Shown here piece after piece: positions 1 to 64,000 of a stretch of DNA of 64,000 nucleotides. Positions within the stretch are counted from its first letter, which is position 1; each line of letters starts with the position of its first letter. Under the pieces are notes generated by a model. The model was not told where the DNA came from. It searched no databases and saw only the letters and a program-made list of their open reading frames with translations. A program made the translations under genes and the position numbers. The stretch is from Solwaraspora sp. WMMD792 (lineage in GTDB: Bacteria > Actinomycetota > Actinomycetes > Mycobacteriales > Micromonosporaceae): NCBI RefSeq assembly GCF_029626105.1, contig NZ_JARUBH010000009.1:5766001-5830000 (forward strand). The letters run 5' to 3'.

Positions 1-1589
1 GCGCCGAACTCGTCGGCCTGGCCGCCGCCGCCGTGGTGCTGCTGGTCTCCTTCGGCTCGGTGGTCGCGGCCGGACTGCCGATCCTGGTCGCCCTGGTCGG
101 CCTCGCGGCCGGCACCGCGCTGGTGCTGATCGCCGCAGCGGCGGTGGACATCCCCAGCTCGGCACCGATCGTCGCGGTGATGCTCGGCCTGGGCGCCGGC
201 ATCGACTACGCGCTCTTCGTCGTCACCCGGTTCCGCGCGGCCCTGGCCGACGGGACCACCGACCCGGTCACCGCCGCCGGCCGGGCCGCCGGCACCGCCG
301 GGCACGCGGTGCTGTTCGCCGGCGGTACGGTCGTGGTGGCGATCCTCGGGCTGCTGTTCACCGGCATCCCGTTCGTCGGGGCGATGGGGCTGGCCGGCGC
401 GCTGACCGTGACCGCGACGATGGCCGCGGCGCTGACCCTGCTACCGGCGGTCCTCGGGCTGCTCGGCGGCCGGGTCGACGCGGGTCGGCTCCGCCGACGT
501 CCCCGCGACCAGATGGCCGGATCCCGCTGGCCACGCTGGGGCCGCCACGTCGAGCGCCACCGGCTGGCGTACGCCGTCGGTGCGACCCTGCTGCTGCTCG
601 TCGTCACCGCACCGGTGTTCACGCTGCGGCTCGGCACCCCGGACGACGGCAACCAGCCGGCGCACTGGCCGCAGCGGCAGGCGTACGACCGGGTGGCCGC
701 CGCTTTCGGGCCGGGCTGGAACGGGCCGTTGGTGCTCGCCGTACCAGTCCCGGCGGCGCTGTCGGCGACGGAGGCAGCCGATGCGTCCGACGGTCTCGCC
801 CGCCGACTCGCCGCGGACCCGGCGGTCGAACTGGTCACCCCGGCCCAGCTCAGCGCCGACGGTCAGGTCGCGCTGCTCACCGTGGTGCCCCGGTACGCGC
901 CCCAGGACGACCGGGTGGCCGACCTGGTGCACCGGGTCAGGTCCGACATCGGCCCGGCGACGCTCGACCGGTACGGCACCGAGGTGCTGATCGCCGGCAC
1001 CACCGCGTTCATGATCGACATCGCGGACGCAGTCGCCGACCGGCTGCCCTGGGTGGTGCTCGCGGTGATCATCGCGGCCGGGTTGCTGCTGGTGGCGATG
1101 TTCCGGGCACCGCTGATCGCGGCCAAGGCCGCCGTGCTGGCGCTGCTGTCCATCGGCACCGCGTACGGCGTACTGGTGGTGATCTTCCAGTGGGGGTGGG
1201 GACTGGGGCTGATCGGTGTCGACCGCCCGGTGCCGATCATGTCCGTGGTGCCGATGCTGCTCTTCGCCGTGCTGTTCGGACTGTCGATGGACTACGAGGT
1301 GTTCCTGCTCTCCGCCGTCCGCGAGGAGTACCGCCGCAGCGGCGACGCGGGTGCGGCGGTGGTGGCCGGGCTGGCCGGCACCGGTCGGGTGATCACCGCT
1401 GCGGCGACGATAATGGCGGTGGTCTTCCTCAGCTTCGTGTGGATCGACGACACCCTGGTCAAGATGATCGGCATCGGGCTGGCCACCGCCGTGGTCATCG
1501 ACGCGACGGTGATCCGGGTGGTGCTCGCCCCGGCGGTGCTGAGCCTGCTCGGTCACCGCGCCTGGTGGCCGGTCCGCAGGACCGGCTAG
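1..1589 (+). CDS. MMPL/RND-family transporter, 3' part only
   Basis: The reading frame is open from position 3, so the start lies upstream of the window. About 528 residues are visible, starting in a hydrophobic segment. Two segments carry the MMPL signature of a Gly-rich helix, then Asp-Tyr, then an acidic/basic loop: GIDYALFVVTRFR early and GLSMDYEVFLL late, as expected for the two pseudo-symmetric membrane blocks. A roughly 150-residue soluble domain separates them. About ten membrane helices can be seen. MMPL proteins move lipids or drugs across the membrane by proton antiport; the substrate cannot be read here. The stop overlaps the convergent hspR stop by 4 bp. Confidence 0.9.
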   Translation, partial: AELVGLAAAAVVLLVSFGSVVAAGLPILVALVGLAAGTALVLIAAAAVDIPSSAPIVAVMLGLGAGIDYALFVVTRFRAALADGTTDPVTAAGRAAGTAGHAVLFAGGTVVVAILGLLFTGIPFVGAMGLAGALTVTATMAAALTLLPAVLGLLGGRVDAGRLRRRPRDQMAGSRWPRWGRHVERHRLAYAVGATLLLLVVTAPVFTLRLGTPDDGNQPAHWPQRQAYDRVAAAFGPGWNGPLVLAVPVPAALSATEAADASDGLARRLAADPAVELVTPAQLSADGQVALLTVVPRYAPQDDRVADLVHRVRSDIGPATLDRYGTEVLIAGTTAFMIDIADAVADRLPWVVLAVIIAAGLLLVAMFRAPLIAAKAAVLALLSIGTAYGVLVVIFQWGWGLGLIGVDRPVPIMSVVPMLLFAVLFGLSMDYEVFLLSAVREEYRRSGDAGAAVVAGLAGTGRVITAAATIMAVVFLSFVWIDDTLVKMIGIGLATAVVIDATVIRVVLAPAVLSLLGHRAWWPVRRTG

Positions 1590-2053
1590 CCGGTCTGCTC
1601 GGAACCTGGGCGGGCCGGCCGGTCCCGGCGCTGGGGCCGCCACACCACCAGGGCGGTCGAGGTGCGGCTGGTCGGGACCAGGTCACGTCGCGGGTACGGG
1701 CCGACCGACTCCAGCTCGGCGATCCGCTGGTACGCCTCGGCCAGCTCGGCGCGCAACCCGTCAACCTGCTGCTGCAGGTCGCCGACGAGCTGCTCCAGCC
1801 CGATGATCCGCTTGATGCCGGCCAGGTTGACGCCGTCGTCCTGGCTGAGCCGCTGAACCTCGCGCAGCAGCACCACGTCCCGGACGCTGTACCGGCGGCC
1901 GCCGCCGGCCGCCCGGCCGGCCTGTACCAGGCCCAGCCGGTCGTACTGGCGCAGCGTCTGCGGATGCATGCCGGCCATCCGCGCCGCCACCGAGATGATC
2001 AGGACCTTGGCGTCGGAGGCGGCCTCGAACGTGATCAGCAGCTCCTCGTCCAC
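1586..2053 (-). CDS. hspR: HspR, MerR-type heat-shock repressor
   Basis: 155 residues, GTG start just after the dnaJ stop with AGGTGA upstream. Residues about 15-70 form a MerR winged helix (ISVAARMAGMHPQTLRQYDRLGLV, then a Gly/Arg wing), followed by a coiled coil around residues 85-115. In actinobacteria HspR binds HAIR operators (CTTGAGT-N7-ACTCAAG) with DnaK as co-repressor. It is the last gene of dnaK-grpE-dnaJ-hspR, and a HAIR site lies in front of dnaK at 6462-6480, giving an autoregulatory loop. The C-terminal 35 residues are basic and look disordered. Confidence 0.95.
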   Translation of the reverse strand: MDEELLITFEAASDAKVLIISVAARMAGMHPQTLRQYDRLGLVQAGRAAGGGRRYSVRDVVLLREVQRLSQDDGVNLAGIKRIIGLEQLVGDLQQQVDGLRAELAEAYQRIAELESVGPYPRRDLVPTSRTSTALVVWRPQRRDRPARPGSEQTG

Positions 2054-2060
2054 CCCTCAC

Positions 2061-3278
2061 TCACCTCCCGTCTGTCCCTCGCGGCGACCCGGCGGCCTGC
2101 TCCTCGTTGCGACGCAGCCGGGCGGCGAGACGTTCCCGGTCGGCAGCGGGGGTGTGCTCCGCGAAGGTCCGCAGGGCGGCCTGTGCCGACTCGTCCACGG
2201 TAGCCGGAACGACGACCTCGACGGTCACCAGAAGATCGCCGGTGGTGCCGTCCCGGCGGGGCACGCCCTTGCCACGCGCCCGCAAGGTACGCCCACTCGG
2301 CGTACCCGGTTGCACCCGCAAGGTGACCGCCCCGTCCATGGTCGGGACCCGCAGGTCGGTGCCGAGCACCGCCTCGGCGTAGGTGATCGGCACGGTCAAC
2401 GTGAGATCGTCGCCGGTCCGCCCGAACAGTTCGTCGTTGCGGACCTTGACCAGCACGTACAGGTCACCGGCCGGGCCACCCCGGTCGCCCGGCTCGCCCC
2501 GCCCGGCCAACCGGATCCGCTGGCCGTCCGCCACGCCGGGTGGGAAACGGACGTTCAGCGTCCGGGTCTTGGTCACCCCACCGGAGCCATGACACTCCGG
2601 GCACTTCTCGTCGACGATCGTGCCCACCCCCTGGCAGTCACGGCATGGCTCGGAGAAGCTGAACGACCCCTGGTTGCGGGTGGTCAGCCCGGACCCGGCA
2701 CAGGTCGGGCAGGTCCTCGGCACCGAGCCTGGCTTGGCACCGTTGCCGTGGCAGGTGTCGCACACCCCGGGTGCCCGCAGGCTCAGCGGCAACGTCGTGC
2801 CGCGTACGGCGGCGCCGAAGTCCAGCACCACCTCGGCCTCGACGTCGCGGCCACGGGCCGGTCCACGGGTACGCATCCCGCCCCCGCCCCCGCCGGAGAA
2901 GATCGAGCTGAAGATGTCGGAGAACCCGGCCCCGCCGAACCGACGGTCGCCGGCACCGCCGGCACCAGCGAAGCCGCCGAACAGGTCGGCCGGGTCGAAG
3001 CCCGGCCCGCCGCCACGCGCTCCCCGACGGAACGCACCCGAGCCGAACAGCGAGCGCATCTCGTCGTACTCCTTGCGCCGCCGATCGTCGGCGAGCACGT
3101 TGTACGCCTCCGACACCGCTTTGAACCGCTCCTCGAAGGCCGAGTTGCCGGGGTTGTGGTCGGGATGCAACTCGCGGGCCAGCTTGCGGTACGCCTTCTT
3201 GATCTCGTCGGCGGAGGCTGTCTTGGGCACCCCCAGCACGGCGTAGAAGTCCTTTTCCAGCCAGTCCTTGGAACTCAC
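2061..3278 (-). CDS. dnaJ: DnaJ co-chaperone
   Basis: 405 residues from the GTG at 3278, preceded by GGAGGACAGG; the open frame extends to 3368 but that extra part lacks a ribosome site. It has a J domain with HPD at residues 38-40, a Gly/Phe-rich linker at about 70-135, four CxxCxGxG zinc repeats (CDTCHGNG, CPTCAGSG, CRDCQGVG, CPECHGSG) and a C-terminal substrate-binding region. DnaJ stimulates DnaK ATPase activity and delivers unfolded clients. It is third in the heat-shock operon, separated from grpE by 181 bp that carry a very strong stem-loop, and it ends 7 bp before hspR. Confidence 0.96.
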   Translation of the reverse strand: MSSKDWLEKDFYAVLGVPKTASADEIKKAYRKLARELHPDHNPGNSAFEERFKAVSEAYNVLADDRRRKEYDEMRSLFGSGAFRRGARGGGPGFDPADLFGGFAGAGGAGDRRFGGAGFSDIFSSIFSGGGGGGMRTRGPARGRDVEAEVVLDFGAAVRGTTLPLSLRAPGVCDTCHGNGAKPGSVPRTCPTCAGSGLTTRNQGSFSFSEPCRDCQGVGTIVDEKCPECHGSGGVTKTRTLNVRFPPGVADGQRIRLAGRGEPGDRGGPAGDLYVLVKVRNDELFGRTGDDLTLTVPITYAEAVLGTDLRVPTMDGAVTLRVQPGTPSGRTLRARGKGVPRRDGTTGDLLVTVEVVVPATVDESAQAALRTFAEHTPAADRERLAARLRRNEEQAAGSPRGTDGR

Positions 3279-3390
3279 CCTGTCCTCCTCCTGTCCGTCA
3301 CCGGACCCCGACCCTGACCGCCCTGGTGCCAGGTGGACGACCGGCCGACCACTGCGGGCCCGGCCCACGCGCGGCCGCCGGTACCGCGGT

Positions 3391-3427
3391 GCCGGCGGCG
3401 GGACGCACTCCGCGTCCCGCCGCCGGC
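3391..3427 (-). other. Perfect 16-bp stem-loop in the grpE-dnaJ spacer
   Basis: Arms 3391-3406 and 3412-3427 are exact inverse complements (GCCGGCGGCGGGACGC) around the 5-nt loop ACTCC. No T-run follows on the minus strand. Inside an operon this could be an attenuator, an RNA-processing site or an mRNA stabiliser that sets the grpE to dnaJ ratio. The structure is seen directly; the role is inferred. Confidence 0.75.
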
Positions 3428-3459
3428 CGTGATGTGCGCCGGTGGACCACCGGCGGCGG

Positions 3460-4413
3460 TCATTCCGGGTCTGCGACAGCGACCAGTGCCGCCCGCAGCA
3501 GCCGGTCCCCGAGCAGGTAGCCCCGCCGCATCACGTCGACGCAGGTGGGTTCGGTGACCTCGGCGGAGGTCAGGTGCGCGACCGCCTCGTGCTGGGTGGG
3601 ATCGAACGGGTCGCCCTTCTCACCGAAGCCGGTGAGCCCGAACTTGCCCAGCGCCGCGCCGAGTTGCTCGGCCACGGCGCCGAACGGACCGACCAGGTCG
3701 CCGTGCTCCCGCGCCCGGTCCAGGTCGTCCAGGATCGGCAGCAGCGCGGCGAGAACCGCACCGGTGGCCTGATCGGCGGCGACCCCTTTGTCCCGCTCGA
3801 CCCGCTTGCGATAGTTGGCGTACTCAGCGGTCACCCGCTGCAGGTCGCGGGTGCGTTCGTCGAGATCGGCGCGGAGCGCCTCCAGCTCGGCGCCGAGCGG
3901 ACCGGAACCGGTTACGCCCCCGGCCGCCTCCTCGGCGTCCGACTCCGGTGCCGGCTCCACCACTTCGCCGACCACCGGCTCGTCGACGACGGCGGCGTCC
4001 GACGAGTCGGGCTGAACGGCCCGGTCGGTGCCGGCCCCGGTGCCGGTCGCGGACCCGCTGCTCGTCGCGGACCGGCTTTCGGTCGCGGACCGGGTCGGCT
4101 CGTCCTTTCCGGTGTCGCTGGCGGCCGGCCCGTCAGCGGACCTGTCGTCGGCTTTCCCGCTCACTGGCTCCTCCTCCATGCCCGACCGGGCGTGCCGCCC
4201 GGTCGGACGATGGTCGGTGGGGGGTGCCGCACCCGTCGGCTCGGCCGCCGCGTGCCGCGCGGTCCGGGGCCGCGTCCCGGTCGGGTCGATCCGACGCTTG
4301 TCCCGGATCACCAGGCGTTCGGTGGAATCACCGTCCGCCTGCCCGGCCGGTGCCGAGCGGCGCCTCGGCGTACCGCTGCCGGTCGGGTCAGCGGCCCGTG
4401 ACTTCTCCGTCAT
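3460..4413 (-). CDS. grpE: GrpE nucleotide exchange factor
   Basis: 317 residues from the ATG at 4413 (GAGG about 8 nt upstream). This start is favoured because the N-terminus contains DKRRIDP, a motif also found near the start of mycobacterial GrpE. A long acidic, low-complexity stretch (about residues 60-155) precedes the coiled coil (about 160-200) and the C-terminal beta domain with GxxFDPxxHEAV and MRRGYxLGDRLLRAALVAV. An internal GTG at 4164 has an excellent GGAGGAGG site 5 nt upstream and would give a 234-residue form. GrpE releases ADP from DnaK. It follows dnaK by 67 bp. Confidence 0.93.
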   Translation of the reverse strand: MTEKSRAADPTGSGTPRRRSAPAGQADGDSTERLVIRDKRRIDPTGTRPRTARHAAAEPTGAAPPTDHRPTGRHARSGMEEEPVSGKADDRSADGPAASDTGKDEPTRSATESRSATSSGSATGTGAGTDRAVQPDSSDAAVVDEPVVGEVVEPAPESDAEEAAGGVTGSGPLGAELEALRADLDERTRDLQRVTAEYANYRKRVERDKGVAADQATGAVLAALLPILDDLDRAREHGDLVGPFGAVAEQLGAALGKFGLTGFGEKGDPFDPTQHEAVAHLTSAEVTEPTCVDVMRRGYLLGDRLLRAALVAVADPE

Positions 4414-4480
4414 GTGGCTACCTCGCTCCGTGCGGCAGTTCGAGGGAAGATCATCGCTGGTCCTCGGCCTCGACGAAGAC

Positions 4481-6394
4481 TCACTTCTTGTCGTCCTCGA
4501 TGATCTCCGCGTCGACCACGTCGTCCGGACCGCCGGCGGCGCCACCCGACGCGGACGCCCCAGCGGCGCCCGGTCCGGCGGTGCCCGGTCCGGCCTCGCC
4601 GGGGCCGCCGGCAGCGCCCGGCTGACCCGGCTGCTCGGCCTGCTGGGCGTAGAGCTGCGAGCCGGCCTGCTGGGAAACCTGCGCCAGCTTCTCGTGCGCG
4701 GACTTGATCGCCTCGATGTCGCTGCCGGCCAACGCGCCACGCAGTTCGCCCAGCGCGTCGTTCATCTGGTCGCGGGAGTCCGACGGCAGCTTGTCGCCGC
4801 TCTCGGCGAGGAACTTCTCGGTCTGCCACTGCAGCTGCTCGGCCAGGTTGCGGGTCTCCGCCTCCTCGCGACGTCGCTTGTCCTCGTCGGCGTGGTCCTG
4901 CGCGTCGCGCATCATCCGCTCGATGTCGTCCTTCGGCAGCGCCGAGCCACCGGTGATCGTCATCGACTGCTCCTTGCCGGTGCCCAGGTCCTTGGCGTTG
5001 ACGTGGACGATGCCGTTCGCGTCGATGTCGAAGGCGACCTCCACCTGCGGCACGCCCCGCGGCGCCGGCGGAAGCCCGGTCAGCTCGAAGGTGCCGAGCT
5101 TCTTGTTGTACGCGGCGATGTCCCGCTCACCCTGGAAGACCTGGATGAGCACCGACGGCTGGTTGTCGTCAGCCGTGGTGAACACCTCGGAGCGCTTGGT
5201 CGGGATGGTGGTGTTGCGCTCGATCAGCTTGGTGAAGATGCCGCCCTTGGTCTCGATGCCCAGGCTCAGCGGGGTCACGTCGAGCAGCAGGACGTCCTTG
5301 ACCTCGCCCTTGAGCACACCGGCCTGCAGCGCGGCACCGACCGCGACCACCTCGTCCGGGTTGACGCCCTTGTTCGGCTCCCGGCCGGTCAGCTGCTTGA
5401 CCAGGTCGGAGACGGCCGGCATCCGGGTGGACCCGCCGACCAGAATGACGTGGTCGACGTCGGCCAGCTTGACGCTGGCGTCCTTGATCGCCTGCTCGAA
5501 CGGGCCCTTGCAGCGGTCCAGCAGGTCCTGGGTCATCCGCTGGAACTCGGCGCGGGTCAGCGTGACGTCCAGGTGCAGCGGCGCCGACGGGGCACCGTCC
5601 GACCCGGCCGGGCCGGCGGTGATGTACGGCAGGTTGATGCTGGTCGTGGTGGCGGCGGACAGCTCGATCTTGGCCTTCTCCGCGGCTTCCCGCAGCCGCT
5701 GCATCGCCATCTTGTCCTGCGCGAGGTCGACGCCGTGCTGGCCACGGAACGTCTTCACCAGGTGGTCGATGATCCGCTGGTCCCAGTCGTCACCACCGAG
5801 CAGGTTGTCACCACTGGTCGACTTGACCTCGATCACGCCCTCGCCGAGCTCCAGCAGCGAGACGTCGAAGGTGCCGCCACCGAGGTCGAAGACCAGGACG
5901 GTCTGTTCCTTGGAGCCCTTGTCCAGGCCGTACGCCAGGGCCGCCGCGGTCGGCTCGTTGACGATCCGCAGCACGTTGAACCCGGCGATCTCGCCGGCTT
6001 CCTTGGTGGCCTGACGCTGCGCGTCATTGAAGTACGCCGGGACGGTGATCACCGCGTCGGTGATCCGCTCACCGAGGTAGGCCTCGGCGTCCCGCTTGAG
6101 CTTCATCAGGGTACGGGCGGAGATCTCCTGCGGCGTGTACTTCTTGCCGTCGATGTCGACGGTCCAGTTGGTGCCGATCTCCCGCTTGACCGACCGGATC
6201 GTCCGGTCCGGGTTGGTCACCGCCTGCCGCTTGGCGACCTCGCCGACGAGCACCTCACCGTTGCGGGCGAACGCGACGATGGAAGGAGTGGTCCGGGAGC
6301 CCTCCGCGTTGGCGATGACGGTAGGCTCACCACCCTCCAGCACACTGACGCAGGAGTTCGTCGTGCCCAGGTCGATACCGACCGCACGTGCCAT
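4481..6394 (-). CDS. dnaK: DnaK (Hsp70) chaperone
   Basis: 637 residues, starting [15 protein letters not shown] at 6394. The Hsp70 ATPase domain spans about 1-370 (phosphate loops IDLGTTNS and [11 protein letters not shown], and the VGGSTRMP motif). The linker [15 protein letters not shown] leads into the substrate-binding domain. The C-terminal tail is rich in Gly, Ala and Pro and ends with an acidic EIIEDDKK-like segment, as in actinobacterial DnaK. It is first gene of the heat-shock operon and binds unfolded proteins in an ATP-dependent cycle with DnaJ and GrpE. In actinobacteria it also serves as HspR co-repressor. Confidence 0.98.
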
Positions 6395-6461
6395 GGTCGC
6401 TTCCTCGCTTCGTTCGTAGAGCAGGTGCCGGGGCACCGCCCCGCCGTACACCCACCACAAG

Positions 6462-6507
6462 TTGAGTGGACTTGACTCAATACTGCCACGATCGCAGCCA
6501 CCGTCAA
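6462..6507 (-). promoter_or_regulatory. dnaK promoter with HAIR operator (HspR site)
   Basis: TTGAGT-GGACTTG-ACTCAA at 6462-6480 matches the HAIR consensus CTTGAGT-N7-ACTCAAG except for the outer base of each arm. On the minus strand a -35 TTGACG (complement of 6502-6507) lies 17-19 bp from a -10 candidate (AGTATT or TATTGA, complement of 6477-6484). The -10 therefore overlaps the operator, so bound HspR would block RNA polymerase. A further TTGAGT half-site lies at 6514-6519. Confidence 0.85.
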
Positions 6508-6613
6508 GTCAGGTTGAGTCGGAGTCGCGCAACTAATGCTCCCACCAGCACCGATACCCCCTCGGGCCGCGTCGCCCACAGTGTCATCGGCAGCCACGCC
6601 GGGCCGGTTCAGG

Positions 6614-6642
6614 TTGTCTGGCATGCATTGATCGGGCACGCT
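6614..6642 (+). promoter_or_regulatory. Probable promoter of the GTPase pair (leaderless)
   Basis: TTGTCT at 6614-6619, a 17-bp spacer and CACGCT at 6637-6642, ending 6 nt before the GTG at 6649. The -10 is weak, but spacing and geometry match other leaderless starts in this window. Confidence 0.45.
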
Positions 6643-6648
6643 TTACCC

Positions 6649-8475
6649 GTGACCACGCAGGGCGGACCGGCCGCGCCCAACCCCGGCGCACCCGAACTTC
6701 CCGCTGCGCTCAAACGACTACGCTCCGCAATCGCGGCGATGGCGTACCCCCTCGTGCTGCCCTCAGCCGAGGAGGGCCGCGAGGTCGGTGCCGGCCTGAT
6801 CGCCCAGCTGGACGACTATCTACTGCCCCGGCTCGCCCGACTCGACGCACCGCTGCTGGTGGTGGTCGGCGGCTCCACCGGTGCGGGCAAGTCGACCCTG
6901 GTCAACAGCATGGTCCGGGCCCGGGTCAGCGCCACCGGCGTACTGCGGCCCACCACCCGGTCCCCGGTGCTGGTCAGCCACCCGGCGGACGCCAGCTGGT
7001 TCCGGCAGGGCGAGCTGCTACCCGGCCTGACCCGCACCGCCGGCCCCACCGACGCATCGGACGCGCTGCAGCTCGTCGCCGCGCCGGCGCTACCCCCCGG
7101 GCTGGCCTTCCTCGACGCGCCGGACATCGACTCGGTGGTCGACGCCAACCGGGCGCTCGCCGTCCAACTGCTCGCCGCCGCCGACCTGTGGCTGTTCGTC
7201 ACCACCGCCGCCCGGTACGCCGACGCGGTCCCCTGGCAGCTGCTGCAGACCGCGCAGCTGCGCGGGACCATGGTCGCGCTCGCCCTGGACCGGGTGCCGA
7301 CCGAGGCGGTCGACGAGATCACCGCGCACCTGCGGGAGATGCTCACCGACCACGACCTCGGCGACGTACCGATCTTCGTGGTGCCGGAGACGGTGGTCGG
7401 CGGCCAAGGGCTGCTGCCGGAGATCGTCGCCGCGCCGCTGCGCGAATGGTTCGGCCGGCTCGCCGGGGACGCCGCCGCCCGCGCCGCGGTGATCCGGCAG
7501 TCCCTCGACGGGGCGCTGAGCGCGCTGGCACCGACCGTCGAAGGGCTGGCCTCCGCCGCCGACGACCAGCTCGACGCGGCCCGTACCCTGACCGACCGGG
7601 TCCGGGCCGCGTACCGCAGTGCCGCCCGCAACGCCGAGCAGGCGGTGCAGGACGGCCGGCTGCTCCGCGGCGAAGTACTCGGCCGCTGGCAGGACTTCGT
7701 CGGCACCGGCGAACTGTTCCGTTCACTGGAGGCCAGGGTGGGGCGGCTTCGCGACCGGGTGCTCAGCGCCGTCACCGGGCGGCCGGCACCCGCCAACCAG
7801 CTGCGGACCGCGATCGAGTCACAACTGGTCACCCTGATCAAGGGCGCGGCGACCGAAGCCGCCGACGCCGCGCACCTCGCCTGGCGGACCCACCCGGCCG
7901 GCGCCGCGCTACTCACCCCGGACCTCGCCCGGCCTTCCGCCGACCTGCCGGAGCGCGCCGAGCGACTGGTCCGCGACTGGCAACGCGACGTGCTCGAACT
8001 GGTCCGGGCCGAGGCCGGCGACAAGCGGTTCGTCGCCCGCACCGCCGCGTACGCGGTGAACGCCACCGGGCTCGCCGTCATGATCGCGGTCTTCGCCTCG
8101 ACCGCCTTCATCCCGACCGGGCTGGAGGTCGCCGCCGCCGGCGGCACCACCATCGCGGCGCAGAAGGTCCTCGAGGCGATCTTCGGCGACCAGGCGATCC
8201 GCAACCTCGCCAACCGGTCCCGGGAGGGCCTGCTGCGCCGGATCCGGGCGCTGCTCGACGAGGAGGCCGGACGCTACCTGCGGCTGATCGAAGCGGCCGG
8301 GGTCCCACCGCAGGCCGTCGACGCCACGGCCACCGCACCCGGCGACCGGCTGCGCGCCGCAGCCGTCGAGGTCGAGCAGGCCCGGGTGGCCGCCGGGTTG
8401 AGCGGCGGTACGCCGTACCGCTTGCCGGAAACGCTGCCCGGCGCGACCGGACCGCTGCCGGGAGCGGTCGCGTGA
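6649..8475 (+). CDS. Dynamin-like GTPase, first of a pair
   Basis: 608 residues from the GTG at 6649; the open frame reaches 6466 but that part crosses the dnaK promoter. G1 P-loop GGSTGAGKST at 74-83, a switch-I threonine pair in RPTTR at 101-105 and G3 DAPD at 156-159. The canonical G4 N/TKxD is replaced by ALDRV, so nucleotide specificity may be relaxed. Helical stalk-like regions follow, then a hydrophobic segment (AVMIAVFASTAFIPTG, about 475-495) and a Gly/Ala-rich tail. Homologues in actinobacteria are often loosely annotated as ABC transporter or GTPase. Related tandem dynamin-like proteins act in membrane remodelling, which is only inferred here. It overlaps the next gene by GTGA. Confidence 0.8.
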   Translation: MTTQGGPAAPNPGAPELPAALKRLRSAIAAMAYPLVLPSAEEGREVGAGLIAQLDDYLLPRLARLDAPLLVVVGGSTGAGKSTLVNSMVRARVSATGVLRPTTRSPVLVSHPADASWFRQGELLPGLTRTAGPTDASDALQLVAAPALPPGLAFLDAPDIDSVVDANRALAVQLLAAADLWLFVTTAARYADAVPWQLLQTAQLRGTMVALALDRVPTEAVDEITAHLREMLTDHDLGDVPIFVVPETVVGGQGLLPEIVAAPLREWFGRLAGDAAARAAVIRQSLDGALSALAPTVEGLASAADDQLDAARTLTDRVRAAYRSAARNAEQAVQDGRLLRGEVLGRWQDFVGTGELFRSLEARVGRLRDRVLSAVTGRPAPANQLRTAIESQLVTLIKGAATEAADAAHLAWRTHPAGAALLTPDLARPSADLPERAERLVRDWQRDVLELVRAEAGDKRFVARTAAYAVNATGLAVMIAVFASTAFIPTGLEVAAAGGTTIAAQKVLEAIFGDQAIRNLANRSREGLLRRIRALLDEEAGRYLRLIEAAGVPPQAVDATATAPGDRLRAAAVEVEQARVAAGLSGGTPYRLPETLPGATGPLPGAVA

Positions 8476-10232
8476 CCGGCTTCGTCGACCGGGTCCGGCA
8501 CCTGGTCCGAGGGAACTCACGGGTGGACGCCGACCTGCTGGTCGACCGGCTCGACGCGCTCGGGCGGTTCCTGCGCGCCGCCGACGGTCGGATTCCCGAC
8601 GACCGTCTCGGAGCCGCCCGCACCCTGGTCGAGCGGGCCGGGGCCCGGCTGGCGCTGTCCCGGGAGCACACCGTCGTGGCGCTGGCCGGCGCCACCGGCA
8701 GCGGCAAGTCCAGCATCTTCAACGCGCTGGCCGGGCGGGACCTCTCTCCGGTCGGCGTACGCCGGCCCACCACCGGGTACGCGCACGCGTGCGGGTGGGG
8801 GGCGGTCGACGGGGCGAGCGGACTGTTGGACTGGGTCGGGGTCCTGCCCCGGCACCGGTTCGTCCGGGAGAGCGCCCTGGACGGCACCGACGAGGCCGGG
8901 CTGCACGGGCTGGTCCTGCTCGACCTGCCCGACTTCGACTCGGTCGAGTACGGACACCGGCTGGAGGTCGACCGGCTACTCGGCCTGGTCGACCTGGTGA
9001 TCTGGGTGGTCGACCCGCAGAAGTACGCCGACCGGGTGATCCACCGCAGCTATCTGCGGGAGTTCCATCGCAACCGGGACGTCACCGTGGTGGTGCTCAA
9101 CCACGCCGACCGGCTGGACCGGACCGAGCTGCCCCGGCTGCTCGCCGACCTGCGCCGGCTGCTCGACGCCGACGGGCTCGACGGAGTCCCGCTGCTGGCC
9201 ACCTCTGCGCTGGTGCCGGCCGCGATGACCGAGCTGCGCCGGCTGTTGGAAGGCACGGTGGCCGAGCGGCAGGCGGCGCTACGGCGACTCTCCGGTGACC
9301 TGGACTCGGTCACCGACGGCCTGGCGGAACTGGTCGGCCCGGCCGGCGAACACGCCGAGGAGGAGATCAACCGCGGCACGGTGCGCCGGCTCAGCCTGGC
9401 GCTGGCGGCGGCGGCCGGGGTGCCGAGCGTGGTCGACGCCGTCGACTCGGCGTACCGGCACCGGGCCGGGGCCGCGACCGGCTGGCCGCTCACCCGGGCC
9501 TGGCGCAGGCTGCGGCCGGATCCGCTGCTACGGCTGCACCTGCTCGGCTCCCGCCGGGTCGGCGGGATCGACCCGGCCGACCAGCCAGCGCCGGTGACCG
9601 CGCCCGATCGACCGGGGCCGCCGTCGCTGGCCGGTGCTGGTGGACCGGTGCCGGTCACCTCGTTGCCGGCACCGAGTGCCGCGCAGCGCGCCGCGGTCGA
9701 TCTGGCCGTACGCGGCCTCGCCGAGCAGGCCGGCAGTCGGCTGCCGACCCCCTGGTCGGCGGCGGTCGCCGCCGCCGCCCGGTCGCAACGGGCCGAGCTG
9801 CCGGACGCTCTCGACCGGGCGATCGGCGGCGCCGATCTGGGCCTGGACCGGCAGCCGATGTGGTGGCGGCTGGTCGGCGCGGTGCAGTGGGCGGTCACCG
9901 CTACGGCCGCCGTCGGGCTCGGCTGGCTGCTGGTCGGCTTCGTCATCCGTACGCTGGGTCTGCCGGCCCTCGACTATCCGACGGTCGGTGTCCTGCCGGT
10001 GCCGACCGCGATGCTGCTCGGCGGCCTGCTCGGCGGGATTCTGCTCAGTCTGCTGATCCGGCCGGTGACCGGGTGGGCGGCCCGGCGGGTCCGCAGACGG
10101 GCCGAGGACCGGCTGTACGACGTGGTGGCCGAGACCGCCCGCCGGCTGGTCGTCGCCCCGGTCCGGGCGGTCCTGCAGGCGCACGCCGACGCCCGTGACG
10201 CGTTGGACCGTGCCCGGTCGTCCCACCGCTGA
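8472..10232 (+). CDS. Dynamin-like GTPase, second of the pair
   Basis: 586 residues from the GTG at 8472, which overlaps the upstream stop. Complete GTPase motifs: G1 GATGSGKSS (73-81), switch-I TT (100-101), G3 DLPD (151-154) and G4 NHAD (210-213). Two membrane helices lie near the C-terminus (about 455-485 and 495-520), separated by a short Pro-containing loop, with a basic amphipathic end. An intact G4 here and a degenerate one in the partner suggest a heteromeric pair, as in tandem bacterial dynamin-like proteins. Tight coupling implies equimolar synthesis. The cellular role is unknown. Confidence 0.8.
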   Translation: MTGFVDRVRHLVRGNSRVDADLLVDRLDALGRFLRAADGRIPDDRLGAARTLVERAGARLALSREHTVVALAGATGSGKSSIFNALAGRDLSPVGVRRPTTGYAHACGWGAVDGASGLLDWVGVLPRHRFVRESALDGTDEAGLHGLVLLDLPDFDSVEYGHRLEVDRLLGLVDLVIWVVDPQKYADRVIHRSYLREFHRNRDVTVVVLNHADRLDRTELPRLLADLRRLLDADGLDGVPLLATSALVPAAMTELRRLLEGTVAERQAALRRLSGDLDSVTDGLAELVGPAGEHAEEEINRGTVRRLSLALAAAAGVPSVVDAVDSAYRHRAGAATGWPLTRAWRRLRPDPLLRLHLLGSRRVGGIDPADQPAPVTAPDRPGPPSLAGAGGPVPVTSLPAPSAAQRAAVDLAVRGLAEQAGSRLPTPWSAAVAAAARSQRAELPDALDRAIGGADLGLDRQPMWWRLVGAVQWAVTATAAVGLGWLLVGFVIRTLGLPALDYPTVGVLPVPTAMLLGGLLGGILLSLLIRPVTGWAARRVRRRAEDRLYDVVAETARRLVVAPVRAVLQAHADARDALDRARSSHR

Positions 10233-10366
10233 GGACCCCGTCCGGTCTCCCGGTGGGAGCGCGGCCCACCGCCTGGCTGGACGGGGCCGGAGTCCACCCG
10301 CCCGGCGTGCCCGACATGTAACGCACAGGTGATGCCAGCCGCCGCAGCACGGCGTAGGGTCGATTC

Positions 10367-11596
10367 ATGGCCACGCCTGAAACCCCCTACGAAGCGGTGC
10401 TCGCCGCCGCCCGTGACGTGACCAAGTTGGAGTGTGCCCTCGACGCGGAGATGCTCGGCGCCGCCCTGCTCGGCAGCGTGTACGCGGTGGCGGAGACGGA
10501 CCGGGCCGACGCGGTCCGGGAGTTCGTCGGCGGCTTTCTCGCCGCCACCACCCGCCGGCGCGCCGCCGCCGCGACCACCATCCGTACCGTCTTCGCCCGG
10601 CTGGTGCCGGAGGCGGCAGGCGCCGCCGCGGTGAAGGTCGGCAAGACCGCGCCGCCCTGGTCGGACCGGTTGGGCCGGGTCCGGCTGACCGGCAGCTACG
10701 CCTACGGCGACGTGTACGGCGACCAGACCTCGTACCTGGCCACCTTCGCCTACGACGACGAGCTCGGCGGCCCCGAGCACGCGATGGTGGCGCTGGTCGA
10801 CCACAACATCGGCATCACCAAGGACGTCTTCGTCGGTGGTCCGGCCGAGCGGGTCCTCGGTCAGGTCCGGCAGATGTGTGCCAACGACGAGCTGACCTGG
10901 TTCCGCGAAGAGGATCCCCGGGTGCTGCGCGGTGAGGTGAGCCGGCACCTGGCGATCACCGACGGCCTGGGCGAGTTGCCCGGCGAGGGGTCGCTCGCCA
11001 CCGACCGGGCGTTGGTCGGCGCGCGGCTCGCCGTACTGCCCGCGCCGCTGCGGACCGTGGCGCCGGCACCGGACGACCCGCTGCCCGCCGACCGGCGGAC
11101 CGTTCTGGTGCGGGAGTTCCTCGCGTCCGCCGAGGCCAAGCGGTTCGGGCTGGACGCGGCCGGCGACGCCGACCTTGCCTCGCTGCACTTCTGCCTGAGC
11201 CTGGTGCTCGACCACTCGGCGAGCCTGCTCGACCCCGACCCGATGCGCTGGAGCCCGGCGGTGGCCGGCATGTTCCTGCTCGACTGGGTGCACCGCCGGG
11301 CGGTGCTGGACATCGACGACGCGGCGATGCTGCCCGGCGTGGTCCGCGGCTGGTCCGCGTACGCCGGCCGGCAGCGCGGTCTACCGGCGGCGGCGTTCAG
11401 CCAGACGGACGCCGCGATCGCCGAGATGGTGCCGGAGTTCGTCCGCCTCTACACCACCGGGGAGCGCCGCAGCCCGGCCACGGCCGCGGTCGCCCAGCTC
11501 CTTGCCGAGGGTGTCGACCTCAACGATCCGCAGGCGCTCGACGCCTGGATCGAGGCCAACCGGCAACGGCTCGCCGACGAGCAGGGCGGATCCTGA
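10367..11596 (+). CDS. Conserved actinobacterial protein of unknown function
   Basis: 409 residues. A -10 box TAGGGT (10355-10360) ends 6 nt before the ATG, so the mRNA is probably leaderless. There is no signal peptide or membrane helix. The protein is Ala/Leu-rich and mostly helical, with a central segment (LTGSYAYGDVYGDQTSYLATF) and a VALVDHNIG motif. I do not recognise a catalytic motif; the family appears restricted to actinobacteria. It stands alone between the GTPase pair and the convergent secreted repeat protein. Confidence 0.8.
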   Translation: MATPETPYEAVLAAARDVTKLECALDAEMLGAALLGSVYAVAETDRADAVREFVGGFLAATTRRRAAAATTIRTVFARLVPEAAGAAAVKVGKTAPPWSDRLGRVRLTGSYAYGDVYGDQTSYLATFAYDDELGGPEHAMVALVDHNIGITKDVFVGGPAERVLGQVRQMCANDELTWFREEDPRVLRGEVSRHLAITDGLGELPGEGSLATDRALVGARLAVLPAPLRTVAPAPDDPLPADRRTVLVREFLASAEAKRFGLDAAGDADLASLHFCLSLVLDHSASLLDPDPMRWSPAVAGMFLLDWVHRRAVLDIDDAAMLPGVVRGWSAYAGRQRGLPAAAFSQTDAAIAEMVPEFVRLYTTGERRSPATAAVAQLLAEGVDLNDPQALDAWIEANRQRLADEQGGS

Positions 11597-11609
11597 CGGG
11601 TCTACCCGG

Positions 11610-12404
11610 TCATGCCGCGTCCGATGGGTGCGGACTGCAGGACGGATCCGGATCCACGTCGGGGTCCGGGGTCGGGGTCGGCGTCGGATCGGGGTCCGGC
11701 GACGGGTCGATGTCCGGCGACGGGTCGATGTCCGGATCCACGTCTGGATTCGGCGACGGCGTCGGGGACGGATCGGGATCCGGGGACGGGTCGATGTCCG
11801 GATCGATGTCCGGATCGATGTCCGGGTCCACGTCTGGATTCGGCGACGGCGTCGGGGACGGATCGGGATCCGGGTCGATGTCGGGGTCGACGTCGGTGAC
11901 GGGCGGCGGGTCGTCAGGGTCCGGCGAGTCGTCCGGAGTGTCGGATGGTGGCTGTTCGGACCCAGGATCGCTGGGGGTCGTCGGTGCCGGACCATCGGAG
12001 TCCGCTGGTGCGCCCGGTGCCGGCCGGTCACGATCCGACGACCCGCTCCCGCTGTCGCGCTTCGTGCCGGTGGAGGGTCCGTCCCGGCCGCCGGCACGAC
12101 GGTCCGTCGACGCTTCCTGCTCCGTACCGTCCCCGCCGGTCGGCTCGACCGGTCCGGACGGGGTCGGGTGCGGCAGCGGCTGCACGATGATCGGTCCGCC
12201 GCCCGGCTGACCGATCAGCGGCAGCACGGTGGCCGGGCCACCTCCGGCCACCGTCGCCGAACCCGCGCCGAGCGTCGCAAGCAGCGGCAACGAGGCGGTC
12301 AGCACCAGCAACGCCACGATCAACGCGAACCGCCGGGCAGGTCCGTCCACCCCGGTGGGCCGGGCCACGCGATCCTGCGGCAGCAGCACGGCTCGTCTCC
12401 TCAT
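11610..12404 (-). CDS. Secreted or anchored Asp-Pro repeat protein
   Basis: 264 residues from the ATG at 12404, with GGAGG 8 nt upstream. Basic start (MRRRAVLL), then one hydrophobic helix at about residues 24-48 acting as signal or anchor. The outer part is low complexity, turning into an acidic C-terminal array of DPDxDPDxDPSPTPSPNPDV-type units of about 10-25 residues. Two Asp residues every few positions suggest divalent-cation binding or an extended wall-spanning stalk; this is inference. There is no enzymatic domain. A 10-bp direct repeat lies upstream. Confidence 0.75.
   Translation of the reverse strand: MRRRAVLLPQDRVARPTGVDGPARRFALIVALLVLTASLPLLATLGAGSATVAGGGPATVLPLIGQPGGGPIIVQPLPHPTPSGPVEPTGGDGTEQEASTDRRAGGRDGPSTGTKRDSGSGSSDRDRPAPGAPADSDGPAPTTPSDPGSEQPPSDTPDDSPDPDDPPPVTDVDPDIDPDPDPSPTPSPNPDVDPDIDPDIDPDIDPSPDPDPSPTPSPNPDVDPDIDPSPDIDPSPDPDPTPTPTPDPDVDPDPSCSPHPSDAA
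11645..11893. repeat. Tandem array coding for Asp-Pro repeats
   Basis: Imperfect repeats built from GGATCGATGTCCG-like and GGCGACGGCGTCGGGGACGG-like blocks; a block beginning CGTCTGGATTCGGCGACGG occurs at about 11741 and again at about 11831. Such arrays expand and contract by slippage, so length is likely to vary between strains. Confidence 0.75.
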
Positions 12405-12853
12405 CGGTATGGCCTCCGGTCGATCCACGGTCCCACAGATCACCGGCTCTGGATACATCGTGAAGCAGTGACAGAAAGTTTTCCAGTTCAATACATCGTG
12501 TTATCAGAACCGGACGGATGAGTCACACTCGGCCGAACGCAGCGCGAGGCTACAAGTTCCGCGCAACGCGGACATCGCACCTGCACGACCGGACCGACCT
12601 ATGACACCCCTCACCTCCAATGCGAATATGGACCGGACGGCACCGCAGCCGCTGCCTCCGCCTCTACCGCGGCGGGCACGACTCGATGACGTCCCTCCCG
12701 GACCGGGTCCAGCCAGAACCCGGCCCGTGCCGCGCGGCAACCCTGACCCGGGCCAGGCGCGGCGAGAGGACCTGCACCGGCAGCAGCCGGCAGCGGGACG
12801 AGCTGCGCGGTCGGGACACCCCCGCTGCCACGCACGAACGATGGGAGAGACGG
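12405..12853. other. 449-bp intergenic region, secreted protein to pdhA
   Basis: It holds the divergent control regions of the Asp-Pro protein and the dehydrogenase operon. The 10-mer ATACATCGTG occurs at 12453-12462 and again at 12491-12500, 38 bp apart, in a locally AT-richer stretch. Open frames crossing the region lack ribosome sites and look non-coding. Confidence 0.5.
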
Positions 12854-14032
12854 ATGGCGAAAGGCGAGCGCGGGACAGCGACCCGTGCCAGACCGGCCGC
12901 GGCTCGACGGCGCGTCAACAGGAACGCCGCCGATCCGGAGTTGGTGCAACTACTGACTCCGGACGGCGAACGGATCGACCGGGTGACCGGCCCCGACGGC
13001 ACGCAGTACACGGTCGACTTCACCGACGCCGAGTACCGTGCCCTCTACCGGGACCTCGTCGTGGTGCGGAAACTCGATGCCGAGGCGACCGCCCTGCAGC
13101 GCCAAGGTGAGCTGGGCATCTGGGCGAGCCTGCTCGGTCAGGAGGCCGCGCAGGTCGGTTCCGGACGGGCGCTGCGCGCTCAGGACATGGCGTTTCCCAC
13201 CTACCGCGAACACGGTGTGCTCTACTGCCGCGGCATCGACCCGATCATGCCGCTGGGGTTGTTCCGCGGGGTCGACCAGGGTGGCTGGGATCCGAACGAG
13301 TTCAAGTTCAACATGTACACGATCGTGATCGGCGCCCAGACGCTGCACGCCACCGGCTACGCCATGGGCATCACCATGGACGGCAAGGTCGGCGGCGACG
13401 ACGGCGAGGCGGTCATCGCGTACTTCGGTGACGGGGCGTCCGCACAGGGTGACGTCAACGAAGCCTTCGTCTGGTCCAGCGTCTTCAACGCGCCGATCGT
13501 CTTCTTCTGTCAGAACAACCAGTACGCCATCTCCGAACCCCTCGAACGACAGACCAGGATCCCGCTCTACCAGCGGTCGTCCGGCTTCGGCTTCCCGGGC
13601 GTACGGGTGGACGGCAACGACGTGCTGGCCAGCTACGCGGTGACCCGGACCGCGCTGGACAACGCCCGGCACGGGCAGGGCCCGACGCTGATCGAGGCGT
13701 ACACGTACCGGATGGGGGCGCACACCACCTCCGACGACCCGACCCGGTACCGGATCGCCAGCGAGGTGGAGGCGTGGCAGGCCAAGGACCCGATCGCCCG
13801 GGTCCGCGCCTTCCTGGAGAAGCAGCAGATCGCCGATGCCGACTTCTTCGCCGAGGTCGACGCGCAGGCCAAGCAGGACGCGGTGCAGCTGCGGGAGCGG
13901 GTGCTGAGCATGCCCGACCCGCAGCCCGGCGCGCTCTTCGATCACGTGTACGCGCACGGCTCGCCGCTGCTCGACACCGAACGGGCCCAGTTCGAGCGGT
14001 ACCTGGCGTCGTTCGAGGGAGGGTCGCACTGA
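12854..14032 (+). CDS. pdhA: 2-oxoacid dehydrogenase E1 component, alpha subunit
   Basis: 392 residues from the ATG at 12854, with GGGAGAGACGG in front. The thiamine-diphosphate motif GDG...NN spans 192-222. The AHTTSDDPTRYR segment near 290 is the phosphorylation-loop region of E1-alpha. With E1-beta it decarboxylates a 2-oxoacid and acylates the E2 lipoyl group. The alpha/beta/E2 layout fits either a branched-chain 2-oxoacid or a pyruvate-type complex; sequence alone does not settle the substrate. The stop overlaps the next start (TGATG). Confidence 0.9.
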   Translation: MAKGERGTATRARPAAARRRVNRNAADPELVQLLTPDGERIDRVTGPDGTQYTVDFTDAEYRALYRDLVVVRKLDAEATALQRQGELGIWASLLGQEAAQVGSGRALRAQDMAFPTYREHGVLYCRGIDPIMPLGLFRGVDQGGWDPNEFKFNMYTIVIGAQTLHATGYAMGITMDGKVGGDDGEAVIAYFGDGASAQGDVNEAFVWSSVFNAPIVFFCQNNQYAISEPLERQTRIPLYQRSSGFGFPGVRVDGNDVLASYAVTRTALDNARHGQGPTLIEAYTYRMGAHTTSDDPTRYRIASEVEAWQAKDPIARVRAFLEKQQIADADFFAEVDAQAKQDAVQLRERVLSMPDPQPGALFDHVYAHGSPLLDTERAQFERYLASFEGGSH

Positions 14033-15018
14033 TGCCTGAGACACTCACTCTCGGTAAGGCGCTCAACGCCGGGTTGCGCAGGGCGCTGGACAGCGACAAC
14101 AAGGTCGTCCTGATGGGCGAGGACGTCGGCAAGCTCGGCGGCGTCTTCCGGATCACCGACGGACTGCAGAAGGACTTCGGCGAGGACCGGGTGATCGACA
14201 CCCCGCTGGCCGAGTCCGGGATCATCGGCACCGCCGTCGGTCTGGCCATCCGCGGCTTCCGTCCGATCTGCGAGATCCAGTTCGACGGCTTCGTCTACCC
14301 GGCGTACGACCAGATCGTGTCCCAGGTGGCCAAGATGCACTACCGGTCGCAGGGCAAGGTGAAGCTGCCGATCGTGATCCGGATCCCGTTCGGCGGCGGT
14401 ATCGGCGCGGTGGAGCACCACTCCGAGTCGCCGGAAGCGTACTTCTCGCACACCGCCGGGCTGAAGGTCGTTGCCTGCTCCAACCCGCAGGACGCCTACA
14501 CGATGATCCAGCAGGCGGTGCTCTCCGACGACCCGATCATCTTTTTGGAGCCGAAGCGGCGGTACTGGGAGAAGGCACCGGTCGAGCTGGAGACACCGCC
14601 GGGTACGGCGTACCCGCTGCATGCCGCCCGCACCGTGCGGCCCGGCAGCGACGCGACGGTCCTGGCGTACGGACCCATGGTGCGCACCGCACTGGACGCG
14701 GCGACCGCCGCCGCCGAGGAGGGCCGCGAACTCGAGGTGATCGACCTGCGGTCGCTGTCCCCGCTGGACCTGGCCGGTACGTACGAGTCGGTCCGGCGGA
14801 CCGGTCGTTGCGTGGTGGTGCACGAGGCACCGACGAACCTCGGTCTCGGTGCCGAGATCGCCGCCCGGATCACCGAGGAGTGCTTCTACTCCCTGGAAGC
14901 GCCGGTACTGCGGGTGGGCGGCTTCAACACGCCGTACCCGGCTGCCCGTCTGGAGGAGGAGTACCTGCCGGACCTGGACCGGGTACTCGACGCCGTCGAC
15001 CGCGCGTTCGGTTGGTGA
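14032..15018 (+). CDS. pdhB: 2-oxoacid dehydrogenase E1 component, beta subunit
   Basis: 328 residues, ATG overlapping the alpha stop, with GAGGGAGGG as ribosome site. Transketolase-like pyrimidine-binding domain at about 1-185 (GEDVGKLGGVFRIT and DTPLAESGIIGTAVGLA, the latter with the conserved Glu that activates thiamine diphosphate) and transketolase C-terminal domain at about 200-320. It forms the alpha2-beta2 E1 heterotetramer with the preceding gene product in the cytoplasm. Length is normal for the family. Confidence 0.92.
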   Translation: MPETLTLGKALNAGLRRALDSDNKVVLMGEDVGKLGGVFRITDGLQKDFGEDRVIDTPLAESGIIGTAVGLAIRGFRPICEIQFDGFVYPAYDQIVSQVAKMHYRSQGKVKLPIVIRIPFGGGIGAVEHHSESPEAYFSHTAGLKVVACSNPQDAYTMIQQAVLSDDPIIFLEPKRRYWEKAPVELETPPGTAYPLHAARTVRPGSDATVLAYGPMVRTALDAATAAAEEGRELEVIDLRSLSPLDLAGTYESVRRTGRCVVVHEAPTNLGLGAEIAARITEECFYSLEAPVLRVGGFNTPYPAARLEEEYLPDLDRVLDAVDRAFGW

Positions 15019-15024
15019 GCGCCG

Positions 15025-16500
15025 ATGTCTCGGATCAAACAGTTCGACCTGCCCGACCTCGGCGAAGGCCTCACCGAGGGAGAAATCCTCAAGTGGCTCG
15101 TCCAGGTCGGCGACGTCATCGAGCTGAACCAGCCGATCGTCGAGGTGGAGACCGCGAAGGCCGCGGTGGAGATCCCCGCCAAATGGGGCGGGCAGGTGCA
15201 GGCCATCTTCCACCCGGAAGGCGCCACGGTCGAGGTCGGCACGGCGATCATCGCGATCGACACCGAGCCGGCCGCCGGCCCCGCCGCTGAACCGACCGGC
15301 CCGGTGCCGGCACCGTCCCGACCCGAATCGCCACAGCCGGAGATCCCGCCGCCCGGCGGTGCGATCGAGCCGGGCATGATCGGCGGGCCGGCCCCCGGTG
15401 GTCGGACCGCCGTGCTGGTCGGCTACGGCCCGCGTACCACCGCGGCCAAGCGCCGGCCGCGCCGCACCACGGGCGAACTGGCCCAGCCCGCCGAACCGAT
15501 GCCGGTGTCGACCGGCCCGCTGACGGCCCAGCCGGCCCAGACTGAACCGGCCCAGACTGAACCGGCACCAGCCGGACCAGGCCCAGCCGGACCGGTGGCG
15601 AAGGCGCTGGCCAAGCCGCCGGTACGCAAACTCGCCCGGGACCTCGGGGTCGACCTGGCCGGGCTGCACGGCAGCGGTCCGCTCGGCTCGGTCACCCGCG
15701 ACGACGTGCTCCGTGCCAACGAGCAGGCCGGGTCGACGCAGGCCGGGTCGGCACAGAACGGGTCGGCACAGAACGGGTCGGCCGCACTGCCGCCCGGCCC
15801 CGACCGCGAACAGCGGATCCCGGTCAAAGGGGTACGCAGGTTGACTGCGGAGAACATGGTCGCGTCGGCGTTCACCGCGCCGCACGTCACCGAGTTCCTC
15901 ACCGTCGACCTGACCAGATCGGTGAAGGCACTGGACCGAATCCGGAGCCAGCCCGACTGGCAGGGGATCAAGGTCTCGCCGTTGCTGATGGTGGCTCGGG
16001 CGATGCTGCTGGCGGCACGCCGGCACCCGTTGGTGAACTCCACCTGGGCCGGCGACGAGATCGTGGTCAAGGAGTACGTGAATCTCGGCATCGCGGCGGC
16101 GACCGAGCGGGGCCTGATCGTGCCGAACATCAAGGACGCTGGGCGGCTGACCACGCGGGAACTCGCCGAGGCGATGGCCGATCTGGTTCGGACCGCGAAA
16201 GCGGGGCGGACCGCGCCGGCCGACATGGCCGGCGGCACGATGACCGTGACCAACGTCGGGGTGTTCGGAGTGGACAGTGGCACTCCGATCCTCCCGCCGG
16301 GCGAGTCGGCGATTCTCGCGATCGGCACGATCCGCAAGGCACCCTGGGTACACAAGGAGAAGATTCGGATACGCCAGGTAGCGACCCTGGCGCTGTCGTT
16401 CGACCACCGGATCATCGACGGCGAACTTGGCTCCGCCTTCCTGCGCGACGTCGGAGCGTTCCTGACCGACCCGGAGGCGGCACTGCTCGCCTGGACCTGA
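15025..16500 (+). CDS. pdhC: Dihydrolipoamide acyltransferase (E2)
   Basis: 491 residues. One lipoyl domain (1-80; lipoylated Lys45 in VETAKAAVE), a Pro/Ala-rich linker, a peripheral-subunit-binding domain (about 195-235) and the catalytic acyltransferase domain with HRIID (His461, Asp465). A short AGS repeat of the type TQAGSAQNGSAQNGS lies in the second linker. E2 transfers the acyl group from lipoyl-lysine to CoA and forms the core of the complex. No E3 gene is adjacent, so dihydrolipoamide dehydrogenase must be supplied from elsewhere. Confidence 0.92.
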   Translation: MSRIKQFDLPDLGEGLTEGEILKWLVQVGDVIELNQPIVEVETAKAAVEIPAKWGGQVQAIFHPEGATVEVGTAIIAIDTEPAAGPAAEPTGPVPAPSRPESPQPEIPPPGGAIEPGMIGGPAPGGRTAVLVGYGPRTTAAKRRPRRTTGELAQPAEPMPVSTGPLTAQPAQTEPAQTEPAPAGPGPAGPVAKALAKPPVRKLARDLGVDLAGLHGSGPLGSVTRDDVLRANEQAGSTQAGSAQNGSAQNGSAALPPGPDREQRIPVKGVRRLTAENMVASAFTAPHVTEFLTVDLTRSVKALDRIRSQPDWQGIKVSPLLMVARAMLLAARRHPLVNSTWAGDEIVVKEYVNLGIAAATERGLIVPNIKDAGRLTTRELAEAMADLVRTAKAGRTAPADMAGGTMTVTNVGVFGVDSGTPILPPGESAILAIGTIRKAPWVHKEKIRIRQVATLALSFDHRIIDGELGSAFLRDVGAFLTDPEAALLAWT

Positions 16501-16523
16501 CCGCCGAGACCCGACGCGACTAC

Positions 16524-16561
16524 GAACGGCGTCGCCACCGTCACTGGTGGCGACGCCGTTC
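16524..16561 (+). terminator. Terminator after the E1/E2 operon
   Basis: Perfect 16-bp arms (16524-16539 and 16546-16561, GAACGGCGTCGCCACC and its complement) around a 6-nt loop, 24 bp after the E2 stop. A short CCTCGTTGT tail follows rather than a long T-run. Confidence 0.9.
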
Positions 16562-16608
16562 CTCGTTGTCACCCTAATCATCATCGGACCAAGCCCGCTC
16601 AGATCACG

Positions 16609-16644
16609 GATTCTTAGGCAAGTGGCGGCTCTCACCTAAGAATC
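16609..16644. promoter_or_regulatory. 10-bp inverted repeat upstream of the 45-aa gene
   Basis: GATTCTTAGG (16609-16618) and CCTAAGAATC (16635-16644) are perfect inverse complements 16 bp apart, about 80 bp before the small gene at 16724. It could be a regulator-binding dyad or an RNA hairpin. TTGAGT and TTGACC -35-like boxes follow near 16676-16686. Confidence 0.5.
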
Positions 16645-16723
16645 ATTGGCAACTCAGGGGGTCGGTGCGCTTCACTTGAGTTGACCGCCGAAGCGGTCGA
16701 CAAGAGATCCACAGGAGAGCACC

Positions 16724-16861
16724 ATGTCCATGATCGATCGCATCCGCCGCCACCGGGAAGCCAGCCGACGGACCCGGGCCCTGGAGCGCGCGCTGCGCTC
16801 CACCGACTCGGCCGCCGTACGCGACGAGATCCGCGCCATTGCACAGCGCTACCACAGCTGA
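16724..16861 (+). CDS. Small basic peptide, 45 aa, unknown
   Basis: The ATG at 16724 is preceded by AGGAGAGC at normal spacing. The product is highly basic and helical (Arg-rich start MSMIDRIRRHREASRR, then LERALRSTDSAAVRDEI). There is no signal peptide or membrane helix. It has its own upstream dyad and sits alone after a terminator. It could be an RNA- or DNA-binding small protein, but no function can be assigned. Confidence 0.65.
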   Translation: MSMIDRIRRHREASRRTRALERALRSTDSAAVRDEIRAIAQRYHS

Positions 16862-17196
16862 ACGGACCGCCGTCACGGTCCGCTGTCCCGCGACACCTCC
16901 GCCACTTCGACGGCACCAGGATTCCTCCGTTGCGGGATGGCCCGGTACGGTGGGCTCGGTCGCCGTCGGGTCGATCCGGCGCGCTGGAGACCAGAACCGG
17001 TCGGCAGCCGCCGGACGACCAGCCGGCACACCCAGGCTGGTAGTGCAGAGAGCCAGCCGGGCCCGCCTGGCCACGGTGGCAGCAGAGCCGCCGCAGGTCG
17101 GGTGAGCCCGCCCGGCCGGTCCACCGGTGTCCCTGGTCGACCGACCAGCCAGGTCGGCGGCACCGGCGCGGCTGACATGTCATGGAGGAGGCGCAC
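16862..17196. other. 335-bp gap with no convincing gene
   Basis: Between the 45-aa gene and the proline-rich membrane protein. Open frames here lack ribosome sites and have no protein-like composition. It presumably holds the promoter for 17197; I see no clear -10/-35 pair and no hairpin of note. Confidence 0.4.
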
Positions 17197-19122
17197 ATGA
17201 CGTCCGAGGGCACGCAGCATCCCGGCCAGGAGCCGGACGAGGCGGGTGTCGGCGGACCCGCGCCATACGGCAGCAGCCAGCCGCAACGCGGCGCGGCACC
17301 CGATCCCGGCGACCCCGGCTCCGGACACCAACCCGAGCAGTGGGCACCGGCCGGTGGCGGTTGGCGGACCGGATTCGGCGACCAGCCGGGCGGTGCCGGC
17401 TACCCGGCGCCGCCGCCCTACCCAGCCCCGCCCGGCATTCCGGCGCCCAGCATTCCGCCGGCCGAGCCCTGGTCTCCCCAGCAAGCCTGGCGGACCGACC
17501 CGGAGCGGCCCGTGACGCCGGCTCCCGCGCCGCCACCCCCCGCCGTGCCGCCGGCCGCCGCAGGGTTCGGGGAACTACCGCAGCGTCAGCCGGAGCCGCA
17601 ACAGCAACCCGAGCCGTTCCGCCGACCGGAAGCGCAACAGCAACCCGAGCAGCCGGAACCACCGCGATTCGCTCCGGGTCCGCCGGCGGAGTCGCCACGG
17701 CCGGGCGGGGCGCTACCGTTCTCCCCCTCCGGCCCCACGCCGCTACCGCCCCAGGAGACGCGGGTGCCCGGTGCGTCGCTGGCCGCCGCGCTTGGCGGCG
17801 CTCCGATGCCGCCCGATCCGATGCAGGCTCCGCACGTACCGCCGCAGCAGGCTCCGCACCCACAGCAGCAGGCTCCGCACGTACCGCAACAACGTGGTCC
17901 GTACCCCGATTCGGCACTGGCCGACGCCCACCCGGGCTTCCCCGGGTCCGGGCAACCCGGCGGCGAAGCCAGCGGCCCGGAGCCGGCCGCCGACCGCCCG
18001 GCAATGGCCGCCGGGCCGTCGGTACCGGCTGGTCCCGGGGTCGAGCAGCACCGCCCAGCGGCCGCGACAGCCGGCAGCACCGGCCGAGCGGTGACCGCCA
18101 CCGCAGCCGTGCCCAGCACCAGTCGGGTCGCCCCGCCGACGGATCCGGCGGCGCTGCCCGCCGGTCGGGCGCCGGCCCAGCCCCGCGTCTACGGCCGGCC
18201 GGTCGGTGGCGCCGCACCGGCCGCCGAGCAGCACCCCGAACCGTTCGGCCAGCGGCCCCAGCAGCCCGGCCAGAACGGCGTTCCGTTCGCACCCCCCGGC
18301 TCACCGGTCCCCATGCCGGAGCACAACCCCGGGCTGCCTCCGCTGACCCCGCGCCGACCCGGACAGGTCGCACCTCCGTTCGGTGCCCGTCCGACGCCGG
18401 ACGGGGCACCGGACGGCCCCGGCCCCGACGCTGCTGCGCTCGCACTGCCGCACCTGAGCGCCGGGGCGCACATCCAGCCCAGCTCACCGCCGGAGCCGGC
18501 GCAGGGCTACCGGCCAGCCGGTGCGCCGCCGTACGGTGATCTCGTCGACTCCGGCAACCCCGGGGCGGGTCACTGGAACCACCCGGACCTGGCCGGCCGG
18601 CAGCACCCGGCCGGCCCCGGCCAGCCAGGAGCGACACCGGCTGCCGACGGCGCCCCGCCGGCCGGCCAGTGGGGGCCGTCCGATCCGGAACAGAACCGGT
18701 TCGACGCGTTCCGGCCGGATGCGGCCGAACCAGCAGCCGACGAGGCCAAGCCGGAGCCGGCCCCTCAGGTCCGCAACGGACGGGTACTCGTCGCGGTTTT
18801 CGTCGCCGCCGTGCTGCTGGTGGGAATCCCGATGTCACTGGTCTGGCTCATCACCCGGCCCGGGGAGCAGCCGTTCAACCCGGCCGTCGGCGACTGTGTG
18901 AAGCAGTCGGGCAACACCGCCGCACCGGCCGACTGCGCTGAGCCGGGCGCGTACCAGGTCATCGCCAAGGTCGACCAGCTCGACCAGTGCGACGACCCAA
19001 CCGCCCCGCACATCGAGATCCCGGCGGACTCGGGCCGGGCCCAGGTCCTCTGCCTGCAGACCGCAGCGACCGAACCGGACCCGCAGAGCAGTGCCGACAC
19101 TGGCGAGGAAGCCACCGAGTGA
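17197..19122 (+). CDS. Proline-rich single-pass membrane protein
   Basis: 641 residues from the ATG at 17197, with GGAGGAGGCGCAC directly upstream. About 525 residues are disordered and rich in Pro, Gly and Gln (PQQQAPHVPQQ-type tracts). One membrane helix follows at about 530-550 (VLVAVFVAAVLLVGIPMSLVWLI), then a small extracytoplasmic domain with about four cysteines (GDCVKQSG..ADCAEPG...CDDPT...VLCLQ), like a compact disulfide-bonded lipoprotein-type domain. The N-terminal part may recruit cytoplasmic partners. The stop overlaps the next start by GTGA, linking it to the thioredoxin-like protein. Confidence 0.75.
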   Translation: MTSEGTQHPGQEPDEAGVGGPAPYGSSQPQRGAAPDPGDPGSGHQPEQWAPAGGGWRTGFGDQPGGAGYPAPPPYPAPPGIPAPSIPPAEPWSPQQAWRTDPERPVTPAPAPPPPAVPPAAAGFGELPQRQPEPQQQPEPFRRPEAQQQPEQPEPPRFAPGPPAESPRPGGALPFSPSGPTPLPPQETRVPGASLAAALGGAPMPPDPMQAPHVPPQQAPHPQQQAPHVPQQRGPYPDSALADAHPGFPGSGQPGGEASGPEPAADRPAMAAGPSVPAGPGVEQHRPAAATAGSTGRAVTATAAVPSTSRVAPPTDPAALPAGRAPAQPRVYGRPVGGAAPAAEQHPEPFGQRPQQPGQNGVPFAPPGSPVPMPEHNPGLPPLTPRRPGQVAPPFGARPTPDGAPDGPGPDAAALALPHLSAGAHIQPSSPPEPAQGYRPAGAPPYGDLVDSGNPGAGHWNHPDLAGRQHPAGPGQPGATPAADGAPPAGQWGPSDPEQNRFDAFRPDAAEPAADEAKPEPAPQVRNGRVLVAVFVAAVLLVGIPMSLVWLITRPGEQPFNPAVGDCVKQSGNTAAPADCAEPGAYQVIAKVDQLDQCDDPTAPHIEIPADSGRAQVLCLQTAATEPDPQSSADTGEEATE

Positions 19123-20954
19123 CCGCACCCCGCGTCCGGGCACCAGAGCTCAACGGTCGACAGTGGCTGAACACCGGCGGCCGTGAACTCAGCCTACGGG
19201 AGCTGCGTGGGCGGATCGTCCTGCTGGATTTATGGACCTTCTGCTGCGTCAACTGTCTGCACGTGCTCGACGAACTTCGGCCGCTGGAGGAGAAGTACGC
19301 CGAGGTCCTGGTGGTGATCGGGGTGCACTCGCCGAAGTTCGCCCACGAACGGGAGCCGGCAGCGGTGGCGGCCGCAGTGGAGCGGTACGGGGTGAGCCAC
19401 CCGGTGCTCGACGACCCGGAGCTGGACATGTGGCAGCAGTACGCCGCCCGGGCCTGGCCGACCCTGGTACTGGTCGACCCGGAGGGCTACGTCGTCGCCA
19501 CCATGGCCGGCGAGGGACACGCCGACGGTCTGGCCAGGGAGATCGACCAGCTGATCCGGACGCACGAGGCGAAGGGCACGCTGCACCGAGGCGACGGCCC
19601 GTACCTGCCGCCGACGCCGGCCGAGACCACCCTGCGCTTCCCCGGCAAGGCGGTGGCGCTCGACGACGGTGCCCTGCTGGTCTCCGACTCGGCCCGGCAC
19701 CAGCTGGTGGAGCTCGAACCGGACGGCGAGACCGTCCGTCGCCGGATCGGCGCCGGTGAGCGCGGCGGCGCTGACGGGTCCGCCCGGTCCGCGATGTTCA
19801 ACGAACCGCAAGGGCTGCTCCGGCTACCGGCCGACGTCGCTGCCGTGGCCGGGTACGACATCGTGGTCGCGGACACCGTCAACCATCTGCTGCGTGGCCT
19901 GGAGTACGCCACCGGGGAGGTACGCACGGTCGCCGGCTCCGGCCGCCAGTGGCGCTCGACGGTGGACTACCACCCGCACGACGCCCACGCCGTCGACCTC
20001 TCCTCGCCCTGGGACCTGGCCTGGTACGACGGCAAGGTGATCGTCGCCATGGCCGGCATCCACCAGCTCTGGTGGTTCGACCCGGTGACCCGCACCGCCG
20101 GCATGTACGCCGGCACCACCGTTGAGTCGCTGCGCGACGGCCCGATCCCGGATGTCTGGCTGGCCCAGCCGTCCGGCCTCGCCACCAGCGTCGACGGCGA
20201 CCAGCTGTGGATCGCCGACAGCGAGACCAGCGCGCTGCGCCGGCTCGCTGACGGCGAGCTGCGTACCGTCGTCGGGCAGGGCCTGTTCGACTTCGGCCAG
20301 GTCGACGGGGCGGCGACCGACGCGCTGCTGCAGCATCCGCTCGGTGTGTGCGCACTCGCGGACGGCTCGGTGCTGGTGGCGGACACCTACAACGGCGCGG
20401 TCCGTCGCTACGACCCGGCCACCGACCGGGTGTCCACGGTGACCGACGGTCTGGCCGAGCCGAGTGACGTGCTGGTGACCGCGGACGGCACCGTATGGGT
20501 GGTGGAGTCGGCGGCGCACCGGCTCACCCGGCTGGCCCCGGGCGCCCTGTCGGCGGCCGGCGCCACGATCGTCGGTGCCCGGCGCCGCGCCGAGCGTCCG
20601 CCGACGCTGATCGCGCCCGGTGCACTGTCGCTCGAGGTGGTGTTCACTCCGGCGCCCGGTCAGAAGCTGGATGCCAGTTTCGGTCCGGCGACCCGGCTGG
20701 AGGTCTCGGCCGACCCACCGGAGCTGCTGCTCGACGGGGCAGGCAGCGACACCGGGCTGACCCGGCGGCTGGTCATCGACCCAGCGGTGGCCGCTGGCGT
20801 GTTGCAGGTGGTCGCCCAGGCGGCGACATGCGACGCGGACGCCGAGCACGCCGCCTGCCACCTGACCCGGCAGGACTGGGGAGTGCCGGTACGGATCGAT
20901 CCGGCCGGGGCCGGTCGGTTGCCGCTGATCCTGCGCGGAGTCGACGCACACTGA
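19119..20954 (+). CDS. Thioredoxin-like/NHL-repeat protein (NHLRC2-type)
   Basis: 611 residues from the GTG at 19119, overlapping the upstream stop by 4 bp. Residues 1-150 are a TlpA-like thioredoxin fold with WTFCCVNC (C43-V-N-C46 as CxxC). Residues about 170-490 form NHL beta-propeller blades (PxGL/V...VADTxNHxLRGL and similar motifs). The final 100 residues form a beta-rich domain. The order matches the NHLRC2 family. There is no signal peptide, so it is probably cytoplasmic. It may act on disulfides, but the substrate is unknown. Confidence 0.85.
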   Translation: MTAPRVRAPELNGRQWLNTGGRELSLRELRGRIVLLDLWTFCCVNCLHVLDELRPLEEKYAEVLVVIGVHSPKFAHEREPAAVAAAVERYGVSHPVLDDPELDMWQQYAARAWPTLVLVDPEGYVVATMAGEGHADGLAREIDQLIRTHEAKGTLHRGDGPYLPPTPAETTLRFPGKAVALDDGALLVSDSARHQLVELEPDGETVRRRIGAGERGGADGSARSAMFNEPQGLLRLPADVAAVAGYDIVVADTVNHLLRGLEYATGEVRTVAGSGRQWRSTVDYHPHDAHAVDLSSPWDLAWYDGKVIVAMAGIHQLWWFDPVTRTAGMYAGTTVESLRDGPIPDVWLAQPSGLATSVDGDQLWIADSETSALRRLADGELRTVVGQGLFDFGQVDGAATDALLQHPLGVCALADGSVLVADTYNGAVRRYDPATDRVSTVTDGLAEPSDVLVTADGTVWVVESAAHRLTRLAPGALSAAGATIVGARRRAERPPTLIAPGALSLEVVFTPAPGQKLDASFGPATRLEVSADPPELLLDGAGSDTGLTRRLVIDPAVAAGVLQVVAQAATCDADAEHAACHLTRQDWGVPVRIDPAGAGRLPLILRGVDAH

Positions 20955-20984
20955 CCGCTACCGCTAGCGCTGCCGGGCCGTCAG

Positions 20985-21734
20985 TCAGACGAAGGCGGCG
21001 AGGCGTTGACCGTCCGCGCGGAGTGCGGCGCGGATCCGTCCGGCCAACTCGACCGCGCCGGGAGTGTCACCGTGCAGGCAGATCGACTCGACCGGGCAGG
21101 CGACGATGCTGCCGTCGGTCGCGGTGACACTGTGCCGCCGGGCCAGGGACACCGCCTGCCCGACGACCCGGTCGGGGTCGCCGAGCAGCGCGCCCGGGTC
21201 CGATCGGGGCACCAGCCGACCGTCGGGCAGATAGCCGCGGTCGGCGAAGCCCTCGGCGACGGCCCGCAGCCCGGCACCGGTGGCGAGCTGTCCGAGGACC
21301 GAGCCCGGCAGGCAGAGAACCGGCAGCGCGGGGTCGTAGTCGGCCACCGCGGCGACGACGGCGGCGGCCTGCGTCTCGTCCACGCAGGCCGTGTTGTACA
21401 GCGCGCCGTGCGGCTTGACGTAGCGGACCCGGGTCCCGGCCACCCGACAGAAGCCGTCCAGCGCGGCGAGCTGGTAGAGCACGTCGTCGCGCAACTCGTC
21501 AAAGCGGTAGTCGATCCGCCGCCGCCCGAAGCCGGCCAGGTCGCGGTAGCCGACCTGGGCTCCGACGGCGACGGCCCGCTCGGCGGCGGCGGCGCAGATG
21601 CGGCGCATCGTCAACGGGTCGCCGGCGTGAAAACCGCAGGCGACATTCGCGGAGGTCACCACGTCCAGCAACGCCTCGTCGTCGCCGAGACGCCAGACGC
21701 CGAAGCCCTCACCGAGGTCCGCGTTGAGATCCAT
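20985..21734 (-). CDS. pxpA: 5-oxoprolinase subunit A (LamB/YcsF family)
   Basis: 249 residues, starting MDLNADLGEGFG at 21734. Family motifs include NADLGEGFG, ANVACGFHAGDP, VGYRDLAGFGRR and VKPHGALYN. With PxpB and PxpC it performs ATP-dependent opening of 5-oxo-L-proline to glutamate. Last of pxpB-pxpC-pxpA on the minus strand; its start lies 26 bp inside pxpC. Convergent with the thioredoxin/NHL gene. Confidence 0.93.
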   Translation of the reverse strand: MDLNADLGEGFGVWRLGDDEALLDVVTSANVACGFHAGDPLTMRRICAAAAERAVAVGAQVGYRDLAGFGRRRIDYRFDELRDDVLYQLAALDGFCRVAGTRVRYVKPHGALYNTACVDETQAAAVVAAVADYDPALPVLCLPGSVLGQLATGAGLRAVAEGFADRGYLPDGRLVPRSDPGALLGDPDRVVGQAVSLARRHSVTATDGSIVACPVESICLHGDTPGAVELAGRIRAALRADGQRLAAFV

Positions 21735-22578
21735 GGAACCGCACAGTAGTACCGGGCCGCGCCTGGGCCAGCGGGGTGACGTCGTCGACGACGCCGACCA
21801 CCGGGTATCCGCCGGTGGTCGGATGGTCGGCGAGGAAGACCAGTGGCTGGCCGTCGGCGGGGACCTGGACCGCGCCGACCACCAGCCCTTCGCTGGGGAG
21901 TTCGTCGCGGACGGACCGGGTGAGCGGCGCGCCGGTCAGTCGGACACCGATTCGGTTGCTCAACGGGCTGACCTCGTATTCGGTGGTGAGCAGCCGCTGG
22001 ACCGCCTCGGCGGTGAACCAGTCCGCCCGTGGCCCGAGCCGGACGGTGAGCCGGACCGGGACGGCCGGCGCGGACCAGGGCACCGCGTCGGCCGCGGCCC
22101 GGCTCAGCGCCGCTGGCGGCGGTGCGGTGCCGACCGGCAGCAGATCGCCGTCGCGTACGGCCGGCGGTCCGATGCCGGCGAGTGTGTCGGTGGACCGGCT
22201 ACCGAGCACCGCCGGTACGGCGATTCCGCCGGCGATCGCGAGATAGCTGCGGACGCCGTACCGGGCCGGGCCGACCTCGACCACGGCGTCCGGCGGCACC
22301 GGTGTTGGGGTGAGGAAGCCACCGGACCGGCCGGCGATGCGGACCGTTGCCGGTGCCCCGGTGAGCGCGACCCAGCCGCCGGTGCGCAACCGAAGCGTGC
22401 AGCCGGTCAGGGTGACCTCCAGACCGGCGGCGTCGGGCGGGTTGCCGACCAGCCGGTTGGCCAGCGCCAACGCCGGCTGGTCGAGCGCACCGGCCCGAGG
22501 TACGCCCAGGTGCGCCCAGCCGTACCGGCCGCGGTCCTGCACGGTGGTGAGCGCGCCGGCCCGGATCACCTCGATCAT
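21709..22578 (-). CDS. pxpC: 5-oxoprolinase subunit C
   Basis: 289 residues. N-terminal IEVIRAGALTTVQDRGRYG and GVPRAGALDQPALALANRLVGN are diagnostic of the KipA/PxpC family, and the C-terminus has the usual PTTGGYPVVGVV segment. It is often annotated as a biotin-dependent carboxyltransferase-like protein because of the shared cyclophilin-like fold. It overlaps pxpB by 4 bp and pxpA by 26 bp, so the three subunits are translationally coupled. Confidence 0.93.
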   Translation of the reverse strand: MIEVIRAGALTTVQDRGRYGWAHLGVPRAGALDQPALALANRLVGNPPDAAGLEVTLTGCTLRLRTGGWVALTGAPATVRIAGRSGGFLTPTPVPPDAVVEVGPARYGVRSYLAIAGGIAVPAVLGSRSTDTLAGIGPPAVRDGDLLPVGTAPPPAALSRAAADAVPWSAPAVPVRLTVRLGPRADWFTAEAVQRLLTTEYEVSPLSNRIGVRLTGAPLTRSVRDELPSEGLVVGAVQVPADGQPLVFLADHPTTGGYPVVGVVDDVTPLAQARPGTTVRFHGSQRGPR

Positions 22579-23327
22579 CGGTCCGCCCCGGTTCCGGCCG
22601 GTGCCTGCGGCGCGACCGGCCCGGTGGCGGTCGGCCCGGGTGCGGTTGGCCCGGTGGCGGTCAGCCGGACCCGGGTGCCGGGGGTCAGCGTCGCGGGCGG
22701 CTCCCGGTCCAGGTCGAACAGCACCAGGTCGGTACGCCCCACCAACTGCCAGCCGCCGGGCGACGCGGTCGGGTAGATGCCGGCGTATTCACCGGCCAGG
22801 GCAACCGAGCCGGCCGGGACGGCGGGGCGGGGTGTGGCTCGGCGGGACACGCTCCACCGCCGGGGCAGGCCGGTCAGGTATCCGAAGCCGGGCGCGAAGC
22901 CGCAGAACGCCACGGTGAACTCGATCCGGGTCAGCCGGTCCACGACGTCGGCGACGGCGACCTCCCACTGCCCGGCGACGTCGATCAGGTCGGGACCGTC
23001 GAACCGGACCGGTACGGTGATCCACCGTCCGGTGTCGTCGACGGCCTCGGCCGCCGCCGGTTGCCAGCCGGCCAGTTGGCTGGCGGTCAGCGCGGGGTCC
23101 GGTAGGCCGTCGAGCAGGATGGTCCGGGCTCCGGGGACGATCTCGGCTACCCGCAGTTCGCCAAGTTCACGGCGCCGGCTCAGCTCGGCGCGCCAAGCGT
23201 CGACGGGGCCGCGTTCGCTGCCCCTGAGTTCGCTGTCTTCGAGTTCGCTGTCCCCGGACGGCACGGTGCCAGCCGGCGCCGCCCATTCGAGCAGTAGCGC
23301 GTGCCGGCCGACGGGGTGGATCCGCAT
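22575..23327 (-). CDS. pxpB: 5-oxoprolinase subunit B
   Basis: 250 residues. KipI/PxpB motifs include FCGFAPGFGYLTGLP, VPRRATPR-like SVSRRATPRPAVPAGSVALAG and the GIYPTASPGGWQLVGRT segment near the C-terminus. A roughly 20-residue acidic insert (SGDSELEDSELRGSERG) lies near the N-terminus. A GACAAT -10 (complement of 23334-23339) sits 6 nt before the ATG, so the operon mRNA may be leaderless. First gene of pxpBCA. Confidence 0.92.
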   Translation of the reverse strand: MRIHPVGRHALLLEWAAPAGTVPSGDSELEDSELRGSERGPVDAWRAELSRRRELGELRVAEIVPGARTILLDGLPDPALTASQLAGWQPAAAEAVDDTGRWITVPVRFDGPDLIDVAGQWEVAVADVVDRLTRIEFTVAFCGFAPGFGYLTGLPRRWSVSRRATPRPAVPAGSVALAGEYAGIYPTASPGGWQLVGRTDLVLFDLDREPPATLTPGTRVRLTATGPTAPGPTATGPVAPQAPAGTGADR

Positions 23328-23424
23328 GGGTCCATTGTCGGCCGCCGAGGCGTCAGCTGGACGTTAGGCGGACGTGAGGCGATTCACTACCAGCGGGTAA
23401 CCTACGGTGCCGTAACCTTGTCTG

Positions 23425-24102
23425 GTGACCACCGAAGCGCCCCTTCGCCTCAAGCCGGTCGACATCGGCAAACCCCGGATGCGCGGCTGGCTGCACACGT
23501 ACGCATTTTTCGTGGCCCTGGTCAGCGGCATTGTGCTCTGCGCACTGGCCGCCACCCGACCCGGCTGGACCGCGCTGGTCAGCTGCGTCGTCTACAGCCT
23601 GACGGTATGCGGCCTGTTCGGCACCAGCGCGCTTTATCACCGCCGGGTCTGGTCGGAACGGGCGTACCAGATCATGCGCCGCCTCGACCATTCGATGATC
23701 TTCGTCTTCATCGCCGGCACCTACACACCGTTCTGCCTGCTCCTGCTGCCCGGGCGTAGCGCCGCCACCCTGCTTACCGTGGTCTGGGTCGGTGCGCTGG
23801 CCGGGGTGGCGATGAAGCTGATCTGGCCGCATCTGCCGCGCTGGGCCGGCGCCCCGCTCTACATCGCCCTCGGCTGGGTCGCGGTGGTGGTACTACCCGA
23901 CATCCTGCAGCACGGTGGGGTCACCGCGCTGGTCCTGCTGATCGTCGGCGGTGCGGTCTACAGCGTCGGGGCGATCTTCTATGCGCTGCGCCGCCCCAAC
24001 CCGTGGCCCACCGTCTTCGGCCACCACGAGTTCTTCCACGCCTGCACCCTCGTCGCCGCGCTGTGCCATCACATCGCGATCTACTTCGCGCTCTACGCCT
24101 GA
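23425..24102 (+). CDS. trhA: Hemolysin III/PAQR family membrane protein
   Basis: 225 residues with seven predicted membrane helices. PAQR signatures are the ALYHRRVWSE segment, the RLDHSMIFVFIAGTYTPF motif and the C-terminal HHEFFHACTLVAALCHHIAIY, which supplies the metal-binding histidines. Bacterial members are linked to membrane-fluidity homeostasis or hydrolase-like activity; the hemolysin name is historical. A TAACCT -10 (23413-23418) ends 6 nt before the GTG start, indicating a leaderless transcript divergent from pxpBCA. Confidence 0.9.
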   Translation: MTTEAPLRLKPVDIGKPRMRGWLHTYAFFVALVSGIVLCALAATRPGWTALVSCVVYSLTVCGLFGTSALYHRRVWSERAYQIMRRLDHSMIFVFIAGTYTPFCLLLLPGRSAATLLTVVWVGALAGVAMKLIWPHLPRWAGAPLYIALGWVAVVVLPDILQHGGVTALVLLIVGGAVYSVGAIFYALRRPNPWPTVFGHHEFFHACTLVAALCHHIAIYFALYA

Positions 24103-24211
24103 CCCGCCACCACCCCGGCGGGGACCGCCCGGTTCGGGATCGTCGGAGATCCTGTTCCGTTCGTGGCAGATCCTGATCCGTCGGGGGGTGGCGGTCTGCT
24201 CGGGGTCCGGA

Positions 24212-24499
24212 TCACCGCCGCACCGGGCCGCCCGGGCGACGCACCTCGCGGTACTGCTCCTCCACGACCCGGTCCGACTCGACCGGGGCAGCCGGTGCCG
24301 GCTCGTCCTGCGAGGTCCCGGACACCACCGTACGGCGGCGGCTCTGCCAGAACCACAACGTCAGGGCCAGCCCGAACACGCCAGCCACCATCAACACCCA
24401 GCCGACCGTGGTCAGGTCGAGAAAGCCCAGTTCGGCCTCGACCGCGAAGGCCAGGATGGCGCCCAGGGCGATGAGGAAGATGCTTCCGCCGATACCCAC
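24212..24499 (-). CDS. Small two-helix membrane protein (DUF6458-like)
   Basis: 95 residues from the GTG at 24499, with a perfect AGGAGG site 6 nt upstream; the frame continues to 24598 without a better start. Starts VGIGGSIFLIALGAILAF, then a second helix (VGWVLMVAGVFGLALTLWFW) and a charged tail. The 25170-25430 gene encodes the same fold, so the two are paralogues around the phosphohistidine phosphatase gene. Function unknown. Confidence 0.85.
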   Translation of the reverse strand: MGIGGSIFLIALGAILAFAVEAELGFLDLTTVGWVLMVAGVFGLALTLWFWQSRRRTVVSGTSQDEPAPAAPVESDRVVEEQYREVRRPGGPVRR

Positions 24500-24615
24500 T
24501 TCGTACCTCCTTGGCTGTTGCCGGCACCCTCGTGCCGGCCGGATGCCGCTTGTGAGGTAGCGGCGGGCACGGATGTACCCAGGCGCTTGTGAACTCAATC
24601 AGGCAAGCTGAACCG

Positions 24616-25116
24616 ATGACCCGACGCAGCATCGTGCTGCTCCGGCACGCCAAGGCGGAGCAGCCCGAACAGATGGCAGACGAGCAACGCGGGCTCACCC
24701 CGCACGGACATTCGGACGCGGCACACGCCGGGCAGTGGCTGGCCGAACACCAGCTCTGGCCGCAACTGGTGCTCTGCTCGCCAGCCCGGCGTACCCGGCA
24801 GACCTGGCAGGAGGTGTCCGCGGCGGGTCCGCCGGCACCCGCCCGCTTCGAACCCCTGTTGTACGGCGGAACCGCAGTCGACCTGCTCGGCCTGGTGCGG
24901 CAACTGGACGACTCGGTATCCCGGGTGCTGATCGTCGGGCACAACCCGACGGTCTCCTACGCCTCAGCGCTGCTCGACCCGGTCGGTGCGAGCGACAGCG
25001 GACTGCGGACCTGTGGGATCGCCGTTCACGAGTTCACCGGCGACTGGACGGCGTGTGGGCCGCAGACGGCTCCTGCGACCCACACGTACACCGCCCGGGC
25101 GGCCCGAACCAGCTGA
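24616..25116 (+). CDS. SixA-type histidine phosphatase
   Basis: 166 residues from the ATG at 24616; an in-frame GTG at 24589 is possible but less family-like. The catalytic phosphohistidine motif is LLRHAKAE (Arg10-His11), with the second catalytic His in VLIVGHNPT (about 115). SixA relatives dephosphorylate phosphohistidine proteins or act as small-molecule phosphatases. It is cytoplasmic, without signal peptide, and lies between the two DUF6458-like genes on the other strand. Confidence 0.87.
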   Translation: MTRRSIVLLRHAKAEQPEQMADEQRGLTPHGHSDAAHAGQWLAEHQLWPQLVLCSPARRTRQTWQEVSAAGPPAPARFEPLLYGGTAVDLLGLVRQLDDSVSRVLIVGHNPTVSYASALLDPVGASDSGLRTCGIAVHEFTGDWTACGPQTAPATHTYTARAARTS

Positions 25117-25169
25117 CCACGCGGCCCCGATCTGCTCGACCGACGCGGCCAGTCAGGTAGGCGACGTGG

Positions 25170-25430
25170 TCAGTTGGGCGGCTGCGGCGGTTCGGCTGGC
25201 GGCGGCACCATCTGCGCCGGATGGGCCAGCTTGTTCTCCTCGACGATGACCGTCCGGGCCCGGCGGCGGCGATCGTTCCAGAACCAGAGCACGGTGAGCA
25301 GGATCGCCAACCCGGCCAGGATCAGCACCCAGCCCACGGCTCGCACGTCCAGCCACCAGACGTCGGCCCGGACGGCGTACGCCAGGATGGCGCCTATTGC
25401 GATGAGGAAGATTCCACTGCCGATACCCAT
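25170..25430 (-). CDS. Small two-helix membrane protein (DUF6458-like), paralogue
   Basis: 86 residues. MGIGSGIFLIAIGAILAYAV, then DVRAVGWVLILAGLAILLTVLWFW and a DRRRRAR basic stretch at the membrane exit, with a Pro-rich tail. It shares the GIGxxIFLIAxGAILA core with the 95-residue protein at 24212-24499. Function unknown. Confidence 0.85.
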   Translation of the reverse strand: MGIGSGIFLIAIGAILAYAVRADVWWLDVRAVGWVLILAGLAILLTVLWFWNDRRRRARTVIVEENKLAHPAQMVPPPAEPPQPPN

Positions 25431-25532
25431 GCGTGCACTCCTTGTGCGGTGGCTACAAGTTGTGCGGTCGCCTGCTGATCTACCCGCCGGGGAGGGCCCG
25501 AAACGGTGGCGGCGGAACCTCCGGTCAGCGGC

Positions 25533-27392
25533 TCAGAAGGCGTCCTCGGGTAGGTCCATCAGGTCGAGTCCGGTTCCGGCGATGATTCGACGGTCGGCAC
25601 CGATCCGGGGCAGCACCTCGCTGGCGAAGAACCGGGCGGCGGCCACCTTGCCCTGGTAGAAGCTCTGGTCGGCGTCGGAGACCCCGTCGCCGCCCAACGC
25701 GGTCAGGGCGACCTCGGCCTGCCGCTGCAGCAGCCAGGCGATCACCACGTCGCCGAGCGCCAGCAGCAGTCGCCGGCTGCTCAGGCCGACCTTGTACAGC
25801 GAGCGCGGCTCGCCGCTCTGCACCTCACCGAGCCAGCCGGTCATCACGCCGAGGATGTTCTGCACCTCGCCGAGTGCCCGGCCGAGCGCGGCGCGCTCCT
25901 CCTTGAGCTGGCCATTGCCACCTTCGGCGGCGATGAAGGCCTGAATCTCGCCGGCGATCGCCATCAGCGACTGGCCGTTGTCCCGGACGATCTTGCGGAA
26001 GAACAGGTCGAGACTCTGGATCGCGGTGGTTCCCTCGTACAGGGTATCGATCTTGGAATCCCGGACGTACTGCTCCAGCGGGTAGTCCTGGAGGAAGCCG
26101 GATCCGCCGAAGGTCTGCAGCGACTCGTGGCCGAGCAGTTCGTACGCCCGTTCCGAGCCACACCCCTTGACCAGGGGCAGCAGCAGGTCGTTGACCCGCT
26201 TGGCGAGCTCCACGGTCTCCTCGTCGCCGGCCGCCCGGGCGATGTTGATCTTGTCCTGCCAGCTGGCCGTGTAGCAGACCAACGCACGCAGGCCCTCGGC
26301 GTACGACTTCTGCAGCATCAGCGACCGACGGACGTCGGGATGGTGGGTGATCGTCACCCGGGGGGCCGCCTTGTCGGTCATCTGCAGCAGATCGGCGCCC
26401 TGGACCCGGTTCTTGGCGTACTCGAGGGCATTGAGGTAGCCGGTGGAGAGGGTGGCGATCGCCTTCGTGCCGACCAGCATCCGGGCGTACTCGATGATCA
26501 GGAACATCTGCCGGATTCCGTCGTGCACGTCGCCGAGCAGCCATCCCTTGGCCGGCACGCCGTGCTCACCGAAGGTGAGCTCGCAGGTCGTGGAGACCTT
26601 CAGGCCCATCTTGTGCTCGACGTTCGTGGCGAAGACGCCATTGCGCTCGCCCAGCTCACCGGTTGCCCCGTCGAAGTGGTACTTGGGCACGACGAACAGC
26701 GACAGGCCCTTGGTGCCCGGACCACCGGCGCCCTCGACGCCGACCGGACGGGCCAGCACGTAGTGGATGATGTTCTCGCTGAGGTCGTGCTCGCCGCTGG
26801 TGATGAAGCGCTTGACGCCCTCGATGTGGTACGAGCCGTCCGGCTGCGGAATCGCCCGGGTGCGCCCGGCACCCACGTCGGAGCCGGCGTCCGGCTCGGT
26901 CAGCACCATCGTCGACGCCCACTGCCGCTCGACGAAGAGTTTGGCCCACTCCTTCTGCTCCGGCGTGCCCTCGACGTAGAGGGTGTGCGCGAAGGACGGC
27001 CCGGAGGCGTACATCCAGACCGGCGCGTTGGAGCCGAGCACCAGGTCGGCCAGCGACCACCACAACGCCCGTGGCGCGTTGGTGCCGCCGAGCTCCTCCG
27101 GCAGGTCCAGCCGCCAGAACTCGGCCTGCATGAAGGCCTCGAACGAACGGCGGAACTCGGGCGGCAAGGTCACCGAGTGGGTGGCCGGGTCGAAGACCGG
27201 CGGGTTGCGGTCGCCCGGCACGAAGCTGGGCGCGAGCTCCTCGCGGGCCAGCCGCTCGACCTCGCTGAGGATGCTCCGGGCGGTGTCGACGTCCAGGTCG
27301 GCGTAGGGCGCCTGGCCGAAGGTGCGGTCGGCGCCGAAAACCTCGAACAGGTTGAACTCGAGGTCCCGAAGGTTGCTCTTGTAGTGGGTCAT
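25533..27392 (-). CDS. Acyl-CoA dehydrogenase
   Basis: 619 residues, longer than the roughly 380-residue core because of an N-terminal extension and a C-terminal helical domain, as in long-chain FadE-type enzymes. FAD/substrate motifs [14 protein letters not shown] (161-174) and the YEGTTAIQ catalytic region with Glu453. It introduces a 2,3-double bond into acyl-CoA and passes electrons to ETF. A perfect 16-bp palindrome lies 29 bp upstream. Electrons would reach quinone through a protein such as the EtfD-like one at 37830-40064, whose promoter carries a related palindrome. Confidence 0.92.
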
Positions 27393-27420
27393 CGCGTGGT
27401 GGCCCCGCTTCCGGACAGCT

Positions 27421-27449
27421 GTTACTGGTCAGTAACCACCACTGTATTA
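27421..27449 (-). promoter_or_regulatory. Operator and promoter of the acyl-CoA dehydrogenase
   Basis: GTTACTGGTCAGTAAC at 27421-27436 is a perfect 7-bp-arm palindrome. On the minus strand a TAATAC -10 (complement of 27444-27449) lies just upstream, with TTGTCG 15 bp further. The palindrome therefore covers the transcription start, a typical TetR-type repressor position. It shares TTAC-N6-GTAA with the palindrome at 40144-40157. Confidence 0.65.
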
Positions 27450-27547
27450 CTCCCGGGTAGCCAACGACAAGCGCGCCGTCTGGCAAACCGAGGACAGCAA
27501 CGGGGCAGCTGACGGCCCACCAGCCGTCACCTGTCCGGAATACGGTC

Positions 27548-27584
27548 GTTTTGCCCGGTGCAAGAGGCAAAAATTGGGCAAAAC
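27548..27584. promoter_or_regulatory. 9-bp inverted repeat before the 39-aa gene
   Basis: GTTTTGCCC (27548-27556) and GGGCAAAAC (27576-27584) are perfect inverse complements 19 bp apart, ending 35 bp before the start at 27620. An A-rich stretch lies between the arms. It could be an operator or a leader RNA hairpin. Confidence 0.45.
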
Positions 27585-27619
27585 CCAAGAAGCGCCGCAG
27601 TTGCCATCAGGAGGCACAG

Positions 27620-27739
27620 ATGTCCGTCACCCGCCTGCTCAACGCACTGGTCGAACCGATCGCCAGCCGTCGCTACGTCGGCCGGCACCGGGCCCTCGGC
27701 GGCACCAGCTTCCTGTTCGCGATCACCCAGCCGGTCTGA
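27620..27739 (+). CDS. Small peptide, 39 aa, unknown
   Basis: The ATG at 27620 is preceded by AGGAGGCACAG, one of the best ribosome sites in the window. The product is MSVTRLLNALVEPIASRR followed by a GRHRALGGTSFLFAITQPV-type tail: amphipathic and basic, without a clear signal peptide. It stands alone with its own dyad upstream. No function can be assigned. Confidence 0.55.
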   Translation: MSVTRLLNALVEPIASRRYVGRHRALGGTSFLFAITQPV

Positions 27740-27801
27740 CCCGCCCGGGGCCTCGGCACCACCTGCCGTCAGTGCTCCGCCCCGTCGGGCGATCCGGCCG
27801 G

Positions 27802-28932
27802 TCAGCCGCCCGGCGCGCCGACTTCCCAACTCGGCACGGACGGAGCGGGCACCACCCCGGAGCCCGAGTACTCCATCAGGACCAGGGCGATGTCGTCGTC
27901 GAGCCGCCCGTACACCCACTCGACCAACGCCGTCTCCAGCGACGCCAGGCCGTCACCGACGGTGCCGTGACCCAGCAGCCGCCAGGCCCGGTCCGCGGTG
28001 GGGAAAAAGGCACCGTCCCGACGTGCCTCGCCCAGTCCGTCGGTGAACAGCAGCAACCGGTCACCTGGCTCGAGACGTTCGACCCGGGGACGTACCACCG
28101 GCATGAACCCGAGCGGCGGCGCCGGAGCCGGCGGTTCCAGCGGGATCACTTCGCCCCGGCGCAGCAGCAGCGGCGCCGGGTGCCCGCAGTTGACGATGGT
28201 CAGCGTTCCACCGCGCTCCTCGACCAGGGCGGCGGTGACGAAATCCTCGTCGCCCACGCTGCGCGCCACCGCCCGGTCCAGGTCGGCCACGATGGCCCGT
28301 AGGTCGGCCCGCTCATAGGCGACGTGCCGGTACGAACCCAGGACGATGCTGGCTAGTCGGACCGCGTCCAGGCCTTTGCCCCGCACATCTCCGATGATCA
28401 TGCGTACGCCGTACGGCGTGTCGAGCGCCTCATACAGGTCACCGCCGATGTCCGCGGCGGCGGTGGCGGAGATGTAGCGTCCCGCCACGGCGAGCGTGCC
28501 GACCTGCGGTCCGAGCGGACGCAACACCGCCTGCTGGGCCACCGACGCCAGCCGCGAAAGCTCGGCGATCTGCTGTGCCTGCCGTTCCCGGATGACCGCC
28601 ACCGCCGCCGCCAGCCCGGTGGCCAGCGCGATACCGACCACGTTCACCGCGGTCGCCAGCGAGAGCATCTGACCGGTCAGCGCGAAGATGCCACCGACCA
28701 GGGTGGCCAGCACCCCGGTGGAGAGCACCACCCGCCACGTCGCGAAGGCCGCCGCGAGGAACGGGGCAGCGGCGACCAGACCGACGTAGTTGACACCGGA
28801 CCCGTCCGCGATCTCCACCACGGAGACGAGCGCGAGCAGCACGAGGGCCGCGCCGAGGCCGACGCGGGAACCAGCGCTGAGTGGGCGGCGGCCGCCCATC
28901 GGGATGATGTGCATGGGTACGCGAAACAGCAT
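27802..28932 (-). CDS. Membrane-anchored SpoIIE/PP2C-type phosphatase
   Basis: 376 residues. The N-terminal 110 residues contain about three to four membrane helices; a linker helix (RERQAQQIAELSRLASVAQQAVL) leads into a PP2C SpoIIE domain (about 145-350) with AADIGGDLYEAL, IGDVRGKGLDAV, LLFTDGLGEAR and DDDIALVLM. These supply the metal-binding Asp residues. Such enzymes dephosphorylate anti-anti-sigma factors in stress-response partner switches; no such partner lies nearby. The start is uncertain (in-frame ATGs at 28914 and 28899, none with a ribosome site). Confidence 0.88.
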   Translation of the reverse strand: MLFRVPMHIIPMGGRRPLSAGSRVGLGAALVLLALVSVVEIADGSGVNYVGLVAAAPFLAAAFATWRVVLSTGVLATLVGGIFALTGQMLSLATAVNVVGIALATGLAAAVAVIRERQAQQIAELSRLASVAQQAVLRPLGPQVGTLAVAGRYISATAAADIGGDLYEALDTPYGVRMIIGDVRGKGLDAVRLASIVLGSYRHVAYERADLRAIVADLDRAVARSVGDEDFVTAALVEERGGTLTIVNCGHPAPLLLRRGEVIPLEPPAPAPPLGFMPVVRPRVERLEPGDRLLLFTDGLGEARRDGAFFPTADRAWRLLGHGTVGDGLASLETALVEWVYGRLDDDIALVLMEYSGSGVVPAPSVPSWEVGAPGG

Positions 28933-29133
28933 GACTCATCGGTGGCGGTGGCCCAACGGAGTTGGCCTGTCGTCTGATCCGGATATGGCCACCCGGAGTA
29001 TTGGACAACCTTGGCACCCTGGCTATCCCCCGGGCGGGCGGCGAGCGGTTGCTCAACCTGTGGGCAAACCTGGAAATGGCATATCACGCCGCTGACCAGC
29101 AGCTCGACACTGAGTGGCAACTCAGGATCGCGG

Positions 29134-29787
29134 TCAGTCGCCGAGAATCTCGTAGCGGACCTGGAGGTGACCCAGGTCAAGAGCCGCAATCTTCGCGAAA
29201 GCGGCACGGGCCAGGTCGAGGCACCGCCCGTCGACGAACGGTCCCCGATCGTTGATCCGAACCACCACGCTGGCACCGGTCTGCGGGTTGGTCACCCGCA
29301 CCTGAGTATCGAACGGCAGGGTACGGTGCGCGGCGGTCATCCCCGACGGGTCGAACGACTCGCCGTTCGCGGTGACCTGTCCGCTGGCGTAGTACGACGC
29401 ACCACAGGTGCCGCTCTCCACCACCTGGCCACCAGCCGGGGCCTCGTTCCGGGTCGGGGACGGCCCGCCGGTCGGGGACCGTTCTGGCGTCGGGGACGGT
29501 TTCGGCGTCGAGGCGGCCCGGTCGGCCCCACGTGCCGCCCGGGTCGACGCGGTCGAGCGGTCCGGCACAGGCGAGCCGGACGCCGCAGCCGTGGACGGCG
29601 TGGCCGTGGGCGGCGTGGCCGTGGGCGGTGTGGCCGTGGACGCCGCACGCGGTGTTGTCGACGTACCGGCGGTCAGTTCGAACGCCATGGCCGTTCCGCC
29701 CGCCAGCACACCGGCCAGCAGGACCACCGCCAACCACGGTGCCAGCCGCAGACGGTACGGGCGCGGGTTGCGATGGCGCGCGGCCAT
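29134..29787 (-). CDS. RlpA-like double-psi beta-barrel secreted protein
   Basis: 217 residues from the ATG at 29787, with AGGAGACGTC upstream. A basic N-terminus and one hydrophobic helix (about 18-40) give a signal peptide or anchor. A Thr/Pro/Ala-rich linker contains four TPPTATPPTATP-like repeats. The C-terminal roughly 90 residues form the DPBB fold with SGTCGASYYASGQVTANGE and VVRINDRGPFVDGRCLDL, including the conserved Asp of RlpA/expansin-like domains. Family members bind or cleave peptidoglycan glycan strands. Confidence 0.86.
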   Translation of the reverse strand: MAARHRNPRPYRLRLAPWLAVVLLAGVLAGGTAMAFELTAGTSTTPRAASTATPPTATPPTATPSTAAASGSPVPDRSTASTRAARGADRAASTPKPSPTPERSPTGGPSPTRNEAPAGGQVVESGTCGASYYASGQVTANGESFDPSGMTAAHRTLPFDTQVRVTNPQTGASVVVRINDRGPFVDGRCLDLARAAFAKIAALDLGHLQVRYEILGD

Positions 29788-29905
29788 GACGTCTCCTGAC
29801 GAGCTGACAACATAATTTAGCCGCCGCACCGTAGCCGGAGCAGGCCGTGTCGTGTCAAGTGTGCCCGGCAGATTCACCGGCGAGGAGTCCCGGCATACTC
29901 GGCCG

Positions 29906-30556
29906 GTGACCGACGCCGCAGCCGCTCACCCGCACCGGTCCCGCGCGGCCGCAGCCGGCAACGTGCCACGCCCGGCCGCAGCCGGCGACGTGCCGGACCC
30001 GGTTGAACTTCGGCGGCTGCTGATCGACACCTTCGTCTGGCACGACCCCGGCCCGGCCAGCAGCCACCTGGTGAGCGACCTGTCCGGGTGGTGGCGACAC
30101 CCCCGGATTCTCGCCGGGATCGGCCCGGCCCTCGCCGATCTGGCCAGCGCCGATCTGGCCGACGCGGACCGACCGAGCACGGTGATGACCCCGCAGGTCA
30201 CCGGGCTGCTTGTCGGCCCGCTGGTGGCGACAGCGCTCGGCGTTGGCGTCGTACCCGCGTACAAGGAGGATCCGCAGCGGGCAATCGCGGACGCGACCAC
30301 CTGGACCACGACGGCGCCCGACTACCGGGGCCGCACGCTGCGGCTCGGTGTCCGTGACCGGCACCTCGGCCCAGGCGACCGGGTCCTGCTGGTCGACGAC
30401 TGGGTCACCAGCGGCGCGCAGCTGCGGGCCATGGCGCAGCTCGCCGCAGCTCGCGGGGCGGTCGTCGTCGGCAGCGCGGTGATCGTCGCCGACTGTCCGC
30501 CCCCCGTCGTCAACGAACTCCGGATCCGCAGCCTGATCCACAGCAAGGACCTGTGA
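29906..30556 (+). CDS. Phosphoribosyltransferase-family protein
   Basis: 216 residues from the GTG at 29906; CATACT (29894-29899) 6 nt before it suggests a leaderless mRNA. The PRPP-binding motif is VLLVDDWVTSGAQLRAM, and an earlier TPQVTGLLVGPLVATALG segment corresponds to the N-terminal hood. It resembles adenine-phosphoribosyltransferase-like proteins, but the base-specificity loop is not recognisable, so the substrate is open. The N-terminal 30 residues are low-complexity Ala-rich. Confidence 0.78.
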   Translation: MTDAAAAHPHRSRAAAAGNVPRPAAAGDVPDPVELRRLLIDTFVWHDPGPASSHLVSDLSGWWRHPRILAGIGPALADLASADLADADRPSTVMTPQVTGLLVGPLVATALGVGVVPAYKEDPQRAIADATTWTTTAPDYRGRTLRLGVRDRHLGPGDRVLLVDDWVTSGAQLRAMAQLAAARGAVVVGSAVIVADCPPPVVNELRIRSLIHSKDL

Positions 30557-30575
30557 ACCGCCGGGGTCGGATCGG

Positions 30576-31019
30576 CTACGGCGTCGCCTCGTGTCCCGGT
30601 CGGCCGACGGTACGCCGGGCCTGCTTCATCTCTGCCTCGTGGATGTGCCGGCGGCCGCCCACCAGCGCCTCCCGGGCCGCCCGCTCGACCGCCTGGAAGG
30701 TCGCGTAGTAGCCGTCGTCGAACTCCTCGACGATCTGGAACGTCCAGCGGCCCGGCAGGACGTTGCGACCGATCAGCTCCGTCTCGATCCGGTCAGCCAT
30801 GTGCCGGTGACCGGCCCCGCGCAGCAGCTGGACGACCCGGTCCAGGGTCGCGTCCGCGCCGCCGATCAGCTGGTGCATCGAGTAGAGGTGGCCACGGGCC
30901 CGGTGCACCGTCTCCAGTGCCTTGCTCAACTCGCCGAGCGCCGCGACCGTGGCGTCGTCCACCCCTCGAGGTCGGGCGTGGTCGGCATCCACAGCCGGCA
31001 AATCCTTCGGTTCCGACAT
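30576..31019 (-). CDS. Conserved actinobacterial protein of unknown function
   Basis: 147 residues from the ATG at 31019; TACGAA 6 nt upstream hints at a leaderless start. All-helical composition, with GELSKALETVHRARGHLYSMHQLIGGADATLD and a Trp-Thr-Phe-Gln/Glu-Glu-Phe-Asp stretch conserved by eye with actinobacterial hypothetical proteins. There is no signal peptide or membrane helix. Convergent with the phosphoribosyltransferase gene and divergent from the GT2 gene. Confidence 0.75.
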   Translation of the reverse strand: MSEPKDLPAVDADHARPRGVDDATVAALGELSKALETVHRARGHLYSMHQLIGGADATLDRVVQLLRGAGHRHMADRIETELIGRNVLPGRWTFQIVEEFDDGYYATFQAVERAAREALVGGRRHIHEAEMKQARRTVGRPGHEATP

Positions 31020-31093
31020 GGAACATTCGTACCAGAGACCGGAGCGCCACAACGCTGGGTCAACGATCAACAACCCATAGTAGAGTCGGAGCG

Positions 31094-31873
31094 ATGCGCC
31101 GGCCCCCGCAGACCATCTCGGTGGTCACTCCTGTCCATCCCGCGAGCATCCCGTACCTCGCTGACGCGTACGCCTCGCTGCGGGCGCAGCGGATGCCGCC
31201 TGGCTGGCAGTGGCGCTGGCTGGTGCAGGAGGACGGGCAGACCGGTGAGGTCGCCGCCGCGCTGCCTCAGGACCGACGGATCAGCGCCGGCCACAACCGC
31301 CCTGGTGGCCCCGGCGTCACCCGCACCATGGCGCTGTCCCGCGTCGACGGGCCGCTGGTCAAGGTGCTCGACGCCGACGACCGGCTGACCTCCGACGCGC
31401 TGGCCCGCGACATCGCGGTCCTCACCGCCGACCCGACGGTCGGCTGGACGACGGCGGCGGCGCTCGATCTGCTGAGCGACCACAGCACGGTACGGATGGC
31501 CACCGATCCACCGGGCGGCCGGTTGCCCGCCGGTACGGTCCACCGGTGCTGGCAGGAGGACGCCTACCGGCTGCCGGTGCACCCGGCGACGCTGTGCATC
31601 CGTACGGACCTGCTGCTGGCCCTGGGCGGCTGGCTGGCGCTGCCCGCCTCCGAGGACACCGGGCTGCTCCTCGCCGCGAGCACGGTCAGCGACGGTCACT
31701 TCATCGACGAGCCGGGGTTGCTCTACCGGAAATGGCCCGGGCAGGTGACCAACCAGCAGGCCCACTGGTCCCCGACGGAACGGGCCGACCGGATCCAGGT
31801 GATCGAAAGCCGGGTCGCCGCGCTGGCGCTGCTGGGTATCGGCCCGACGTCGTCCGCACCGCAAGGTCGATGA
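31094..31873 (+). CDS. Family 2 glycosyltransferase-like protein
   Basis: 259 residues from the ATG at 31094, with TAGAGT (31081-31086) 7 nt before it. GT-A fold: ISVVTPVHPASIPYLADAYASL at the N-terminus and the nucleotide-sugar metal motif DADD (93-96). A GPGVTRTMAL segment lies just before it, and the acceptor-side region is ASEDTGLLLAA. There is no membrane helix, so it acts in the cytoplasm or at the inner membrane face. Donor and acceptor are unknown. Confidence 0.85.
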   Translation: MRRPPQTISVVTPVHPASIPYLADAYASLRAQRMPPGWQWRWLVQEDGQTGEVAAALPQDRRISAGHNRPGGPGVTRTMALSRVDGPLVKVLDADDRLTSDALARDIAVLTADPTVGWTTAAALDLLSDHSTVRMATDPPGGRLPAGTVHRCWQEDAYRLPVHPATLCIRTDLLLALGGWLALPASEDTGLLLAASTVSDGHFIDEPGLLYRKWPGQVTNQQAHWSPTERADRIQVIESRVAALALLGIGPTSSAPQGR

Positions 31874-31937
31874 TGACGCGCGACGGTCGTTGCACGCAGT
31901 GTGACCCTCTCGGGCCAGGGGTTACCTGTTCAGCTTG

Positions 31938-32084
31938 ATGCCAGAGGTGCATCAGGATGCACCTGCGGCATCACGTCCGCGGAGGCAGCATGGGTTCCGA
32001 GGCGGGCAACTGGCAGAGCTGACCAACCGCAGCCCCAGCGAGTTGATCCGCGAGGTGCTTCAGGCCGCGTACCCGCGAAAGTAG
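31938..32084 (+). pseudogene. Probable remnant of a ribbon-helix-helix antitoxin
   Basis: A 48-codon frame whose C-terminal half, LAELTNRSPSELIREVLQAA, looks like helices 1 and 2 of a CopG/Arc-type repressor. The upstream part lacks the N-terminal beta strand. An 8-bp hairpin (31945-31964) falls inside the frame. There is no ribosome site and no toxin partner. The remnant lies just past the 3' end of tRNA-Gly, where integrated elements often leave debris. Confidence 0.4.
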
Positions 32085-32115
32085 GAAGCTGGCGGCGATC
32101 CCGCGCGCCTACGAC

Positions 32116-32155
32116 GAAAGCCCTGGTTGGGATTGTGGTCCTGACCAGGGCTTTC
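32116..32155 (-). terminator. Terminator of tRNA-Gly
   Basis: Perfect 12-bp arms GAAAGCCCTGGT (32116-32127) and ACCAGGGCTTTC (32144-32155), starting 4 bp after the tRNA CCA end. The 16-nt loop is long and no T-run follows. Confidence 0.75.
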
Positions 32156-32159
32156 GGTG

Positions 32160-32233
32160 TGGAGCGGGTGACGGGAATCGAACCCGCACTGTCAGCTTGG
32201 GAAGCTGATGTTCTGCCATTGAACTACACCCGC
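32160..32233 (-). tRNA. tRNA-Gly (anticodon CCC)
   Basis: On the minus strand the gene runs from GCGGGTG to CACCCGC, with discriminator T and encoded CCA. The anticodon stem TCAGC/GCTGA encloses the 7-nt loop TTCCCAA, so the anticodon is CCC. The T arm contains GGTTCGATTCC and the D arm AGTTCAATGGCAGAAC. All stems pair. Confidence 0.95.
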
Positions 32234-32378
32234 GAGCGGCCCCACTCTACCCGGTCCGCCCGGTCACTGCGCAACAGGCCCGGCCGCCGGCCGAGCACAG
32301 CACGGGGTACGGCTCGACACCCGTCGACCGAGCGTCAACGGGTAGCGCGTCGACGCGTCGGCCGGTGCACGCGGCGGG

Positions 32379-32894
32379 TCAGCAGGCGACCGGGGTCGGC
32401 ACCGGGTGGGAGACGCTGCCGCTGGTCGGGTCGAGCCAGACCTGGACGGCTGGTTGCCGTGGCGCCGCCGCCGCGTAGTGGCCGGTGCTGCCACCGCGTT
32501 GCGCCACCATCGCCACGTCGACGGTGAACTCGAACAGTCGCCAGTCGACGTGCGGCACGGCCCCGAGATCGCTGGCGAGCCGACCCACCTTGGCCGGATC
32601 GGTGACCGGATGCGCCCGACCTGCCAGGTACGCCTCGTCGTCACTCTCCTCCGGCGGGAACGAGTGCAGCGCGTACCGACCGTCCCGCTCCAGGTCACGC
32701 CGCTTCGGCGAGTCGATGATGAAGCAGAACAGCCCGCTGTCGGTGATCACCGGGGAGACCGGGTGCACCCGGGGACCACCGTCGGCTCGGACGGTGGCGA
32801 GGTAGCCGAGGCCGGGACCGTACTGCTGCATGAGGAGTCGGATCGCCGTGGCCAGGCGGGGCTCGTCGGCTGCGAACTCGGACCAGGTTGCCAT
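32379..32894 (-). CDS. Pyridoxamine 5'-phosphate oxidase-fold protein
   Basis: 171 residues. Split beta-barrel flavin-binding family: GYLATVRADGGPRVHPVSPVI, then FCFIIDSPKRRDLERDGRYALH, then a barrel-closing segment with W-R-L-F-E-F. It likely binds FMN or F420; without the key PNPOx C-terminal residues it is not assigned to B6 synthesis. A TAGAAT -10 (complement of 32901-32906) lies 6 nt before the ATG, indicating a leaderless mRNA. Confidence 0.82.
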   Translation of the reverse strand: MATWSEFAADEPRLATAIRLLMQQYGPGLGYLATVRADGGPRVHPVSPVITDSGLFCFIIDSPKRRDLERDGRYALHSFPPEESDDEAYLAGRAHPVTDPAKVGRLASDLGAVPHVDWRLFEFTVDVAMVAQRGGSTGHYAAAAPRQPAVQVWLDPTSGSVSHPVPTPVAC

Positions 32895-33021
32895 GCGATG
32901 ATTCTATCGAACATGTGTACGAAGAGATAGTCGGATCGCCCGGCCAAGCCGATCCGGGTACGTTCCGGCCAGGACACCGGCCGCGCGGTCGCACCGGCCG
33001 CACGGTCGCTATCGTGTGACG

Positions 33022-33600
33022 ATGCTCCTCTCCGACCGGGACATCGTCGCGGAGACCAAGACCGGCGGCCTCTCCCTCGAGCCGTTCGAACCCTCGCTCA
33101 TCCAGCCGTCGAGCATCGATGTCCGGCTCGACCGGTATTTCCGGGTCTTCAACAACCACCTGTACACCCACATCGACCCGGCCACCCGGCAGGACGATCT
33201 GACGTCCCAGGTCGAGGTGCCCAGCGGCGACCCGTTCGTCCTGCACCCCGGTGAGTTCGTCCTCGCCTCCACGCTCGAGGTCGTCTCGCTCGGCGACGGC
33301 CTGGCCGCCCGACTGGAGGGCAAGTCGAGCCTGGGTCGGCTGGGCCTGCTGACCCACTCCACCGCCGGCTTCATCGACCCCGGCTTCTCCGGCCACGTGA
33401 CGTTGGAGTTGTCCAACGTGGCGAACCTGCCGATCAAGCTCTGGCCCGGGATGAGGATCGGCCAGTTGTGCATCTTCCGGCTCTCGTCGACGTCCGAGCA
33501 TCCGTACGGGTCGGCGGTCTACGGATCCCGGTACCAGGGGCAGCGTGGGCCCACTCCGAGCCGGTCCTGGCAGCGGTGGCGCACCTGGCCGACCAGCTGA
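33022..33600 (+). CDS. dcd: dCTP deaminase (DCD-DUT type)
   Basis: 192 residues from the ATG at 33022; TATCGT (33010-33015) lies 6 nt upstream. MLLSDRDI start and the motifs [55 protein letters not shown] and [12 protein letters not shown], as in the mycobacterial enzyme that deaminates dCTP and hydrolyses dUTP to dUMP. Length and N-terminus match that family closely, which supports this start over the GTG at 33016. Confidence 0.96.
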
Positions 33601-33645
33601 ACCGGCTGGGCTGTTGGAGAGCCGGCGCACCGGCGGCGGGGAGGC

Positions 33646-33692
33646 GAAAGGCGCCCTCCCAAGCCGGGGGGAGACATGGGAGGGCGCCTTTC
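33646..33692. terminator. Bidirectional terminator between dcd and the NlpC/P60 gene
   Basis: Perfect 15-bp arms GAAAGGCGCCCTCCC (33646-33660) and GGGAGGGCGCCTTTC (33678-33692) around a 17-nt loop, between two convergent genes. Confidence 0.85.
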
Positions 33693-33760
33693 CGGTGGCC
33701 GGTGCTGCCGCTTGACGGGGGGATCAGCGGCACGCGCCAGGCCATGGGGAGGAGTGAGGT

Positions 33761-34792
33761 CTAGCCGGGCCTGCCGTAACTGTGCACACTCGAACCGATC
33801 TTGCGCATCTGCACCGGTTCGCCCGCCTGGGAGGCGTGCACGATCCAGCCGTTACCCACGTACATGCCGACGTGGGAAAGCCCGCTGTAGTAGAAGATGA
33901 GGTCGCCGGGGCGCAACTCGTCCCGGCTGACGTTGGCGGTCACCTGACGCTGCCGGGCGGCGTTGTGCGGCAGCGAGACGCCGGCCTGCGCCCAAGCGGC
34001 CAGGGTGAGACCCGAACAGTCGTAGCTGCCCGGTCCCGCTGAACCCCACACGTACGGCTTGCCGATCTGCGCGCAGGCGAAGGTGACCGCCTTGCCGGCC
34101 GCACCGCCGGGGTAGGTCGCCGGGCAGGGCGCGGGACGCAGCGAGCCGAGGGTGTTGGTCGAGCCGTACGCCTCCAGGCGCAGGTCCTGCAGCCGGTCAA
34201 CCTCGGCGTCGATCTCCTTGGCCTTCGCCGCCAGCTGAGCCTCGGTGCTGGTCAGCTCGACGATCAAATCGTCGAGCGGGGCCTTCTTCGCGGCGTACTC
34301 GTTCTTGAGGTCGACGACGGCCTGCACGTCGCGTGCCTGCCGCCGGGCGAACTGGTCCAGCAGCTCGAGCTGGTCGGCGAGGTGGGTCGGCTTGCCGTTG
34401 GTCAGGATCGCGTTGAAGACCGACGGACTACCGCCCTTGTACGACCGGGCGGCGAACTCGCTGACCCGGTCCATCGCCAGGTCGATCTGGATCTGCAGCG
34501 GCTTGATCTTCTTCTGCAGTTCGTCCGCCTGCTTCTTCTTGGCGGCGAGGTCCTGCCGTACGGCGTTGTGCCGTTCGATCGTCGGTTCGAGCTCGGCCCA
34601 GACCTCGTCGATCTGCGACTCGATTTCGGCGACGGTCGGCTGCGCCTGCGCCGGCGCTCCGACCAGCAGCAGACCGACGCCGGTGGTGGCGGCGATCAAC
34701 GCGGTGAGTATTCGGCTAGGGTCGTGCGGCGTTTTTTGCCGATGGTCGCGGCTGGACCACCGGAGGTATCGCCGAGGGGCGCTCGTAGCCAC
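33761..34792 (-). CDS. Secreted NlpC/P60 peptidoglycan hydrolase
   Basis: 343 residues from the GTG at 34792, with AAGGAG 4 nt before; the frame extends to 34882 without a site. Signal peptide (LTALIAATTGVGLLLVGAPAQAQ), coiled coil at about 50-200, and a C-terminal NlpC/P60 domain with catalytic Cys in SYDCSGLTLAAW, His in SHVGMYVGNGW and a third residue in IVHASQ. It cleaves the gamma-D-Glu to diamino-acid bond in peptidoglycan stems (RipA-like). Paralogue of the gene at 35199-36242. Confidence 0.92.
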   Translation of the reverse strand: MATSAPRRYLRWSSRDHRQKTPHDPSRILTALIAATTGVGLLLVGAPAQAQPTVAEIESQIDEVWAELEPTIERHNAVRQDLAAKKKQADELQKKIKPLQIQIDLAMDRVSEFAARSYKGGSPSVFNAILTNGKPTHLADQLELLDQFARRQARDVQAVVDLKNEYAAKKAPLDDLIVELTSTEAQLAAKAKEIDAEVDRLQDLRLEAYGSTNTLGSLRPAPCPATYPGGAAGKAVTFACAQIGKPYVWGSAGPGSYDCSGLTLAAWAQAGVSLPHNAARQRQVTANVSRDELRPGDLIFYYSGLSHVGMYVGNGWIVHASQAGEPVQMRKIGSSVHSYGRPG

Positions 34793-35198
34793 CGGACTCC
34801 TTCTCCCCAGACCGCCTACCGGGTTAGCTGACGGGTTCGGGCGGAAAGGAGACGCCCTACCGCAGGTGGCCTGCGGATTCACCCCGGAAGTGCCGTGGGT
34901 CCCCGGCTCGCCGTCAGACGGCGATTAGGCGGTGTCAGGCCGAGGTCAACCCGGCTGGTTGACGTCCTCCCGACTCGACGATCCCCAAGGGTAGAGAGCG
35001 GCGTTCTCGCTACGCAAGCGAGAACATGGACTATCTCATTGAGTACGCAGGCGATTGCGTATCGTGCATAGGCTGCCATCGTTCAAGCGTTCGAATCTTG
35101 CCGGGCGGACCGGCCCGTTCATACCGGTCCGCCCGTACGTTCGGCCGACCAACGCGCGCCACTCAGATTGCCTCGGCGGGCTGGCTGACCTGCCGCGA
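34793..35198. other. 406-bp intergenic region between the NlpC/P60 genes
   Basis: Holds the promoter of the 33761-34792 gene, a 9-bp hairpin (35003-35025, GTTCTCGCT and its complement around ACGCA) and a terminator (35103-35134). A GTTCGAATC string at about 35089-35098 resembles a tRNA T-loop, but the flanking stem does not pair. Confidence 0.5.
35103..35134 (-). terminator. Terminator of the second NlpC/P60 gene
   Basis: Perfect 11-bp arms GGGCGGACCGG (35103-35113) and CCGGTCCGCCC (35124-35134) around a 10-nt loop, 65 bp after the stop at 35199. Confidence 0.8.
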
Positions 35199-36242
35199 TC
35201 AGCCGACCCGCTTGAATCCGGCGAGCGGCATGTTGTCGATGTTCTCCATCTGCACGGGTTGACCCGCGCGGGGAGCGTGCACCATCAGGCCATTACCGAT
35301 GTAGATCCCCACGTGATGCAGATCACTAAAGAAGAATACGAGATCCCCGGGTTTGGCGTTGGCGCGGCTGACCGAACTGCCCTGATTCCACTGAGTTCCG
35401 GTGTAATGCGTGAGGCTGACACCGGCACTTGCCCAGGCGTACTGGGTCAGGCCGGAACAGTCGAAGGCGTTCGGCCCGGTGGCACCCCAGACGTACGGCT
35501 TACCGAGCTGTGCGCACGCGGTGCGGACCGCGGTTCCGGCGGCTCCGCCGACCGACACCGCCGGGCACGGGCCGGAGGCACCAGATCCGCCGGTGTAGCC
35601 GGTGGACTGGTACGCGGCGTTGCGCGCCCGCTCCAGGCGCTTGATCTCGGCGTCGATGGTCTTGCGCTGCTCGGCGAGCGTCTTGTCCTGTGCCTGCTGC
35701 TTCGTGATCAACTCGTCCAGCGTCTGCCGTTCGGCGAGATAGCGGTCCCGGGTCTCCAGAACAGCGGTGATCTTTTCCTGCCGACGCTTGGAGATTCGGT
35801 CCAGCACCACGAGCTGATCCGCCAGGCTGGTCGGTGATCCGGTCCGGAGCAGGGCGTTCAGTTCGCTCGACGGCCCGGTCCGGTAGTAGCGGTTGGCAAC
35901 CTCGCCGATCTCATCCGCCGCCAGGTTGGCCTGCAGGGACAGGGGGCGGATCTTCTCGTCGAGCGCGGCCGCTTTCTTCTCGTTGGCCTTGAGCTCGCTG
36001 TGCACCTTGTTGTACTGCTCGATGACCGGTTCCAGTTTCAGCCACTGGGCATCCAACTCGGCTTCGATCTCAGCCAGCGTCGGCTCGGCGTGGGCCGGCC
36101 CAGCCGGGGAGAGCAACGCGATTACGGCGAGCAACAGCGTGATCGCACTATGCCGCAAGAGCCGTAAAGGCCGATGCTCTCCGCGTCGATATCGGGACCC
36201 ACTGTGACGATGGATGTGCGAATTTGCGAGCGCACGTGCCAT
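35199..36242 (-). CDS. Secreted NlpC/P60 peptidoglycan hydrolase, paralogue
   Basis: 347 residues from the ATG at 36242 (AAGGAG 10 nt upstream; an in-frame ATG at 36260 overlaps that site). A basic N-terminus and a hydrophobic segment (ITLLLAVIALLSPAGPAHAE) form the signal peptide. Coiled coil at about 55-225, then NlpC/P60 with Cys in NAFDCSGLTQYAW and His in LHHVGIYIGNG, then MVHAPR. Same architecture as the upstream paralogue, with clearly diverged coiled coil. Probably a septal or elongation hydrolase held inactive by the coiled coil, as inferred for related enzymes. Confidence 0.92.
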   Translation of the reverse strand: MARALANSHIHRHSGSRYRRGEHRPLRLLRHSAITLLLAVIALLSPAGPAHAEPTLAEIEAELDAQWLKLEPVIEQYNKVHSELKANEKKAAALDEKIRPLSLQANLAADEIGEVANRYYRTGPSSELNALLRTGSPTSLADQLVVLDRISKRRQEKITAVLETRDRYLAERQTLDELITKQQAQDKTLAEQRKTIDAEIKRLERARNAAYQSTGYTGGSGASGPCPAVSVGGAAGTAVRTACAQLGKPYVWGATGPNAFDCSGLTQYAWASAGVSLTHYTGTQWNQGSSVSRANAKPGDLVFFFSDLHHVGIYIGNGLMVHAPRAGQPVQMENIDNMPLAGFKRVG

Positions 36243-36491
36243 TGGCAGCGACTCCTTCAATGGTTCGATCGCTGGGGCCTCACGGGCGGGGGTACGGAGG
36301 CCGACATCCGCAGCGGTCGGTGCATCACCTTATTGGAAAGCGCGGTGTTCGTTCAAGACCGCCTGCCGCCTCTGCTTCCTCCGTGGCAACCGCTCGGCGC
36401 CGCCCGCAGCACTGCTTCTCCCGTAGCAGCTGCTTCTCCCGCAGCTACCGCTTATCCTGCGGTCACCGGTCTGGGCGGTTAGCGTGATGAC

Positions 36492-37238
36492 ATGGAGTCG
36501 CTCAGCCTCGCGGAGGAGCTGGTCCTGCTCAGCTATGACGATTCCGGGACCGCGACCGTCGCTTCCCCAGAGCTCGACTACGCCGTCGCCGGGGCGGTGT
36601 TGTGCGACCTCGCCGTCGGCGGCCAGATTGCGATTGACGCAGACGGCCGGGTGCTGGCCGACGACAACCCGACCGGCGGCAACCCAGCCGACGACAGCCA
36701 GGCCGACGACGATCCCGCCGGCGGGTACGCGCCCGGCGGAGCCCCGGGTCGAGGCCACGGTCGGGAGCTGCTCGACCAGGTACGGACCAGGATCCAGGCC
36801 GAGCCTGGCCGCGCGACCCGCGACTGGGTGGTCGATCTGTCCCACGGTGTAGTCGACGAGGTACTCGACGGGCTGGTCGCCTCGGGGGTGCTCCGCCGGG
36901 AACGGGACCGGGTGCTCTGGGTGCTGCCCCGGACCAGGTTCGCTCCGCCGGACGGCGTCGAACCGCCCGCCGAGACGGAGACCCGGCGACGGCTGGCCGC
37001 CGCCGAGCGCGGCGCGGGACCGGTCGGACCACGTACCGCCGCGTTGGCCTGCCTGCTGAACGCACTCGACGTGCCGGACGTCGGTGCTGCACGGCCTTCG
37101 GACGCGCGGCACCGGCCGCCCGCGGTGCTCGGGCCGGCGGCCTGGCCGATCGCCGCGACCACCGACGTCGTCGACGGGTACCGGGCGACGGTCGCCCGCA
37201 GCGTCTTCACCGCCACCGACGTCGCGACTGGCAGCTAG
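36492..37238 (+). CDS. GPP34 (GOLPH3/Vps74-like) family protein
   Basis: 248 residues from the ATG at 36492, with TAGCGT (36480-36485) 6 nt upstream. SLAEELVLLSYDDSGT and LDYAVAGAVLCDLAVGGQI are family signatures; LLDQVRTRIQ, WVVDLSHGVVDEVLDGLVASGVLRRERDRVL and RTAALACLLNALD follow. Eukaryotic GOLPH3 binds phosphoinositides; bacterial members are common in actinomycetes but uncharacterised. A Gly/Asp/Ala-rich insert of about 25 residues interrupts the fold. Its stop overlaps the convergent VanZ-like gene by 4 bp. Confidence 0.85.
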   Translation: MESLSLAEELVLLSYDDSGTATVASPELDYAVAGAVLCDLAVGGQIAIDADGRVLADDNPTGGNPADDSQADDDPAGGYAPGGAPGRGHGRELLDQVRTRIQAEPGRATRDWVVDLSHGVVDEVLDGLVASGVLRRERDRVLWVLPRTRFAPPDGVEPPAETETRRRLAAAERGAGPVGPRTAALACLLNALDVPDVGAARPSDARHRPPAVLGPAAWPIAATTDVVDGYRATVARSVFTATDVATGS

Positions 37239-37819
37239 CTGACCCCGGTAGGCGACGGCGCGAACCGCCGCCACAGCAACCGGACCACACCGCCGCCGAC
37301 CGCCCCGATCAGCGCCCCGGTCGCGTTGTTGACCCAGTCGTAGCCGACACACTCGCGGCCGACGCCGAGCACCGCCTGGGCGACCTCGACGCCGGCCGGG
37401 GCCAGCACGAGCAGCCCGGTGGCCAGCGCTGGCCGGTGGACCGCCAGCACGGTACAGAACGCCAGCGGTACGAACATCGCCACGTTGCCGACCCGTTCAC
37501 CGAGCGAGTCGACGGTGACCAGCCCGGACCACAGCACCGCCGGATCGGTGAGCGACCGGAGGCACGCGGCGAAGACCTGGCCGTCCGGGCCGGAAACGGA
37601 GACCCCGGGGGCGAGCGGTACGCCGGACCCGGTCGGTGCCGGTGGCAGGGTGAGCGCGGCGATCGCGGCGGCGCTGAGAAGCATCCCGAGCGTCGGCCAG
37701 CGCGCCCAGCCGAGCCGTACGGCGAGCGGCCGGTGCACCAGCAGGCTCACGCCGGCCAGCACCGCCAGGGTGAGGAACGGCCAGGGCTGGGAGAGGAATT
37801 CGCGGGCCCAACCCAGCAC
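37235..37819 (-). CDS. VanZ-like family membrane protein
   Basis: 194 residues with four to five membrane helices; the VanZ signature is the Asn-Val...Phe-Val-Pro-Leu stretch (RVGNVAMFVPLAF), followed by VEVAQAVLGVGRECVGYDWVNNATGALIGA. VanZ-type proteins occur with glycopeptide resistance and cell-envelope loci; the biochemical role is unknown. It is 10 bp downstream of etfD and possibly cotranscribed with it. Confidence 0.8.
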   Translation of the reverse strand: MLGWAREFLSQPWPFLTLAVLAGVSLLVHRPLAVRLGWARWPTLGMLLSAAAIAALTLPPAPTGSGVPLAPGVSVSGPDGQVFAACLRSLTDPAVLWSGLVTVDSLGERVGNVAMFVPLAFCTVLAVHRPALATGLLVLAPAGVEVAQAVLGVGRECVGYDWVNNATGALIGAVGGGVVRLLWRRFAPSPTGVS

Positions 37820-37829
37820 CCGCTTCTCC

Positions 37830-40064
37830 CTACTCCTCGGCCGACGATGACGATGACGCCGACGATGCTACCGCTGGCTTGACCGACCTGAGCAGCACCG
37901 TCGCCACATCGACGACCTCGACGTTCTCGCCCGCCGCGCCACTGGACTGCTTGCCGGTGACCCCGTCGCCGAGCATGGTGTAGCAGAACGGGCAACCGAC
38001 CGCGATGGTCTGGGCCCCGGTGGAGAGCGCCTCCTCGACCCGGTCGACATTGACCCGCTTGCCGATCCGCTCCTCCATCCACATCCTCGCCCCGCCGGCA
38101 CCGCAGCAGAACGAGCGTTCGGAGTTGCGTGGCATCTCCCGCAGCTGGGCCGCGTCGCCACCCGCCTCGGCACCTGCGGTCAACGCGGCACCGAGCACCT
38201 CCCGGGGCGGGCTGAACACCCGGTTGTGCCGGCCCAGGTAGCACGGGTCGTGGTAGGTCAACCCACCGTCGACCGGGGTGACCGGGGTGAGCTTGCCGGC
38301 GGCGACCAGGTGGGCCAGCAGCTGGGTGTGGTGTACGACGTCGAAGTGGCCGCCGAGCTGGCCGTACTCGTTGCCGAGGGTGTTGAAGCAGTGCGGGCAG
38401 GTCGCGACGATCTTGCGTTTCGCCGGCTCCCGGTCGCCGAACGCCTCGTTGAGGGTCTCGACGTTCTGCTGGGCCAGCATCTGGAAGACGAACTCGTTGC
38501 CGATCCGCCGGGCCGGGTCGCCGGTGCAGGTCTCGCCCTCGCCGAGGATGGCGAAGTCGACGCCGGCTTCGTGCAGCAGGGTCGCCACCGCGCGGGTGGT
38601 CTTCTTGGCCCGGTCCTCGAACGCGCCGGCGCAGCCGACCCAGAACAGGTACTCGAAGTCGTCCACCTCGCCGACCCGGGGGACCGCGAAGTCGAGCCCC
38701 TTGGTCCAGTCCTCCCGGGTGTTCGGCGGAGCACCCCACGGGTTGCCCTTGTTCTCCAGGTTGCGCAGCATCACGCCGGCCTCGCTGGGGAAGCTCGACT
38801 CGATCAGCACCTGGTAGCGGCGCATGTCGACGATGTGGTCGACGTGTTCGATGTCCACCGGGCACTGCTCCACGCAGGCCCCGCAGGTGGTGCACGACCA
38901 GAGCACGTCCGGGTCGATGACGCCGCCGTCGTCGGCGCCGCCGATCAGCGGGCGGTCGGCCTCGGCCAGCGCCAGGGCGTCGACCTTGGCGAGCTGTTCG
39001 GCCGTGCCCTTCTCCTCGCCGGTGAGGTCCTTGCCACCGCCGGCGAGCAGGTACGGCGCCTTGGCGTAGGCGTGGTCACGCAGCGACAGCACCAACAGTT
39101 TCGGTGACAGCGGCTTACCGGTGTTCCAGGCCGGGCACTGCGACTGGCAGCGGCCACACTCCGTACAGGTGGTGAAGTCGAGCAGGCCCTTCCAGCTGAA
39201 CTGTTCGACCTGGGCGACGCCGAACTGGTCGGACTCCGGGTCGGCCTCCTCGAAGTCGAGCGGCTTGCCGTCGCTCATCATCGGCCGCAGCGCGCCGAGG
39301 CCGGAGTTGGGCCGGCCGGGGTCCCGCTTGAAGTAGATGTTGAAGAAGGCGGCGAACCGGTGCCAGGCCACCCCCATGGTCAGCGTCAACGCGATGACGA
39401 TCAGCCAGGTCATCGAGATGAGGATCTTGACCAGGGCGGTGATGCTGATCGCCGATTCGGAGGCGGGCAGGACCGCACCGAGGGCGTGGCTCACCGGAGT
39501 GGCCCAGACCGGGAAGTCGAAGTGGTCGGTGGCCACCCGGAAGCCGCGGATCAAGAAGCCGCAGATCAGTACGGCGAGCACGACGGCTTCGACGAAGTAG
39601 CCCTGCCACATCGTCGAGCCGGTGAACCGGGACCGGCCGCCGGTCCGGGTCGGCCGGTTCGCCAACCGGATCCCGATGAGCACGCCGATACCCGCCATGC
39701 CGAGGATCGAGATGAGCTCGGTGACCAGCCCGTACAGCAGCCAACCGCCGATCACCGGAATGCCGCCGCCGGCGTCGACCACCTCGAAGTACGCCTCCAG
39801 CACGAGGATGGAGAGCACGATGAAGGCGACCATGACGAACCAGTGGGCCGCCCCGACGACGCTCCATTTGAGCATCCGGGTGTGGCCGAGGGTCTCGCTC
39901 AGCATCACCTTCGCCCGGGTGGCCGGGTCACCGGTGCGGTGCGGGTCGGCCTTGCCGAGTCGGATGATCGAGACGAACTGCCAGACCGCCCGGCCGGCGA
40001 GCACCACCGCGACGGCGGTGACGATGGCGGCGACCACCGTGGTGACGATCTGGACCGTACCCAT
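37830..40064 (-). CDS. etfD: Membrane (Fe-S) oxidoreductase, EtfD-like ETF-quinone reductase
   Basis: 744 residues from the ATG at 40064, with GGGAGG 7 nt before. About six membrane helices in the first 230 residues, then two [4Fe-4S] motifs (CTECGRCQSQCP and CTTCGACVEQCP) and two CCG-type domains (CPHCFNTLG...HDPCYLGRHN and CCGAGGARMW...GCPFCYTML), as in heterodisulfide reductase D. The layout matches actinobacterial EtfD (Rv0338c type), which takes electrons from ETF during fatty-acid oxidation. The C-terminus is Ser/Ala-rich. A TTAC-N6-GTAA palindrome lies upstream. Confidence 0.85.
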   Translation of the reverse strand: MGTVQIVTTVVAAIVTAVAVVLAGRAVWQFVSIIRLGKADPHRTGDPATRAKVMLSETLGHTRMLKWSVVGAAHWFVMVAFIVLSILVLEAYFEVVDAGGGIPVIGGWLLYGLVTELISILGMAGIGVLIGIRLANRPTRTGGRSRFTGSTMWQGYFVEAVVLAVLICGFLIRGFRVATDHFDFPVWATPVSHALGAVLPASESAISITALVKILISMTWLIVIALTLTMGVAWHRFAAFFNIYFKRDPGRPNSGLGALRPMMSDGKPLDFEEADPESDQFGVAQVEQFSWKGLLDFTTCTECGRCQSQCPAWNTGKPLSPKLLVLSLRDHAYAKAPYLLAGGGKDLTGEEKGTAEQLAKVDALALAEADRPLIGGADDGGVIDPDVLWSCTTCGACVEQCPVDIEHVDHIVDMRRYQVLIESSFPSEAGVMLRNLENKGNPWGAPPNTREDWTKGLDFAVPRVGEVDDFEYLFWVGCAGAFEDRAKKTTRAVATLLHEAGVDFAILGEGETCTGDPARRIGNEFVFQMLAQQNVETLNEAFGDREPAKRKIVATCPHCFNTLGNEYGQLGGHFDVVHHTQLLAHLVAAGKLTPVTPVDGGLTYHDPCYLGRHNRVFSPPREVLGAALTAGAEAGGDAAQLREMPRNSERSFCCGAGGARMWMEERIGKRVNVDRVEEALSTGAQTIAVGCPFCYTMLGDGVTGKQSSGAAGENVEVVDVATVLLRSVKPAVASSASSSSSAEE

Positions 40065-40143
40065 TCGTTGGCCTCCCGGTGTGCTGCGGACGAGCGGCAG
40101 AGTGACCGGAAGGCCGGCCACGGAGCTTCAGCCTACCGCCAAG

Positions 40144-40157
40144 TTACCCATGGGTAA
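40144..40157. promoter_or_regulatory. Palindromic operator upstream of etfD
   Basis: TTACCCATGGGTAA is a perfect 14-bp palindrome 80 bp before the etfD start. A TAGGCT box (complement of 40130-40135) could be the -10, placing the palindrome at the -35. It shares TTAC-N6-GTAA half-sites with the operator of the acyl-CoA dehydrogenase at 27421. Confidence 0.55.
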
Positions 40158-40249
40158 TGTGACGAGCGTCGCACCGCACCGGCGACCGGTACTCGCCACC
40201 CTATGGCAGCGTCGCCGCCACGCCAGCGCCCGGCCCCCGACAAAACAGC

Positions 40250-40285
40250 AGGTCGGCCGGCATCCTCGTGGACACCGACCGACCT
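40250..40285 (-). terminator. Terminator of crgA
   Basis: Arms AGGTCGGCCGG (40250-40260) and CCGACCGACCT (40275-40285) pair with a single mismatch around a 14-nt loop, 45 bp after the crgA stop. On the minus strand it is followed by TGCTGTTTTG, giving a short U-run. Confidence 0.65.
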
Positions 40286-40329
40286 TGGGTGGCTCTGACG
40301 GGCCGACTGCGGACCGACTGTGAACCGGG

Positions 40330-40593
40330 TCAGCGCCAGCGGGAGAGCAGGATCAGCGAACTCACCATGGCACCGAACCCGATCGCCAGGTTCCAGTAGC
40401 CCCAGGAGGCGACCGGGTAGGCGGTCTCCGACAGGTAGTAGACGACCAGCCAGCCGATGCCGAAGACGATCAACGAGACGGCGCTGATCGGCAGCCAGAC
40501 CGGACTCGGCTTGCGGGTGGCAGCCGTCTGGGTCGGGCGGACGTCGGTCGGCGGGGTGTAGACCTTCTTCTTGCGAACCTGCGACTTGGGCAC
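40330..40593 (-). CDS. crgA: CrgA, septation regulator
   Basis: 87 residues from the GTG at 40593, with AGGAGAG upstream. Short basic N-terminus (VPKSQVRKKKVYTPPTD) and two membrane helices (PISAVSLIVFGIGWLVVYYL and NLAIGFGAMVSSLILLSRW). CrgA coordinates FtsZ ring assembly and septal peptidoglycan synthesis in actinobacteria and interacts with penicillin-binding proteins. Its position opposite the DUF881/sortase/pabA/pknB block is the usual one. Confidence 0.95.
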   Translation of the reverse strand: MPKSQVRKKKVYTPPTDVRPTQTAATRKPSPVWLPISAVSLIVFGIGWLVVYYLSETAYPVASWGYWNLAIGFGAMVSSLILLSRWR

Positions 40594-40824
40594 GACGCTC
40601 TCCTGGTGGCTATCATCCGGCCCGGCAACCGGACGCAGCGGCGACGGTCCATGGCCAATAATGTTCAAGAGCTAGCGTAGTCAAGTTGCCGCGATCCGGC
40701 CACGGGCCGCAGCACGGCAGCAGCGACATTTGGGCACAACCAGGTCCACCAGGTGCGATAGACCGCCCAGGTGGCCCACTATGCGGACACTTGTCGATGG
40801 CTGGCAGGCGGAGAGGGGGCCGAG

Positions 40825-41637
40825 GTGGAGTACACCTCCGGCAGCGCGTCCTGGCGGGACGTGGTCCGGCGTGCCGTTCGCGGGCTGCTACGTCGACGGC
40901 GCGGCGCGGAGCAGCCCGGCTGGTCCGCCGGCGTACCGCTGATCGCGCTGCTCGCCGGCCTGCTGTTCACCACGACCGCCACCACCGCCAGCGGCACCAG
41001 CCTGCGGGAGGACCGTCGACCACAGCTCGCGCAGCTGATCGACGACCGACGTACCCAGCTCGCCGCCGCCGAGGAGCGCGCCGCCCAACTGCGCGACCAG
41101 GTCGACCAGCAGACGGAGCTGGTCGCCGGGTCGGACGAGCCGATCGCCCGGCAGCAGGCCCGGATCGACGCGAACCGGTCGGCGGCCGGCTTCACCGCGC
41201 TGGCCGGCCCGGGCGTCATCATCGAGCTCGACGACGCGCCGCGGCTGACCGACCTGCCGGACGGTGCCAGCAACGACGACCTGGTGGTGCACCAGAGCGA
41301 CGTACAGGCAGTGGTCAACGCACTGTGGGCCGGCGGCGCCGAAGCGATGTCAATCATGAATGTACGGGTGTTGGCGACCAGCGCGGTACGCTGTGTCGGG
41401 AACACGCTGTTGTTGCACGGCGGGGTCTACTCGCCCCCATTTCGGATCGCCGCGATCGGTGACCCCAGCGCCCTGCAGCAGGCGCTGGCCGACTCCGAAG
41501 GGGTGCAGTTGTTCAGGGACGCCGTGACCCACTTCCAGCTGGGCTACCAGGAGACCGTCGAAGCCGAGCTGACCGTGCCGGCGTTCGACGGATCGGCAGC
41601 GCTGCGGCACACCACCGTTCCGGAGTCGGCGCGATGA
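40825..41637 (+). CDS. DUF881 family membrane protein
   Basis: 270 residues from the GTG at 40825, with GAGAGGGG upstream; an ATG at 40771 has no site. One membrane helix (about 38-56), a coiled coil ([32 protein letters not shown] region) and a DUF881 domain with [38 protein letters not shown] and [11 protein letters not shown]. These proteins lie between crgA and sortase genes in many actinobacteria and are thought to act at the cell surface or septum. The stop overlaps the sortase start by 4 bp. Confidence 0.88.
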
Positions 41638-42806
41638 CCCGGCCCGGGGTGCCCGGCCGTCCAGGGGCGCCCGGCCATCCCGACCAACCGCACGACTCGG
41701 GCCGGCACCGCGCGTACCACACCGACGACTCGACCACGGTGCTTCCCCGCTTCACCGGGCTGAACCCGGCAACGGCGCCGGGCCCGACACCCCCGGCGCA
41801 TCAGCACCCGCCCGGCTACTCGCCCCAGCAACTGGCCCAGTACCAGCGCCCCCGACAGCCGGAGCGCGACGATGCCGCCCGCACCGCTGTCATCCCCGCC
41901 TACCCGGCCGAGCCGGCCGCGTCCACCACCGTGCTACCGGTCGTGATCAGCAGCTACCAGCCGCCGTCGAACGGTGAGTCACCGACCGGCGCCGGGTGGG
42001 ATCCTGACCCCGGCGAGCGCGACGGTGCCGCACCCCGCCGCGGTGAGCGGGTGGTCAAGTTGCGACCGGAGCGCACCGACAGCGGTTACAAGAGCGTGTA
42101 CTCCGAACTGACCCGACCGACCATCTGGACCGCGCTGCGCGCCACCGCCCGGGTCACCGGGGAGCTGCTGATCACCTTCGGCATGGTGGTACTGCTCTTC
42201 GCCGGCTACGAGATCTGGGGCAAATCGGTCATCGTCAACGCCCACCAGGACGAGCTCAGCGAACAGCTCGCCCAGCAGTGGGCCGAAGTGCCCGAGCCGG
42301 TCGTCAGCGACGGCCCGACACCCGAGCCCGAGGCATCCCCCACCATCCAGGTGCAGGGCACCCCGGTCGCCGGCCTTTACATTCCGAAGCTGGACAAGAA
42401 CTGGATCGTCGTCGAGGGCGTCGGCCAGGACGACATCCGGTACGCACCGGGTCACTACCCGGACAGCGCCGGACCCGGGGAGATCGGCAACTTCTCGGTG
42501 GCCGGGCACCGCAACCGGGCCACCTTCTGGCGGCTGGACGAGCTGGGCGACGGCGACACGATCGTCGTCGAGGACCGGGACACCTGGCACGTGTACGCGG
42601 TCACCCGCAACCACATCGTGCTGCCGAACCAGACCGAGGTGGTCGCCGCCGTACCCGGCGACCGCAGGGCGCAGCCGACCGAGGCGATGCTGACCCTGAC
42701 CACCTGCCACCCGAAGTTCGACAACTACCAGCGGCTGATCGTGCACGCGGAGCTGGTCCGCAGCCAGCCCAAGGCCGATGGCCGACCGGCGGAACTCGGC
42801 GGCTGA
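41634..42806 (+). CDS. Class E sortase
   Basis: 390 residues. A Pro-rich, disordered N-terminus of about 160 residues, one membrane helix (about 178-196), then the sortase beta barrel with catalytic His292 (SVAGHRN), Cys358 ([15 protein letters not shown]) and Arg367. Class E sortases attach LAxTG-type surface proteins to peptidoglycan or to pili in actinobacteria. It is coupled to the DUF881 gene. Confidence 0.9.
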
Positions 42807-42809
42807 GCC

Positions 42810-43124
42810 ATGTACGCCTGGATCTGGCGCAAGCTCCCGTTCGGCACGCCCGGCAAGCTGATCGGTTCGGCGCTGCTCGCCGGGCTGACGGTCGTCCTGC
42901 TCTGGTACGTGGTCTTCCCGTGGGCGGAGCCGCTGCTGCCGTTCGACGACGTCCAGGTGACCGAGGACGGCGGCGGCACCGGTACCGACCCCGGTGACGG
43001 TGGTCCGGCCGACGGCGGCACCGACGGCGACGGCGGCGATCCGGACGGTGGCGGCGCCGACGACTACGAGCTGCCGTACGACACCGAGACGAACAACCCC
43101 GTACCCGATGAGAACGGCGACTAG
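42810..43124 (+). CDS. Small membrane protein with acidic tail
   Basis: 104 residues, start 3 nt after the sortase stop. One membrane helix at about 16-38 (LIGSALLAGLTVVLLWYVVFPW), then an Asp/Gly-rich outer tail of about 55 residues. Conserved in position next to sortase and pabA in related actinomycetes as far as I recall. No function is recognised. Confidence 0.8.
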   Translation: MYAWIWRKLPFGTPGKLIGSALLAGLTVVLLWYVVFPWAEPLLPFDDVQVTEDGGGTGTDPGDGGPADGGTDGDGGDPDGGGADDYELPYDTETNNPVPDENGD

Positions 43125-43138
43125 AGTCAGGTGTCCGC

Positions 43139-43789
43139 GTGCGCGTACTGGTGATCGACAACTACGACTCGTTCGTGTTCAACCTGGTGCAGTACCTCGG
43201 CCAACTGGGTGCCGACTGCGACGTCCGGCGCAACGACGAGATCTCCGTCGACGAGGTCGGCCGGCTCGGCGCGGCCGGTGTGCTGCTCTCCCCCGGTCCG
43301 GGTGCGCCGGACAGCGCCGGCATCTGCCTGGAGGTCATCGAGCGGTACGCCGGACAGCTGCCGATCCTCGGTGTCTGCCTCGGTCACCAGGCGATCGGTG
43401 CCGCGTTCGGCGGAGTCGTCGAACGCGCTCCCGAGCTGCTGCACGGCAAGACCTCGCTGGTCGAGCATCGGAGCGTCGGGGTGCTGGCCGGGCTGCCGGA
43501 CCCGTTCACCGCCACCCGCTACCACTCTCTCGCGGTACGCGAGGACAGTCTGCCGGCCGAGATCGAGGTCACCGGGCGTACCGCGTCCGGGGTGGTGATG
43601 GCGATGCGGCACCGGAGCCTGCCGGTCGAGGGGGTGCAGTTCCACCCCGAGTCGGTGCTCACCGAGGGCGGCCATCTGATGCTGGCGAACTGGCTGGCCG
43701 GGTGCGGTCTGCCGCAGGCCCGGCAGCGGGCACCGCGACTCGCCGCCGAGGTGGAGACCCGGCGGCGGGCCGCGTTCGTGTCGGCCTGA
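43139..43789 (+). CDS. pabA: Aminodeoxychorismate/anthranilate synthase amidotransferase
   Basis: 216 residues, GTG start. Class I glutamine amidotransferase triad: Cys in GVCLGHQAIG, and His-Pro-Glu in VQFHPESV; the oxyanion motif is LLSPGPGAPDSAG. It supplies ammonia to the chorismate-amination partner for 4-aminobenzoate (folate) or anthranilate. Location beside pknB and a class E sortase is the standard actinobacterial pabA/trpG site. The synthase partner is not adjacent. Confidence 0.93.
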   Translation: MRVLVIDNYDSFVFNLVQYLGQLGADCDVRRNDEISVDEVGRLGAAGVLLSPGPGAPDSAGICLEVIERYAGQLPILGVCLGHQAIGAAFGGVVERAPELLHGKTSLVEHRSVGVLAGLPDPFTATRYHSLAVREDSLPAEIEVTGRTASGVVMAMRHRSLPVEGVQFHPESVLTEGGHLMLANWLAGCGLPQARQRAPRLAAEVETRRRAAFVSA

Positions 43790-43824
43790 GTCCAGGCCCG
43801 GCCGCTAGGACCGCCAACCGCGAC

Positions 43825-45675
43825 TCAGTCGAACAGCCGGGTAACGGTCGCCGTGGGCAGCAAACCACCCGTCCCACCGCCGGTCCCGCCGCCCGGGGTG
43901 CTGGAGCCGCCAGCGGAGCCACCACCGCCGTCACCGTCGCCCGGCGGCGGACTGGTCGTCGGAGGCGATCCGGTCGGCGACGGGCTGCCGGTCGGGTCCG
44001 GCGACGGCTCCTCCTCCTGCCGGGGCTGGGAGACCACGATCTCCACCCGGGAGTTGACCCGGTGTTCGCCGTTGTTCGGGCTCTGGCTGGTGACGATACC
44101 GGCATCGGCCGGGTCGACTTCCTCCCCGTCGATCACCCGGGGGTCGAAGCCAGCATTCTCCAGCCGCGCGACCGCTTCGGCTTCGGTGCGGCCGACAACG
44201 TTCGGTACGTTCCGCAGGTTGTTGAGCGAGACGAGCACCTTGACCTCGCTGCCCACCTCCACCATCTCGCCGGCGCTGGGCACCTCGACCACCTGGTCCT
44301 TCGCAGCCGAGCTGTCCACCTCCTCGAAGTCGGCGATCAGCTCGAGGTCGGTGAGCCGCTGCTCGGCCGCGCTGCGGGTGAAGCCCTTCACATCGGGGAC
44401 CTGGACCGTGCCCGGGCCGGCGCAGACGGTGAGGGAGACCTCGGAACCCGGCTCGACGGCGCCCGGCTTCGGTGACTGCTCGACGACGGTGTTGAGGGTG
44501 CAGTTAGCGTCGTCGCGGCTGGTGACATCCGCTGTCAGCTGCAGGTTGGTGAGGGTCAGCTGGGCCTGCTCGATCTGCTCGCCGACCAGGTTGGGCAGAT
44601 CGACGGTGACCGGCTCGTCGGGACCTTGGTTCATCCAGATCAGCCCGGTGGCCAGGGCGATCACCGCGAAGACGCCCAGCGCGCTGAGCCCGGCGATGAC
44701 CGCCGGCGAGGTCCGCTTCGGCGGCGGGCCGCCGACGCCACCGGGGATCCGCTGGGTCGAGCCGGTACGCCCGGTAGCGCCCATCGCGACGGTTTCGTCG
44801 TCGCGCAGCACCGGGGTGGCCAGCACCGGCCGGCCGGAGGCGGCACGCAGCAGGTCGGCGCGCATCTCGCCGGCGCTCTGGTAGCGGTTGACCGGGTTCT
44901 TGGCCAGCGCCTTCAACACGATCGCGTCGATCGCCGGGGTGACGTCCCGGTTGATCTCGCTCGGTGCCCGCGGGTCCTCCCGGACGTGCTGGTAGGCGAC
45001 GCTGACCGGGCTGTCGCCGACGAACGGTGGATGGCCGCAGAGCAGCTCGAACAGCACGCAGCCGGCCGCGTAGACGTCGGACCGGGCGTCCACCGACTCG
45101 CCCCGGGCCTGCTCCGGGGAGAGGTACTGCGCGGTGCCGATCACCGCCGACGTCTGGGTCATCGTGGTCGCGCCGCTGGCCAGTGCGCGGGCGATGCCGA
45201 AGTCCATCACCTTGACCTGGTCGGTCTGGGTGAGCATGACGTTGCCGGGCTTGATGTCCCGGTGGATGATGCCGTGCCGGTGGCTGAACTCCAGGGCGGC
45301 GCAGACGTCGGCGCAGTATTCCAGGGCCCGACGCGGGTGCAGCCGGCCCTCGGCGGCGAGCACCTCCTTGAGGGTGCGGCCGTTGACGAACTCCATCACG
45401 ATGAACGGCAGCGTCTCGCCGGTGGCGGCGTACTCCTCGCCGGTGTCGTAGACCGCGACGATCGCCGGGTGGTTGAGCGAGGCGGAGTTCTGCGCCTCCC
45501 GCCGGAACCGTTCCTGGAAGGTCCGGTCCCGGGCCAGATCGGTGCGCAGCATCTTGATCGCGACATCACGGCCGAGCCGCAGGTCACGGCCGCGGTGAAC
45601 CTCAGCCATTCCGCCGTAGCCGAGCAACTCGCCGACCTGGTACCTGCCACCTAGCAGGCGGGCCTGCGCGGTCAT
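43825..45675 (-). CDS. pknB: PASTA-domain Ser/Thr protein kinase PknB
   Basis: 616 residues. Kinase domain at 10-275: Gly loop GYGGMAEVHRG, Lys41, HRDIKPGN (Asp140), DFG (158-160) and activation-loop threonines in TTMTQTS (170-176). One membrane helix (about 326-348), then three PASTA domains (about 356-421, 423-486, 488-551) and a Pro/Gly-rich tail. Three instead of the four in mycobacterial PknB. It senses muropeptides and phosphorylates cell-wall and division proteins. It overlaps pknA by 4 bp (ATGA). Confidence 0.96.
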   Translation of the reverse strand: MTAQARLLGGRYQVGELLGYGGMAEVHRGRDLRLGRDVAIKMLRTDLARDRTFQERFRREAQNSASLNHPAIVAVYDTGEEYAATGETLPFIVMEFVNGRTLKEVLAAEGRLHPRRALEYCADVCAALEFSHRHGIIHRDIKPGNVMLTQTDQVKVMDFGIARALASGATTMTQTSAVIGTAQYLSPEQARGESVDARSDVYAAGCVLFELLCGHPPFVGDSPVSVAYQHVREDPRAPSEINRDVTPAIDAIVLKALAKNPVNRYQSAGEMRADLLRAASGRPVLATPVLRDDETVAMGATGRTGSTQRIPGGVGGPPPKRTSPAVIAGLSALGVFAVIALATGLIWMNQGPDEPVTVDLPNLVGEQIEQAQLTLTNLQLTADVTSRDDANCTLNTVVEQSPKPGAVEPGSEVSLTVCAGPGTVQVPDVKGFTRSAAEQRLTDLELIADFEEVDSSAAKDQVVEVPSAGEMVEVGSEVKVLVSLNNLRNVPNVVGRTEAEAVARLENAGFDPRVIDGEEVDPADAGIVTSQSPNNGEHRVNSRVEIVVSQPRQEEEPSPDPTGSPSPTGSPPTTSPPPGDGDGGGGSAGGSSTPGGGTGGGTGGLLPTATVTRLFD

Positions 45676-47216
45676 CGTCCTTGTCGTCCTTCGCTCGTCT
45701 GGTCGTCATCGGGTCGGACCAAGTCGGGTGCTTCCATCGACGGTACGGGTCCCACGCTGGTTTCGACGTGTCCGGCTGCCATCTGGTTCTCAGCCGTAAC
45801 CAATCGCACCACGGGTTGCCCCAGGGCGGTCGAGTTGTTGGCGCTGTCGATGATCCAGTAAGCGACCAGCCCGGTGCAGAGCAGCACGATCAACGCTCCG
45901 AGGATGATCGCCAGGACGGTGAACACTTGCCGGTGCAGGCCACCGGACCGCTGGGGCGGGGCTGGTGGCCGGTTGTAGCCGTACGGGTTGGGTGGACGAC
46001 CCGACGCGGGAAGGGGCTGCCGCGCCGGGGTGGCAGGGTGATGGTAGCCGGCCGGATACCCGCCCGGCATCATCGGCGCGGTGGCCGGCCGGTAGCCGGG
46101 TGGTCCGGGCATCGGCTGCCCCGGCGGCGGCCGCTGACCGGGCGGCACCGAATTGGGCGGCACCGAGCCGGGGTGCATCGGCCCGGGAGACATCGGGCCC
46201 GGCGACATCGGGCCGGGGGACATGGGTGCAGGGCCGGACGCCATCGGCGAGACCGGCGCTGCCGAGGTGGGCCGGGGCGCGGCCGGGTGCTGGCCGGGAT
46301 GCTGCTGGGCAGGATGCTGCTGGCCCGGGTGCTGCTGGCCCGGGTGCTGCTGGGCGTGTGGTGGCCGGGGCGGGCCGGCCGGTGGCCGGCCCTGGCCGGC
46401 GAGCGTGGTGGCGGCCTGCCGGGAGACGGCGGCCATCGTGGCGGCGCTCTGCCAGCGTGCCGCCGGATCCTTGGCGAGCGCGCGCTCGACGAAGCTGCGG
46501 ACCACGGGTGGGATGTCCGACGGCAGCGCGCGCGGCACCTCACGCACGTGCTTCATGGCGATTTCCAGCGGATTGTCGCCCTCGAACGGCCGCCGACCGG
46601 ACAGACACTGGTAGGCGACCACGCCGAGCGCGTACACGTCGGAAGCCGGCGTCGCGACCGCGCCGGACGCCTGCTCGGGGGAGATGTACGAGGCGGTGCC
46701 GAGCACCGAGCCGGCGGCGGTCAACTGGCCGACGATCTCCGAGCGGGCGATGCCGAAGTCGGTCAGCACCAGCGTGCCGTTGGGCCGTACCAGCAGGTTG
46801 CCCGGCTTGACGTCGCGGTGCACGATGCCCTTCTCGTGGGCCGCGTGCAGCGCGTCGGCAGCCTGGGCGATCAGCGCCATGGTGCGGGCCGGGGTGAGCC
46901 GCCCGACCCGGGACAGGGTGCGCGACAGCGCGTCGCCCTCGACGTACTCCATCACCAGGAAGGCGATGTGCTTGTCGCTGCCGTAGTCGTAAACGTCGAC
47001 CACGCCGGGATGGTTGATGGTGGCCATGGTGCGGGCCTCGCCGCGGAACCGCTCAGCGAAGCCGGGCTCCTCGAGCAGCGCGGGAAGCAGGCTCTTGACC
47101 GCGACGGTACGGCCGAGCACCTCGTCGGTGCCGCGCCACACGTCGCCCATCCCGCCGCTGGCGATGCGCTCGTCGAGCCGGTAGCGGCCGCCGAGCAGGA
47201 CTCCGGAGCTCAGCAT
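45672..47216 (-). CDS. pknA: Ser/Thr protein kinase PknA
   Basis: 514 residues from the ATG at 47216, one nt after the pbpA stop. Kinase domain at 8-270: SGGMGDVWRG, Lys41, HRDVKPGN (133-140) and DFG (153-155). It is followed by a long Pro/Gln/His-rich linker with AQQHPGQQHPGQQHP-type and MSPGPMSPGP repeats, one membrane helix at about 438-462, and a short outer tail. PknA regulates cell shape and division, phosphorylating FtsZ-associated and peptidoglycan proteins. Translationally coupled to pbpA and pknB. Confidence 0.95.
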   Translation of the reverse strand: MLSSGVLLGGRYRLDERIASGGMGDVWRGTDEVLGRTVAVKSLLPALLEEPGFAERFRGEARTMATINHPGVVDVYDYGSDKHIAFLVMEYVEGDALSRTLSRVGRLTPARTMALIAQAADALHAAHEKGIVHRDVKPGNLLVRPNGTLVLTDFGIARSEIVGQLTAAGSVLGTASYISPEQASGAVATPASDVYALGVVAYQCLSGRRPFEGDNPLEIAMKHVREVPRALPSDIPPVVRSFVERALAKDPAARWQSAATMAAVSRQAATTLAGQGRPPAGPPRPPHAQQHPGQQHPGQQHPAQQHPGQHPAAPRPTSAAPVSPMASGPAPMSPGPMSPGPMSPGPMHPGSVPPNSVPPGQRPPPGQPMPGPPGYRPATAPMMPGGYPAGYHHPATPARQPLPASGRPPNPYGYNRPPAPPQRSGGLHRQVFTVLAIILGALIVLLCTGLVAYWIIDSANNSTALGQPVVRLVTAENQMAAGHVETSVGPVPSMEAPDLVRPDDDQTSEGRQGR

Positions 47217-47217
47217 C

Positions 47218-48726
47218 TCAGCGCCCCTCACGCTCGGCGACGAGGGCCCGCATGATCTGCCCGGCGATCCGGGCCGCTTCCCCGCTGCCGCCGCTGCCGG
47301 CACCTTCCAGCAGTACGCAGACCGCCGAGATCGGCTCACCGTCCTCGGACGTGACGAAACCGATGAACCACCCGTGGTCCTCGTCGCCCTCGCCGGCCTG
47401 CGCGGTGCCGGTCTTGCCGCCGACGGTGTAGCCGTCGATCCGGGCGTTGCGGCCGGTGCCGTTGCGCACCACGCTGACCATCATCTCCTGCAGGTCGGCG
47501 GCGACCGACCCGCTCACCGACTGGCGCAGCTCCCGCGGGTCCGCGGTGTAGTAGCTGCTGGTCCGGTCGGCGTGCAGCAGCTGCTGGATCACGTACGGAC
47601 GCATCTGGCTGCCGCCGTTGGCCACCGCCGCCGCGATCATCGCGCCTTCCAGCGGGGTCATCCGGACGTTGTTCTGGCCGATCGACGACTGGGCCAGCGC
47701 CGCGCCGTCCTCGCTGCCGTCCGGGTTGGCGATGTCGCCGGTCCGGCTGGCCGCGACCGGCAGGCCGTCGTCCCCGCTGGTCCGGCCGACGACCAGCTCC
47801 TCGTCCTCGAAGCCGAAGTCGCGGGCCTTGGCCTTGACCGTCTCGGCGCCGAGCTCCACACCGAGCTTGGCGAAGCCGGTGTTGCAGGAGTCGGTCAGGG
47901 CGGTGATCAGGGTGACCTCGTCCTGTGGGCAGATGGAGTCGACGGCGTTGCGGATGTCGGTGCCGGAGTCAGGGTGCCGGTAGACCGGGCCAGCGGAGAT
48001 CGGCGTCTCCGGGGTGGTGCCGTTCTCCAGGGCCGCCGCCGCGACGACGACCTTGAAGGTGGAGCCGGGCGGCAGCACCTCGCCGAGGGCCCGGTTGTTC
48101 AGCGGACGGTTCGGGTCGCTGTCCAGCTCGTTGAAGGCCTCCTGCGCCGCACCGGTGTCGTGGCTGGCCAGCGGGTTCGGGTCGAAGCTGGGCAGCGAGA
48201 CCAGGGCCTGCACCGCGCCGGTACGCGGATCGAGCGCCACCGCCGCGCCCACGTCGACGCCGACCCGGTTGTCCAGCAGCTGCCGGTACGCGGTCTCCTG
48301 CGCCCGCCGGTTGATGGTGAGCAGCACGTTCCCGCCGCCGGTCTCCTCCCCGGTGAACAGGTCCCGGACCCGGTCGGCGAAGAGTTGGTCGCTGGTGCCG
48401 GCGAGGAACTCGTTCTCAGCTTTCTCCACGCCGGTGGCGGCCAGGTTGACCGGCTTGTAGCCGATCACGTGCGCGTAGAGCTCGTTGTCCGGGTAGGTGC
48501 GCAGGTACTGCAGTTCGCCGTCGGTCGGCGTGCTGGTGGCCAGGGCACGGGCACCGGCTTCGATGTTGCCGCGTTGCCGGTCGTACTCGGCGACCTGCAC
48601 CCGGCCGTTGTAGTCGCTGGTGCGGTACTCCTCGGCCTTGTAGCCCTGGACCCAGTTGAGGTTGACGAAGAGCAGGCCGAACAGAACCATGATGACCACG
48701 CCGACTCGGCGCAGCGGGGCGTTCAT
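47218..48726 (-). CDS. pbpA: Penicillin-binding protein PbpA (transpeptidase)
   Basis: 502 residues from the ATG at 48726 (GAGGTG upstream). One N-terminal membrane helix, a dimerisation/pedestal domain to about 150, then the transpeptidase with STFK (Ser222), SCN (280-282) and KTGT (438-441). Mycobacterial PbpA cross-links septal peptidoglycan. It is preceded by rodA with a 4-bp overlap and followed directly by pknA. Confidence 0.95.
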   Translation of the reverse strand: MNAPLRRVGVVIMVLFGLLFVNLNWVQGYKAEEYRTSDYNGRVQVAEYDRQRGNIEAGARALATSTPTDGELQYLRTYPDNELYAHVIGYKPVNLAATGVEKAENEFLAGTSDQLFADRVRDLFTGEETGGGNVLLTINRRAQETAYRQLLDNRVGVDVGAAVALDPRTGAVQALVSLPSFDPNPLASHDTGAAQEAFNELDSDPNRPLNNRALGEVLPPGSTFKVVVAAAALENGTTPETPISAGPVYRHPDSGTDIRNAVDSICPQDEVTLITALTDSCNTGFAKLGVELGAETVKAKARDFGFEDEELVVGRTSGDDGLPVAASRTGDIANPDGSEDGAALAQSSIGQNNVRMTPLEGAMIAAAVANGGSQMRPYVIQQLLHADRTSSYYTADPRELRQSVSGSVAADLQEMMVSVVRNGTGRNARIDGYTVGGKTGTAQAGEGDEDHGWFIGFVTSEDGEPISAVCVLLEGAGSGGSGEAARIAGQIMRALVAEREGR

Positions 48727-50210
48727 CGGCGGATCACCTCCGTCGGCGCGCCGTGCAACTGGGCAGGTGGTCCGGCCGGCGCACCGGGCGGCCGGGGCTC
48801 GGCGCCCACCACCGGCCGACGGCCGGCGTCGGAGATCCGCAGCAGCATCGCCACCAGCAACCAGTTCGCCATCAGCGAGGAGCCGCCGGCGGACAGGAAC
48901 GGGGTGGTCTGACCGGTCAGCGGGATCAGCCCGCTGATCCCGCCGACGATCACGAAGACCTGCAGGGAGAGGGTGAACGCCAGGCCACCGGCGAGCAGCT
49001 TGCCGAACGAGTCGCGTACCGCCAGACCGGCCCGCAGCCCGCGCTCGGCGACCAGCAGGTAGACGACCAGCAGTGCGGAGAGCCCGAACAGGCCGATCTC
49101 CTCGCCGAGGCCGGCGAAGATGAAGTCGTTGTGCACCTCCGGCACCTTCAGCGGCTGGCCGCCGCCGGGTCCGGCGCCGAACAGCCCGCCGGTGCCGAGC
49201 CCGAGCAGGCCCTGGACCAGTTGGTAGCCGTCGTTGTACGGGTCGGAGAACGGGTCGAGCCAGATGTTGGCCCGCTGGTAGAAGTTGGCGAACGGGCCGC
49301 CGACGATGTTGCCCAGGTGGTACGCCAGGAACGCCCCGCCGAAGAACAGCAGCAGACCGATGATCAGCCAGCTGACCCGTTCGGTGGCGACGTAGAGCGT
49401 CACCACGAACATGCCGAAGTAGAGCAGCGACGTCCCGAGGTCCTTCTGGAAGACCAGGACCAGGACGCTGAGCAGCCAGACCACCAGCACCGGGCCGAGG
49501 TCGCGGCCCCGGGGGAAGTCGATCCCGAGCACCCGCCGGCTGGCCAGCGACAGCACTTCCCGCTTGCGGACCAGGTAGTACGCGAAGAACGACAGCAGGG
49601 CCAGCTTGGCGAACTCGCCGGGCTGGATGGAGAAGCCGCCGATCAGGATCCACAGCTTGGCGCCGTTGACCTCGGAGTACCGCGCCGGCAGCACCGCCGG
49701 GATCATCACCAGCACGATCCCGGCCAGACCGAGGGTGTAGGCGTACCGGGCGACGATCTGGTGGTCACGGACCAGGACGAGCAGCCCGGCGGCTAGCACC
49801 ACGGCGGCCAGGGTCCAGGCCAGTTGCCGCCCGCCGGTGCCGGCGAAGATCGGGTAGTCGATCCGCTCGGCGGCGGCCACCTGGGCCAGGTCGTAGCGGC
49901 GCAGGAATCCGACGCCGATGCCGTTGAGCAGGGCCACCGCCGGCAGCAGGGCCGGGTCGGCGTGCGGGGCGAAGAATCGGATGACCAGGTGCAGGCCGAC
50001 GAAGACCGCGCCGACCACGGCGGTCGGCACCCAGAAGCCGGGCCGGATGGTGCCGAGCACGGCCGCTTCGGCCGCGGCCGAGTAGAGCGCGACCACGGCG
50101 AGCGCGAGGGCCAACAGGCCGAGTTCGGCGTTTCGCCGCGTCCTGATGGGGCGGATCCGCGGCATCTCACCGGTGATGGCCGGCGGGGCGGGTCCGACTG
50201 AAGCGGTCAC
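48723..50210 (-). CDS. rodA: RodA/FtsW-family peptidoglycan polymerase (SEDS)
   Basis: 495 residues, about 12 membrane helices. SEDS signatures include GAKLWILIGGFSIQPGEFAKLAL, FQKDLGTSLLYFG with the catalytic-region Asp, and QTTPFLSAGGSSLMANW near the C-terminus. It polymerises lipid II together with a class B PBP, here PbpA. The C-terminus is Pro-rich. Confidence 0.95.
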   Translation of the reverse strand: MTASVGPAPPAITGEMPRIRPIRTRRNAELGLLALALAVVALYSAAAEAAVLGTIRPGFWVPTAVVGAVFVGLHLVIRFFAPHADPALLPAVALLNGIGVGFLRRYDLAQVAAAERIDYPIFAGTGGRQLAWTLAAVVLAAGLLVLVRDHQIVARYAYTLGLAGIVLVMIPAVLPARYSEVNGAKLWILIGGFSIQPGEFAKLALLSFFAYYLVRKREVLSLASRRVLGIDFPRGRDLGPVLVVWLLSVLVLVFQKDLGTSLLYFGMFVVTLYVATERVSWLIIGLLLFFGGAFLAYHLGNIVGGPFANFYQRANIWLDPFSDPYNDGYQLVQGLLGLGTGGLFGAGPGGGQPLKVPEVHNDFIFAGLGEEIGLFGLSALLVVYLLVAERGLRAGLAVRDSFGKLLAGGLAFTLSLQVFVIVGGISGLIPLTGQTTPFLSAGGSSLMANWLLVAMLLRISDAGRRPVVGAEPRPPGAPAGPPAQLHGAPTEVIRR

Positions 50211-50238
50211 TGGGTTTCCTTCACCTCGCTCGCCGGCC

Positions 50239-51717
50239 TCAGCCGACCGTCCGGCAACCGGCCGGGTTGGTCACCGGCGGGACCGGCTCGACCGGCGGGG
50301 CGTCCGGGGAGCTCTCCGGGGCACCGGACGGGCTCGGGGTGCCGCCCGGTGACGGGCTGTTCGCCGGGCCGGTCGGTGATCCGGAGACGAGGCCCTCGGG
50401 TGTCGCACCGGGCGATCCGGTCACGTCGGCCTCCGGTGACGGCGTGGGCGTCGGCGACGGGGTCGGGGAGGGCGACGGCGGGCAGATCGGCTTCAGGTTG
50501 GGGTTGCCCGGGTCGTCCCGGGTGAGTTCCAGCAGGTGCCGCTGCGCCTCGGCTTCGCTGCCGGCGTGGATGCCGCGCTTGACCCGGTCCTGGGCGACGG
50601 TGGTCAGGTCGTCCAGGGCGAGGTCGCTGGTCTGGTGCACGGTGGAGAGGCTGACGCCGGCCACCTCGCCCGGCATGCCCTGGAAGATCGCCAGCTGACC
50701 GTCGCCGGTTGCGCCGACGTAGTACTGCCGCTGGGTGTAGGCCCAGCCGGCCCAGACTCCGCCGCCGAGGATGCCGACCAGCACGACCAGCACGATCGCC
50801 GCGCGCAGCGGCCGGCGGCGGGGGCGTTGCGGGTCGTCGTCCGGGGCGGCAGCAGCGGCGTCGGCCGGCTCCGGCACGGCGGCCCGTGGCGCGGACAACG
50901 CGGAGGCCCGGGCGGCCGGGGTGGAGTCGTCGGCGGCGGTGGCCATGCCCCGGTCGCGGGCGGCGGCACCTCCGACGATCGGGGCCTGCTCGTGGATGCT
51001 CTGGTCGGTGGCGTCGGCGACGACGACAGTGATGTTGTCCGGGCCGCCGCCGCGCAACGCCAACTGGACCAGGCGTTCGACGCACTTGCCCGGGTCGGTG
51101 TACTCGCGCAGCGTCTCGGCGATGGTGTCCGGGCTGACCACGCCGGACAGCCCGTCGCTGCAGATCAGGTAGCGGTCGCCCGCGACGACCTGGCGTACCG
51201 AGTACTCCGGGTCGATGTCCCGGCCGTCCAGCGCCCGGGTCAGCAACGACCGCTGGGGGTGGCTGCTCGCCTCCTCGGCACTGATCCGGCCCTCGTCGAC
51301 CAGCATCTGGACGTAGGTGTCGTCCTTGGTGATCTGCGCGAACTCCCCGTTGCGCAGCAGATACGCCCGGGAGTCGCCGATGTGCACCATGCCGATCTTG
51401 CTGCCGGAGAAGAGCGTCGCGGTCAGCGTGGTGCCCATCCCCTCCAGATGGGGGTTGGCGTCGACGGTGTCCCGCAGGTGCTGGTTGGCCAGGCCGACGG
51501 CTCCGCGTAGGGCGTCGACCATGGCGTCGCCGGGAACGTCCTCGTCGAGCGGGGCGAGTGCCCCGATGACGAGGTTGCTGGCGACGTCACCGGCGGCCAT
51601 CCCGCCCATGCCGTCGGCCACGGCGAGCAGCCGCGGCCCGGCGTAGACGGAGTCCTGGTTTCCGTCACGGATCAGTCCGCGGTCACTGTGGGCGGCATAG
51701 CGCAGGGTCAGAGTCAT
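50239..51717 (-). CDS. pstP: PP2C-family Ser/Thr phosphatase PstP
   Basis: 492 residues. PP2C domain at 1-240 with metal-binding DGNQD, DGMGGMAAGD, IGDSRAY, SDGLSGV and GGPDNITVVV. A linker of about 60 residues, one membrane helix (about 297-320), then an outer domain of about 110 residues and a Pro/Ser-rich end. PstP reverses PknA/PknB phosphorylation. It overlaps fhaB by 4 bp. Confidence 0.95.
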   Translation of the reverse strand: MTLTLRYAAHSDRGLIRDGNQDSVYAGPRLLAVADGMGGMAAGDVASNLVIGALAPLDEDVPGDAMVDALRGAVGLANQHLRDTVDANPHLEGMGTTLTATLFSGSKIGMVHIGDSRAYLLRNGEFAQITKDDTYVQMLVDEGRISAEEASSHPQRSLLTRALDGRDIDPEYSVRQVVAGDRYLICSDGLSGVVSPDTIAETLREYTDPGKCVERLVQLALRGGGPDNITVVVADATDQSIHEQAPIVGGAAARDRGMATAADDSTPAARASALSAPRAAVPEPADAAAAAPDDDPQRPRRRPLRAAIVLVVLVGILGGGVWAGWAYTQRQYYVGATGDGQLAIFQGMPGEVAGVSLSTVHQTSDLALDDLTTVAQDRVKRGIHAGSEAEAQRHLLELTRDDPGNPNLKPICPPSPSPTPSPTPTPSPEADVTGSPGATPEGLVSGSPTGPANSPSPGGTPSPSGAPESSPDAPPVEPVPPVTNPAGCRTVG

Positions 51718-52196
51718 GGCCGTAACTCAAGAGATGTGCGGCCGATCCGGATCGGCACGGCGAGGGGTACGGGGGTAGGTCCGGTGACCTTAGCGCGGTC
51801 CAGGTAGGTCCCGTTAGTGGAACCCGTGTCTTCGATGAACCACTGGCCGTCCCGGGGCATCAGCCGGGCGTGTCGCGCCGACGCGTAGTCATCGGTGATC
51901 ACCAGGGTGGAGTCCTCCGCCCGACCTATCGTAATCGGAGACTCACCCAAAGTAATTTTAGTCCCGGCCAGCTGGCCTGCGGTCACTACGAGCTGATGAG
52001 CGGCCCGCCCCCGTTTGACCTTGGCCGGCCGGGCCGGTGCCGTACTGCTGCTGACCCCGCGCGGAGCCGCGACCAGGCGGCTGGACCGGGCACCGGCGAA
52101 CAGATCCCGACGGATCACCCCCACCACCGTGAACACGAAGATCCACAGCAGGACGATGAAGCCGACCCGGGCGACGGCAACGACGAATTCGGGCAA
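51714..52196 (-). CDS. fhaB: FHA-domain membrane protein FhaB (FipA-like)
   Basis: 160 residues from a TTG at 52196, 2 nt after the fhaA stop; no ATG or GTG in frame fits. One membrane helix at the N-terminus (VGFIVLLWIFVFTVVGVI), then an FHA domain at about 70-155 with IGRAEDSTLVI, SARHARL and STNGTYLD, which binds phosphothreonine. In mycobacteria FhaB/FipA links PknA/PknB signalling to FtsZ and FtsQ. It overlaps pstP. Confidence 0.92.
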   Translation of the reverse strand: MPEFVVAVARVGFIVLLWIFVFTVVGVIRRDLFAGARSSRLVAAPRGVSSSTAPARPAKVKRGRAAHQLVVTAGQLAGTKITLGESPITIGRAEDSTLVITDDYASARHARLMPRDGQWFIEDTGSTNGTYLDRAKVTGPTPVPLAVPIRIGRTSLELRP

Positions 52197-52198
52197 GG

Positions 52199-52975
52199 TT
52201 AGCCATCCACTCGGAACGTGAGCGTGGTCGTCCCGAGCTGGATCATGTCACCGGGGTTCAGGGCCACCGCGGAGACCCGCTGCCCGTTGACCATGGTCCC
52301 GTTGGTCGACCCCAGATCGGTCAGCACCACTTGGGCACCGTCGAAGTCGAGCCGGGCGTGTCGGCGGGAGATCCCCACGTCCGGCAGTCGCAGATTGGCC
52401 TGGTCGCCTCGGCCGATCACGGTCGAACCCATCTGCAGCGGATAGGTCCGCCCGTCACCCGAGACCAGCCGTACGTTGCGGGCGCCGGCCGGCGAGTGCG
52501 GCGGTTGACCGTACCCCCCGCCCTGCTGGTCGTACGGCGGATAGCCGCCCTGACCACCGCCGGGCATGTCGTACCCGGGCTGCTGCACCGGCGCGACGTC
52601 GCCGCCGGTGAAGACTTCGGCGGTCACCCGGAACATCCCGGTGTCCAGCCCGTCGCCCCGCTCGATCTCGACGATCACGTCGCCGTAGACCGTCCAGGCC
52701 TGCTCACCGATGAACTCGGCCTGCGACTGGGCGAGCTCCTGGGCCAGGGCAGCCGCGTACGGAGCCAGCCGGCTGTGGTCATATGGCGAGAGATCGATCA
52801 CGTAGCGGTTGGGCACCAGCGTGCGCCCACCAGCCAGGATCGCCTTGTGGGCCTCAGCCTCCCGCTGCATCGCGTTGAGGATCTCCACCGGGTGCACGAC
52901 ACCCTTGAACACCTTGGCGAAGGCCCCTTCGACTAGGCCTTCCAGACGCTTCTCGAAGCGTTGCAGCACGCTCAC
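52199..52975 (-). CDS. fhaA: FHA-domain protein FhaA
   Basis: 258 residues from the GTG at 52975, with GAGGAGG 5 nt before; an ATG at 53002 is in frame but lacks a site. DUF3662 domain at 1-125 ([13 protein letters not shown] and [12 protein letters not shown]), a Gly/Tyr/Pro-rich linker (about 140-170), then FHA at 170-258 with [23 protein letters not shown] and STNGTMVNG. Mycobacterial FhaA binds phosphorylated MviN and PknB. First gene of the fhaA-fhaB-pstP-rodA-pbpA-pknA-pknB run. Confidence 0.93.
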
Positions 52976-53249
52976 CGGCTCCTCCTCGGGTTCCGAGGAC
53001 ATGATGGTATCCGGCCGTCGCCCGTGCCACCCGCACGCCGATCGACCACCGCTCCCGGCCTGTCCCGAACGACCGACCCGCCCCGTGCTACTCTTCGCCA
53101 GGCGTCGCGGGCGATATTTAGCTCGGGGCGACCAGGGACAGCGTAGTATGTCCCGGCACCTGCCAGCGGGTGGCCCCGACCGACACCCCCACCGGGATCG
53201 GGAAGGACCGGCCGGGTTAGTCTTCTACCGACTGTCCCGGACAGCATCC

Positions 53250-53335
53250 GGGGAAGTGGCGGAATGGCAGACGCGCACGGTTCAGGTCCGTGTGCCCGAA
53301 AGGGCGTGGGGGTTCAACTCCCCCCTTCCCCACCA
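53250..53335 (+). tRNA. tRNA-Leu (anticodon CAG)
   Basis: Acceptor GGGGAAG pairs with CTTCCCC, followed by discriminator A and encoded CCA. The anticodon stem CACGG/CCGTG holds the loop TTCAGGT, so the anticodon is CAG. A long variable arm (TGCCCGAAAGGGCG), as in class II tRNAs, and T-loop GGTTCAACTCC. 86 nt with CCA. Confidence 0.97.
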
Positions 53336-53379
53336 GCAGGTCGGGCGGCATCAGCCGCCCGCACCGGCTAGCAACGATC

Positions 53380-53411
53380 AAGAAGGCTCCGCCCGACGGC
53401 GGGGCCTTCTT
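53380..53411 (+). terminator. Terminator after tRNA-Leu
   Basis: AAGAAGGCTCCGCC (53380-53393) pairs with GGCGGGGCCTTCTT (53398-53411) except for one mismatch around CGAC, with a short T-containing tail on the plus strand. Confidence 0.8.
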
Positions 53412-53471
53412 CACATATCGCCCGGATATCCTGTTGACCGTTTACTCCACCCCCCAGCTCAGGAGTGTCGT

Positions 53472-54545
53472 GTGAGCGTCGCGTTGGTTACCGGTTCCGG
53501 CGGTCTGATCGGATCGGAGGCGGCCCGGCACTTCGCCGGACTCGGCCTGGACGTGGTGGGCATCGACAACGACATGCGCCGCGAGTTCTTCGGCCCCGAG
53601 GCGTCCACCGCCTGGAACGTCGAGACGCTGCGGCGCGACCTCGGTGCGGCGTACACCCATGAAGCGGTCGACATCCGCGACCGCGACGCCCTGGCGGGCC
53701 TGTTCCGGCGGTACGGCCGGGACATCGCCGTGGTGATCCACACCGCCGCCCAGCCGTCGCACGACTGGGCGGTCCGTGACCCGTTCACCGACTTCGACGT
53801 CAACGCCGGCGGCACGCTCAACGTGCTGCAGAACGTCCGGGAACACTGCCCGCAGGCGCCGGTGATCCACTGCTCCACCAACAAGGTGTACGGCGACCGG
53901 CCCAACAGCCTGCCGCTGATCGAGCAGGAGACCCGCTGGGAGATCGCCCCGGACCACCCGTACGCGGGTGGGATCACCGAGGACATGTCGATCGACGCCT
54001 GCCTGCACTCGGTGTTCGGCGCGTCGAAGGTCGCCGCCGACATCATGGTGCAGGAGTACGGCCGCTACTTCGGCATCCGTACCGCCTGCTTCCGGGGCGG
54101 CACGCTGACCGGGCCGGCGCACTCGGCTACCGAGCTGCACGGCTTCCTCGGCTACCTGATGCGCTGCAACATGGAGCGACGGACCTACAAGATCTTCGGG
54201 TACGGCGGCAAAATGGTCCGCGACGCGATCCACAGCCACGACGTGGTCTCCGCCTTCGAGGCGTTCTTCCGCGACCCGCGCCCGGCGGCGGTCTACAACC
54301 TCGGCGGCGGCCGGCACTCCAACTGCTCGCACTTGGAGGCGTTCGCCCTGGCCGAGCAGATCACCGGCCAGGAAATGATCACTGAGTACCAGGAGGCGAA
54401 CCGGGTCGGCGACCACCAGTGGTGGATCGGCTCGAACGCCGCTTTCCAGCGTGACTACCCTGGCTGGAAGCAGGTCTACGACGTACCGATGATCCTGCAG
54501 GAGATCTACCAGGCCAACGTCGACAAGTGGGTGCCCGGGAAATGA
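53472..54545 (+). CDS. NAD-dependent epimerase/dehydratase, CDP-paratose 2-epimerase-like
   Basis: 357 residues from the GTG at 53472, with AGGAGTGTCGT upstream. Rossmann motif [16 protein letters not shown], Asp in [25 protein letters not shown], and SSTNKVYGD-like [13 protein letters not shown], as in CDP-tyvelose epimerase relatives. The usual YxxxK is FGASK in [11 protein letters not shown], so the catalytic Tyr is Phe; the Lys is kept. It probably makes a nucleotide-sugar isomer for a glycan. It overlaps the WecG-type gene by ATGA, so they act together. Confidence 0.85.
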
Positions 54546-55348
54546 TCGACCAGGGCAAACGCAACCTGCTCGGGGTGCTGGTCGACGCCGTCGACTACGA
54601 GGCCGCCACCGAGCGGGTGGTCGACGCCGCCCGGGAGCGCCGGCCGCTGGCGTTGACCGCGCTCGCCGTACACGGGGTGATGACCGGGGTGCTCGACCCG
54701 GCGCACAACGCCCGGCTCAACTCGTTCGACCTGGTCACCCCGGACGGCCAACCGGTGCGCTGGGGACTCAACCTGCTGCACGGAGCAGGTCTTACCGACC
54801 GCGTCTACGGGCCGACACTGACCCTGCGGGTGCTGCAGCGCTGCGCCGACGAAGGGCTGCCGGTCTACCTGTACGGATCCACCGAGGAAACGCTGGACCG
54901 GCTGGTGCCGAAGCTGGAGCAGATGTTCCCGGCGTTGAAGTTCGCCGGGGTCGAGCCGTCGAAGTTCCGCTCCGTCGGCCCTGGTGAGGATGTGGAGATC
55001 GCGGACCGGATTCGGGACTCCGGGGCCCGGCTGGTGCTGGTCGGGCTGGGCTGCCCGCGCCAAGAGGTCTTCGCGTACGCGATGCGCCCGCTGCTGGACA
55101 TGCCGCTGATGGCGGTCGGCGCGGCCTTCGACTACCACGCCGGCCTGCTGCGCAAGCCGCCGTCCTGGATGCAGCGGTACGGCCTGGAGTGGCTGTGGCG
55201 GCTCGGGCTGGAGCCGAAACGCCTGTGGCGCCGCTACGTGATCCTCAACCCGAAGTACCTGAGCCGGCTGGGCGCACAGAAGGCCGGACTGTGGCGAGCT
55301 ACCCCGCCGCCGGCAGCCACCGACCGCCCCGCCTCCTTCGCCGTCTGA
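54542..55348 (+). CDS. WecG/TagA/CpsF-family glycosyltransferase
   Basis: 268 residues, ATG overlapping the epimerase stop. Family motifs: [12 protein letters not shown] with the catalytic Asp, [23 protein letters not shown] and [14 protein letters not shown]. The family transfers N-acetylmannosaminuronate-type or related sugars to lipid-linked acceptors (WecG, TagA). It lacks membrane helices but has a basic C-terminal [13 protein letters not shown] segment that may bind membrane. Paired with the epimerase for a surface polysaccharide; no other glycan genes follow. Confidence 0.86.
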
Positions 55349-55504
55349 CCCCCTGACCCAGCTCCAGGATCGCTGTCGCCCGCCGCGCCGAGTTGTCGCC
55401 GGGCGGGTTCATCACCGAGGTGAGGATGCTCGCACCAACCATCGAGACCAAAGTTCGCCATGCTGGTGACGGCCACCGCTTGCTACCAGTGCCTGGAATC
55501 GCCC

Positions 55505-56698
55505 CTAGTCACGCAACGCGGTCGCCACATCGAGGCGCGCCGCGACCAGCGCCGGAATCAGTGAACCGACGACGCTGGTGGCCGCAGCGGCGGTGATCCC
55601 CCACAACACAGCGTTCCACGGCAACGTCGGTGTCTCGATCGCGGTCGCCGCGTCGATCCGCCGGGGCACCCACCACTCCACCCCTAGCCAGGCGGTTAGG
55701 ACCGCCACCACCGCCGCCAACAACCCGACCAGGACGGCAGCGGTGAGCACCTGGCCGACGAGTGCTCCTCGGGTGGCACCCACCGCTCGCCGAATCACCA
55801 ACTCCCGTGTCCGCTCGTGCACGCTGGCCAGACCGATGTTCAAGATCCCGAGCGCCGAAACGAGCAACGCAATCAAGGCTACGGTCAAGAAGGCAAATCG
55901 CTGCGACGCCAGCTGCTGCAACAGATGTTCGACCTGGTCACCGCGGTGCAGCCCGAGAGCCTGCGGGTCGCCCCCGGCAGCCCGCACCATCCGCTCGCCG
56001 ACCGCGTTGAGGAACGCCATGTCGCCACCAGAGTGGTGTAGGAGAATCCGTGACGTCGTGCCGGTCAGGATGGTCGGACGAAGGTGAAGCAGTGCCGGCA
56101 GGGAGGCGAAGATCGTTGATTCTCCCTCACCGTCGGCAACCACCCCGACGATGGTGGCCCGGACGGCGGGTTGATCCACGGTGGCCAGCACGGCGAGGGT
56201 CGTCCCTGGACCGCCCCAGCGTTGAGCACCGGCCTGGTTGACTACGAGTTCGACGGGGAACTCAGCATGTGTGTTCAGCCAACGGCCACTGAGGATCGGT
56301 AGCCTGCGTACGTCGTCGAGATCGCCAGCCACGAGCGTGACCGGTTGCAGGGCGAGTGGTTCGCCAGGGTCGAGTCCGTCCCAGTGGGCGACGCCGGTGC
56401 GTTGGGTGGGATTGCCGACAATCGCCGCCGCACCACCTGCATCTGTCAGCGGGGCGGCGGCGGCCAAGGCCGACCGTACCCGCTCCGGGGTGACCTGCGC
56501 GACAGTCAGGTCACCAACGGCGGTGACCGCCCGTCCCTGCCGCTGCTCTGCAACCGCGATGAACACCTCGGCGGTGACCGCGCTGATCGTAAAGATGGCG
56601 ACGACGGCGAGCACCCCTATGCATAGGCTGATGCCGGACAGCAGCGCCCGCCAGGGATGCGCGCGCAGTTCGGTAAATCCATGAGCCAAGGCTCGCAC
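55505..56698 (-). CDS. ABC permease, FtsX/MacB type
   Basis: 397 residues from the GTG at 56698, with GAGGAG 7 nt before; the frame extends into the ATPase gene. One N-terminal helix (SLCIGVLAVVAIFTISAVTA), an extracytoplasmic MacB-type domain of about 200 residues, then three C-terminal helices (FLTVALIALLVSALGILNIGL, VLTAAVLVGLLAAVVAVL and GITAAAATSVVGSLIPAL), which is the four-helix FtsX layout. With the ATPase it forms a mechanotransmission-type exporter. It starts 4 nt after the ATPase stop. Confidence 0.88.
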   Translation of the reverse strand: MRALAHGFTELRAHPWRALLSGISLCIGVLAVVAIFTISAVTAEVFIAVAEQRQGRAVTAVGDLTVAQVTPERVRSALAAAAPLTDAGGAAAIVGNPTQRTGVAHWDGLDPGEPLALQPVTLVAGDLDDVRRLPILSGRWLNTHAEFPVELVVNQAGAQRWGGPGTTLAVLATVDQPAVRATIVGVVADGEGESTIFASLPALLHLRPTILTGTTSRILLHHSGGDMAFLNAVGERMVRAAGGDPQALGLHRGDQVEHLLQQLASQRFAFLTVALIALLVSALGILNIGLASVHERTRELVIRRAVGATRGALVGQVLTAAVLVGLLAAVVAVLTAWLGVEWWVPRRIDAATAIETPTLPWNAVLWGITAAAATSVVGSLIPALVAARLDVATALRD

Positions 56699-56702
56699 TT
56701 GC

Positions 56703-57392
56703 TCACTCCTCGATGAGTTCGCCTGTGACGAGGCGTACCGTCCGAGACATCCGGCGTGCGACCTGCTCATCGTGGGTAACCACCACGAGGGCGCAGTTGC
56801 GCTGGCGGGCTGCGTCTGTCAGTACCTCCAGGACGCGCGCAGCGGTCTCGACGTCGAGGGCCCCGGTTGGCTCGTCGGCAAGGATGATCGAAGGTTGTCG
56901 CACCAGCGCTCGGGCAATCGCCACCCGTTGCTGCTCGCCGCCGGACAGGTGCCGGGGCTTACTCCTTGCGCGGTCGGCGAGCCCGACTAGGTCCAGCGCG
57001 GCCAGGGTGCGCCTGCGCCGCTCCGGCCAGCCGATTCGAGCGCCGTACCGCAGGGGCAGCTCGACGTTTCGGTAGGCGGACAGGTGCCGTACCAGCGAGT
57101 AGGACTGAAACACGAAACCAATATGCCGGTTGCGTAACCGAGTGCGATGCTGATCCCGCAGCTTACGGGCGTCCGCCCCTACCACGGTCAATTGACCAGC
57201 ATTGACTGGGGTGAGTAGACCGAGCATAGCCAGCAGGGTTGTCTTCCCCGAGCCGGATCGACCGACCACAGCGACCGTTTCCCCGGCACCGACCGTGAGG
57301 TTCACCCGCCGTAGGATCGACAGCGATCGGCGGCCCGGCAGATCCACCCTGCGACTCAGATCGGTCGCCACAATGACCGGGCTGCCGCTCAC
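56703..57392 (-). CDS. ABC ATPase, MacB/LolD type
   Basis: 229 residues. Walker A GRSGSGKTT (44-52), Q-loop FQSYSL (95-100), signature LSGGEQQR (149-156), Walker B IILADEP (169-175) and H-loop VVTHD (204-208). TGALD after Walker B is typical of the LolD/MacB group. It energises the FtsX-type permease encoded next. It overlaps the adaptor gene by 4 bp. Confidence 0.94.
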   Translation of the reverse strand: MSGSPVIVATDLSRRVDLPGRRSLSILRRVNLTVGAGETVAVVGRSGSGKTTLLAMLGLLTPVNAGQLTVVGADARKLRDQHRTRLRNRHIGFVFQSYSLVRHLSAYRNVELPLRYGARIGWPERRRRTLAALDLVGLADRARSKPRHLSGGEQQRVAIARALVRQPSIILADEPTGALDVETAARVLEVLTDAARQRNCALVVVTHDEQVARRMSRTVRLVTGELIEE

Positions 57393-58309
57393 CGGACCGT
57401 CGTCCTGAGGTGAGGGCCGTAGGCAAGGACCATGTCGCCCTCGTCGAGACCGTCAAGGATCTCCACGTCAACCCCGTCGCTGATGCCCAGCTTCACCTCG
57501 GTCTCCACCAGTTCGCCGTCTACCAGGCGGGTCACGACCCCGGATTCGGCGTCTCCCGCAACCGCCTGCGTCGGTAGCAACAGGGTGTCGATGCGTTCGC
57601 CGGTAGTGATCCCGAGAATCGCCGGCAGCCCAGCGCGGGCCTTGGTGCCCGGATGTAGCAGGCACATCAATAGCATCGGTTTGGCGTCGCGGGGGACCGA
57701 CTCTGCTACACGGGTACCGGCGGATCCGACGCCGTCGGCCGGGTCAACGAGGGTGCAATCGGAAGGTCCTGGTCCTCCGGTCACCTGTACCCGGGCGCTG
57801 ATTGGGTCCTCGTAGAGTCGGTACGCCTGCTCCATGGGCAACTCGGCTTGTACGGCGTACCCCCCGTACCGGATCACGGCCACCGGAACCCCGGCTTCGA
57901 CCTTCATTCCGTCGTAGATTGCAAACCGAACAAACGCCCCATCGGTGGGGGCGGTCAGCTCGGTCGTACGCTGCCATGCGAGGGTCTGGCCGGCCTCAAC
58001 AGCCTTGCCTTCCTGGAGTGACTTGGCGAACCAGACCTGCTCGAAAATGCTGCTCGGCACCGCATACTCGGGGGCGGCGGCGACGATACCGTCTGCCGTC
58101 ACGACCGAGGTGATCGTTCCGCGCCGCACAGTGGCCGTCTCTGTCGAATCGACGGTCGGATCCGACCAGTCGTGTACCGCCTCGTCGCTACTACATCCAC
58201 TCAGGGTCGACAGTAGCGAAAAGGCCACCAATAGGCCAGAGAGAGCTTTGGCCAGGCGTCGAAGCCGGCACGCGCTCGACGCACCGTTGTCTAGGATTCC
58301 CTTATCCAC
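57389..58309 (-). CDS. Lipoprotein membrane-fusion-type adaptor
   Basis: 306 residues from the GTG at 58309. Signal peptide with lipobox LSGC at about residue 39, so the protein is anchored on the outer face of the membrane. A TxTVRRGTITSVVTADGIV start, then a lipoyl-like half-motif (LTAPTDGAFVRFAIYDGMKVEAGVPVAVIRYGG) and a C-terminal beta barrel with LPTQAV, which is the HlyD/MacA-family layout without the long hairpin. In a Gram-positive it would couple the exporter to its substrate at the cell surface. Translationally coupled to the ATPase. Confidence 0.82.
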   Translation of the reverse strand: MDKGILDNGASSACRLRRLAKALSGLLVAFSLLSTLSGCSSDEAVHDWSDPTVDSTETATVRRGTITSVVTADGIVAAAPEYAVPSSIFEQVWFAKSLQEGKAVEAGQTLAWQRTTELTAPTDGAFVRFAIYDGMKVEAGVPVAVIRYGGYAVQAELPMEQAYRLYEDPISARVQVTGGPGPSDCTLVDPADGVGSAGTRVAESVPRDAKPMLLMCLLHPGTKARAGLPAILGITTGERIDTLLLPTQAVAGDAESGVVTRLVDGELVETEVKLGISDGVDVEILDGLDEGDMVLAYGPHLRTTVR

Positions 58310-58313
58310 GGCA

Positions 58314-58835
58314 TTAATTCTCGGGACAGTTGATTTCGACGTTTTTGGCCATTAAGGAGGGGTCGCCGAGAGCAGCTTTCTCCAACTGCTCGTCCACCGC
58401 TGCCCTAACCATCGCGTCGGAGTATTCCTGGTAGTTGACCATTCCCTTATAGGCGTTCAGCTGCACGAGTGCGGCATCCGCACGTTCCGGGGCGCCGCTA
58501 CGCTGCGTCAGCCATTCCTTTTGCCATATGCAGAACCAGACACCCTGGGCCTGCCCCCGCCCAAACCCTGGTTCATACGAATGACCACGTAGGACGCCTT
58601 CATGGTCTGGCGCCGGCTCCTGGTGGATCACGGGCGGCCACGTCACCCCTGCTGGGAGCTCAAGTGCCTCGGTCTCCGCCCAGTACTCCTGTTCCATCTC
58701 CTCCGAGGTCAGAACAGTCGTTTCAGCACCCCCGTCGGACGACTCGGGTGCGTTGGACCTCGCAGAGCAGCCCGGCAGCGCGACGGTCGCAACGACCAAG
58801 CACGCCAAGACAACGGCTTTCTGACCCAAGCCCAT
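58314..58835 (-). CDS. Lipoprotein of unknown function in ABC island
   Basis: 173 residues from the ATG at 58835, with GGGAGGGG in front. Signal peptide and lipobox LPGC (Cys23), then a Ser/Gly/Thr-rich linker and a roughly 120-residue domain rich in Trp, Glu and Tyr (WPPVIHQEPAPDHEG and FGRGQAQGVWFCIWQKEWL). Two further Cys suggest a disulfide. Placed between the secreted-protein gene and the adaptor, it is a candidate immunity or receptor protein; this is inference. Confidence 0.75.
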   Translation of the reverse strand: MGLGQKAVVLACLVVATVALPGCSARSNAPESSDGGAETTVLTSEEMEQEYWAETEALELPAGVTWPPVIHQEPAPDHEGVLRGHSYEPGFGRGQAQGVWFCIWQKEWLTQRSGAPERADAALVQLNAYKGMVNYQEYSDAMVRAAVDEQLEKAALGDPSLMAKNVEINCPEN

Positions 58836-58855
58836 AACCCCTCCCTCGCATCACT

Positions 58856-58889
58856 GCGGTGTGGTGAGCACGTCTGCTCACCACACCGC
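58856..58889 (-). terminator. Intra-operon stem-loop after the secreted-protein gene
   Basis: Perfect 15-bp arms GCGGTGTGGTGAGCA (58856-58870) and TGCTCACCACACCGC (58875-58889) around a CGTC loop. It lies 14 bp after the 58904 stop and 20 bp before the lipoprotein start. With no T-run it would be a partial terminator or RNA stabiliser, giving far more secreted-protein mRNA than ABC mRNA. Confidence 0.82.
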
Positions 58890-58903
58890 GTTACCTCATC
58901 TGA

Positions 58904-59299
58904 TCAATGATGAAGAGTTCCGGACCAGTCGGGATCGTCACCCACGCTTGAATAGCAGCAGGCGGCCATCCTGAACTGGAACCCGTTTGCTAAGCCCGAT
59001 ATGATCGTCTTCCTACTGTAGTCGTTGTTCCACTGAACAGAGCTCGACACCGGCTGATTGGAGGTGTTGTTGACCCTCAGATTCACAACCGAAACCGGAC
59101 CAGCCTGGTAAAGTAGGTTGGTTGGCGTAAACGCGATGGTCCCGCTCGTAGTCCTAGTCTGGGTGTAGTTTACCCAGGTGGACGAGTAAGTCGTTCCAGC
59201 AATAGACGTGTCGACGGCCAGCACAGAAGCCGGAGTCGACAATATAAATAGTGATACCACAGCAACAACTGTTGCGAACTTTGCTTTGATGGTGCGCAA
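58904..59299 (-). CDS. Small secreted protein, TTG start, unknown
   Basis: 131 residues from a TTG at 59299, preceded by GAGGAGGAGCGA; no ATG or GTG nearby has a site, and the 59362 in-frame start does not. Clear signal peptide (TIKAKFATVVAVVSLFILSTPASVLA, cut before VDTS). The mature protein (about 100 residues) is beta-rich, with many Thr, Ser, Asn and aromatic residues, a Cys pair in AACCYSS and the end DPDWSGTLHH. Its layout next to an ABC exporter recalls small bacteriocin-type proteins, but I cannot match it to a family. Codon usage is visibly less GC-rich than in the neighbours. Confidence 0.65.
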   Translation of the reverse strand: MRTIKAKFATVVAVVSLFILSTPASVLAVDTSIAGTTYSSTWVNYTQTRTTSGTIAFTPTNLLYQAGPVSVVNLRVNNTSNQPVSSSVQWNNDYSRKTIISGLANGFQFRMAACCYSSVGDDPDWSGTLHH

Positions 59300-59995
59300 C
59301 TCGCTCCTCCTCGGGAATGGCCACAGTTCCCGCCGCGACGATGGCAACAGACTAGCACTCATCAGTCATGATCAATACCTTTTCGGACGAACATCTTGTC
59401 AAGCCACGCAAGCGAGCGCACGGTTGTGACCTAGCCCACAGGAATTACTTCTATGTGGAGAGTACACGGTAGCGTATAGCTACGCCACAGGGGCCTCACC
59501 ACGCCCACCACGACCAAGGGCCGCTCAACCTATCCCGACCCTTTGACTTGCGGTTTTGCCGGCCGCCACCCGATCAAAGGTTGACGCCCCCACGACGTGC
59601 AACGCCGGAGCCGTATCAACGAGTGCCACGGGGCCACCCCGCCCCGACACCGGCGGCCGGCCAAATCACCTACAGTCCGGACTGACGATTCCTGAGTGCT
59701 GAGAGCCTACTGGGTGCCGACGACTCGTAGCTCGTCCAGGAAGACTACGGTGTGACCAGGTAGGACGTGTCGGCAGAGGTGGTGCCACGTGGACACAGCC
59801 GCCTGCTGATCATGTATCGGTGAGGACAACAAGATCGGAGGTGGCTGCTGTTGCCAGGGCAGCGGCTGACCGGACGATGCGCGCACGGGGCCCGACCCCG
59901 GCTGTTGCGGAGCGCAGTCGGGATGAAGGTGTTCAGTGCTCTGGCTGTGGGTGTTGCGGGAGCGTGATGCTTTGCCACGAGGCAGACAGCAAAGG
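59300..59995. other. Intergenic region, AT-richer, no convincing gene
   Basis: Likely promoter of the secreted-protein gene: TTGATC (complement of 59370-59375), 15 bp, then extended -10 TGC-TAGTCT (complement of 59349-59354). The rest has scattered open frames without ribosome sites. One plus-strand frame at about 59915-59990 would encode a Cys-rich string (CSGCGCCGSVMLC), with no start site. The GntR gene lies at its right-hand edge. Confidence 0.45.
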
Positions 59996-60229
59996 TTACA
60001 TCTCCCTGGCTTGTGCGGCGACGTACGTGCCCTTGCCCTGGTGGCCTTCGACCAGGCCACGGTCGCGCAGCAGCCGCAGGGCGGCTTGGGCTGTGGAGAC
60101 GCTGACCTTGTACGTGTCGGAGAGCTGGGCATAGGTCGGCAGCTTGTCGCCCGGCGACAGCTCACCGGACCGGATCTGTTCGGTGATGTCATCGACGACA
60201 CGTAGGTAGTCGGCAGGTCGACTGGGCAT
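59996..60229 (-). CDS. Short GntR-family regulator
   Basis: 77 residues from the ATG at 60229, with GAGGAG 11 nt before; the open frame also has a GTG at 60253. Only the winged-helix domain (DDITEQIRSGELSPGDKLPTYAQLSDTYKVSVSTAQAALRLLRDRGLVEGHQGKGTYV) and no effector domain. Such stand-alone GntR regulators occur in actinobacterial mobile elements and developmental loci. It is divergent from the module at 60607-63199, and the dyad between them at 60293-60324 is its probable site. Confidence 0.88.
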   Translation of the reverse strand: MPSRPADYLRVVDDITEQIRSGELSPGDKLPTYAQLSDTYKVSVSTAQAALRLLRDRGLVEGHQGKGTYVAAQAREM

Positions 60230-60606
60230 TTCAAGGTACTCCTCGCTCGGCACCTCGATTTGACCATGGAACTTGGCTACCTACAAGACTGATGTTGACT
60301 TAGGTATCTAACCTACTTAACATTGCTCCTCGGAACGCCTCGCTCGGCAGCTTGGCTTTCCACCCTCCGGGTGCACCCGGCCCGGCAGCCGGGGCGGGCT
60401 GCGTCACTGAATGGAGTCAGCCCACTCCTCCCGTGAAGCAATCCGCCTCGGCTGTACTCAGCGGCCCTGCGTGCGTACTGCCGATTGAGGTTGCGCGCGC
60501 AGGGCGGGCGGCCCGCCCTGCGCACCCCCGATCGGGGTCGGGCCGCCCTTCCACCCGCTCCACCGAAGACCATGCCCGATCAGCGAGCTTGAAAGGCGGT
60601 CCTACC
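60230..60606. other. 377-bp divergent control region
   Basis: Holds the GntR promoter, the dyad promoter at 60293-60324 and a leader of about 280 bp before the first plus-strand ORF at 60607. The leader has GC-rich inverted-repeat potential around 60370-60410 and 60490-60540 but no single clear hairpin that I would call. Confidence 0.5.
60293..60324 (+). promoter_or_regulatory. Strong promoter with operator dyad in its spacer
   Basis: TTGACT (60296-60301), a 17-bp spacer and TAACAT (60319-60324) form a near-consensus promoter on the plus strand. The spacer contains TAGGT-ATCTA-ACCTA (60302-60316), an inverted repeat, and the outer ends ATGTT (60293-60297) and AACAT (60320-60324) are also complementary. 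On the other strand TTAAGT-N17-CAACAT fits a weaker promoter for gntR, so both promoters overlap one dyad. Confidence 0.75.
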
Positions 60607-60660
60607 GTGCGCAGACTCCTCGACTTCCTCCGCGTGAAGATGCCGGCGGCTGATCGGTAG
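60607..60660 (+). CDS. Possible 17-aa leader ORF
   Basis: GTG at 60607; the product begins VRRLLDFLRV. It ends one nt before the 60662 GTG, so translation could be coupled. The start region (60588-60633) is an imperfect copy of that of the DivIVA-like gene (60988-61034), which begins VRRFFDLFRR. It may be a truncated paralogue or a real leader. Confidence 0.4.
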   Translation: MRRLLDFLRVKMPAADR

Positions 60661-60661
60661 C

Positions 60662-60919
60662 GTGCCGGCCAGCCGTTCACCTGCCGATCCCAGACCCGGC
60701 GACGAGCTGATCATCGACGGCCGGGCGAGTGTGCAGTTCGCGGCCGGGCGAGGCTTCCGGTTCCGGGTGACGACAGTGGACAAACGGTGGACGTATCAGG
60801 ACTGGGTCTGGTTGTCCGGGTATGTGTTGGCGCCGGACGGTGAAGCCCGCGAACGGCGGGAGATCTTCGTCCAACGCGACGGTCTCCGCTGGGCACCCAC
60901 CCCACCCCGACACCGCTGA
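60662..60919 (+). CDS. Conserved small protein, 85 aa, unknown
   Basis: GTG start without its own ribosome site, immediately after the 18-codon ORF. The core GDELIIDGRASVQFAAGRGFRFRVTTV and the end VLAPDGEARERREIFVQRDG recall a recurrent actinobacterial hypothetical family, often seen near GntR and DivIVA-like genes. It is beta-rich and without membrane helix, so probably cytoplasmic. It lies in the same direction as the DivIVA-like gene. Confidence 0.65.
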   Translation: MPASRSPADPRPGDELIIDGRASVQFAAGRGFRFRVTTVDKRWTYQDWVWLSGYVLAPDGEARERREIFVQRDGLRWAPTPPRHR

Positions 60920-61007
60920 CCAGGGCGGCGGCACAACTGCGACGCGAGCCGCGCCCTCTCGACCCGTACCCCTGAAGGTTCCCGACTCTTGGAAGGTGGT
61001 TCCTGCT

Positions 61008-61418
61008 GTGCGTAGGTTCTTTGACCTGTTCCGTCGGCCGCCGGTGCGGAGCCGGCGTAACCGGCGGTTGCTCGCCGAGATCGCGCGCCACAACCAGCGG
61101 CCGATCGACGCTGCGGCCGGCCAGCGCCGGCCGGTGCGGCGGGCCCCGAACGCCGTCGGCCACTTGTACGGCAGGCCGGTGCGACCGTCAATAAGCCCCG
61201 GCCTGGTCCGCGACCGTCGGTTCGGCGACCGGACCCGGCGCGGCTGCGACCCCACCGAGGTACGCACGTTCCTGCACCTGGTCGCCGACGAGCTGACCGC
61301 CCTGCGCGCCGAACTGGCCGCCACCCGCGACGAGAACGTGCGGATCAAGCAGGCGTTGCGGGACTGGCAGTCACAGCAGTTCCAACAGTTCCAGGCAGGG
61401 GCGGGGGTGACGGGGTGA
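61008..61418 (+). CDS. DivIVA-like domain protein
   Basis: 136 residues from the GTG at 61008 (GAAGGTGG upstream). Basic N-terminus (VRRFFDLFRRPPVRSRRNRR). The second half carries a DivIVA-type pattern, FGDRTRRGCDPTEVRTFLHLVADELTALRAELA, then a coiled coil ending in QQFQQFQ. DivIVA proteins mark curved or growing cell poles. The stop overlaps the next GTG by 4 bp (GTGA). Confidence 0.75.
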   Translation: MRRFFDLFRRPPVRSRRNRRLLAEIARHNQRPIDAAAGQRRPVRRAPNAVGHLYGRPVRPSISPGLVRDRRFGDRTRRGCDPTEVRTFLHLVADELTALRAELAATRDENVRIKQALRDWQSQQFQQFQAGAGVTG

Positions 61419-63199
61419 CCGGGGTCAACGGAGTGCCGGCCGGCCCGGTCCGCGTCGTCGGGTTCGGGTCCGAGCGGCGGCGGGCGCAACTCGTGGTCAC
61501 CGTCGCCAACCTCGACACCGGGGCGGTCGCCTCGACCAGCCTCGTGCCGGGTTCGTTCACGCCGCTGCCGACCCCAAACGGCACCTGGTGGCTGCCGTAC
61601 GCGCCGATCGTCACCGACCTCGCCACCCGGGCGGGCGTGGCCGCCGCGACGCTGCGCGACCCGGACTTCCCCGACGAACCCGGCCGGCTCCCGTCCTCCG
61701 GGCTGACCCTGCCGATCCAGTGGCAGCCCGGTGCACCGGAGCGGGACCGCCACCGGTGGGAGGCGTCGGTGCTCGCCAACCGGCTCGCGGCGCCGTGGCT
61801 GGTCCTGATCGGCCGCAGCAGCGCACCGCCGCCGCCGGGCGACCCGGCCCGGCTGCTCGGCCGGCTGTGCGCGCTCGCCGACCAACTTCACGTCGACCTG
61901 GTCCTCGAAGCCCGACCAGCGTCGACCCCGAGCGGGCTGAGCTGGGACATCCGGTACGAACTCGCTGGCGGGAAAGTGCCCGACTACCCACACCGCTGGG
62001 TAGCCGGCCTACCGGCGGCGATCGCCGCAATCAGCCCGGAACGGGCCGCGTCCGGGCTGGCCGTAGCCGACTGGAACCTGCCCGCCTACTACCTCACCGA
62101 GGCTGCCCTCACCCCGCACCCGGTGCCGGTCGGGCTCGACGGGCACCCCGGCGGCCACGACCTCGACCAACTCGAACGACGCATGATCGCCGACGCCGAG
62201 CAGCACGGCGGCACGCAGGCGATCTGGCGGAACCGGCACTGGTGGCACACCAGCCTGCGACCCGACGACACCGAGCCGGGTGGGGGCGGCGGCAGGTTCC
62301 GGCGCGGCTGGGAGCCGCCAGCGCCGAGATACTGGGGCGAGCCGATCCCCACCCATCCCTGCCCACGATGCACCAACGCGGCGGATCCGCCGTACTGCAC
62401 CGACTGCTACGGCACCCGCCGGGTCCGCCACGGCGCCGTCGTCACCGTCACCGACCTACGCGGCCGCACCGTGCACCGCAACTGGCGACCCGACGACGGC
62501 CCGACCTCGCCAACGCTGGTGCACACCGACCAGGCGTCCGGCACCAGCGTGTGGCAGCTGCCCGAGCACTACCGGATCGGCTCCCTCGCCGCCGAGTTCG
62601 GCGTACAGCCGACCGACCTGACCGACATCGACGGCGAACACGTCATCGACCAGCACCTGCGCAACGGGGTCAGCCAGATCCACCACGGCGGCGACCCGCT
62701 CGCCGCGTACCTCGCCGAAGCCGCCGCCGCCCACGACGGCGCCCGCATCATCGCCCGCGCCACCGACTGGCCCGGCCCCACCCTCGACCAGCTGGCCCGA
62801 CTCGTCACCGGACTCGGCCTCGCCCTCGACATCACCGCCGTCGACCACCGCGACAGCACCGGCCGACCGGAGCTGATGCAGGGCCACACCTGGTCGGTCC
62901 AGGTCGCCGACCCGGCCACCCCGCCGACCGTCGACCCGGTCCCCACCAGCGCCGCCCTGCCCGAAGCTGTCGCCCTCTGCCACCGCTACCTCTACGGCGC
63001 GCTGCGCGCGACCATCCCCACCGACCCCGAGAAGCCCATGTCCGTCCCCCACCGGCCGGCGACCGCCGGCCCAGCACCCGACACCACCAGCTACATCACC
63101 CAGGTACGCCACCAAGCCGCCACCCACCCCGGCACCCCGGCTACCGTCCGCATCCACCCCGAACGCACCCACACCACCACGGAGAGCCAAAGCGGTTGA
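61415..63199 (+). CDS. Large unknown protein with four-cysteine motif
   Basis: 594 residues, coupled to the DivIVA-like gene. Beta/alpha mix in the N-terminal half (VVGFGSERRRAQLVVTVANLDTG and VTDLATRAGVAAATLRDPDF). Near residue 315-335 there is a DnaJ-like zinc motif CPRC...CTDCYGTRRV (two Cys pairs). The C-terminal part is helical with a His/Thr-rich tail. No known enzyme motif is recognised; the zinc motif suggests nucleic-acid or protein binding. It is the last and largest gene of the GntR-controlled module. Confidence 0.7.
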   Translation: MTGVNGVPAGPVRVVGFGSERRRAQLVVTVANLDTGAVASTSLVPGSFTPLPTPNGTWWLPYAPIVTDLATRAGVAAATLRDPDFPDEPGRLPSSGLTLPIQWQPGAPERDRHRWEASVLANRLAAPWLVLIGRSSAPPPPGDPARLLGRLCALADQLHVDLVLEARPASTPSGLSWDIRYELAGGKVPDYPHRWVAGLPAAIAAISPERAASGLAVADWNLPAYYLTEAALTPHPVPVGLDGHPGGHDLDQLERRMIADAEQHGGTQAIWRNRHWWHTSLRPDDTEPGGGGGRFRRGWEPPAPRYWGEPIPTHPCPRCTNAADPPYCTDCYGTRRVRHGAVVTVTDLRGRTVHRNWRPDDGPTSPTLVHTDQASGTSVWQLPEHYRIGSLAAEFGVQPTDLTDIDGEHVIDQHLRNGVSQIHHGGDPLAAYLAEAAAAHDGARIIARATDWPGPTLDQLARLVTGLGLALDITAVDHRDSTGRPELMQGHTWSVQVADPATPPTVDPVPTSAALPEAVALCHRYLYGALRATIPTDPEKPMSVPHRPATAGPAPDTTSYITQVRHQAATHPGTPATVRIHPERTHTTTESQSG

Positions 63200-63206
63200 C
63201 TTGACG

Positions 63207-63238
63207 ATGCAGTCATAACGCATTCAAAATGAAGTCAT
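63207..63238. promoter_or_regulatory. Likely VapB autoregulatory operator
   Basis: ATGCAGTCAT (63207-63216) and ATGAAGTCAT (63229-63238) form a direct repeat with one mismatch, offset by 22 bp, or about two helical turns. The second copy runs into the vapB ATG. TTGACT and TTGACG -35-like boxes lie just upstream (63196-63206). Confidence 0.55.
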
Positions 63239-63524
63239 GACTGTGGTGCTCACTGTCCGCGACGTACCCGAAGAAGTGCGGGACCTCCTGGCCCAGCAGG
63301 CCCGCGAACGTGGCCAGTCGCTGCAGGCGTACCTGCTGGCAGTCCTCAACCGGCAGGCTGACTTCTGCCGCAACCGGCAGCTCCTCGCCGAGCTCAGCGA
63401 CGAACTCGACGGCGGCAGCAGCGGAGCCGGACCGACCGCGCCGGACGCCGCCGACCTGCTCGCCCGTTCCCGCGCTGAACGGGATTTCCCGGACTCCGCG
63501 CCCTCCGGGCGGGACGTAGCGTGA
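63237..63524 (+). CDS. VapB/FitA-type antitoxin
   Basis: 95 residues. The N-terminal TVVLTVRDVPEEVRDLLAQQARERGQSLQAYLLAVLNRQ is a ribbon-helix-helix fold of the FitA/VapB type; the C-terminal region is longer and disordered and should wrap the toxin. It overlaps the PIN-domain gene by 4 bp (GTGA), the standard toxin-antitoxin layout. Confidence 0.88.
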   Translation: MTVVLTVRDVPEEVRDLLAQQARERGQSLQAYLLAVLNRQADFCRNRQLLAELSDELDGGSSGAGPTAPDAADLLARSRAERDFPDSAPSGRDVA

Positions 63525-63916
63525 TCGTCGTCGACGCATCGGTCCTCGCCAGTGTGCTCATCTACAGCGACGACCGTGGCCGCAAGGCCCGCGCCGTCCT
63601 GGGCCGAGACCCCGAGTGGGCGGCACCGGAGCACTGGAAGGTCGAGGTCTTCTCCGTCATGCGAGGGCTCGCCCTCGGCGGAAAGATCACCAACGAGACG
63701 GCGGCGCGGGCGGTCGACCGGATCAGCCGCCTCGGCGTCGACACCGTGCCGATCGACGATCTGCTCACCCGCATGTGGCAGGTCAAGGCGAACATCAGCG
63801 CGTACGACGCCCCCTACGTCGCCCTCGCAGAGCGCCGCGCACTGACGCTGGTGACCGCCGACGGCAAACTCGCCCGCGCGGCGAGCGCGTACTGCCGGGT
63901 CGAACTCGTCGCGTAG
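63521..63916 (+). CDS. VapC-type PIN-domain toxin
   Basis: 131 residues from the GTG at 63521. PIN nuclease acidic residues Asp5 (VVDASV), Glu42 (WKVEVFSV), Asp96 (SAYDAPYV) and Asp114 (LVTADGKLA) are all present, so the enzyme looks active. VapC toxins cleave specific tRNAs or rRNA when antitoxin is lost. It is coupled to the preceding antitoxin. Confidence 0.92.
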   Translation: MIVVDASVLASVLIYSDDRGRKARAVLGRDPEWAAPEHWKVEVFSVMRGLALGGKITNETAARAVDRISRLGVDTVPIDDLLTRMWQVKANISAYDAPYVALAERRALTLVTADGKLARAASAYCRVELVA

Positions 63917-63984
63917 CGGGACGCGGGTTCGGCGGCCTGGTCTTCCGCCACGGCCAAGGTCTTCCGCCTAGGCAAGCGCTTTCC

Positions 63985-64000
63985 TATGCTGATCCGATGA
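63985..64000 (+). promoter_or_regulatory. Probable leaderless start of a gene cut by the window end
   Basis: TATGCT (63985-63990) lies 6 nt before the ATG at 63997, the same geometry as the other leaderless starts in this window. Only the start codon and one base are visible, so the product is unknown. Confidence 0.45.

What the first reader, a model, noticed from the sequence alone, without database searches (positions are those of the whole stretch)
55505..59299. Secreted-protein/lipoprotein/ABC-exporter island with internal attenuator
Five minus-strand genes run in order: small secreted protein (TTG start, AACCYSS Cys pair), lipoprotein, lipoprotein adaptor, MacB-type ATPase and FtsX-type permease. 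A perfect 15-bp stem-loop (58856-58889) separates the secreted-protein gene from the others. Adaptor, ATPase and permease are tightly coupled (4-bp overlap, then a 4-nt gap). The first gene is visibly less GC-rich. Gene order, attenuation and exporter type fit export of, or protection from, the secreted protein. I cannot match the secreted protein or the 173-aa lipoprotein to any known family, so this is the best candidate for an undescribed system.
Basis: partly seen in the sequence, partly recalled or inferred. Interest (0 to 1): 0.78.

Follow-up and report, generated by a model that had tools for sequence, protein, structure and literature searches.

The report
Secreted protein with self-protection operon
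A five-gene cassette, found patchily in actinomycetes, makes a small secreted protein of an undescribed family together with a membrane-anchored partner and an ABC transporter set that probably shields the maker from it; it is a candidate for a new type of antibacterial protein system, but no activity has been tested.

Summary
On the minus strand, 55505-59299, five genes run A (Sec-type signal, 131 aa, TTG start), B (lipoprotein, 173 aa), C (adaptor lipoprotein), D (ATPase), E (FtsX/MacB-type permease); a perfect 15-bp stem-loop lies between A and B. The same order stands in ten other loci (Micromonosporaceae-type genomes, Streptomyces, Schumannella and one further family), one of them found through A alone. 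A and B have no named family in the libraries searched; A is predicted all-beta, B all-helical. C-D-E is optional: six loci carry a DUF6518 membrane protein instead, two carry A-B alone. In A-led searches about half of the places have B beside A (3 of 6; 3 of 7), in the B-led family search 12 of 16 have A. A and B divergence correlates (Mantel r 0.73, n 16). The A-B hairpin recurs with unrelated sequences (11 of 16 gaps against 18 of 77 control gaps). Six other genomes of the genus hold other DNA at this site, so the operon is accessory. Best reading: A is a secreted, probably antibacterial protein, and B with C-D-E (or DUF6518) protects the producer, as NisI/NisFEG, AS-48EFGH and YknWXYZ do. 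Toxicity is inferred, not shown. It is not a lactococcin 972 member.

The parts
58904..59299 (-). Gene A: small secreted protein, 131 aa, TTG start; member of an undescribed, predicted all-beta family whose members mostly end in (W/F)-x-G-x-x-x-(Y/W/H)
   Evidence: no family in Pfam/NCBIfam/PHROGs shared by members, no PDB sequence relative of use
59216..59299 (-). Signal peptide of A (28 aa, cut before VDTS by eye; no predictor was run)
   Evidence: sequence; charged start, hydrophobic core and small-residue end shared by relatives
58907..59215 (-). Mature A, 103 aa, one vicinal Cys pair (AACCYSS); AlphaFold2 model with seven strands, pLDDT 77, pTM 0.70
   Evidence: the five models range from 45 to 77
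59304..59312 (-). Likely ribosome-binding site of A
   Evidence: read by eye
58856..58889 (-). Perfect 15-bp stem-loop (loop 4) in the 68-nt A-B gap; possibly a partial terminator or transcript-stabilising end that favours A over B-E
   Evidence: hairpins at the same place in relatives
58314..58835 (-). Gene B: lipoprotein, 173 aa, lipobox LPGC; undescribed, predicted all-helical family with conserved WxCxW...GD...C
   Evidence: no family, no PDB fold match
57389..58309 (-). Gene C: adaptor-like lipoprotein, 306 aa
   Evidence: RND_mfp 2.5e-10, below cut-off
56703..57392 (-). Gene D: ABC ATPase of the LolD/MacB/FtsE kind, 229 aa
55505..56698 (-). Gene E: FtsX/MacB-type permease, 397 aa
55368..59889 (.). 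Variable interval that holds the operon; the flanks are shared with six other genomes of the genus, which carry other DNA here

Best explanation
An accessory operon for a secreted, probably antibacterial protein and the producer's protection from it. A crosses the membrane by Sec, loses its signal peptide and folds outside into a small beta protein that acts on the envelope of competing bacteria, most likely other actinomycetes. The hairpin after A lets A be made in excess over the downstream genes. B, an anchored lipoprotein, binds or intercepts A at the producer's own membrane; C-D-E, a MacB-type adaptor/ATPase/permease set, works from the outer face to pull A off the membrane or its target. 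In one branch a DUF6518 membrane protein does the job of C-D-E. Shown here: gene order, signal and lipobox by eye, family relations, A-B linkage in part of the family, correlated divergence, exchange of C-D-E for DUF6518, recurrent hairpin, accessory location. Inferred: toxicity of A, binding of A by B, protection by C-D-E, target, effect of the hairpin.
For: Order A-B-C-D-E in 11 loci: window, L008, L038, L040, L041, L051, L066, L078, L126, L158, L182. Weak points in that list: A by eye in L078 and at first in L041; L126 nearly equals L051; in L158 B is weak (E 0.0015) and E rests on anatomy; in L182 D and E rest on anatomy. L182 (another family) and L158 were found through A and are not rows of the A profile. 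B-led family search: A upstream in 12 of 16 places; leaving out the three seed places, 9 of 13, seven by a five-row A profile that did not contain them (E 8.9e-12 to 3.9e-4 in a set of 376 genes) and two by eye (L041, L042). A and B distances correlate, r 0.73, permutation p about 0.0002, n 16. Against the window, A is less alike than B in six of seven complete operons compared (A 0.15-0.20, B 0.25-0.38); in L008 it is the reverse (0.53, 0.37). C-D-E is replaced by DUF6518 in six loci; the five put in the tree form one clade of B at 99/98. Hairpin in 11 of 16 A-B gaps against 18 of 77 control gaps, p 0.0008. Patchy: A in 19 of 300 family genomes (two of these only by the signal peptide of a larger protein); six of six other genomes of the genus have other DNA at this site. 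Precedents: NisI with NisFEG, and AS-48EFGH (PMC8538875, passages); YknWXYZ against SDP (PMC4887032, first part of the text); MacB-type sets working outside the membrane (PMC5985334, passages).
Against: No toxic activity is known for any member and A has no detectable kinship to a known toxin. A-led counts are only about half: with the window's A alone, 3 of 6 places have B (window, L008, L009; not L010, L011, L012); of seven A-like small genes found by the wider profile that are not rows of it, three have B (L156, a near copy of L048, L158, L182) and four do not (L012, L157, L159, L183). A harmful secreted protein without its guard is unexpected unless those members do another job. The 13 of 17 strong places with B are mostly rows of the profile, many of them found through B, so they prove little. 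B occurs without A in L043, L044, L047, L050, L053-L056, and B-C-D-E without a recognised A in L067, L068, L071. The r of 0.73 could come from common descent; no genome tree was used as control. Six loci lack a hairpin (L041, L042, L051, L066, L078; L182 has a 17-nt gap).
Confidence: 0.47

Rival explanations
1. C-D-E exports or releases A: A reaches the outer face by Sec, B chaperones it, and the MacB-type set pushes it through the wall (as MacAB-TolC does with a Sec-exported toxin in Gram-negative cells). A need not be toxic.
For: Five-gene linkage; MacAB-TolC handles a Sec-exported protein toxin (PMC5985334 passages).
Against: C-D-E is absent from A-B-DUF6518, A-B and A-only loci; these bacteria have no outer membrane to cross (recalled).
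Confidence: 0.17
2. A is a secreted signal or a cue-binding protein and B-E sense it or the compound it binds, in the manner of BceAB-type sensing transporters.
For: MacB-type permeases can serve sensing (PMC5985334 passages); the A model weakly resembles beta-sandwich domains, all PDB matches at E 0.04 or more.
Against: No two-component system was noticed beside the operon in the loci read; the GntR-type gene at 59996-60253 belongs to the flank shared with relatives that lack the operon here (four of six, one of them in part).
Confidence: 0.13
3. An envelope-maintenance set: A is a structural surface or spore-coat protein and B-E traffic lipoproteins or wall material (LolCDE/FtsEX-like).
For: D scores best against LolD, below its cut-off; 61 of the 71 loci found with C carry neither A nor B, so such sets have other jobs too; A occurs alone in several genomes.
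Against: Patchy, in a variable interval, fast diverging A: unlike a housekeeping surface protein.
Confidence: 0.14
4. No functional unit: A happens to lie upstream of a resistance-type exporter operon.
For: The hairpin separates A from the rest; A occurs alone in some genomes.
Against: Same order in 11 loci at A identities down to 15%.
Confidence: 0.04

Closest known systems
Lactococcin 972 family operons (TIGR01653 bacteriocin with membrane protein, permease and ATPase)
   Same: Small secreted protein encoded first, then a MacB/FtsX-type ABC pair; members lie in the same taxonomic family (L179, L180); D shares 38-43% identity with their ATPases.
   Different: A scores 12.8 bits against a cut-off of 32.1, the A and B profiles report no protein of those loci at E<=10, and the lactococcin loci have no lipoprotein B and no adaptor C but a 4-5-TM protein instead (TM by a simple hydropathy count).
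YknWXYZ of Bacillus (protection from the SDP cannibalism toxin)
   Same: Adaptor, separate ATPase and MacB-type permease guarding against the cell's own Sec-exported toxin (PMC4887032, PMC5985334).
   Different: The toxin gene sdpC is not in that operon (recalled); YknX has an uncleaved anchor, C a lipobox; YknW is a Yip1-family membrane protein, B a lipoprotein.
Enterocin AS-48 immunity set AS-48EFGH
   Same: Secondary ABC set that raises resistance to the bacteriocin from outside and does not export the newly made product (PMC8538875).
   Different: AS-48 is a circular helical peptide of 70 aa; A is linear as encoded and predicted all-beta, about 103 aa.
NisI/NisFEG (nisin immunity)
   Same: Division of labour between a binding lipoprotein and an ABC transporter (PMC8538875).
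   Different: Nisin is a modified peptide; NisFEG is another ABC type (recalled); B shows no relation to a named family.

Membership tests
Lactococcin 972 bacteriocin family (TIGR01653) | Precursor scores above the family cut-off | tested here: not met
   12.8 bits, E 0.11, cut-off 32.1; at E<=0.1 none of 17 A members is reported with this family
Lactococcin 972 bacteriocin family (TIGR01653) | Partner genes: multi-TM membrane protein, permease, ATPase; no lipoprotein, no adaptor | tested here: not met
   two loci over the family cut-off, L179 and L180, compared
Lactococcin 972 bacteriocin family (TIGR01653) | Binds lipid II and blocks septum formation | not testable with these tools
   needs assays
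MacB-type (type VII) ABC set with adaptor | ATPase of the LolD/FtsE/MacB kind | tested here: met
   D: PF00005 113.8 bits; LolD 202 bits, MacB 189 bits, each below its own equivalog cut-off
MacB-type (type VII) ABC set with adaptor | Permease with FtsX domain | tested here: met
   E: PF02687 56.8 bits, cut-off 25.5
MacB-type (type VII) ABC set with adaptor | Membrane-fusion-protein adaptor | tested here: inconclusive
   C: RND_mfp E 2.5e-10 but 39.8 bits under a cut-off of 94.9; place in operon and lipobox fit
Bacteriocin immunity lipoprotein (NisI/SpaI kind) | Sequence or fold kinship to NisI/SpaI | tested here: not met
   no Pfam/NCBIfam family for B; none named among the 50 PDB fold matches listed of 63; that NisI/SpaI structures are in the PDB is recalled
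Bacteriocin immunity lipoprotein (NisI/SpaI kind) | Binds the cognate secreted product | not testable with these tools
   needs a binding assay; linkage and correlated divergence only suggest it

The most novel reading that the evidence does not exclude
A and B found a new class of actinomycete antibacterial protein: Sec-secreted beta proteins of about 100 residues with a dedicated all-helical lipoprotein guard and an exchangeable second layer of protection, either a MacB-type adaptor/ATPase/permease set or a DUF6518 membrane protein, whose first role this would be; expression is tuned in many loci by a hairpin after the first gene.
Probability: 0.4. Interest if true: 0.72.

Novelty: new variant of a known kind. 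Interest (0 to 1): 0.55.

Why it matters
If the reading holds, two protein families without a name gain a role, DUF6518 gains a first hypothesis (no paper in the library holds the word), and actinomycetes gain a ribosomal, unmodified, Sec-secreted antibacterial protein type that genome mining for modified peptides would probably overlook. The exchange of an ABC set for a membrane protein beside the same A-B pair is a natural experiment on what MacB-type sets with adaptors do in cells without an outer membrane, a question that the MacB review leaves open (PMC5985334, passages).

Tried and rejected
Lactococcin 972 membership: suggested by a 12.8-bit match, rejected after comparison with two loci of that family. 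Phage origin of A: the fold search in viral models lists small Microbacterium phage proteins, best E 3.5e-3, but tblastn of two A proteins gave one irrelevant match (E 0.4) and none, and PHROG matches were weak and in one member each. Plasmid carriage: no match for A or B in 72,556 plasmid records. Defence-system reading: nothing for A, B or C; D gives general ATPase matches (best mad3, 4.4e-31), E one weak match. Single weak family matches among 17 A members (best: an ADP-ribosyltransferase model at 0.0045; Endotoxin_C at 0.063) were given no weight, nor were PirA and an enterotoxin C-terminal domain among non-significant fold matches. PDB folds: A best E 0.041, B best E 2.1, so neither fold is assigned; the B profile matches by sequence only engineered proteins. 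A scan of the genome collection with A alone found no relatives, which reflects the short exact patterns that the tool needs, since one search found five other genomes. Canonical terminator reading of the hairpin: rejected for want of a T-run. Papers: nine searches; searches returned nothing; none of the listings named a paper on this operon, but most subscription journals are not held. Seen: PMC4887032 first quarter of the text; PMC8538875, PMC5985334, PMC4289311 as passages; the rest as listings.
Full report
WHAT IS THERE. The five minus-strand genes exist as described: A 58904-59299, B 58314-58835, C 57389-58309, D 56703-57392, E 55505-56698. C-D overlap by 4 bp, D-E lie 4 nt apart, B-C also 4 nt apart, so B-C-D-E looks like one packed unit and A stands before it by 68 nt. 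The TTG start of A has a good ribosome-binding sequence directly upstream (by eye). The stem-loop 58856-58889 has two perfect 15-bp arms and a 4-nt loop and folds far better than shuffles (z -5.6, 0 of 200). It lacks a T-run and the terminator scan does not list it. GC falls towards A: 67.5% in E, 52.3% in A, 70.6% for the window.

FAMILIES. D is an ABC ATPase, E carries the FtsX domain, C matches adaptors below cut-off, A and B reach no cut-off in Pfam or NCBIfam. Of 17 A members scanned one by one, no family is shared by more than one member in NCBIfam, Pfam or PHROGs at E<=0.1; B was not scanned against PHROGs. Profiles of A and of B find no useful relative among PDB sequences. AlphaFold2 on thin alignments (8 and 10 rows) gives A as all-beta with seven strands (pLDDT 77, pTM 0.70, five models 45 to 77) and B as an all-helical domain after a disordered start (pLDDT 83.6, pTM 0.77). 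Foldseek gives no PDB match at E<=0.001 for either. The A model is only moderately sure.

RELATIVES. The window's A alone finds 6 of 300 family genomes, G000 included. A three-row B profile finds 14 of 300 family genomes (16 places) and 9 of 394 class genomes, G000 in both. Flanks of 19 B places besides the window, L008 and L009 were fetched; class places G581 and G636 were not. A 17-row A profile finds 19 of 300 family genomes (21 places) and 7 of 394 class genomes. A scan of the named collection with C gave 71 loci. These tools score only the best candidates of each genome, so misses occur: B of L156 was missed and found in its flank.

GENE ORDER. A-B-C-D-E stands in eleven loci: the window; L008 (= L065, Allorhizocola rhizosphaerae); L038 (= L070, Micromonospora sp.); L040 (= L069, Actinoplanes xinjiangensis); L041 (unnamed, same family); L051 (= L074, Streptomyces sp. 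XM4193); L126 (Streptomyces tardus, nearly the same as L051); L066 (Streptomyces rubellomurinus); L078 (Schumannella MAG; A by eye); L158 (unnamed, same family; C 3e-24, D 53%, B weak, E by anatomy); L182 (unnamed, another family of the class; B 4.9e-16, C 1e-45, D and E by anatomy). L158 and L182 came from A-led searches and are not rows of the profile, so they are independent support for the linkage. B-C-D-E without a recognised A: L067, L068, L071. A-B followed by a DUF6518 membrane protein: L042, L045, L046, L048, L049, L156; three were scanned against Pfam, two above the PF20128 cut-off and one just below. A-B alone: L039 and L052, the latter with two A genes in tandem. L009 keeps A, a shortened B and only the last 54 residues of E. 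Of the 71 C loci, 61 show neither A nor B; 60 of these have C, D and E, one (L124) C and D only. So this exporter type has other uses too.

HOW TIGHT IS A TO B? B-led: 12 of 16 family places have A upstream. Three are seeds; of the other 13, seven have A by a five-row profile that did not include them, and L041 and L042 were recognised by eye and then entered the larger profile. A-led, window sequence alone: 3 of 6 places have B. A-led, wider profile: most of the 17 strong places are rows of that profile, and many of them had been found through B, so their 13 of 17 is not a fair count. Of seven small A-like genes found by it that are not its rows, three have B (L156, a near copy of L048; L158; L182) and four do not (L012, L157, L159, L183). 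Four more matches (L184-L187) lie in the signal-peptide part of larger proteins and were dropped. A is thus a wider family, about half of which, as far as seen, travels with B. On 16 A-B pairs, distances correlate at r 0.73, permutation p about 0.0002; shared descent was not removed. The five DUF6518-linked pairs form one clade of B (99/98) and cluster in the A tree, among C-D-E pairs: the simplest history is an ancestral A-B-C-D-E with one replacement of C-D-E by DUF6518.

THE HAIRPIN. In the A-B gap, unrelated sequences form strong hairpins in many loci. Leaving out the near-copies L049, L126 and L156, 11 of 16 A-B gaps hold a stem scoring 10 or more against 18 of 77 other same-strand gaps of the same loci, p 0.0008; at 13 or more, 9 of 16 against 6 of 77; for gaps of 50-220 nt, 10 of 12 against 16 of 45, p 0.004. 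An earlier count with L049 and L126 kept, L066 too short, and a longer loop allowed for L045 gave 12 of 17 against 21 of 75, and lower folding z-scores than controls, p 1e-5. L041, L042, L051, L066 and L078 have none, and L182, found later, has only a 17-nt gap. Same place with different sequence suggests a selected expression device; whether it ends transcripts, protects the A message or slows the polymerase is not known. Control gaps come from my own simple gene finder and probably include real terminators.

WHERE IT SITS. In all six other held genomes of the genus the WecG-type neighbour is present, homology runs up to 55352-55367 and resumes between 59890 and 60641, and the stretch between is other DNA of about 2.6 to 8.5 kb. 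By eye and recalled motifs its contents include transposase-like, reverse-transcriptase-like and toxin-antitoxin-like genes. The operon is thus an accessory insert in a variable interval. The GntR-type gene at 59996-60253 lies in the shared flank in four of the six, in one of them in part.

HOW IT MOST LIKELY WORKS. A has a Sec-type signal, so it does not need C-D-E to cross the membrane, and MacB itself does not move substrates across its own membrane but works outside it (PMC5985334, passages). C-D-E is missing from many A-B loci. Together these favour protection over export. Published precedents combine the same parts: NisI lipoprotein with NisFEG, AS-48EFGH (PMC8538875, passages), YknWXYZ against SDP (PMC4887032). 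The patchy presence, the variable interval and the fast divergence of A fit a competition trait. What is missing is any proof that A harms a cell, and the lone A genes speak against a need for a guard in all members; confidence in the whole reading is 0.47.

WHAT IT IS NOT. Two loci of the lactococcin 972 family in the same taxonomic family (L179, L180) have a different precursor, a 4-5-TM protein, a permease and an ATPase, no lipoprotein and no adaptor, and are not hit by the A or B profiles; only the ATPases are alike at 38-43%. The window's operon works like such a system, with different proteins.

VERDICT. A real, conserved operon, undescribed in the searches named, of a kind with clear precedents: new variant of a known kind, interest 0.55.

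Noticed in passing
L009 9102-10291: Decayed copy: A, shortened B, then only the last 54 residues of E; C, D and most of E are gone.
   Followed up: partly
L042, L045, L046, L048, L049, L156: DUF6518 membrane protein directly after A-B in place of C-D-E; L156 lies beside an integrase-like gene (by eye).
   Followed up: partly
L010, L011, L012, L157, L159, L183: A-like secreted genes with no B, no adaptor C and no DUF6518 recognised beside them: another role for part of the A family is possible.
   Followed up: partly
L055 6877-8145; L056 6461-7312: B-like domain as the C-terminal part of longer proteins without A, so the B fold may be used more widely.
   Followed up: no
L043 7395-7808: A B gene with a different small secreted protein (137 aa) in the place of A: perhaps another partner type.
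   Followed up: no
L045 7126-7223: The A-B gap hairpin is followed by GTTCGAATC, like a tRNA T-arm (recalled); the gap may derive from a tRNA end.
   Followed up: no
L170 2993-7336: At the site of the operon a relative carries a reverse-transcriptase-like gene (recalled motif) with neighbours of unknown role.
   Followed up: no
window 63237-63916: Pair of small genes that look like a VapBC toxin-antitoxin (recalled motifs).
   Followed up: no
window 53250-53335: tRNA-Leu(CAG) about 2 kb from the variable interval.
   Followed up: no
L179 about 7300-8360; L180 7347-7649: Lactococcin 972 family loci in the window's taxonomic family, one with two precursors in tandem.
   Followed up: partly
L072-L135 (most): Adaptor/ATPase/permease set without A or B in Actinoplanes, Dactylosporangium and relatives; role unknown.
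   Followed up: no
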